Shown here piece after piece: positions 1 to 32,690 of a stretch of DNA of 32,690 nt. The DNA comes from Pseudomonadota bacterium (GTDB taxonomy: Bacteria; Pseudomonadota; Alphaproteobacteria; Paracaedibacterales; CAITNM01). Numbering within the stretch: the first letter of the stretch is position 1; every line of letters starts with the position of its first letter. The stretch lies in the NCBI GenBank assembly GCA_018062345.1, contig JAGOSL010000013.1:1-32690 (forward strand), given 5' to 3'. The position numbers were made by a program, and so were the translations under genes. Under the pieces are notes generated by a model that saw only the letters and a list, made by a program, of their open reading frames with translations, was not told the DNA's origin and did not search any database.

Positions 1-122
1 CCACCAACCTCGGCCAATACCTTCGTGATCGCTGCCGTTAACGACGTCTTCCCATGGTCAACGTGACCTATCGTTCCTATATTACAGTGGGGCTTATTCC
101 TCGAAAATTTCTCTTTTGACAT
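1..122 (-). CDS. tuf: Elongation factor Tu, N-terminal part (cut by window edge)
   Basis: EF-Tu is the GTPase that delivers aminoacyl-tRNA to the ribosome. Only the first 40 or so codons are visible, running off the left edge. They start at an ATG at 122-120 and include the P-loop GHVDHGKT at residues 19-26, preceded by the family's usual Asn-Ile-Gly-Thr-Ile. The gene lies about 96 bases downstream of tRNA-Gly(TCC) on the same strand, an arrangement also found in the tRNA-tufB operons of other Proteobacteria. A promoter in front of the tRNA (303-331) probably drives both. There is nothing unusual in the visible part. Confidence 0.97.
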
Positions 123-218
123 GGTAATCCTTCAAGTGATTTAGTTAAAAATTTTGACTTAGTTTATCGCGATTAAAAAGATTCGTAAATGGGGGAAAAG
201 AAAGAGAATGGAAATTTT

Positions 219-292
219 TGGAGCGGGTGATGGGAATCGAACCCACATAGCCAGCTTGGAAGGCTGGAGCTTTACCACTAAGCTACACCCGC
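219..292 (-). tRNA. tRNA-Gly (anticodon TCC)
   Basis: The reverse strand folds into a full cloverleaf. Acceptor GCGGGTG pairs with CACCCGC, the D-arm is GCTT/AAGC, and the anticodon stem CCAGC/GCTGG carries the loop CTTCCAA with anticodon TCC. The T-loop is TTCGATT. The discriminator T and the CCA end are encoded (222-219). It lies between dnaK and tuf and reads towards tuf. Confidence 0.97.
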
Positions 293-302
293 AGTAATTT
301 GT

Positions 303-331
303 AATCTAAGAGAAATTTTTCCAAAGGTCAA
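303..331 (-). promoter_or_regulatory. Sigma-70-type promoter for tRNA-Gly–tuf
   Basis: On the minus strand, TTGACC (331-326), a 17-base spacer and TAGATT (308-303) end 10 bases before the tRNA 5' end. Position and spacing fit a housekeeping promoter for the tRNA-Gly–tuf unit. It lies just past the dnaK terminator, so the two units are separately transcribed. Read by eye, not tested. Confidence 0.65.
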
Positions 332-343
332 CACAACAGCAGA

Positions 344-380
344 ATAAAAAGTGAAGGAACACTCACATATCCCTTCACTT
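344..380 (-). terminator. Rho-independent terminator after dnaK
   Basis: On the minus strand a perfect 9-bp stem (AAGTGAAGG at 380-372 with CCTTCACTT at 357-349) is followed directly by a T-rich run. It starts about 10 bases after the dnaK stop, so it should end the dnaK transcript before the tRNA-Gly promoter. Confidence 0.8.
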
Positions 381-389
381 AATGTAGAA

Positions 390-2306
390 CTAAGCTTTCT
401 TGCGATCGTCGTCCTTTACTTCATATTCAGCATCAACAATATTCTCACCTTCTGAATTTTCGGAAGATGTAGATTCACCTGATGGAGATCCCTCAGTTGT
501 TTGAGCGGCCTTATACATAGCCTCACCAAGCTTCATCGATGATTGTGTCAGCGCTTGCATTTTTGCTTGAATACCATCCTTATCGTCTGTTTGCAAAGCT
601 TCTTTCAAAGCAGCAAGATCAGCCTCAATTGCAGTTTTTTCTTCACCGCTAACCGCGCTTCCATGCTCTGATAATGCCTTTTCCGTAGAATGAACAAGAG
701 CATCGGCGTGATTCTTTACTTCAATCGCTTCCTTACGCTTTTTATCCTCTTCAGCATTGGCCTCTGCTTCTTTGACCATACGCTGTATATCGTCTTCAGA
801 AAGCCCGCCGGAAGCTTGAATCCGAATCTGCTGCTCTTTACCTGTTGCTTTATCTTTTGCAGAAACTTGAACAATTCCATTCGCATCAATGTCAAAAGTC
901 ACTTCAATTTGTGGCACTCCACGTGGAGCAGGAGGAATATCTTCTAAGTTAAACTGCCCGAGTGTTTTATTATCTGCAGCCATTTCTCGCTCACCTTGGA
1001 ACACGCGAATTGTCACGGCTGTCTGACTATCTTCAGCCGTTGAGAAAACTTGGCTTTTGCGTGTTGGAATGGTTGTATTGCGATCAATCAAACGCGTGAA
1101 AATTCCACCCAGCGTTTCAATTCCTAGAGAAAGTGGAGTCACATCAAGTAGTAACACGTCTTTAACTTCACCTTTTAGAACGCCGCCCTGGATTGCAGCC
1201 CCAAGCGCAACAACTTCATCAGGATTCACGCCACGGTGAGGTTCGCGTCCAAATAGCTGCTTCACTGTCTCAATAATCTTCGGCATACGAGTCATACCAC
1301 CGACCAAAATAACTTCTTCTACCTGATTCGCTTGCAAACCTGCGTCACGTAAAGCTGCTTTACATGGCTCAATAGTACGTTGCACTAGATCATCAACCAA
1401 TGATTCAAGCTTTGCTCTGGTAAGTTTCAGATTCAAGTGCTTTGGACCACTTGCATCTGCAGTAACAAACGGCAAATTAATATCTGTTTGCATTGAGTTT
1501 GAAAGTTCAATTTTTGCTTTTTCTGCTGCTTCTTTTAGACGCTGCAAAGCGAGCTTATCTTTTCTAAGATCAATAGACTGCTCTTTTTTAAATTCATCAG
1601 CAATCCAATCTATGATACGGGCATCAAAATCTTCTCCGCCCAGGAATGTATCTCCGTTCGTAGATTTGACTTCAAATACTCCGTCACCAATTTCAAGAAT
1701 TGAGACATCAAAAGTACCGCCACCTAAGTCATAAACAGCAATTTTTCCACTTGCTTTTTTCTCAAGACCGTAAGCCAATGCAGCAGCTGTCGGTTCATTT
1801 AAAATGCGCAAAACTTCTAATCCTGCGATACGTCCTGCATCTTTTGTTGCTTGGCGTTGTGCGTCATTAAAATAGGCTGGCACTGTAACGATTGCTTGCG
1901 TTACTTTTTCGCCCAAATAATTCTCTGCTGTTTCTTTCATTTTTTGCAAAATGAACGCACTAATTTGGCTAGGACTATACTTTTCACCATGCGCCTCAAC
2001 CCAAGCATCTTTGTTTTCACCAGAAACAATCTTGTAAGGAACCAGCCCCATATCTTTTTTTGTCATGGGGTCATCAAAAGTACGACCTATTAAACGCTTA
2101 ATTGCGAAAAGGGTATTTTCAGGATTTGTTACACCCTGACGCTTTGCTGGCTGACCTACTAATCGCTCTCCACCTTCTGCGAATGCAACCATCGATGGGG
2201 TCGTGCGAGCACCTTCTGTATTTTCAATAACTTTGGCTGTATTGCCTTCCATTACGGCCACACAAGAATTTGTTGTTCCTAAATCAATTCCAATTACACG
2301 TGACAT
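390..2306 (-). CDS. dnaK: Molecular chaperone DnaK (Hsp70)
   Basis: ATP-dependent chaperone that binds exposed hydrophobic peptides and works with DnaJ and GrpE in the cytoplasm. The protein is 638 residues, the usual length. The ATPase domain starts with [12 protein letters not shown] and contains the [12 protein letters not shown] phosphate loop. The substrate domain follows, then a helical lid and an acidic-basic tail. The ATG has a good AGGAG ribosome site (minus strand, about 8 bases upstream). The promoter overlaps a degenerate CIRCE operator, suggesting HrcA repression. No dnaJ follows: a terminator and then tRNA-Gly–tuf come next, so dnaK appears to be a single-gene unit here, unlike the common dnaK-dnaJ pair. 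I see no damaged motif. Confidence 0.99.
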
Positions 2307-2331
2307 AATATTTTCTCCTTTAACTTATTTT

Positions 2332-2358
2332 TTAGCAGCCATCGAATGACAGTGCTAA
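2332..2358 (-). promoter_or_regulatory. Degenerate CIRCE operator (HrcA site) before dnaK
   Basis: The minus strand reads TTAGCACTG, nine bases, then GGCTGCTAA. The CIRCE consensus is TTAGCACTC-N9-GAGTGCTAA, so the left arm matches 8 of 9 bases and the right arm 7 of 9, with exactly the right 9-base spacing. The outer six bases of the arms form a perfect inverted repeat. It begins one base after the -10 box and ends 25 bases before the ATG, where HrcA binding would block transcription. No hrcA gene is in the window. Confidence 0.75.
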
Positions 2359-2359
2359 C

Positions 2360-2388
2360 AATATACAAAATTTTTACAAAAAAATCAA
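2360..2388 (-). promoter_or_regulatory. dnaK promoter
   Basis: On the minus strand, TTGATT (2388-2383), a 17-base spacer and TATATT (2365-2360) form a sigma-70-like promoter. The transcription start would fall inside the CIRCE element. No clear sigma-32 promoter (CTTGAA / CCCCAT type) was seen nearby. Confidence 0.6.
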
Positions 2389-2472
2389 AGTTTAAAATAT
2401 AAGCATGCTAATTTTTATAATGTAGCCGTGCGCAAATCAACAAAACTTAACGATGGCAATAACGATTAATCA

Positions 2473-2501
2473 TTGAGACTGATCACAAGGTGTTGTATAC
2501 C
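2473..2501 (+). promoter_or_regulatory. Promoter for the membrane sulfatase-like gene
   Basis: TTGAGA (2473-2478), a 17-base spacer and TATACC (2496-2501) suggest a start near 2508, about 40 bases before the ATG at 2548. It is divergent from the dnaK promoter. Confidence 0.45.
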
Positions 2502-2547
2502 CTAAAAAGATGTCCATTTTGGATTGTGCTCGGACAAGTTTAAACAT

Positions 2548-4143
2548 ATGACTCTTAAAAAAAATCTTGCATGCGTTTGCCTTATTTCTTTGGGGCTTTT
2601 GTTACCGGACTTATATTTAGGTTACTATACGAAAATGCTGAGCTGCACAATACCACTTACGACGCTCGCAAGTGTTCTTGGATTCTCAATGATTCTAAGT
2701 ATGGTTAAAAGTCGTAAATTTTTATGGACCATTATTGCTTTTATCACTATTGCCCAATGCATCCAACTTAACCACTGGGCCTATTTTGGAGCCCCCATCA
2801 ACAGCTACGATATCCCCAAAGCATTTCTTGAATATGAAGAAATTTTTCAAGCTGGAGCTTCACAAGCACACATTTTATGGAAAGTATGGTTGGCCCAAGT
2901 ATTATCATTAATTCTAATGATTGTTGGAGTATTGGGTTCAAAAAAATGTCGGCATTTTCCTTTTATGTGGTTAGTAGTGCTTATAGCGCTTGCCCTTAAT
3001 CCAGTATTATTTTATATAAGGGGCCCTCAGCTTTTTTACACGAAACCTATTTCAAGCACTATTCACAATACTTTAAGAGCTTTTTCTAGCTGGATAGTTG
3101 ATTCACAAAGAAAAACACGCAACTTTAATTATAAGCCTTATCAAATAACTTATAGCTCACCCAAAGTTAAAAATGTTGTTTTAATTATGGGTGAAAGCTT
3201 AAGTAGCCGCTATATGCAGCTTTATGGATACAAAAAACCAAATACTCCATTTTTAGAAAAATTAAAAAATGACCCTAATTTTGCCTACACTAAAGGAGTT
3301 TCAAGCAGTGTTGATACTCTAACTGGATTACAATTATTTTTTAATAATGTGCACAACATAGGAGCCATTGATTTAATTCGAGACAAATCAGCAAATTTAT
3401 TTCGCATAGCTCGTCACCAAGGCTATAAAACTTTCTTACTGTCAGCCCAAGGTGAAGGACTATTTAACGAAGTCGGCACACAGTTTATTGATGTTTACAG
3501 CTTTAAAAATGACTTACTAAAATCTTTGAGACAAAAAGGTGATGAAGCCTTGTTCGACTCTTTAGAGCAGTTCAAATTTGAGGATCGAAATTTTATTGTC
3601 ATTCACGTGCGCCACGTACATGAGCCTTATAGTAATTGGGAAAAATATTTCCCAAAAACAGAAGCAAAAAACGCCCTAGAATCAAGAGAGAATCAAACAA
3701 AAAGTGAGTATTCTCATGCTATCTGTTATCATGATCACTGGGTAAAACAATGCATTACACACATCAAAAGAATCCTTCCTAATGATACCATCGTTATTTT
3801 TACTAGTGATCATGGCCAGCTAGTTGGGGAAGATAACTTATTTGGTCATAATTTAATGCGCCCAGAAGTGGCTGACGTGCCTGTATGGTCCTACACCATA
3901 AAAGCTGATATGGCTTTGAATAACTATATAAAAACACAGCTAGTTTGCAGCCATTATGACTTAACAAAGCAAATAGCAAAACTTTTTGGAGCTGAAATAC
4001 TCAATCCTAACGAGGATCCCGTATTACAATTCGTACATGGGACCGAACTGCATGCCGACTATGTATTTATGCCTTGGAAAAAAGTTAATGGACGGGAGAA
4101 GTTTTTGAAACTTGAGCAGATTGGCGTAACAGCAAAACAATAA
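2548..4143 (+). CDS. Membrane phosphoethanolamine transferase-like sulfatase
   Basis: A 531-residue inner-membrane protein of the alkaline-phosphatase/sulfatase superfamily, most like EptA/CptA enzymes that move phosphoethanolamine from phosphatidylethanolamine onto lipid A or LPS core. The first 170 or so residues hold about five hydrophobic segments; the rest is a periplasmic catalytic domain. Visible motifs are GES at 215-217 followed by MQLYGY, SDHG with Asp421-His422, and a later His434. These fit the nucleophile and metal ligands of the family, with Ser in place of the Thr found in EptA, as in the GESLTR-type branch. The ATG at 2548 starts just before the first membrane segment; a TTG at 2524 in the same frame would add eight polar residues, and neither has a strong ribosome site. 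Neighbours are pgsA and a flippase domain, so an envelope-lipid role is likely. The acceptor lipid cannot be told from sequence. Confidence 0.8.
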   Translation: MTLKKNLACVCLISLGLLLPDLYLGYYTKMLSCTIPLTTLASVLGFSMILSMVKSRKFLWTIIAFITIAQCIQLNHWAYFGAPINSYDIPKAFLEYEEIFQAGASQAHILWKVWLAQVLSLILMIVGVLGSKKCRHFPFMWLVVLIALALNPVLFYIRGPQLFYTKPISSTIHNTLRAFSSWIVDSQRKTRNFNYKPYQITYSSPKVKNVVLIMGESLSSRYMQLYGYKKPNTPFLEKLKNDPNFAYTKGVSSSVDTLTGLQLFFNNVHNIGAIDLIRDKSANLFRIARHQGYKTFLLSAQGEGLFNEVGTQFIDVYSFKNDLLKSLRQKGDEALFDSLEQFKFEDRNFIVIHVRHVHEPYSNWEKYFPKTEAKNALESRENQTKSEYSHAICYHDHWVKQCITHIKRILPNDTIVIFTSDHGQLVGEDNLFGHNLMRPEVADVPVWSYTIKADMALNNYIKTQLVCSHYDLTKQIAKLFGAEILNPNEDPVLQFVHGTELHADYVFMPWKKVNGREKFLKLEQIGVTAKQ

Positions 4144-4226
4144 TACATTTTCTCGATTTCTGGGATTTGCCATCTAACATAAATTACGGCATTATCTTGT
4201 CAATAAAACGGTGAGGAACTGATTCT

Positions 4227-4796
4227 GTGCACTTTAAGAACCTTGCTAATACGCTGACTTTGGCTCGTATTGGCTTAATTCCTTTTATATTACTTACTTT
4301 TTTTATTAACTATCCAACCCCTCGCTTAATTGCTGCTTTTCTTTTTGCTCTTGCTTGCATAACGGATTACCTTGATGGGCTGGTTGCCCGGGTTTTTAAT
4401 CAGGAGACACGATTTGGCGAAATACTTGACCCTATTGCGGATAAGCTTTTGATAGCTTCGACCTTACTTATGCTGGTAGGATTTGATAGAATTTCAAAAT
4501 TCAGTATTTTAGCTGCTGTGGTAATTCTATGCCGCGAAATACTGGTATCAGGTCTTCGAGAATATCTAGCAGAAACACGTATTTTGTTATCAGTCAGCAG
4601 GCTTGCAAAATTCAAAACTGCCATCCAAATGTTTGCTATTGCACTACTCTTATACACAGATTCTGAACATAGTTCTGCCGCACTACAAGCTATTGGAGAA
4701 CTACTATTATGGATTGCGGCTGGAATCACTCTTTACTCTGGCTGGACTTACGTTCAAACCAGCTTAGATGTGGTTTCTGAAGATTTTTCAGCTTAA
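4227..4796 (+). CDS. pgsA: CDP-diacylglycerol–glycerol-3-phosphate 3-phosphatidyltransferase
   Basis: Makes phosphatidylglycerol phosphate from CDP-diacylglycerol and glycerol-3-phosphate, the committed step to phosphatidylglycerol and cardiolipin, in the inner membrane. The 189-residue protein carries the complete CDP-alcohol phosphotransferase signature DGx2ARx8Gx3Dx3D: Asp50, Gly51, Ala54, Arg55, Gly64, Asp68 and Asp72. Several hydrophobic segments surround it. It starts at a GTG with a GAGGA ribosome site about 9 bases upstream. The next gene begins three bases after its stop, so the two are surely co-transcribed. PssA-type paralogues share the signature, but length and the LANTLTLARI start favour PgsA. 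Confidence 0.93.
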   Translation: MHFKNLANTLTLARIGLIPFILLTFFINYPTPRLIAAFLFALACITDYLDGLVARVFNQETRFGEILDPIADKLLIASTLLMLVGFDRISKFSILAAVVILCREILVSGLREYLAETRILLSVSRLAKFKTAIQMFAIALLLYTDSEHSSAALQAIGELLLWIAAGITLYSGWTYVQTSLDVVSEDFSA

Positions 4797-4799
4797 ACT

Positions 4800-5720
4800 A
4801 TGTTTTTATTCTTTAAAGTTCTTTTTTCGGGGCTGGCATTATGGTGGTGTTTAAATCAAGTTGATTTTCCGCATTTAAGTGTTGTCTTTCAAGAGCTATC
4901 AATTTTTTCTTGTGTTTATGCTTTATTGATCATGTGCTTATGCGTTTACCTTAACGGGCTTCGGCTTTTTTATATTGCTGAGAAAATGCAGTTAAAAACC
5001 TCTTTTAAATTTTTGCACCGACTCACGTGGTCAGGGGCCTTTTTTAACCAACTGCTGCCCAGTGGAATAGGAGGCGATGCATACAGAATTTATGCTCTTG
5101 CCAAACAAAGCGGCACTTTATCAAGTGCAGCAGCAATTATGTGGGATCGCATAATTGCAATTGTGTGCATGGGATTCGTTTGCATACCCATGCTACCCTT
5201 TATTTATTTGCCCACATCTTTAAAAACTATAATTATACTCATTTATAGTTTTTTGGTGATGGGTGTCATAGCCTTAATACTATTGATACAATTTCCCATT
5301 TTACAGAATTACAAACCCACAAAAAATCTTTCAAAAGCATTAGCTTATGGAAAAAAATTTGCATCGAAACCTCTGGATAAATTAGCAATAGCGAGCTTTA
5401 GTTCTATTTTTGTAAATTTTCTAGCATTCTATTTTCTAGTGCATGCGCTAAAAATTCCCTTAAATTTTTGGGAAAGCTCAGCTATGTACACTGTTTCGCT
5501 GCTGGTAACACTTATCCCGCTTTCCATATCGGGCTGGGGACTAAGGGAAAGTTTTTTTACAACTTATTTGTTAGCATATGGGTTTCCCCCTGAAAAAGGT
5601 CTCTCTCTTGGGATTTTACTGGGATTACTGATGTTGGTAATAGGCATTATTGGAGCAGTTTTTTACTTATTTTCGAAAAATCAAAAAAATTCTCTTGGCA
5701 CTACCGCTCAAAATAGATAG
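4800..5720 (+). CDS. Lysylphosphatidylglycerol synthase-type flippase domain protein (UPF0104/MprF N-domain family)
   Basis: A 306-residue integral membrane protein with about seven or eight hydrophobic segments. It has the two family hallmarks: NQLLPSGIGGD at 83-93 followed by an Arg, and SISGWGLRE near residue 245. This domain is the flippase half of MprF; this protein lacks the aminoacyl-transferase half, so it is a stand-alone flippase-like protein of unknown substrate. It starts three bases after pgsA, which makes a glycerophospholipid such as phosphatidylglycerol a reasonable guess. The relatives AglD and HpnL handle other lipids (glycosyl and hopanoid carriers), so the substrate is open. 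Its stop codon overlaps the -10 box of the next tRNA gene's promoter. Confidence 0.85.
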   Translation: MFLFFKVLFSGLALWWCLNQVDFPHLSVVFQELSIFSCVYALLIMCLCVYLNGLRLFYIAEKMQLKTSFKFLHRLTWSGAFFNQLLPSGIGGDAYRIYALAKQSGTLSSAAAIMWDRIIAIVCMGFVCIPMLPFIYLPTSLKTIIILIYSFLVMGVIALILLIQFPILQNYKPTKNLSKALAYGKKFASKPLDKLAIASFSSIFVNFLAFYFLVHALKIPLNFWESSAMYTVSLLVTLIPLSISGWGLRESFFTTYLLAYGFPPEKGLSLGILLGLLMLVIGIIGAVFYLFSKNQKNSLGTTAQNR

Positions 5721-5723
5721 TAT
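5695..5723 (+). promoter_or_regulatory. Promoter for tRNA-Gly(GCC)
   Basis: TTGGCA (5695-5700), 17 bases and TAGTAT (5718-5723) end 12 bases before the tRNA. The box lies inside the last codons of the flippase gene. Confidence 0.55.
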
Positions 5724-5735
5724 GTAATCACTTAA

Positions 5736-5810
5736 GCGGGCGTAGCTCAGGGGTAGAGCACAACCTTGCCAAGGTTGGGGTCGAGGGTTCGAATCCCTTC
5801 GCCCGCTCCA
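5736..5810 (+). tRNA. tRNA-Gly (anticodon GCC)
   Basis: Full cloverleaf: acceptor GCGGGCG with CGCCCGC, D-stem GCTC/GAGC, anticodon stem CAACC/GGTTG around the loop TTGCCAA, and T-loop TTCGAAT. The CCA is encoded at 5808-5810. It converges on a protein gene whose stop lies five bases beyond. Confidence 0.97.
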
Positions 5811-5815
5811 AGTTA

Positions 5816-6328
5816 TTAGTTCTTATCCTTAGCCTCATCGGTTAGCACTGCAGCGGAGTCATTCGAAGAAGTAGCAGAAGATACTGAAACTAACGGAGGC
5901 TGAAGAAGCTTTGCTACTTTTGCATTATTAATAGCTACTTCAGATTGAGTCTTAAGAATGTTATTAACTTTTTGGATAATGCTTTTTATTTTTTCCGAGA
6001 AAATCCCCACAGCTTTTTCAAAACCCCTAACAGCATTATGAAGAGCATGTCTCTCGTTGTTCAGCGATTCCATTTCCCTAGCTAATTCAATATATGCTTC
6101 TATGACCTTACCATCGTCGTTTTCTTTTTTTAATTCTTCCAATTTTGCTTGCAGTATTGCAATTTGTCCTTCGTCTTCTTGTAATAAATCAGCACCACTT
6201 AATTTTTCAGTGACACCTTCAGGCGCGATTTTTTCGACTGAATCTTGAGATGTCGAAGTAAAGCCTTCTTGAATTCCCACAATTATTATAGCTAAAGCAA
6301 TTAATTTATTCACTCTTTTGACCTGCAT
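5816..6328 (-). CDS. Small secreted coiled-coil protein, unknown function
   Basis: I do not recognise this 170-residue protein. The N-terminus has a short basic stretch and the hydrophobic run LIALAIIIVGI, a probable signal peptide or membrane anchor. Residues 55-135 are rich in Glu, Lys, Leu and Ala and look like coiled coil or long helices; the tail is Ser/Ala-rich. Two starts are possible: ATG at 6328, with no clear ribosome site, and an in-frame GTG five codons later (VNKLIAL), which has an AGGT-like site about 7 bases upstream and gives a more typical signal peptide. It follows tRNA-Leu(TAA) on the same strand by about 100 bases and has no functional partner next to it. Confidence 0.65.
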   Translation of the reverse strand: MQVKRVNKLIALAIIIVGIQEGFTSTSQDSVEKIAPEGVTEKLSGADLLQEDEGQIAILQAKLEELKKENDDGKVIEAYIELAREMESLNNERHALHNAVRGFEKAVGIFSEKIKSIIQKVNNILKTQSEVAINNAKVAKLLQPPLVSVSSATSSNDSAAVLTDEAKDKN

Positions 6329-6431
6329 TTATTTGTCAATTTATTTAATATTAGACTGAAATTATTAATAAATTATTAGCAACGACATAAATTTTACGGA
6401 AGAAAACAGCAATAATATCGCTGAAAGAATA

Positions 6432-6517
6432 TGGTGCCTACTACCAGACTCGAACTGGTACGCCTTTTGGGCGGCAGATTTTAAGTCTGCTGTGTCTACC
6501 GATTCCACCAAGCAGGC
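6432..6517 (-). tRNA. tRNA-Leu (anticodon TAA)
   Basis: The 86-base reverse strand has the long variable arm of class II tRNAs. Acceptor GCCTGCT pairs with AGTAGGC (one G-T pair). The anticodon stem is GCAGA/TCTGC with loop CTTAAAA. The variable arm CGCC...GGCG and an encoded CCA (6434-6432) are clear. It reads UUA codons, common in this AT-rich genome. Confidence 0.97.
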
Positions 6518-6527
6518 CCCAGACTCT

Positions 6528-6556
6528 TTTCTAGCAAATAATGACTCGAGACGCAA
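6528..6556 (-). promoter_or_regulatory. Promoter for tRNA-Leu(TAA)
   Basis: On the minus strand, TTGCGT (6556-6551), 17 bases and TAGAAA (6533-6528) end 10 bases before the tRNA. It sits in the 57-base gap after the phaC stop. Confidence 0.5.
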
Positions 6557-6574
6557 AGCTAAAAAAGTAAGTTA

Positions 6575-8464
6575 TTAAAAATTATCGCTAGGACTAGTGG
6601 ACAGAACGTACCTACCAGGCGCAGATTCAATGTTTTTTGTACGTTTCCACATGTTGGATTTTATTTTCTTTCCAAGGCGTGGTTTCACCCATTTATACCA
6701 TTCAGGCCACCAAGAACCCTCAGTTTTTTCTGCACTTTCCATCCAAGCATCTGGATTGGTAATCATTTTATCCGCTTTCCAATAACAATATTTTTTTTGA
6801 TGCACAGGATTCACGATCCCTGCAACATGACCAGCAGCGCCTAAAACAAATGTTGTGTTATTGGGGCACAACTCTTTTATTGCATAAGCAGATTGCCAAG
6901 GGACAATATGGTCAGACTTAGTTGCAAACGCAAATATTGGGATTTTTATTTCTTTTAGATCAATTTTTATGCCTTTAATGCAAAAACTATTTGGCTGCAT
7001 TAGCGCGTTTTCGAAGAAAATATGACGCAGATACTCCATGTGAAGTGTTGCTGGAATATTTGTTGTGTCACAATTCCAATATAAAAAATCTAGCGAAAAT
7101 GTGCCTTTGTTTAAAAGGTAGGTATTTATATAATTTGACCAAATTAAATCGTTTGCACGTAAAAGACTAAAAATGCGAACCATTTCATTGCCTGGAAAAT
7201 ATCCGATATTTTTCATGCGTTTTTCTAAATACTCTAATTGATCCCTACAAACAAATATTTTCAAGTCACCCATTTTGTCAAAATCAATAGGAACAGCCAA
7301 AAGACTAAGACTTGCTATGGGATTTTTTTCGGAGCACTTTTCCAAATATCCAGCCAAAAGGGATGCTGCAACACCTCCTGTGCAATAGGCTAACAAATTT
7401 AATTTTTCTTGATTAGAAATTGATAAAACTTTTTCAATCGCTTCAAGCACACCTTCAATAACATAGTCTGAGAGCCCACAATCAGCGTAACTTTCATCAG
7501 GATTAACCCAAGATAAAACGAACACACTCAATCCTTTTTCAAGCGCCCAATTCACGAACGAATTTTCTTTTTGTAAATCAAAGATGTAATATTTGTTAAT
7601 CCACGGCGGAATCATTAATAACGGGCGCTCATAGGTCAATTCTGTTTTCGGTTTATAATGAAGAAGCTGAAACAGAGGCGTTTCATAAACGACTTTTCCC
7701 TCGGTAATACCTAAATTCTCACCCACCTTAAACTCCTTAAGGTTTGTAAACATGGGCAAGTTTAAAAAATTTGATTTTGCATAATCATCTAAAAATTTTT
7801 TATAGCCACACATTAGATTTTGCCCGTGTGTACGCATGGTCTCTTTCAAGACTTCCGGATTTGTAAGCGGGGAATTTGTCGGAGCAATAGCATCCATTAG
7901 ATTGCGTATATAAAATTGAATTTTTTCTTTAGTTTTTGGATTAATACCATCCAAGGATTCAATCAACTCATTCATATGCTTGCAGTTCAACAAATATGAC
8001 TGCTTTAAATAATCAAAAAGCGGAAAATCAGTCCATTCCACTGCTTTAAAACGCTTGTCATTCCCTTGTGGCACGATAATTGGCTCGGGCTCTTCACCTT
8101 GGAAACGATCTAAAGTGCGTCTATGCAGCTCATCTAGGTCACTTAAATAATTTTGTTGCTTTTTATCCCATATGCCCGGCCTAACAATAAAAGTATTCAA
8201 AACACCTTTGTGAGTTTCCACAAATGTCTTTGCTATTATTTCTGGGTCAATAACATTTAATAAATTAGGGGTTGCCGGGATTAAGCTTGATATCAACCCA
8301 GAATAGACATCACACAAGTTTTCCATGCTTTCTTTGATGCTGGGATGCAATTGCTCAAAAAAATCAGGAACAAGATTATTATTTTTTTTCGTTTTAGATT
8401 TTTTTACAAGCTTATACTTTTGCTGACCACAGCTCTTTTTTTTCAAAATATTGCGCGTTAGCAT
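6575..8464 (-). CDS. phaC: Poly(3-hydroxyalkanoate) synthase, class I
   Basis: Polymerises hydroxyacyl-CoA into polyhydroxyalkanoate storage granules. The 629-residue protein has the PhaC N-domain (about 60-270) and an alpha/beta-hydrolase domain. The catalytic triad is visible: Cys361 in AYCTGG, Asp518 in KSDHIVPW and His546 in AAGHVAG. The lipase-like box normally reads G-x-C-x-G-G; here the first Gly is Ala. Length fits class I, which works without PhaE or PhaR. The N-terminus is a Lys-rich extension of about 30 residues. The ATG has a strong GGGGG run 12 bases upstream as ribosome site. No phaA, phaB, phasin or depolymerase gene lies nearby. Confidence 0.93.
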   Translation of the reverse strand: MLTRNILKKKSCGQQKYKLVKKSKTKKNNNLVPDFFEQLHPSIKESMENLCDVYSGLISSLIPATPNLLNVIDPEIIAKTFVETHKGVLNTFIVRPGIWDKKQQNYLSDLDELHRRTLDRFQGEEPEPIIVPQGNDKRFKAVEWTDFPLFDYLKQSYLLNCKHMNELIESLDGINPKTKEKIQFYIRNLMDAIAPTNSPLTNPEVLKETMRTHGQNLMCGYKKFLDDYAKSNFLNLPMFTNLKEFKVGENLGITEGKVVYETPLFQLLHYKPKTELTYERPLLMIPPWINKYYIFDLQKENSFVNWALEKGLSVFVLSWVNPDESYADCGLSDYVIEGVLEAIEKVLSISNQEKLNLLAYCTGGVAASLLAGYLEKCSEKNPIASLSLLAVPIDFDKMGDLKIFVCRDQLEYLEKRMKNIGYFPGNEMVRIFSLLRANDLIWSNYINTYLLNKGTFSLDFLYWNCDTTNIPATLHMEYLRHIFFENALMQPNSFCIKGIKIDLKEIKIPIFAFATKSDHIVPWQSAYAIKELCPNNTTFVLGAAGHVAGIVNPVHQKKYCYWKADKMITNPDAWMESAEKTEGSWWPEWYKWVKPRLGKKIKSNMWKRTKNIESAPGRYVLSTSPSDNF

Positions 8465-8549
8465 TTTAGAATCAGCCCCCTATATATACTTCATTCTAAA
8501 AGGTAAGATGTGAATAAAGTGTTAATATCGCAAAATCTATGAGCTGAAA

Positions 8550-8819
8550 TGTCTGAATTCAGCTAGGGAATGTTTAGAAGCTTATAGACAAAAATATCAA
8601 TAGCAAGTTCAGATTTGGCAGAAACTTGAACGCCAATTGATCATATGACAGTTAGCAAAAATGGTATTACGATCAAGCATTTCCAGTGCTTGGGCAAGAA
8701 AATATATTGATGCAATGCTATATTCGAATGCTGAAGCTCGCAGTGCGAGGCGTTTTCTAATTGATTTCGTCAAGCAGGTTTTTTTTCCAATAAAATCAGT
8801 CTTATCTAAGGCCGCTTAA
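8550..8819 (+). pseudogene. Possible transposase/integrase relic
   Basis: One frame can be read from 8550 to the stop at 8817-8819, broken by stops at 8601-8603 and 8646-8648. The last part (from 8661) reads RRFLIDFVKQ followed by FFPIKSVLS. This resembles the stretch of DDE integrase-core transposases in which a helix (FL...) is followed by a PFxI-x-x-I strand leading to the second catalytic Asp (TDNG or TDRG). Here the match ends just before that Asp, so the fragment cannot be active. The family (perhaps IS481-like) is a guess from pattern only. It could also be chance. Confidence 0.35.
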
Positions 8820-8926
8820 TTATCTCAAATTACCTGAACTCGTATAACCCATAGATTTCTATTGAAAGTGTCAGCTCAAACAAAGTAAAATGAGCGGCAC
8901 GTAAGCAAAAAAAACAGGAAGAAATT

Positions 8927-8986
8927 ATGAATAATCAGAAAAACACACTATCTTCCTTTGTTGTAGCTGTCTCTGTGAAGGGTTAG
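8927..8986 (+). CDS. Doubtful 19-residue open reading frame upstream of brnQ
   Basis: An ATG at 8927 preceded by AGGAAG (about 6 bases upstream) opens a 19-codon frame ending in TAG at 8984-8986, 59 bases before brnQ. The peptide is MNNQKNTLSSFVVAVSVKG and contains no run of branched-chain codons typical of an attenuator leader. It could be a small leader peptide or mere chance. Confidence 0.2.
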   Translation: MNNQKNTLSSFVVAVSVKG

Positions 8987-9045
8987 CTCTCTCTAATTCC
9001 ATTCTACCCCGTTATTGTTTTTACGTTTTTCCAGGAGTTACAACT

Positions 9046-10185
9046 GTGCGTCCGTCAATTTTCATACTTGGCTTTTCTATATTTGCTATGTTTTTTGGTT
9101 CTGGAAACCTGGTTTTTCCTATGAAAATTGGAAGCGCGTGCTTGAACCATTGGGGAACAGGTTTTTTGGGATTATTGATTAGCGGTATTGTAATTCCCTT
9201 TGCTGGTGTTTTTGCTATTAAACGTTATCAAGGATCATACGATCAATTTTTTAAAGAACTTGGCTTCGGCGCACACATTCTTATTCCATTGATTTTATTA
9301 TCACTTTTGGGAGCATTTGGTGTAGTGCCACGTTGTGTAACTGTAGCTTTTGGTGGATTTCATGTCCTTGAGCCAAATATACCATTATGGATTTTTTCAT
9401 TCTTTTTTATTTTGATTTGTTTTGTAACAGGTCTAAAAAACACAATGATGCTAAACATCATTGGAAAATTTATGACACCAATTAAGGTGTTAACTTTGAC
9501 TTTAATTATCATCGTTGGAGTTATAAGCGCGTCTTATTTACCAATTTCAACATACACAAAACAGAGCGCCTTTGAGCTTGGTCTAGTGGAAGGCTATCAA
9601 ACCATGGATTTAATAGCAGGTTTTTTCTTCTCGACTCTTATTTTCAAACATGTAGAACAACAATGCGGAGCAAATACAGCGCCAAAAACTATCTTTTGGA
9701 TATCTGCAAAATCCAGCTGTATAGGCGCTTCAGTAATTGCATTAGCATATGGAGGTCTTGTCTACTTAGGCTCAGCATACGCTGATGTTATTCAATCCAC
9801 TCAACCAACAGAGATGCTTCCAACTTTAACAAAACACCTTCTCGGTGATTACTCTACCATCGTTATTGCATTGGCTATGGGATTTTCGTGTTTAACCACA
9901 GCAACAGCTTTGAATAACTTGTATGCAGATTTTTTATGTCGACTATTTAAATTTAAAGATCAGCATTTTTGCTATGTATTAGCAATTACGAGCATTGTTT
10001 CCTTTTCTTTGTCACTGCTAGATTTCAAAGGTATATCTGCAATTTTAACTCCGATTTTAGGAATTATTTACCCCGGATTAATTGCCTTCACTGTTTCTTC
10101 ATTGATTTATCCACACCCCCATATTTTAAAACGATTGGCATTTTATGGCTCCACATTTCTGATGATTATTTTTAAGTTAATTTAA
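9046..10185 (+). CDS. brnQ: Branched-chain amino acid carrier BrnQ (LIVCS family)
   Basis: Sodium- or proton-coupled importer of leucine, isoleucine and valine in the inner membrane. The 379-residue protein has about eleven hydrophobic segments and the family opening FAMFFGSGNLVFPMKIG at residues 13-29. It is about 50 residues shorter than typical BrnQ proteins (around 430), with the shortfall apparently at the C-terminal end. It starts at GTG with CAGGAG 8 bases upstream. It is followed by the mreB operon, which has its own promoter. Branched-chain amino acid uptake would suit an organism that takes amino acids from a host, but that is inference. Confidence 0.9.
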   Translation: MRPSIFILGFSIFAMFFGSGNLVFPMKIGSACLNHWGTGFLGLLISGIVIPFAGVFAIKRYQGSYDQFFKELGFGAHILIPLILLSLLGAFGVVPRCVTVAFGGFHVLEPNIPLWIFSFFFILICFVTGLKNTMMLNIIGKFMTPIKVLTLTLIIIVGVISASYLPISTYTKQSAFELGLVEGYQTMDLIAGFFFSTLIFKHVEQQCGANTAPKTIFWISAKSSCIGASVIALAYGGLVYLGSAYADVIQSTQPTEMLPTLTKHLLGDYSTIVIALAMGFSCLTTATALNNLYADFLCRLFKFKDQHFCYVLAITSIVSFSLSLLDFKGISAILTPILGIIYPGLIAFTVSSLIYPHPHILKRLAFYGSTFLMIIFKLI

Positions 10186-10197
10186 GTTTATGGAACC

Positions 10198-10226
10198 TTG
10201 ATTCTTTCTTCCCACCAAAGTACATT
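10198..10226 (+). promoter_or_regulatory. Promoter for the mreB operon
   Basis: TTGATT (10198-10203), a 17-base spacer and TACATT (10221-10226) lie in the 73-base gap between brnQ and mreB. The start would fall near 10233, giving a short leader of about 26 bases. Confidence 0.5.
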
Positions 10227-10252
10227 ACGATAACGATTGTTAAATTTTGTGA

Positions 10253-11299
<1,047 letters not shown>

Positions 11300-11312
11300 T
11301 TGATTTAGAAAA

Positions 11313-12137
11313 GTGCGTAGAGTTTTGATCCTCTTTTGCACTGCTGCAATTCTATACTTGAGTGCAAGTTATTGGTATTTACCAAATAGCCCTTATCCGC
11401 ATTACGCACTGCAGAACTTATCTTCTTCATTGCTTTATTCAATTGGAACCACCAATCGTTTTTGTCAAAGCATAGCTAAGCAAATTGATAGTATAAAATA
11501 TTGGTTTTTATCTAGATCACAATTAAATGAATATCTAAAAAATTTAGAAAAAATTAAAAGTGAACTTCAGCAAGCAAAAGTTGAGCTAATCACTTCTAAG
11601 AAAATCATTGACCAGCTTCAATCTTTGCAAAAATTTAGTTTTCCTAGAAATTTTAATCAAGTTACAGTACGAGTATACGGTGCTCCTATTGGCTTTTACG
11701 ACGCTCAACTTATCACCGCATCCCCCCAAAATGCCAATATACAAAAAGATGATATAGCTGCAAATGAAAAAGGATTAGTTGGTCGCGTTACTGAATCATC
11801 CGATCGAATTCTTAGGATCATGTTAATAACCGATATGGCATCGAGAGTGCCTGTTAAAATTCTTGAGACAGGTGAAGGAGCCATAGTTATTGGAAATGGC
11901 ACTTCCACCATGTCATTAGAAAATTTGCAGAGCCAAGAAATGATAACCAACAGCTATAAACGTCCACCCGCAGTTGGTGATATTCTAGTTACCTCAGGAG
12001 TTGGTGGGATTTTTCCTCCTGACATTATGGTTGGCGCTATTGCGGCTATTAAGAATGATGAAATACAAGTAAAATCATTTGTCACGTTTCATTCTCTCGA
12101 AGTTGTCAGTATACTTTATGACCATATGGCGCTATAA
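11313..12137 (+). CDS. mreC: Rod-shape determining protein MreC
   Basis: Bitopic inner-membrane protein that links MreB inside to PBP2 and RodA outside. The 274-residue protein has an N-terminal membrane segment (about 1-20), a coiled coil at about 75-110 (NYLK-like heptads rich in Leu, Lys and Glu) and a beta-rich domain with the family features GLVGRVTE and GDILVTSGVGGIFPPDIMVG. It starts at GTG 13 bases after mreB. The last 20 bases overlap the start of mreD. Confidence 0.95.
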   Translation: MRRVLILFCTAAILYLSASYWYLPNSPYPHYALQNLSSSLLYSIGTTNRFCQSIAKQIDSIKYWFLSRSQLNEYLKNLEKIKSELQQAKVELITSKKIIDQLQSLQKFSFPRNFNQVTVRVYGAPIGFYDAQLITASPQNANIQKDDIAANEKGLVGRVTESSDRILRIMLITDMASRVPVKILETGEGAIVIGNGTSTMSLENLQSQEMITNSYKRPPAVGDILVTSGVGGIFPPDIMVGAIAAIKNDEIQVKSFVTFHSLEVVSILYDHMAL

Positions 12138-12597
12138 GCTTTCTTTTTTTGCGCAACGCTTTGCGCTTTTTTCACTATGCAGTTTTTTTGATGCATTCAT
12201 TTTATTTCAAGGACTTGGGTTACGCACTCAAACTGCATTAATCATTTTCTATCGCTGGGTTCTATACACTCCTCAATCAAGAGATTTATTGATATTTGTG
12301 ATTTTCGGTTTCTTTTGGGATGTTATCTATCATTTACCATTTGGATTCCATAGCTTTTTAACATTTTTAACTTTTATTGTGCTCCACTCACAAAAACGCT
12401 ACCTTCAAGTTAGCCATCAATACATGCGCTGGCTTATTTTTTTAGGGGTATTAATTCTGGCTAACCAAATTGAATATGCTTTACACCTATTGCTGGATCA
12501 GCAAATTGTTTTTTCATTTATGCTGATTTTAAGCATACTCTGCACATTTTCATTATACCCTTTCATTTTCAAATTTTTGCAGCACTATGATCAATAA
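12118..12597 (+). CDS. mreD: Rod-shape determining protein MreD
   Basis: Small inner-membrane subunit of the elongasome. The predicted protein is 159 residues with about five hydrophobic segments and the typical pattern of a conserved LIFVIFGFFWDV motif near residues 58-69. The chosen ATG at 12118 (MTIWRYKLSFF) overlaps the mreC end by 20 bases; an upstream in-frame ATG at 12079 would overlap more deeply and adds no conserved sequence. Its end overlaps mrdA by 11 bases. MreD sequences vary widely, so position in the operon is part of the evidence. Confidence 0.88.
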   Translation: MTIWRYKLSFFAQRFALFSLCSFFDAFILFQGLGLRTQTALIIFYRWVLYTPQSRDLLIFVIFGFFWDVIYHLPFGFHSFLTFLTFIVLHSQKRYLQVSHQYMRWLIFLGVLILANQIEYALHLLLDQQIVFSFMLILSILCTFSLYPFIFKFLQHYDQ

Positions 12598-14386
12598 GCA
12601 ATTTAGCCATATTTTTAAGCGAAGAAGCTTTATTTTAGGAATGAGTAAAGGTGTACTGCTAACAGGGTTGCTAGGAAGATTAATCCATTTGCAAATCTTT
12701 AATCGAGACTATTATAGGACACTTGCGGATCGTAACAGAATCCAAACTAGATTTATTGCACCACCAAGAGGGCAAATTATAGACAACACGGGGAAGGCAC
12801 TAGCAATTAATCAAAGTGTTTATAGGTGCTTAATTACACCTGAATCACAAATCAATATAGATGATGAAGTGAAGCTTCTTGAGTCTGTATTAGGTTTAAG
12901 CAAGCAGCAGGCCAAAGAATTAAAACGGCAACTCATACAACAATCAAAAATTGCTGCAATTGTTAAAGAAAATCTGACATGGGAAGAAATGGCAACTCTT
13001 CAATTAAAATTTCCTGACTTGCCTGGTTTGCTGATTGAAAAATCTCAAATACGCCAGTATGTGTACCCTGATATTTTATGCCATGTTATTGGCTATGTTG
13101 CTCAAGCATCTCAAAAAGATTTAGATGAATATAGCCTAGCCCCTATACCAGGATTGCGCATAGGCAAAAATGGCTTGGAAAAAAAATTCCAACAAATTCT
13201 TAATGGTGAACCTGGTGTACAGCGAGTAGAGGTTAATGCAAAGCGACGCATTGTTCGCACTATTGACCAGATAGATCCAAAGGCAGGGAAAGATTTAGAA
13301 GTAACATTGAATCTTGAGCTACAAGAAAAGATTTTCAGAATTCTTGAACCCCACCGAAGTGCCAGCGCCGTTGTTATGGATGTTAACACAGGCGCGATAA
13401 GAGCAATGGTTTCAAAACCAGGGTATGATAGCAATCTTTTTGTAAAAGGCATTCAAAAAGGTGATTGGAAAAATCTATTAACTCATGAGGATCAACCTCT
13501 TATCAATAAAGCAATAGCTGGGCAATACGCACCCGGGTCAATTTTTAAAATGATAGTGGCCTTAGCTGGGCTAAAAGAAGGGGTTATTGACAGAGATAGC
13601 CACGTGTTTTGCCCGGGACATTATAATTTAGGATCTCATGTTTTTCATTGTTGGACATGGAAAAGAGGTGGGCACGGAACTGTTAATCTAGAACGAGCAA
13701 TAGCAGAATCATGCGATGTGTATTTTTACCATGTGGCTTTAAAAATTGGTGCTTTAAAAATAGTAGAAATGGCATCACGTTTTCAGCTTGGCCAACTTAC
13801 AAATATTGAACTAGATGGTGAGAAAAAGGGGTTGATACCAAGCCTTGAATGGGCAAAATTTCGCAAAGGTTTCTTTAAACAAAAAGGAAATGCCCTTAAT
13901 ATCTCAATTGGACAGGGGGTCATACTTTCTACACCAATACAAATGGCTCGCATGATAGCCATGCTAATCAACGGGGGAAAGATTATCAGCCCACACCTAG
14001 TTAAAAAGGAAACCGACTCTCCTGAAATGATTGTCGATGGCATTCAGCCTTGCTGGTTAGAATGGATTCAGCAAGCTATGAATAAATGCGTTAACGACCC
14101 AAGAGGAACAGCAAACAGGGCAAATCCACACTTAAATGATTGGACATTTGGAGGAAAGTCTGGAAGTGCACAAGTGTGCCGCATTACGATGGCACAACGT
14201 GCTGATGGAACCTACAAAGATTTACCTTATCACTTAAAAGATCATGCTATTTTTGTTGGGTACGCCCCTATAGAAAAAGCCCAACATGCTGTAAGTGTTA
14301 TTATTGAACATGGCATGAGTGGTGGGGGCGTTGCAGGCCCAGTAGCAGGGCAAATTTTGCAAGCTGCAAGGCATTTGTATGTTTGA
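12587..14386 (+). CDS. mrdA: Penicillin-binding protein 2 (elongasome transpeptidase)
   Basis: Peptidoglycan DD-transpeptidase that cross-links lateral wall together with RodA. The 599-residue protein has an N-terminal membrane anchor (about 17-35), the PBP dimerisation domain with RGQIIDNTGKALA at about 60-72, and the transpeptidase domain. All active-site motifs are present: Ser318-x-x-Lys321 (in APGSIFK), Ser375-Cys-Asp377 (SxD, usual for PBP2) and Lys524-Ser-Gly526. It overlaps mreD by 11 bases and rodA by 8, which suggests coupled translation. A target of mecillinam-type beta-lactams in relatives. Confidence 0.97.
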   Translation: MINKQFSHIFKRRSFILGMSKGVLLTGLLGRLIHLQIFNRDYYRTLADRNRIQTRFIAPPRGQIIDNTGKALAINQSVYRCLITPESQINIDDEVKLLESVLGLSKQQAKELKRQLIQQSKIAAIVKENLTWEEMATLQLKFPDLPGLLIEKSQIRQYVYPDILCHVIGYVAQASQKDLDEYSLAPIPGLRIGKNGLEKKFQQILNGEPGVQRVEVNAKRRIVRTIDQIDPKAGKDLEVTLNLELQEKIFRILEPHRSASAVVMDVNTGAIRAMVSKPGYDSNLFVKGIQKGDWKNLLTHEDQPLINKAIAGQYAPGSIFKMIVALAGLKEGVIDRDSHVFCPGHYNLGSHVFHCWTWKRGGHGTVNLERAIAESCDVYFYHVALKIGALKIVEMASRFQLGQLTNIELDGEKKGLIPSLEWAKFRKGFFKQKGNALNISIGQGVILSTPIQMARMIAMLINGGKIISPHLVKKETDSPEMIVDGIQPCWLEWIQQAMNKCVNDPRGTANRANPHLNDWTFGGKSGSAQVCRITMAQRADGTYKDLPYHLKDHAIFVGYAPIEKAQHAVSVIIEHGMSGGGVAGPVAGQILQAARHLYV

Positions 14387-15485
14387 TTTTAGACGCCTAT
14401 TGTATGTGAATCGAACAGCGCTTGGAACAATTGTAGCGCTTGTCTTCATTGGTCTTGTTACTTTATTTTCTGCAGCAAATGGCAGCATCCATCCTTGGGT
14501 TGTAAAGCAACTTTTGAGATTTCTTTTAGGTCTAGCTCTTTTTGGAGTTATTGTTGCAAGTGACATTCGTTGGTGGTCACAACATGCATATTCAATTTAT
14601 GCAATTGTTTTGACCATGCTAATTTTAGTTGAGCTTATGGGATTTGTGGGCATGGGAGCTCAACGATGGCTAGATTTGTATATATTCAATCTACAACCTT
14701 CTGAGCTTATGCGAGTAGCTCTTATTCTGGCATTATCACACTATTTTAGTTTTTTAGAAGCGGAAGAAGCTCGACAAATAAAAAATCTAATAGTTCCCCT
14801 ATTATTAATTTTTGTTCCAGTACTTTTAGCAATGCGACAGCCTGATTTGGGCACAGCAATTTTACTATTGAGCTCTGGGCTTGCAATATTTTTTGTAAGC
14901 GGGGTTCCTTGGTGGTTTTTCGCTGCTGGATTTGTAACTATCATTAGCGCAATACCAATTTTATGGAATTTTTTATATGATTATCAAAAGAAACGCATCC
15001 TTATTTTTTTAAATCCAGAAAGCGATCCTTCTCATGCTGGATATCATATTTCTCAATCAAAAATTGCTCTGGGTTCTGGTGGATTTACCGGAAAAGGTTG
15101 GCTTAAAGGCACTCAGAGTCATTTGAATTTTTTGCCAGAAAAACAGACTGATTTTATCTTCACAATGTTTGCTGAAGAGTTTGGCTTAATAGGATGTGTT
15201 CTTGTAATTGGGTTATTTAGCATACTTCTATTTTGGGGGTTTACTATTGCTGATCGTGCACGACTTAAATTTGATAAATTGGTAGCAATTGGCATTACAA
15301 CAACTTTATTCTTATATGTTTTTATTAACATCGGCATGGTTATGGGGTTGCTACCTGTAGTGGGGGTTCCTCTACCATTTATGTCTTATGGGGGAACAGC
15401 TATGATAACTTTAATGCTTAGTATGGGGATACTGTCATGCGTTTCAGTACCAAGAGCCAGAAAATATATGAAAAATGAATATTGA
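14379..15485 (+). CDS. rodA: Peptidoglycan glycosyltransferase RodA (SEDS family)
   Basis: Polymerises lipid II into glycan strands as partner of PBP2. The 368-residue membrane protein has about ten hydrophobic segments. SEDS landmarks are present: RQPDLGTA near 151-158, GYHISQSKIALGSGG near 221-235, the loop with FLPEKQTDFIF and AEEFGLIG near 253-272, and the closing VGVPLPFMSYGGTA. Start and end overlap mrdA (8 bases) and the downstream methyltransferase-like gene (11 bases). Confidence 0.97.
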   Translation: MFDFRRLLYVNRTALGTIVALVFIGLVTLFSAANGSIHPWVVKQLLRFLLGLALFGVIVASDIRWWSQHAYSIYAIVLTMLILVELMGFVGMGAQRWLDLYIFNLQPSELMRVALILALSHYFSFLEAEEARQIKNLIVPLLLIFVPVLLAMRQPDLGTAILLLSSGLAIFFVSGVPWWFFAAGFVTIISAIPILWNFLYDYQKKRILIFLNPESDPSHAGYHISQSKIALGSGGFTGKGWLKGTQSHLNFLPEKQTDFIFTMFAEEFGLIGCVLVIGLFSILLFWGFTIADRARLKFDKLVAIGITTTLFLYVFINIGMVMGLLPVVGVPLPFMSYGGTAMITLMLSMGILSCVSVPRARKYMKNEY

Positions 15486-16170
15486 TGTAGTTGACTTAAA
15501 CGAATTTTATCGATCTGCACTCTCAAACAATGCTCAAAACATTATAAAAAAATTATTACTGCGCTTGAGAAAAGCAGATAAAAATAAAAGAACTTTATTT
15601 GTGGGATTTGGTACACCTTACGCTGAACAAACTCAAAACGAATTTTTGCTTATGCAAGCGCATTTTGGTGCTATAGCTTGGCCAAGCAGCAAAGAAAATA
15701 GAGTATTATTGGCATATGAGAGTGAGTGGGCATTCACTGATCATATTTTTGACGAGATTATTATTATTCATGGGTTAGAATATGCGCAGCATGCAGGTGA
15801 GTTACTTAAAGAATGCTACAGATGTTTATGCCCAGAAGGGCGTATCATTATTATTGCGCCAAATCGTCGAGGTGTTTGGGTGCGCAGCGACAAAACACCC
15901 TTTGGGTTTGGAGAGCCTTACTCTCTTACGCAACTTTCGCAGTTACTAAAAAAATGCAATTTTATTCCCGTTGATGCAATGAGAGGCCTTTATACGCTTC
16001 CCACATCAACCCGGATAGGAAATTTTTGGGCTTGGATTTTTGAACGAATTGCCCCTTGTGCTTTGCAGAAATTTAGCGGTCTGGTTGGTGTAGCAGCTGT
16101 AAAACGTGTTTACGGGGGGATTCCTGCAAAAAAATTTGAAAAAGAACAGCGAGTTGCCGTTCCCTGTTAA
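15475..16170 (+). CDS. SAM-dependent methyltransferase-like protein (type 11 fold), alphaproteobacterial
   Basis: The 231-residue protein looks like a class I methyltransferase. It opens with DVVDLNEFYRSAL, a start typical of a conserved alphaproteobacterial family often found beside the glyoxalase gene gloB. The SAM-binding glycine motif is altered: LFVGFGTPYAEQ stands where E/D-x-G-x-G-x-G is expected, as is usual in this family. Later landmarks are FDEIIIIHGLEYAQH, the post-motif LKECYRCLCPEGRIIIIAPNRRGVW and a conserved Arg/Lys-rich end. The substrate is unknown. It overlaps rodA by 11 bases, so it belongs to the mre transcript; no gloB is present here. Confidence 0.75.
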   Translation: MNIDVVDLNEFYRSALSNNAQNIIKKLLLRLRKADKNKRTLFVGFGTPYAEQTQNEFLLMQAHFGAIAWPSSKENRVLLAYESEWAFTDHIFDEIIIIHGLEYAQHAGELLKECYRCLCPEGRIIIIAPNRRGVWVRSDKTPFGFGEPYSLTQLSQLLKKCNFIPVDAMRGLYTLPTSTRIGNFWAWIFERIAPCALQKFSGLVGVAAVKRVYGGIPAKKFEKEQRVAVPC

Positions 16171-16213
16171 TTTCCATTTCTATTGCCAAGAATCAAATGT
16201 TATTTGAGATGCA

Positions 16214-17218
<1,005 letters not shown>

Positions 17219-17226
17219 TTACCTAC

Positions 17227-17257
17227 AAAAAAAGCGCCTCGAGCTTTTTCGAAGCGC
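17227..17257 (-). terminator. Rho-independent terminator between rpmA and obgE
   Basis: On the minus strand GCGCTTCGA (17257-17249) pairs with TCGAGGCGC (17242-17234) through nine pairs including one G-T, with a 6-base loop, followed by seven Ts (17233-17227). It sits in the 62-base gap between rpmA and obgE, so obgE either depends on read-through or has its own promoter. Confidence 0.85.
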
Positions 17258-17277
17258 CGCATAATGCTTAAAAATTG

Positions 17278-17535
17278 TTACGCTACTGGAACAACTGAAA
17301 CAAAAGAACGATTTAATCGACCTTTAGAAAATTCAACCACTCCTTCAGCTGTTGCAAATATAGTATGGTCTTTGCCCATGCCTACATTTTGCCCAGGATG
17401 AAACTTTGTTCCTCGTTGGCGAACTATAATATTTCCAGATATTACTTGTTGCCCCCCAAAGCATTTCACACCAAGTCGCTTACTTTCAGAATCACGACCA
17501 TTTCGTGAACTACCACCAGCTTTTTTCGTTGCCAT
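17278..17535 (-). CDS. rpmA: Ribosomal protein bL27
   Basis: Large-subunit ribosomal protein whose N-terminus reaches the peptidyl-transferase centre. The 85-residue protein starts [20 protein letters not shown], the short Gram-negative form with no cleaved extension, and ends with a typical SVVPVA. It has an AGGAG ribosome site and follows rplU by 21 bases. Confidence 0.98.
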
Positions 17536-17556
17536 GGATTAATCTCCTATTGTTAG

Positions 17557-17871
17557 TTAGCCTGCAATAATTTTTGTAATTTTCACAACCGTCAAATGTT
17601 GGCGATGCCCTTTTTTGCGACGGTAATTTTGGCGACGCTTCTTTTTAAAAACAATAACTTTACGATCGCGCATTTGTTTTAGGACTTCAGCTTCAACTTT
17701 TGCACCAGCAACTAGTGGGGTACCTATTGTTGATTTTTTTGAATCCCCAACCATTAGTACATGATCAAAAGCAACCGCCTCACCCTCAGCAGAATCTAAT
17801 TTTTCTATCTTGATAATGTTATTTTCTTCCACTCGGTATTGTTTTCCACCGGTCTTGATCACTGCAAACAT
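17557..17871 (-). CDS. rplU: Ribosomal protein bL21
   Basis: Large-subunit ribosomal protein that contacts 23S rRNA. The 104-residue protein starts [16 protein letters not shown] and contains the basic [16 protein letters not shown] stretch near residues 77-92, both diagnostic. First gene of the rplU-rpmA pair; it is divergent from fliQ with about 120 bases between, which must hold both promoters. No clear consensus promoter could be fixed there. Confidence 0.98.
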
Positions 17872-17992
17872 AGCATCTCTCTAAGTAATTATAAATTATC
17901 TTGCTTACACAAAATGTATAGCACCTAAAATATCTATCGCGATTTACCTGTTTGTGTCAAGATTTTTATATAGATTTAAGTTGTATAATTTC

Positions 17993-18274
17993 ATGGATCA
18001 AGGTCTCGCTATCCTAATGCTAAGGGAAGCCATACTATTAATCATAAAACTAAGCATGCCAATTTTACTTGTAGCACTGGCTGTTGGTGTAATAATTTCT
18101 CTGCTTCAGGCCCTTACCCAAATTCAAGAGCAAACATTAACTTTCGTTCCAAAAATGCTTGCAGTTTTTGGTGTGTTGCTTTTGTTGCTTCCATTTATGC
18201 TGGGGTCACTGCAAGATTTTGCAGGAGATATATTCAATCTGATAATGATTAAAGAGGCTAGCGTTGCCCTTTGA
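17993..18274 (+). CDS. fliQ: Flagellar export apparatus protein FliQ
   Basis: Small inner-membrane subunit of the flagellar type III export gate (FliPQR). The 93-residue protein has two hydrophobic hairpin segments and the conserved centre SLLQALTQIQEQTLTFVPK at about 41-59. The ATG at 17993 gives the expected length; an upstream GTG at 17954 would add 13 residues with no family support. No ribosome site is visible before either start. The end overlaps fliR by 11 bases. fliP, the usual partner, is not in the window. Injectisome homologues (SctS) share the fold, but FliR and FlhB next door favour flagellar. Confidence 0.93.
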   Translation: MDQGLAILMLREAILLIIKLSMPILLVALAVGVIISLLQALTQIQEQTLTFVPKMLAVFGVLLLLLPFMLGSLQDFAGDIFNLIMIKEASVAL

Positions 18275-19043
18275 AGTATGGTTTTCTGATTTTCATCACT
18301 TTTTCTTCGTATTCGCAAGAGTGTTTGGATTAGTAATGGGCATGCCTTTCTTAAGCCAAATGGAAGTTTCTAGCAAATTTCGTGCTGTTATTTGCATTGC
18401 TTTGACTTTGGTGTTTAATCCATTAGTTCCAAACGACTATTTTCCAAGCATACAAACATTCTCTTGGGGTTTGTGTCGATTCCTTGCCGAATTTTCTATA
18501 GGATTTTTCTTAGGCCTAATTGCAAGATTTGCTCTTGCTGCTGTTGAGTTTTCGGGGCAACTAATTGGATTTTCAGCCGGTATTTCATCAGCAACTGTTT
18601 TCAACCCCAATCAAGCAAATCATGGATCGGTGGTAAGCGTATTCTTAACCACAGCAGCAATAACAAGTTTTTTAGTGCTTGATGGCCATCATATGCTTTT
18701 AAAAAACTTGCTTACCACGTACACGAGACTACCACCTGATTGGTTTTCTTTTCAGTCTCCCTTAGTGCATGATTTTTTCAAAGGAATTGTTGAGTTAGCT
18801 GATATGCTGATCAGAGCAGGATTTCAACTTAGTATTCCCTTTCTTCTGGTAAATACCGTTCTTCAGTTTGCTTTAGGGGTGCTAGGCAAACTAGTGCCAC
18901 AGATACAGGTTTTTTTCCTTGGCATGTCTTTACAAATTCTCTTGGGATGGTTTGTATTGCTTATAAGCTTTGGCGCAATGCTTCTGTTTTATGAAAAAAT
19001 CAATACTTCTGCATACTCAATAATGGGATTCGCACATGTCTGA
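18264..19043 (+). CDS. fliR: Flagellar export apparatus protein FliR
   Basis: Membrane subunit of the flagellar export gate. The 259-residue protein has about six hydrophobic segments and typical FliR landmarks: RVFGLVMGMPFLS near 19-31, then a FSGQLIGFSAGISSATVFNP stretch near 94-113. The start is TTG at 18264 with AGAGG about 6 bases upstream, overlapping fliQ by 11 bases. It overlaps flhB by 8 bases, so the three genes are one translation-coupled unit. Confidence 0.95.
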   Translation: MPFEVWFSDFHHFFFVFARVFGLVMGMPFLSQMEVSSKFRAVICIALTLVFNPLVPNDYFPSIQTFSWGLCRFLAEFSIGFFLGLIARFALAAVEFSGQLIGFSAGISSATVFNPNQANHGSVVSVFLTTAAITSFLVLDGHHMLLKNLLTTYTRLPPDWFSFQSPLVHDFFKGIVELADMLIRAGFQLSIPFLLVNTVLQFALGVLGKLVPQIQVFFLGMSLQILLGWFVLLISFGAMLLFYEKINTSAYSIMGFAHV

Positions 19044-20112
19044 TGAAGCACCAGATAAAGAGCAAAAAACACTCGACCCAAGTGCCAAGCGCTACGAAGA
19101 CGCCTATAAAAAGGGACAAGCCCCTATTTCAAAGGATTTTAACAATTTTGCTTTTTTGGTTGCTTGCTTGGGCATACTTGCTTGGGTTTTGCCCTGGAGC
19201 CTTCGCCGTGTTTTGGATTTTTTAGCAACATTTATTAGTATGTCCTGTGAATTACACGTGGACACACCGAGCAAATTAGGATTTATATTCAAAAATACTT
19301 TGTTAAAGTTGGCGGGAGCTCTTTGGGCTCCATTTTTAGCGCTTATGCTAGCTGCTATCGTTGTGGGAGTGGGGCAGAGCTATAAAGCAATTTCGTCACA
19401 ACTTATTGTTCCAAAAATGTCTAACCTTTCATTGGCAAAGGGATTCAAACGCATATTTAGCATGCAATCGGTAGTAGAAACCATAAAATCAACAATTAAA
19501 CTAATTTTTTTAGCCTTGCTGTTCTATTTCATATTCGAAGATCATGCTACCAGATTAACTGTTTGGCTTTGGGCTAGCCCTGTCGAATACTTAGAAACTC
19601 TTAATCAGCTTGTCGTGAAGTATCTGGCCATTATTTTAGTTGCCTATGCATTCGTAAGTGGTTTTGATTTCTGGTATCAGCGTCATGTGTTTAAAGAAAA
19701 TCTAAAAATGACGGTCCAAGAACAAAAAGATGAATATAAAGAACAAGAAGGTGATCCTAAGATCCGCTCACGCATTCGCGAAGCTCAGCGCGAACGTTCA
19801 CGCAACAGAATGCTGGGTAATATTCCTCAAGCAACTGTTGTTGTAACGAACCCAACACACTTTTCTGTAGCGCTACAATGGGAAGAAAATAGTATGGGCG
19901 CACCTGTTGTTGTTGCTAAAGGGGCAGATGTCTTAGCTTTCAAGATTCGTGAAATTGCAAAAGAGCACAAAATACCTGTTATTGAAAATGCCCCTGTGGC
20001 ACGATCTTTGTACGACAGCGTTAACCTAGATCAGCAAATTCCGCCTGAATATTATAAGGTTGTTGCTGAAGTTATACGCGCAGCCATGAAGATCCGCAGC
20101 CATCAATTTTAG
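19036..20112 (+). CDS. flhB: Flagellar export switch protein FlhB
   Basis: Inner-membrane protein that controls the change from rod/hook to filament export by self-cleavage. The 358-residue protein has a cytoplasmic start containing the typical K-x-x-DPSAKRYEDAYKKGQ region, four hydrophobic segments (about 35-215), a charged linker and the autocleavage site Asn272-Pro-Thr-His275. The site is intact, so the protein should mature normally. Last gene of the fliQ-fliR-flhB unit. The 170 bases after it contain a TGTTGTA/TACAACA repeat but no T-run terminator. Confidence 0.96.
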   Translation: MSDEAPDKEQKTLDPSAKRYEDAYKKGQAPISKDFNNFAFLVACLGILAWVLPWSLRRVLDFLATFISMSCELHVDTPSKLGFIFKNTLLKLAGALWAPFLALMLAAIVVGVGQSYKAISSQLIVPKMSNLSLAKGFKRIFSMQSVVETIKSTIKLIFLALLFYFIFEDHATRLTVWLWASPVEYLETLNQLVVKYLAIILVAYAFVSGFDFWYQRHVFKENLKMTVQEQKDEYKEQEGDPKIRSRIREAQRERSRNRMLGNIPQATVVVTNPTHFSVALQWEENSMGAPVVVAKGADVLAFKIREIAKEHKIPVIENAPVARSLYDSVNLDQQIPPEYYKVVAEVIRAAMKIRSHQF

Positions 20113-20286
20113 GGATAAAGATTTAGGATTTGTTGTAACAATAAACGTCACGAAAATACAACAGCACAAAACAAAAATTTAGCTATAATTTTAATTACTC
20201 TGGTCTTGTGAAGACTATGCGGTAAGATTATCACCATAGGGTACAGTATGCGAAGACTGTAAATTTTAACATGGAGTTTTTAAATT

Positions 20287-20787
20287 ATGAAAGAATTATT
20301 AAAATTATTGACTGTTGCACTTGTTGTTTCAACTGCTTATGCAGAAGAAGCTAAGGCTGAAGTGGAAGCAGAAGCAAAAACTGAAGTAACAGATACTGAG
20401 CATAAAGATGTAGCAGCTGCTCCTAAAGCTGAAGCAACACATGAAGTTGCTGCAGCACATGTTGAGCATGTAAATCGTAAAAAGGCAAATGGCCTAACAA
20501 AGAACTTGAACAAAATGATGATGCCATACTCAGGACCAATGGCAAGCATTCCAGCACCTGCTTGCTGCGACAAAGCAATGCACAAGGACACTGCTCATCA
20601 CCACAAAGCAATGCCTGCTGCTCACGCACACAAAACGGCACACCATGATCATAAAATGGAAGCAAAAGCTGATCATGTAAAAACTGAGGAAAAAAAAGAA
20701 GAAAAGAAAACTGTTGAAACAGCACAAGAAACTGCTGGAGAAGCAGTAGCAACTGTTGAAGCAGAAAAAACTGCAGTTCAACAATAA
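20287..20787 (+). CDS. Secreted His-, Ala- and Glu-rich protein, unknown function
   Basis: Not recognised. A 166-residue protein with a clear signal peptide (basic start, hydrophobic core LLKLLTVALVV, likely cleavage after Ala19 in AYA). The mature part is low-complexity: Glu/Ala/Lys-rich from 20 to 60, a Met/Pro turn (77-92), Cys93-Cys94, a His-rich block with ten His from 99 to 130, then a Lys/Glu-rich helical tail. Fourteen His and a Cys pair suggest binding of a metal such as nickel, copper or zinc, but no family supports it. The ribosome site is GGAG about 10 bases before the ATG. It is followed by its own terminator and so seems to be a single-gene unit. Confidence 0.75.
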   Translation: MKELLKLLTVALVVSTAYAEEAKAEVEAEAKTEVTDTEHKDVAAAPKAEATHEVAAAHVEHVNRKKANGLTKNLNKMMMPYSGPMASIPAPACCDKAMHKDTAHHHKAMPAAHAHKTAHHDHKMEAKADHVKTEEKKEEKKTVETAQETAGEAVATVEAEKTAVQQ

Positions 20788-20800
20788 ACTTTTTACAATC

Positions 20801-20831
20801 AAAGGAAGGGGGCATAAGCCTCCTTTTTTTA
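20801..20831 (+). terminator. Rho-independent terminator after the His-rich protein gene
   Basis: GGGGGC (20808-20813) and GCCTCC (20817-20822) form a 6-bp stem with one G-T pair around ATAA, flanked by A-rich bases on the left, and are followed by a run of Ts up to 20830. It lies 14 bases after the stop codon, and its T-run ends directly before the ATG of the next gene. Confidence 0.75.
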
Positions 20832-20832
20832 T

Positions 20833-21747
20833 ATGAATTTTCTTCAACAGTATGTCCAACAGCAATTAGGATGGTCACCCCAGTCTATTAAAACTGCTTA
20901 TGCAGAACTTCAGCAAGAATATAGGACTAGAGAACGAATTGGATACAAAAATTTAGAACAAATTCAGGCTTATGTTTTTACCAGGTTTCCTGGGACATAT
21001 CAGGTATGCTTGAGCCTTATTGAGCAACATTTAAAGGATGTTGATATTTGTTCGGTGCTAGATTGGGGCTGCGGCGTGGGAACAGCGTCTCTTGCGCTAA
21101 GTAAATATTTCCAAAATTTAGAATGCTTTTTGGTGGAACAAGATCACCAAGCCAAAAGTTATGCTGAGCAATTTATAAGGCACTTTCATCCCAATAATAC
21201 TATCAATTTTGATCAACCCTCAAAAAATATTGATTTAAGTATTTTTAGCTATTCCTTAGGTGAAGTTTCAAATTGGCAAAAAGTTTTAGATGATGTCTGG
21301 AACAAAACAAATTATTTGCTAATCGTAGAGCCAGGAACATCTGCTCACTATGAGCGATTATTGAAAATTAGAGATTATATGCTCACAAAAGGCGCCTATC
21401 TTTTGGCACCCTGCTATCATAACAATAGATGCCCATTAGACAATAATGACTGGTGTCATTTTTCTGTTAATGTTCCTCGCTCAAAAGAGCACCGCATGCT
21501 TAAAAGCGGAAAACGCGGTTTTGAGCAAGAAGCTTACAGCTATATGTTTTTTTCAAAAACACCAAGAAAATCTAAGGACTTTGGGCGAATAGTGGCAAAA
21601 CCTCGCTTTCATAAAGGACATATAGATTTGAAAATTTGCACCCAAGATGGAAGAATTCAAAACTCTACAGTTAGTCGTAGCTGTGAACATTACAAGTTTT
21701 TGAAAAAATGTGATTGGGGAGACGCAATTAAGAATGAATTGCTTTAG
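20833..21747 (+). CDS. Rsm22/METTL17-family ribosomal small-subunit assembly protein
   Basis: The 304-residue protein has a methyltransferase-like fold with motif I VLDWGCGVGTAS at 75-86 and a C-terminal part with four spaced cysteines: Cys194 (APCYH), Cys200 (RCP), Cys208 (WCHF) and Cys269 (LKIC). This is the pattern of Rsm22/METTL17, mitochondrial proteins of alphaproteobacterial ancestry that assist small-subunit assembly and hold a 4Fe-4S cluster. The near-end WGD (295-297) is also typical. The function in bacteria is mostly inferred. The ATG at 20833 follows the terminator T-run with no ribosome site in reach, so it may be leaderless or start differently. The last 20 bases overlap the end of lpd on the other strand. 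Confidence 0.88.
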   Translation: MNFLQQYVQQQLGWSPQSIKTAYAELQQEYRTRERIGYKNLEQIQAYVFTRFPGTYQVCLSLIEQHLKDVDICSVLDWGCGVGTASLALSKYFQNLECFLVEQDHQAKSYAEQFIRHFHPNNTINFDQPSKNIDLSIFSYSLGEVSNWQKVLDDVWNKTNYLLIVEPGTSAHYERLLKIRDYMLTKGAYLLAPCYHNNRCPLDNNDWCHFSVNVPRSKEHRMLKSGKRGFEQEAYSYMFFSKTPRKSKDFGRIVAKPRFHKGHIDLKICTQDGRIQNSTVSRSCEHYKFLKKCDWGDAIKNELL

Positions 21748-23107
21748 AAAATCCAGCCCATGCGGCCTCTTTAACTGCTTCACTATAGGTTGGGTGCGCA
21801 TGACACGTTCGCGCAATATCTTCAACAGTTGCGCGAAAGCTCATAGCTTGCACTATTTGAGCGATCATTGTGCCTGCGTAACTACCAATAATATGAGCAC
21901 CTAAGACAAGACCTGTTTCCTGATGACTAAGCAACTTCACAAACCCCTCAGTTTCATAAGTCACCTTCGCACGACTGTTAGCAGAAAAGGGGAATTTACT
22001 AGACTTATAAGGAATATTTGCAGCTTGCAACTGGGATTCTGTGAAGCCAACACTTGCAACTTCGGGTTGCGTATAGACAACAGCTGGAATGACATTGTAA
22101 TCGACGTGGGATTTTAGACCAAAGATATACTCAGCAACTGCGATTCCTTCTTCTTCTGCTTTGTGCGCTAGCATAGGCCCATCTATTACGTCCCCAATTG
22201 CGTATACATTAGGGACTGCAGTCTCAAAATATTCATTTACTTTAATGCACCCTTGCTGTGTTGTTCTAATTCCGATTTTTTCAAGATTGAGACCTGAAGT
22301 GTTCGGAATACGCCCAACTGAGACTAGAACTTTTTCCACCTTAATGGTTTCTTGGCTACCGTTCTTTTCAAAAGTCAGCTCAGCCAGGGATTTTTCATTT
22401 TTAAAAGCTTTAATTTTTGCACCCAGGTGAAAAACAAAGCCCTGCTTTTCAAGAGCAACACGTAGCGCATGGCTTAAATCTGGATCAAGCCCAGGTATTA
22501 TATTGTCTAAAGCCTCGATGACATGGACTTTTGATCCCAATCTATTCCAGATAGATCCTAGCTCTAAACCAATATACCCTCCACCAATGATAGCAATAGT
22601 TTTTGGCACACTATTAAGATTCAAAGCACCAGCTGAAGATAAAACCACTGATTCATCTATTTGAATATTTGAAAGCGTTCTAGGAATAGAGCCAGTTGCG
22701 ATAATAATTGCATCTGCGTTTAACACGCTATCATTAGTTTTAACTTGGTTTTTTCCAATTAGTTGTGCTGTCGAATTAATAAAATTAACATTATTTTTCT
22801 TAAATAAAAATTCGATCCCCTGCCCAAGATCATCTAAAATCTGTTTCTTCTGAGTTTGTAGTTTTTCAATATTTATATCTAGCTGCTTAAGAGAAATACC
22901 AAGCTTTTCAAAGTGGTGATTAGCTTTGTAGTACTGATAGGATGCATGCAAGAGATTCTTGGAAGGAATGCAACCCACGTTTAAACATGTTCCTCCGGGC
23001 CGATCTGCTTGATCAACAATAGTCACGTCTGCCCCAAGTTGGGCCGCACGAATGGCGCACACATATCCACCTGGACCAGCGCCAATAATAACGATTCTCT
23101 TTGCCAT
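21728..23107 (-). CDS. lpd: Dihydrolipoamide dehydrogenase (E3)
   Basis: FAD-dependent E3 subunit that reoxidises lipoamide in pyruvate and 2-oxoglutarate dehydrogenases. With the ATG at 23107 the protein is 459 residues, normal for the family. It has the FAD dinucleotide fold GAGPGGY (9-15), the redox disulfide Cys41-LNVG-Cys46, an NAD fold with GGGYIGLE, the second FAD motif YAIGD and the C-terminal catalytic HAHPTYSE. It begins 13 bases after rlmB on the same strand. Longer in-frame starts upstream lack family support. No dehydrogenase or lipoyl-transferase gene is adjacent. Confidence 0.96.
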   Translation of the reverse strand: MAKRIVIIGAGPGGYVCAIRAAQLGADVTIVDQADRPGGTCLNVGCIPSKNLLHASYQYYKANHHFEKLGISLKQLDINIEKLQTQKKQILDDLGQGIEFLFKKNNVNFINSTAQLIGKNQVKTNDSVLNADAIIIATGSIPRTLSNIQIDESVVLSSAGALNLNSVPKTIAIIGGGYIGLELGSIWNRLGSKVHVIEALDNIIPGLDPDLSHALRVALEKQGFVFHLGAKIKAFKNEKSLAELTFEKNGSQETIKVEKVLVSVGRIPNTSGLNLEKIGIRTTQQGCIKVNEYFETAVPNVYAIGDVIDGPMLAHKAEEEGIAVAEYIFGLKSHVDYNVIPAVVYTQPEVASVGFTESQLQAANIPYKSSKFPFSANSRAKVTYETEGFVKLLSHQETGLVLGAHIIGSYAGTMIAQIVQAMSFRATVEDIARTCHAHPTYSEAVKEAAWAGFSKAIHS

Positions 23108-23120
23108 ATAATAATACTTC

Positions 23121-23828
23121 TCAAGGAGTTTGCTGTTTAAAGGCCTCATACAACGCAACTGCAGCAGCATTTGAAACATTCAACGTTTGAAAGTTTTTTG
23201 ACGTTGGCAGCTGAAGAGTTGCGTCACAATTTTTCATTGTTAGGGAACGCATGCCGTCTCCTTCATTACCGAAAATTAAAGCAGTTTTTTTAGCAAAAGA
23301 AAAATTCTGCAAAGTTTCTTGGGAGTGCTCAGAAAATCCATACACCCAAAAACCGTATTCTTTTAATTCAGCTATGCAAGAAGCTAGGTTTTTTACTTCT
23401 ATGCGCGGCACTATTTCTAATGCCCCCGATGCAGACTTTGCCAACACACCAGATTCTGGGGCGCTATTGCGTTCTGTGGTAATAATTCCTGTCACGCCAA
23501 AAACGGCACAAGATCTCCAAATTGCACCAACGTTATGAGGGTCAGTAATTTGATCAAGAAGAGCAATTAACATTGGAGCGTCTGGCTTAAGCATTGAAAT
23601 ATCTTCAGGAATCAATTCATGCACACACATTGCAATTCCTTGATGGACAGATTCTTTTCCTGCTTTTTGCTCAATCACTTTTGCATCAACAATTTCTAAA
23701 GGAATTTTTTGCGTTAACTGCAATTTCTTAGGATCTTGTCGTTTATCTAAGAGAATTTTTTCAATTTTTCTTACTGGGTTGTTAATAGCAGCTTGGCATG
23801 CATGCCAACCATAAATCCAATAGGTCAT
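23121..23828 (-). CDS. rlmB: 23S rRNA (guanosine-2'-O)-methyltransferase RlmB (TrmH family)
   Basis: SPOUT-class enzyme that methylates a guanosine ribose in 23S rRNA. With the ATG at 23828 the protein is 235 residues: an N-terminal substrate-binding part (WIYGWHACQAAINNP) and the knotted domain with DPHNVGAIWRSC, FGNEGDGMR and LNVSNAAAVALYE. These are the three SpoU motifs. The ATG overlaps the rnhB stop in ATGA, so translation is probably coupled and this start is preferred over a longer in-frame one. Other TrmH-family members act on tRNA, but the Trp-Ile-Tyr-Gly start and length favour RlmB. Confidence 0.92.
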   Translation of the reverse strand: MTYWIYGWHACQAAINNPVRKIEKILLDKRQDPKKLQLTQKIPLEIVDAKVIEQKAGKESVHQGIAMCVHELIPEDISMLKPDAPMLIALLDQITDPHNVGAIWRSCAVFGVTGIITTERNSAPESGVLAKSASGALEIVPRIEVKNLASCIAELKEYGFWVYGFSEHSQETLQNFSFAKKTALIFGNEGDGMRSLTMKNCDATLQLPTSKNFQTLNVSNAAAVALYEAFKQQTP

Positions 23829-24442
23829 GCAACTTCCCTCAACATAGCTCGGATGGGCGCAAAACTTCTGCGATGATGAGGCGTCAATCCGTATTTTCTT
23901 AAAGCATCTTGATGTAGAGCCGTTCCATAACCAGCATTCTTTGACCAATGATACATAGGATAATCTTCAGCAAGATCACCCATGATTCTATCGCGCGTAA
24001 CTTTTGCAATAATAGAAGCTGCTGCAATGCTTAAAGACTTGCTATCTCCTTTTGTGATCATGGTAAAGGGGATATCAATGGAAGGTTTTCTAATTCCATC
24101 TATCAGCAAATGCTCAGGCCGAATAGGCAGATTATCAACCGCTCTCTCCATAGCTAGTCTTGTAGCGCAAGCAATATTAAGCTGATCAATTTCTTCAACA
24201 GAAACTGAGCCTATTCCATAAACAAGCGATGATGATTTAGTTAGTAATTCGAAAGATTCCTCACGCTTTTGAGCAGTTAATTTTTTTGAATCATTCACGT
24301 TGTTCCAGAAAGCTTGATCATATTCAAAAAATACAACAGCACAAGCCAAAACAGGGCCAGCCCATGGGCCACACCCCACTTCATCAACCCCTGCTACCTT
24401 TTTATGAATAAAGTTTTTCTCAAAAGAAAAATCAGGCATCAT
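23825..24442 (-). CDS. rnhB: Ribonuclease HII
   Basis: Cuts the RNA strand of RNA-DNA hybrids and removes single ribonucleotides from DNA. The 205-residue protein has the active-site motif GVDEVGCGPWAGPV with Asp20 and Glu21, the central LLIDG Asp and SIAAASIIAKVTRDRIM. I chose the ATG at 24442 because AGGA lies 8 bases upstream; the longer frame starting at 24514 would sit deep inside the antiporter gene. It overlaps the antiporter by 11 bases and rlmB by 4. Confidence 0.95.
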   Translation of the reverse strand: MMPDFSFEKNFIHKKVAGVDEVGCGPWAGPVLACAVVFFEYDQAFWNNVNDSKKLTAQKREESFELLTKSSSLVYGIGSVSVEEIDQLNIACATRLAMERAVDNLPIRPEHLLIDGIRKPSIDIPFTMITKGDSKSLSIAAASIIAKVTRDRIMGDLAEDYPMYHWSKNAGYGTALHQDALRKYGLTPHHRRSFAPIRAMLREVA

Positions 24443-25736
24443 CGCTCGAATCCTTCGATCCTCTAATCTCTTTTTCTTCTTCTCTCCATTCCTTGGCGGC
24501 TCTTTTCCATACATGCCTTAGGAAGTGACTTCCTGGCATGCTAATCCAGGCAACCACATCTCGCATTGATATGCGCGATTCGTCTGTAATATTTTTTAAA
24601 TGTCTGGCTAGTGTCATCCATATGGGACTAAACAACAATGAAAGTGCCGTTAAAGATAAAATGAGTTTTTCTCCGAACTCGTCAATAATTTTAGATTCGT
24701 GAGCAACGGAAGCCATAAGAAAAGCAAATTCGCCGATTTGAGCAAGAACAACACCAACAAAAAAGGCTTCAGACCAAGGAATTTGCAAAAAGCGCAGAAT
24801 GCCTATGTTAATAGCTGTTTTCCCTACAGTTATTAGCAGCAGCAATAAAACAAAGGTACCTAAGTGAAGGTAAATGAATCCAACATCCATTAATATTCCT
24901 ACGGATAAGAAAAACACCATAATTAGGGTGCTTTGAATTGGCTTAATAGTATCTAGCACTGCACTACGCTCATGAGTGTTACCAATTGTAAGCCCAGCTA
25001 GAAAAGCACCGTAAGCAGCTGATAAGCCAATCAGACCAGAAATTGCAGCTGCCGCAAAACAAAAAGCTAAGCTTACCAAAGGCAAAAGATCCTTTTGGCG
25101 AATTACATCGGCTAAAAACCCGATACGCACTCGTTGCTTTTGACTTAAATAATAAATAAGCCCGACAATTATACCGATAGCGAGGGTGAGCTTTGCCAAA
25201 AGCCCTATAACCGACAAATCGCTATGGTAGTTGCGTAAAATCAAAATCATTGGAACGATAGCAAAATCTTGTGCTATCAAAATACCAATACTTAACTGAC
25301 CAATTTCAGAATTGACTTCACCCATTGTATCTAACATTTTCACAGCAACTGCCGTCGAGGAGATTGCTGTAATGAACCCTAAAAGAATAGGCATACCACT
25401 ACCCCAACCAAGAAAATAAGAGACAACCCAGGTAACAGCAGTGCAAATAAATATTTGAAAAATAGTGGCAAGAGATGTTACTAACCAAACTTTCTTAAAA
25501 GTGCGCAAATTAAGCTCAATGCCTATAACAAAAAGTAACAGCAAAACGCCCATTTCTGCCAGAATACTAACTTGATCACGGGACTCAACAAAAGCAAGGC
25601 CAGAAGGCCCCAAAATCAGACCAGCGATGATGTAGCCCAAAATAGGCGGCTGTTTCAAACGAGTCATACCTAACCCAAATACCAAAGCGATTAATATCAC
25701 TAGGGCTATGTTGGTTATGCTGAACTCATCATGCAT
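24432..25736 (-). CDS. CPA2-family cation:proton antiporter (KefB-like membrane domain)
   Basis: A 434-residue inner-membrane transporter with about twelve hydrophobic segments. It carries landmarks of the CPA2 family: PPILGYIIAGLILGPSGL near 31-48, MGVLLLLFVIGIEL near 61-74 and QDFAIVPM in the middle. KefB/KefC proteins add a C-terminal TrkA-N NAD-binding domain of about 200 residues; this one ends after the membrane part with a short charged tail, so regulation by glutathione or nucleotides is not expected. The exchanged ion (K+ or Na+) is not clear. The ATG has an AAGGAG site 7 bases upstream. First gene of the antiporter–rnhB–rlmB–lpd group. Confidence 0.88.
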   Translation of the reverse strand: MHDEFSITNIALVILIALVFGLGMTRLKQPPILGYIIAGLILGPSGLAFVESRDQVSILAEMGVLLLLFVIGIELNLRTFKKVWLVTSLATIFQIFICTAVTWVVSYFLGWGSGMPILLGFITAISSTAVAVKMLDTMGEVNSEIGQLSIGILIAQDFAIVPMILILRNYHSDLSVIGLLAKLTLAIGIIVGLIYYLSQKQRVRIGFLADVIRQKDLLPLVSLAFCFAAAAISGLIGLSAAYGAFLAGLTIGNTHERSAVLDTIKPIQSTLIMVFFLSVGILMDVGFIYLHLGTFVLLLLLITVGKTAINIGILRFLQIPWSEAFFVGVVLAQIGEFAFLMASVAHESKIIDEFGEKLILSLTALSLLFSPIWMTLARHLKNITDESRISMRDVVAWISMPGSHFLRHVWKRAAKEWREEEKEIRGSKDSSDDA

Positions 25737-25928
25737 CGAAGATCTCCTTAATTTAATCTATAGAGTACCCAATTATCTTTGTAAAAAACAAGAAAAAGTC
25801 AGCAAATTTTAAAATAAAATGAATTTTCGAAATTGCAGTGCTATTTTGAGGTTTAAAAAATAACTTTGGTGAATTAATTCATTCATTTTAGCAACAATGT
25901 TAGTTTTAAAAATTATTCTTTTATTTGC

Positions 25929-25957
25929 TTGAGTTAATAATTTATCTTGATTATTCT
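25929..25957 (+). promoter_or_regulatory. Promoter for the peroxiredoxin gene
   Basis: TTGAGT (25929-25934), 17 bases and TATTCT (25952-25957) end 28 bases before the ATG. It lies in the 249-base AT-rich gap that divides this gene from the divergent antiporter. Confidence 0.4.
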
Positions 25958-25985
25958 GCGACTAGATTTTTCATGGGAAATAAAA

Positions 25986-26456
25986 ATGTTAACCATCGGC
26001 TCTCAAATTCCACAATTAATGGTCCAAGTAGTAATTTCTAATGAAAAAAAAGAAATTAGCACCAATGAACTATTCAGTGGGAAAATTATTTTATTCGGCT
26101 TACCAGGGGCTTTTACACCAACATGTTCACAGGTGCAGCTGCCAAGTTTTGCTGAAAAAGAAGAAGCTCTGCGTTCTGAGGGTTATGAAAAAATTATTTG
26201 CATGTCTGTTAATGATGCGTACGTGATGCAAGCCTGGAAAGAACAGGTTGCGCCAAGCGCTGATATTATAATGTTAGCAGATGGAAGTGCAACCCTTACT
26301 AAAGCGCTAGGGCTAGAGTTGGACCTAACGGAAAAGCATATGGGGCTTCGCTGCACAAGATTTCTTTTAGTTATTGAAAATAGTGTAGTTTCAAAAATAA
26401 ACATTGAAACAAATCCTGGGACCTGCGCAGTTAGCCACGCGAATTCATTACTGTAA
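25986..26456 (+). CDS. Peroxiredoxin, Prx5 type
   Basis: Thiol peroxidase that reduces hydrogen or organic peroxides. The 156-residue protein has the Prx5 signature PGAFTPTCS, with peroxidatic Cys47, then SFAEKEEAL and the conserved FSVND-like region (CMSVNDAYVMQAW). Other Cys residues are present, but no glutaredoxin domain is fused, so it probably takes electrons from glutathione or thioredoxin in trans. The ATG at 25986 has GGGA 7 bases upstream and starts at the family's usual MLTIGSQIP; a longer TTG start was rejected. It is followed by tRNA-Leu(GAG). Confidence 0.92.
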   Translation: MLTIGSQIPQLMVQVVISNEKKEISTNELFSGKIILFGLPGAFTPTCSQVQLPSFAEKEEALRSEGYEKIICMSVNDAYVMQAWKEQVAPSADIIMLADGSATLTKALGLELDLTEKHMGLRCTRFLLVIENSVVSKINIETNPGTCAVSHANSLL

Positions 26457-26468
26457 CGCAGACAATTC

Positions 26469-26497
26469 TTGCGGCAATGGATTAACTTTGCTATGTT
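26469..26497 (+). promoter_or_regulatory. Promoter for tRNA-Leu(GAG)
   Basis: TTGCGG (26469-26474), a 17-base spacer and TATGTT (26492-26497) end 9 bases before the tRNA 5' end, just after the peroxiredoxin stop. Confidence 0.6.
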
Positions 26498-26506
26498 TTC
26501 CTCACT

Positions 26507-26591
26507 GCGGTCGTGGTGGAATTGGTAGACACGCAGCGTTGAGGTCGCTGTGGAGCAATCCGTGGAAGTTCGAGTCTTCTCGACCGCACCA
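26507..26591 (+). tRNA. tRNA-Leu (anticodon GAG)
   Basis: An 85-base class II tRNA. Acceptor GCGGTCG pairs with CGACCGC, the anticodon stem CAGCG/CGCTG holds the loop TTGAGGT with anticodon GAG, a long variable arm follows, the T-loop is TCGAGTC-like, and the CCA is encoded at 26589-26591. It ends three bases before the convergent hfq stop. Confidence 0.97.
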
Positions 26592-26594
26592 ACA

Positions 26595-26915
26595 TTACAT
26601 ACCTTCTTCGTCGCTTTCTTCTTCAAAATCTTCATCGATCCCTGATTCTGCTGCGTTGGACGCATAACGGTCATCACGATCGTTATTATAATCAAGAATG
26701 CTAACGGGCCCATGTGGCATTAATGTTGAAATAGCATGTTTATAAATAAGCTGAGCATGCCCTTCTCGGCGTAATAAAATTGTATTGATATCAAACCATG
26801 TGATTGTTCCTTGGAGCTTTACTCCATTTACCAAAAAAACAGTAAGCGGTGTCTTGTTTTTTCTGATGTGATTTAAAAAAGCATCCTGAACATTAACTGA
26901 TTTTTCATGGGACAT
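26595..26915 (-). CDS. hfq: RNA chaperone Hfq
   Basis: Ring-shaped Sm-like protein that pairs small RNAs with mRNAs. With the ATG at 26915 the protein is 106 residues. The Sm core (about 7-72) has [32 protein letters not shown] and the Sm2 motif [10 protein letters not shown]. The C-terminal tail of about 30 residues is strongly acidic (Asp/Glu-rich), as in several bacteria whose tail speeds RNA release. The ribosome site is AAGGAG. It lies downstream of rph but has its own promoter. No hflX follows; the tRNA converges on it. Confidence 0.96.
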
Positions 26916-26945
26916 TCTGTCTCTCCTTATTTTTTTATCTTTGTG

Positions 26946-26975
26946 ATTGTAATCCTTAGTGAAAACTTCTGGCAA
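26946..26975 (-). promoter_or_regulatory. Promoter for hfq
   Basis: On the minus strand, TTGCCA (26975-26970), 18 bases and TACAAT (26951-26946) lie in the 87-base rph-hfq gap, about 30 bases before the hfq ATG. Confidence 0.55.
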
Positions 26976-27002
26976 TGGCCTGCGGTTTTTTCTGGAAAAA
27001 AA

Positions 27003-27722
27003 TTAAAGATTCAACGCTTTTTTTTGCAGCTCAAAGAGTTGAGATGTACCTTTTTGAGCGAACATAAGCATAGCTGCAAGCTGCTGTTGATCAAAAGGAT
27101 CCTTTTCAGCGCAGGCTTGCACTTCTATAATTTTTCCACTTGCTGTTAAAACAAAATTTGCATCTACTTCGGCTGAGGAATCTTCAACATAATTCAAATC
27201 AAGCAAGGCTTCCTTTTGATAAATACCACAAGAAATAGCGGCCACTTGGTCTGTAAAAGGAATAGACGAAATCTGTTTTTTGTTCACTAATCTCTGCATT
27301 GCCTGATAAAGAGCCACATATGCCCCGGTAATGCTTGCTGTGCGTGTGCCACCATCTGCCTGCAAAACATCACAATCAATTTTAACTTGTCTTTCGCCTA
27401 AGGCCTTTAGATCGACTATAGCCCGAAGACTTCGCCCAATGAGCCGCTGAATTTCTTGTGTACGACCAGATTGCTTACCTTTTGATGCTTCACGATCCAT
27501 ACGGTCTTGAGTAGAGCAAGGAAGCATGCCATATTCAGCAGTGATCCAGCCAGTTTTTGTATTTTTTAAAAAATGGGGAACTTTTTCTTCAACTGTTGCA
27601 GTGCATAATACGTGGGTATCGCCAAATTTTACAAAACAAGACCCATGGGCAAATTTTGCAAAACCAGGCCCTAAAAAAACGGGGCGAAGATCATCAGAAT
27701 TTCGTTTATCAATGCGCGGCAT
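27003..27722 (-). CDS. rph: Ribonuclease PH
   Basis: Phosphate-dependent exoribonuclease that trims tRNA 3' ends. The 239-residue protein has the usual length and the motifs RKNSDDLRP-like start (RNSDDLRPV), the phosphate-binding [10 protein letters not shown] at about 120-129 and the catalytic [17 protein letters not shown] near 176-192. The CCA ends are encoded in these tRNAs, consistent with a trimming route. No ribosome site is clear: a TTGCGG/TAAATA promoter-like pair ends only 9 bases before the ATG, which hints at a leaderless start. In many alphaproteobacteria rph lies beside hrcA or rdgB; neither is here. Confidence 0.97.
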
Positions 27723-27774
27723 AATATCTATATTTAAATTTTTCCCAGATTACCCGCAAAAGGGAAATATTAGA

Positions 27775-27810
27775 ATAGAAAAGTGCTTGCCTTCAAAAGG
27801 GCAAGCACTT
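27775..27810 (-). terminator. Rho-independent terminator after the secreted repeat protein
   Basis: On the minus strand AAGTGCTTGCC (27810-27800) pairs perfectly with GGCAAGCACTT (27791-27781), an 11-bp stem with an 8-base loop, followed by TTTTC. It lies about 85 bases after the stop of the 402-residue protein gene and just before the rph start region. Confidence 0.85.
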
Positions 27811-27894
27811 CATAAATATCACGGTTAGAGTTTTTATCTTTCTGCACCATCATTCGGTTATTCTAGCACGCAAGCAAACTCTACTGCCGATATT

Positions 27895-29103
27895 CTATTC
27901 AGCAACCGATTCTTCTTTTTCTTCCTTTACTTCTGTGGAAGCAATAACAGAAGATTCAAGGAGATTAACTTCTGGGCCATCTTGCGTATGCTCTACAATA
28001 ATTGCACCATCGGCATTCGGCTTAACTGCAGAGTTTTTGGGATCAACTACAATTATTTCCGCTGGAATCTTTCGAGTGTTGAAAAGAGCTCCTTCTTTTA
28101 TAGTTTTTTCAAGATCGACTGCGCTTTCTTTGTTAAAATAAAGAACTGCGTAAGGGTCTTCATTACTACTTTCGACAACAACAGCGCTACTTACGGGAGC
28201 ACTTTTTTCTGCAGCAAGCACTTCTTGATGATAAAGAAGAGCAGCATTTTCCTGCTCAACCTGTCTGATTCTAGCTTCTGCTCTAGCTAGCCTCTTTGCT
28301 TCTCCCTCAGCTTTTAACTGCTCAATAACCGCTTCTTTTTCAGCTCCACCAGCTTTCATCGCTGCAATTTGCTCTGGAGTTAATTTGGTCTTTTTGCTTA
28401 CTTTTTGTTTTTTAATAGGCGCTGCCACCTGTTGTATTACTGCTTGCTCAGCTAGCATTTCTTCTGCAGCTACCTCTTGAGAAACAATTTCTTCCATTTC
28501 ATTCAAAGATTTTCCTTCTAGTTCTTCCTCAGAAAAAGGCATAACTTCTTCCTGCTGTACAATTGCCTGTTGTTTCTTTTGCTCGGCTCTTGCTGCACTA
28601 GCAGCTCTCAATTCTAGAATTTGCTCTGGGGTTAATTTTGCTTTTTTAACTTTTGGCTTTTTTACTGACACACTTGCTATTGCTTGTTGTTCTACTTCTC
28701 GCTCTGCAAGTTTTTCTTCTAAAGCTTGGTTGACCCTTTCTTCTGCAGAAAGTGTTGGCATTGTATCATTAATCGTTTCAATATCAACAGGTTCGACAAC
28801 AACAGGACTAAGAACTTCGCTTTGGCTTTCCCCTGGAAACTGCAGCAATGGCTCATCAATTTTTGCTTTTTCGTATGTTGGCCCCATAGCTGAATCTGCT
28901 AAAGAAACCGGCAGACCACTCTGGTTTTCATACAAATCAACTACAGAGTCAGGATCTATTCCTTGCGCACCAGAATCAAAGTTTCTTTCGTATTGTTGTG
29001 CATTAACTAATTGTAGTGGGCTCACATCAGCTGCAAAAAGAGAATAACCAGTCATCAGGGCTGTTGCAGCACCAAGAAACAATGAATATTTTAATATTTT
29101 CAT
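27895..29103 (-). CDS. Secreted Glu/Lys/Ala-rich protein with an internal duplication, unknown function
   Basis: Not recognised. A 402-residue protein with a signal peptide (MKILKYSLFLGAATAL..., likely cleaved near residue 25 in LFAA/D). The mature part is rich in Glu, Ala, Lys and Gln. Residues 129-170 and 214-254 are clearly related copies: each runs from EE-x-LAE through a Lys-rich stretch (KKPKVKKAK or KKQKVSKKTK) to KLTPEQI and an Ala-rich end. A helical charged stretch (255-300) and a more globular C-terminal part (310-390) follow. It may be a periplasmic or surface structural protein, but nothing shows a partner. GTAGG lies 8 bases before the ATG. It ends with a strong terminator and is divergent from rpoH, whose upstream region is very AT-rich. 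Confidence 0.75.
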   Translation of the reverse strand: MKILKYSLFLGAATALMTGYSLFAADVSPLQLVNAQQYERNFDSGAQGIDPDSVVDLYENQSGLPVSLADSAMGPTYEKAKIDEPLLQFPGESQSEVLSPVVVEPVDIETINDTMPTLSAEERVNQALEEKLAEREVEQQAIASVSVKKPKVKKAKLTPEQILELRAASAARAEQKKQQAIVQQEEVMPFSEEELEGKSLNEMEEIVSQEVAAEEMLAEQAVIQQVAAPIKKQKVSKKTKLTPEQIAAMKAGGAEKEAVIEQLKAEGEAKRLARAEARIRQVEQENAALLYHQEVLAAEKSAPVSSAVVVESSNEDPYAVLYFNKESAVDLEKTIKEGALFNTRKIPAEIIVVDPKNSAVKPNADGAIIVEHTQDGPEVNLLESSVIASTEVKEEKEESVAE

Positions 29104-29249
29104 AAATACCTACATGAAACTAATACCTAATATTTATTTTTAAATTAAAAATATTAAATAATAGTTAATTATATTTATATTTAAAAAATAGAAACAATAA
29201 AATTCAAATAAAAAAAATTTAGATGTTTTGAAATTATTAATAAAATATA

Positions 29250-29291
29250 AATTTCTTATTTGTAGTATATAATTTCTTATTTAGAATACAT
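29250..29291 (+). repeat. Two 21-base tandem repeats directly upstream of rpoH
   Basis: Unit one (29250-29270) and unit two (29271-29291) both start with AATTTCTTATTT and match at 17 of 21 positions; a partial third copy AATTTC runs into the rpoH ATG at 29298. A TATAAT (29268-29273) spans the junction and could be the -10 box, giving an RNA start near 29280. No ribosome site is present in the repeats. Confidence 0.75.
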
Positions 29292-29297
29292 AATTTC

Positions 29298-30122
29298 ATG
29301 AAAACAACCAAAATAGAGAATTATCTTACTCAGTTTCAAGAAGAAAAACTTATAGAAAACTGGCAAGAACATTATAAAATGAAAGAAGAAAAAGAGCTTT
29401 TATTTGCTTTTAAGCCATGGGTTTTAAGCGTTGTACGAAAGTATCGGCATTATGGCATTTTGCATGAAGATTTAACTCAAGAAGCATGGCTGGGGCTAAG
29501 TGTTGCCTTACATAAATATGATTCAAGTCGAGGTGTGCGTTTTTCAAGCTACGCAAGATGGTGGGTAAACGCTTATTGTCAGGATTATGTAATGCGTAAT
29601 TGGTCTATTGTAAGGGTTGGAACTACCACCACTCACAAAAAATTATTTTTTCAGCTACGTTATTTAAAGCGGGACTTAGAAAAAATTGAAACCCAATACT
29701 TTGAGCCCCAAATTGCTAACGCAATTGCAAAAGAGCTAAACACTTCAATAAATGAAGTGCAATCTATGTACGATAAAATCAGTCAAAAGGATAAATATTT
29801 AGACCAAGCAATAAACGCAGATCGTGAACTTACTTTCATTGATGTGCTAGCTGATGAAAGTGAATTGGTAGATTCTATTCTTATCCAAGAAGAGGAACAG
29901 AATTTTTACATAAGTACTTGTAAACGATTTCACGAATTCCTAAGTGAGCGAGAGCTAGATATTTTAGAAAAAAGACATATTAAAGACCCCTCTCAAACAC
30001 TAGAGGAACTTAGCATCTGCCATGGAATCACAAAAGAAAGAGTACGACAGATTGAAAAACATGCTATCAGAAAACTTAGAAAATCGCTTGTTTTCTCGAG
30101 CTTAAGACACATAAATCATTAA
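29298..30122 (+). CDS. rpoH: RNA polymerase heat-shock sigma factor RpoH (sigma-32)
   Basis: Directs RNA polymerase to heat-shock promoters. The 274-residue protein has sigma region 2 with DLTQEAWLGLSVALHKYD and the -10-recognition stretch RFSSYARWWV (81-90), the RpoH box HKKLFFQLRYLK near 113-124 that separates RpoH from RpoD, and region 4 with the helix-turn-helix LEELSICHGITKERVRQIE. It is about 15-25 residues shorter than typical RpoH, mainly at the N-terminus. The ATG lies after AT-rich tandem repeats with no ribosome site. The presence of RpoH fits dual heat-shock control beside the CIRCE element of dnaK. Confidence 0.95.
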   Translation: MKTTKIENYLTQFQEEKLIENWQEHYKMKEEKELLFAFKPWVLSVVRKYRHYGILHEDLTQEAWLGLSVALHKYDSSRGVRFSSYARWWVNAYCQDYVMRNWSIVRVGTTTTHKKLFFQLRYLKRDLEKIETQYFEPQIANAIAKELNTSINEVQSMYDKISQKDKYLDQAINADRELTFIDVLADESELVDSILIQEEEQNFYISTCKRFHEFLSERELDILEKRHIKDPSQTLEELSICHGITKERVRQIEKHAIRKLRKSLVFSSLRHINH

Positions 30123-30123
30123 G

Positions 30124-30150
30124 AATAAAAGGTATTAGGTGGGATACCTT
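30124..30150 (-). terminator. Possible terminator after tRNA-Cys
   Basis: On the minus strand AAGGTAT (30150-30144) pairs with ATACCTT (30135-30129) around 8 bases, followed by TTATTC. It lies about 70 bases beyond the tRNA-Cys 3' end and two bases past the rpoH stop. The T-run is short and it may serve both directions weakly. Confidence 0.4.
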
Positions 30151-30219
30151 CCATAATGAAACCCATGCTGGATTCATTAAGATTTTCTGAACTTTATTGA
30201 ATGTTCTAGGACTTAAAAT

Positions 30220-30293
30220 TGGAGGCCGGGACCGGAATCGAACCGACATTCAAGGATTTGCAATCCTCTGCATAACCATTCTGCCACCCGGCC
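30220..30293 (-). tRNA. tRNA-Cys (anticodon GCA)
   Basis: The reverse strand forms a cloverleaf with acceptor GGCCGGG, the anticodon loop TTGCAAA (anticodon GCA), T-loop TTCGATT and an encoded CCA (30222-30220). Its promoter was not clear: the nearest -10-like TATACT is more than 30 bases upstream. Confidence 0.96.
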
Positions 30294-30301
30294 ATTTGCC
30301 T

Positions 30302-30331
30302 TTGTCAAAGCACTGCCTTCACGAGTATAAT
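30302..30331 (+). promoter_or_regulatory. Promoter for the pcm-like–rhodanese–tolC operon
   Basis: TTGTCA (30302-30307), 18 bases and a perfect TATAAT (30326-30331) give a start near 30338, about 26 bases before the first ATG. The best-looking promoter of the window for a protein gene. Confidence 0.65.
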
Positions 30332-30363
30332 GATTACACGAAATTACAATTGAAGGTCAAGAG

Positions 30364-31032
30364 ATGCGTGTGCACCGTACCGATCCTATTCAAAATGCAA
30401 GGCAGAATATGGTGCTTGCACAGCTAAAAGCGAATGGTGTTGTTGACCCAGTAATTCTTAATGTATTCGAGACAGTTTCTCGAGAGTATTTCATTCCCGT
30501 TACCTCTTTATCAATCGCTTACAGTGACAGCCCAATCTATTGTGATATTTCTGGACGTTATCTTTTTGCCCCACAAATTCTTGGTCTTTTTCTGCAGCAC
30601 CTAAATTTAGCACCGAATGACAAAATTTTAGTGATAGGGGGAAACTATGGGTATACAGCGACAATACTATTTGAGATGAAGTGCAAAGCTTACATTGTTG
30701 AGTCTCACCCTGTTCTGGTAGCTAAATGTCGCGAAAAATTGAAGAAGTACAATGCAGTTGTACACAGCGGACCACTACAAGATGGACTGAACAAAAATGG
30801 ACCTTACAAAGCTGCCATTATTGAGATTGGATTAAGCACGATACCTGAATGCATTATTGACCAACTGCAGGAAGGTGGTAGAGTATCTATATGCCTGACA
30901 AATGATAAAATAGATTCTGCGAAAGCTTGTGTTTTTGAGAAAAAATCTGGAAATTTGATTGAGGTATTTACAATTGACACAAATATGCCAAGATGCACTG
31001 AATTTAGTGAACCGACTCGTTTTAAGTTTTAA
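30364..31032 (+). CDS. Protein-L-isoaspartate O-methyltransferase-like protein
   Basis: The 222-residue protein matches the PCMT family in outline: QNMVLAQLKANGVVDPVIL near 14-32, a VSREYFIP motif near 38-45, SDSPIY and a following AdoMet domain. PCMT repairs isoaspartyl residues in aged proteins. Motif I is altered: IGGNYGY (91-97) replaces the canonical IGTGSGY. Alphaproteobacteria often have a divergent pcm copy upstream of tolC, which this resembles, and its repair activity is uncertain. The ATG has GAAGG 7 bases upstream. The rhodanese gene begins two bases after the stop. Confidence 0.82.
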   Translation: MRVHRTDPIQNARQNMVLAQLKANGVVDPVILNVFETVSREYFIPVTSLSIAYSDSPIYCDISGRYLFAPQILGLFLQHLNLAPNDKILVIGGNYGYTATILFEMKCKAYIVESHPVLVAKCREKLKKYNAVVHSGPLQDGLNKNGPYKAAIIEIGLSTIPECIIDQLQEGGRVSICLTNDKIDSAKACVFEKKSGNLIEVFTIDTNMPRCTEFSEPTRFKF

Positions 31033-31034
31033 CC

Positions 31035-31343
31035 ATGCAATCAATTTCAGTTCGCCAGCTACATGAACAATTAGAGGATTTCACGATTATTGATGTGCGT
31101 GAAAAATGGGAATGGGATATTGGCCATATTGCCAAAGCTTGTCATATTCCCCTGAAAGATTTTACAACCAAAAGCGAAGAGCTTGATCAAAATTCTTGCA
31201 TTGCTGTAGTATGCCACCATGGTGGAAGAAGCGCTAAGGCTGCGGCTTTTCTCTTGCAACAAGGATTCACTACTGTTTACAATGTGAGCGGGGGAATGGA
31301 TGCATGGAGTAAGGAAATTGATCCTTCGGTGCCTCTATATTAA
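31035..31343 (+). CDS. Rhodanese-like sulfurtransferase domain protein
   Basis: A single-domain rhodanese of 102 residues. It has the opening VREKWEWDIGHI (the rhodanese VRxxxE.xxGHI pattern) and the active-site loop with Cys60 in CHHGGRS, followed by AAAFLLQQGFTTVYNVSGGMDAW. The loop suggests binding of a persulfide and transfer of sulfur in the cytoplasm; the acceptor is unknown. It sits between the pcm-like gene (2-base gap) and tolC (11-base gap). Confidence 0.92.
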   Translation: MQSISVRQLHEQLEDFTIIDVREKWEWDIGHIAKACHIPLKDFTTKSEELDQNSCIAVVCHHGGRSAKAAAFLLQQGFTTVYNVSGGMDAWSKEIDPSVPLY

Positions 31344-31354
31344 ATCGGGTAATC

Positions 31355-32690
31355 ATGAAATTTCGTATTGTTTTTTTAGCCACTGCATTGACCTTGGGAT
31401 CATCTTACGGTGTTAACGTAAGAGACGCACTTGTTTCAGCTTATCAAAATAACCAAGAACTATTGGTGGCACGCCAATCAGTGCTTGCCATACATGAACG
31501 AATTGTTCAGGCAAAAGGTGGATTTAGACCAAAGATTGATGCCCAAGCAACCCGATCTATTAGGAAAAGTAAAACAGACAGAGGCGCTGGCAGCACAACG
31601 TTCAATGGTCTAGATAAGAATCGCGGGGGAAGTATCTCTGTATCGCAAAACCTTTTTAAAGGATTTTCTGATATGGCAAAAGTTTCTCAGACCGAACATG
31701 AAATTATGAGTCAGTGGGCTCAATTAAAAGACAAGGAACAAGACACTTTCATAAAGGTTATTAGGGCTTACCTTGATATGTATGCAAAATACGCCAGTGT
31801 TGAGGTATATAAGGCTAACCTGAAATTCATGCAAAAAAGTTATGAAGCGGCAAAACTAAAACGAGAAGCTGGTGAAGAAACAATCACTCAAGAGTCTTTA
31901 GCTGAGGCAAAATATGTTGAGGCACAATCTAAACTGCAAAGTGGATTTGCAGAATTAGAAGGAGCAAAAGCAACATTTGAACAACTAACAGGACTTACAG
32001 CGCCTGAGCAAGTTGATGCACCAAAAGATCTTCTTGATACACCAGAATCCATGGAAATTTTGCAAGAAGTGGCTTTAAATGAAAACCCTAAAATCAAGCA
32101 AGCTGTTGAGGAAATTGCATCTGCAAAGCAAGGCAAGCGGGCTGTTACAGGTCAGCTTTTACCTTCTGTTGATATAAAGGCAACGACAAGCCAAACCTTT
32201 AACAAAAACAAAACAAACGTTCAAAACATTGATGCAACACAAAGACCAACAGAAAATCAAAAAGAAGACACAGTTACTTTAAGTATAAGCATGCCTTTAT
32301 ATGATGCTGGTATTATTCGTTCTCAACGCCGCGAAGCTAAAGAAACTGTGGTAGCAAAGCGTATTAATTTTGAAAAAGTTCGCCAAGATATTATTCAGAA
32401 TTGCAAGCAAGCATATAAAGCTTTCATGGCAACAAAGCACAACATGGAAAATTCTTCGAAACAAGTAAAAGCACAAGAGATGGCTGTTAATGGCGTTACG
32501 CAAGAAATGCAGGTCGGATCAAAAATATTGGTTGATGTATTAAATGCCCAAGCTCAGCTTTTACAAGCCAAGCTTGAGCAAATTAACACAATTCAACAGT
32601 ACTACTTTTATTTGTACCAAATGCTTTCCCTACAGGAAAAGCTAACCGCAGAAGGGCTGCAGCTTCCTGTTGAAGTTTTCCATGCTGCAC
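31355..32690 (+). CDS. tolC: TolC-family outer-membrane efflux protein (3' end cut by window edge)
   Basis: Outer-membrane channel for type I secretion and drug efflux. The frame is open from ATG at 31355 to the window end, 445 codons, so only a few tens of residues may be missing. A signal peptide (MKFRIVFLATALTLGSSYG) leads into the OEP domain: VRDALVSAYQNNQELLVARQSV, the beta-barrel stretch GSISVSQNLFKGFSD, long coiled-coil helices, and the second repeat with LSISMPLYDAGIIRSQRREAKE and VGSKILVDVLNAQAQLL. The two-fold internal repeat is the TolC hallmark. No adapter or ABC transporter gene is in the window. Confidence 0.95.
   Translation, partial: MKFRIVFLATALTLGSSYGVNVRDALVSAYQNNQELLVARQSVLAIHERIVQAKGGFRPKIDAQATRSIRKSKTDRGAGSTTFNGLDKNRGGSISVSQNLFKGFSDMAKVSQTEHEIMSQWAQLKDKEQDTFIKVIRAYLDMYAKYASVEVYKANLKFMQKSYEAAKLKREAGEETITQESLAEAKYVEAQSKLQSGFAELEGAKATFEQLTGLTAPEQVDAPKDLLDTPESMEILQEVALNENPKIKQAVEEIASAKQGKRAVTGQLLPSVDIKATTSQTFNKNKTNVQNIDATQRPTENQKEDTVTLSISMPLYDAGIIRSQRREAKETVVAKRINFEKVRQDIIQNCKQAYKAFMATKHNMENSSKQVKAQEMAVNGVTQEMQVGSKILVDVLNAQAQLLQAKLEQINTIQQYYFYLYQMLSLQEKLTAEGLQLPVEVFHAA

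Follow-up and report, generated by a model that had tools for sequence, protein, structure and literature searches.

A conserved CIRCE-type inverted repeat at the dnaK promoter, a probable HrcA operator, in an alphaproteobacterial order

The dnaK promoter region

The window analyzed here, the whole stretch of 32,690 nucleotides, carries dnaK on its minus strand, and the features of the promoter region are listed in Table 1. Read 5' to 3' on this strand, TTGATT is followed by TATATT, a single G, the inverted repeat, AAGGAG and then the ATG at 2306, with the left edge of the repeat placed 52 bases upstream of the start codon. The arms of the repeat, TTAGCACTG (2358-2350) and GGCTGCTAA (2340-2332), are separated by 9 bases. 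On its 3' side dnaK is followed by a tRNA-Gly gene and the beginning of tuf instead of dnaJ, and no position for dnaJ was found in this genome.

Table 1. Coordinates of the features discussed in the text
Feature	Position	Strand	Basis
CIRCE-type inverted repeat TTAGCACTG-tcattcgat-GGCTGCTAA, putative HrcA operator of dnaK	2332..2358	-	sequence and conservation
-10-like box TATATT	2360..2365	-	sequence; kept across the order
-35-like box TTGATT, 17-base spacer to the -10 box	2383..2388	-	sequence
Shine-Dalgarno-like AAGGAG	2315..2320	-	sequence
dnaK, 638 aa	390..2306	-	NCBIfam DnaK equivalog, 1062 bits
Divergent RpoH-like sigma factor, second-paralogue type; outside the operator	29298..30122	+	profile scores, identity
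Element of the detached dnaJ (G015, G033)	L234 site 1497, L235 site 1494		

The repeat was compared with the 27-bp CIRCE reference, the inverted repeat TTAGCACTC-N9-GAGTGCTAA, for which 18 arm positions are scored, and 15 of these are identical at the dnaK site. The first-pass annotation had described arms with a 9-base spacing and a 15/18 match, which is borne out on the minus strand at 2358-2332, and had placed the repeat one base past the -10 box, where it indeed lies, with only G2359 between TATATT (2365-2360) and its first arm. The repeat is thus situated in the promoter and 5' leader of a heat-shock gene, as is expected of CIRCE, and is predicted to overlap the transcription start site of dnaK.

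At up to 3 mismatches, the dnaK site is the only CIRCE match in the window, where 0.02 would be expected from shuffles, and no window position gives a match with 4 mismatches. Shuffling of the 350 bases upstream of dnaK produced no equally good match (0/3000). A chance origin of the repeat is ruled out by these shuffles together with the conservation described below.

Just upstream of the -35 box, at 2400-2411 on the minus strand, TTAGCATGCTTA consists of two outer CIRCE half-arms placed back to back with no spacer. This arrangement was not seen in the dnaK upstream sequences of the congeners that were compared, and it is probably due to chance.

HrcA and CIRCE sites in the genome

The genome (1.46 Mb, 31 contigs, 99.8% complete) was searched for hrcA, its groE upstream region was compared with that of dnaK, and the whole was scanned for CIRCE, as the first-pass annotation had proposed. 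A single intact hrcA is present on contig C18, directly followed by grpE, and its product is full length and scores 321 bits against the TIGR00331 cut-off of 197. A perfect CIRCE is found on contig C15, 75 bases upstream of the start codon of groES. In the pattern scan the groES and dnaK sites are the only two CIRCE-like sites of the genome within 3 mismatches, and no CIRCE was found upstream of hrcA or of the rpoH-like gene of the window, the best candidate having 9 mismatches at both.

Among the relatives, hrcA was found in 54 of the 58 genomes searched, and none of them has a second hrcA, which speaks against a second paralogue as the reader of the variant dnaK element. A protein search did not find groES in assemblies G003, G007, G010 and G011, three of which are at least 97% complete; these are probably assembly gaps.

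Conservation of the dnaK element

Conservation was assessed in the 36 same-order genomes for which the 5' end of dnaK was readable. TTAGCA-N15-TGCTAA is present upstream of dnaK in all 36, being exact in 35 and carrying one mismatch in the other, and it always sits 1 or 2 bases past a TATATT-like box, which reads TATATTG/A in 30/36 sequences. The exact element did not occur in any of 7200 shuffled upstream sequences. When one sequence per genus is taken (14 genera, 8 families), the arm columns hold 1.0-2.0 bits, with the outer arm columns nearly all at 2.0, while the columns of the spacer and flanks mostly stay below 0.6 bits; the -35 and -10 boxes are prominent too, and outside the arms and these boxes the dnaK upstream region is near background. 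The repeat in close relatives and hrcA in the genome, on both of which the first-pass annotation had made its reading depend, are present, and the element is a conserved variant of a known operator, CIRCE.

In other orders the element is found in one (G047) of the 13 genomes in which the dnaK upstream sequence was read, and a class-wide scan gave scattered further dnaK cases in G125, G169, G195, G248 and G292. Of 78 named dnaK records from Alphaproteobacteria that include enough upstream sequence, 5 carry it at up to one outer mismatch: three match contigs of this order, one is a G169 contig, and one is titled Holosporales bacterium. The contrast that the first-pass annotation drew with the usual alphaproteobacterial pattern, in which CIRCE is located at groE and dnaK is often under RpoH, holds in the sampled records and in the literature.

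It is very improbable that the element works at the RNA level, as a stem-loop at the 5' end that stabilizes or regulates the dnaK transcript. CIRCE elements are commonly located where the transcript begins, and each of the outer six pairs can form in 35 or 36 of the 36 sequences; however, the outer arms keep an invariant sequence, beyond mere complementarity, and the inner pairs are often broken, with 6/20 paired in 27/36 sequences, 7/19 in 15/36 and 8/18 in 3/36. Most of the left arm would also be left untranscribed at a normal spacing between the -10 box and the start. The broken inner pairs disfavor an RNA hairpin as the main cause of conservation.

Two types of site at groES and dnaK

The groES sites of the same genomes are canonical CIRCE with 0-1 mismatches in 29/29 cases, while the dnaK sites across the order show 1-6 mismatches. 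The two types differ systematically: at position 20, 29/29 groES sites have G and 26/27 dnaK sites have C, and at position 6, 29/29 groES sites have C and 19/27 dnaK sites have G. In the rest of the order the dnaK site usually reads TTAGCAG[A/T][C/G]-N9-[T/G]GCTGCTAA, and in the other families the element matches CIRCE at 12-15 of 18 positions, which makes it CIRCE-like rather than consensus. Its inner triplets are CTG/GGC in the window, and the order otherwise has GAC, GAG or GTC combined with TGC or GGC. The conservation of the element is asymmetric, with T at position 9 and G at position 19 each in 13 of 14 genus representatives. Random decay of CIRCE is ruled out, as the variant is consistent in 8 families and stands beside canonical groES sites in the same genomes; the word degenerate, applied to the window site in the first-pass annotation, is accordingly misleading for what is a consistent subtype across the order.

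The genus of the window is intermediate between the two types. The canonical-like left half TTAGCACTG is shared by the window species and five congeners, and in G007, G008 and G010 the site reads TTAGCACTG..GAGTGCTAA, a 17/18 match (1 mismatch) at the identical promoter position. A single site that slides between both spellings is most easily explained by one protein reading both, and the hybrid and near-canonical dnaK sites of this genus point to one repressor, HrcA. The half-sites TTAGCAG or CTGCTAA also occur before groES in other alphaproteobacterial families, with variant half-sites in G302 (TTAGCACTC..TGCTGCTAA), G112, G120, G132, G135, G271 and G273, and likewise point to one reader.

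The variant is not confined to dnaK. In G015 and G033, dnaJ is located apart from dnaK and has its own TTAGCAGTC..(G/A)ATTGCTAA element upstream (Table 1). A dnaK-type element, TTAGCAGTC..TGCTGCTAA, is also found in G027 at L233 site 1418, near a contig end, where it precedes a 101-aa ORF of unknown function.

The systematic difference between dnaK and groES sites within the same genomes and the asymmetric conservation at positions 9 and 19 would suit a repressor other than HrcA reading the dnaK element, the likeness of the arms being due to ancestry or convergence and dnaK and groE being controlled separately. Against reading by HrcA, too, are the non-palindromic inner triplets at dnaK, with positions 8/18 pairable in the 3/36 sequences noted above, and the almost complete separation of the two site types in the same genomes, which would equally fit a dedicated non-HrcA regulator of dnaK. 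Such a repressor is nevertheless unlikely: the 27-bp spacing and the outer arms are identical to those of CIRCE, a single genus has hybrid as well as near-canonical forms at one and the same place in the promoter, and the same variant half-sites are found at groES in other families. No candidate for such a regulator came up, in an analysis that was not a systematic search for one.

Sigma factors

The first-pass annotation had reported that rpoH is retained at 29298. An RpoH-like ORF does exist there, but it is a divergent second paralogue, and the main copy was not found. Its scores are far below the curated RpoH cut-offs (203.5 versus 323.1 bits for TIGR02392 and 222.3 versus 315 for NF005693), and it shares 35% identity with the main RpoH of a congener. 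The congeners mostly have one TIGR02392 copy at 316-322 bits and one at 187-219 bits, and by its score the gene of the window falls among the weaker second copies. Neither the window assembly nor G007 yielded a main RpoH of the 316-322-bit type, and a 6.6-kb DNA query around the main rpoH from G005 gave no match in G000, an empty answer that is uninformative; the main rpoH region may be located in an assembly gap rather than lost. Two RpoH-like genes of the genus are found at 29298-30122 of the window and at 6243-7139 of L277, and the region upstream of the former is extremely AT-rich.

The dnaK promoters were scored with the Sinorhizobium meliloti RpoH1 consensus as quoted in PMC4843759, CTTGAA-N15/16-CCTATAT (13 positions). 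Read in this way, the window promoter is TTTGAT-N16-TGTATAT, with 4/13 mismatches. In G007, G008 and G010 the -35 box suits neither sigma factor well. In family f6 (G022, G026, G029, G033) the dnaK promoter CTTGAC-N16-CCTATAT matches the consensus at 12/13 positions, and the Bradyrhizobium dnaKJ operon is listed as sigma32-dependent in the title of a reference of PMC3989490, both of which favor dnaK being chiefly under RpoH, with the repeat as a minor or vestigial modifier. This arrangement is nonetheless improbable, since the match falls to 4-5/13 mismatches in the genus of the window while the operator nears the canonical form, the main RpoH is missing from the genes found in this genome, and a vestigial element would not stay nearly invariant across 14 genera. 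HrcA control of dnaK may be compatible with RpoH, as the 12/13 match in f6 suggests, and dual control by HrcA and RpoH is plausible ancestrally and less clear in the genus of the window.

CIRCE or near-CIRCE sites are also located directly before rpoH at L228 site 1459 (G106), L229 site 1524 (G245) and L010 site 1501 (G051), the identity of the downstream gene having been checked at the protein level for G106 and G245 and by position for G051. This suggests that HrcA may control rpoH in three other alphaproteobacterial families.

Proposed control of dnaK by HrcA

The repeat at 2358-2332 is most probably a promoter-proximal operator for HrcA, a variant CIRCE that would control dnaK. The placing of dnaK under HrcA in the first-pass annotation is thus supported in silico by the single hrcA, the groES CIRCE and the order-wide repeat. 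An HrcA dimer, kept active by GroEL, would bind TTAGCA..TGCTAA right after the -10 box, thereby blocking transcription from the TTGATT-N17-TATATT promoter; under heat or a load of unfolded protein HrcA would be released, and dnaK would be induced together with groESL. Because the inner triplets depart from the optimum, repression is probably weaker at dnaK than at groE, which would result in a higher basal level of DnaK. We infer the binding of HrcA, its relative strength and its release on heating from sequence comparison.

A more far-reaching interpretation can be put forward tentatively. The dnaK operator across the order might constitute a separate, selectively maintained class with a TTAGCAG-N13-CTGCTAA core, which would split the control of dnaK and dnaJ from that of groE through either a graded, weaker HrcA site or a second regulator, with the genus of the window shifting towards canonical CIRCE as the RpoH promoter features fade.

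Comparison with known systems

CIRCE is usually treated as a single near-invariant sequence, and its targets other than groESL differ between lineages. In the order studied here two spellings coexist, one at groES and the other at dnaK and the detached dnaJ, and the surroundings of both have meanwhile diverged, which implies long maintenance. The order offers a natural test of the tuning of HrcA affinity from one main chaperone system to the other, as well as of shifts of dnaK control between RpoH and HrcA. Scans with canonical CIRCE at up to 3 mismatches miss most of its dnaK sites. No literature joining HrcA with Holosporales was found in a search that lay mostly outside the subscription journals, and the dnaK subtype is judged, rather than proven, to be novel.

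The dnaK element shares with the CIRCE/HrcA operator the 27-bp layout, the 9-base spacer, the outer TTAGCA..TGCTAA and the location in the promoter region of a major chaperone gene, in a genome with an hrcA-grpE pair; it differs in the inner triplets, which are changed at dnaK alone, while groES is canonical. In Caulobacter and rhizobia the described CIRCE target is groESL (PMC8119881, PMC3989490), where HrcA/CIRCE is combined with a sigma-factor promoter, as at groES of the window genome, but in this genome dnaK carries a site too. In Geobacter, CIRCE is found before hrcA-grpE-dnaK-dnaJ and also before rpoH (PMC545781). CIRCE ahead of transcription units containing dnaK is thus common to both, although the sites of Geobacter are canonical and precede an operon led by hrcA, whereas dnaK of the window forms a unit by itself and has a variant site of its own.
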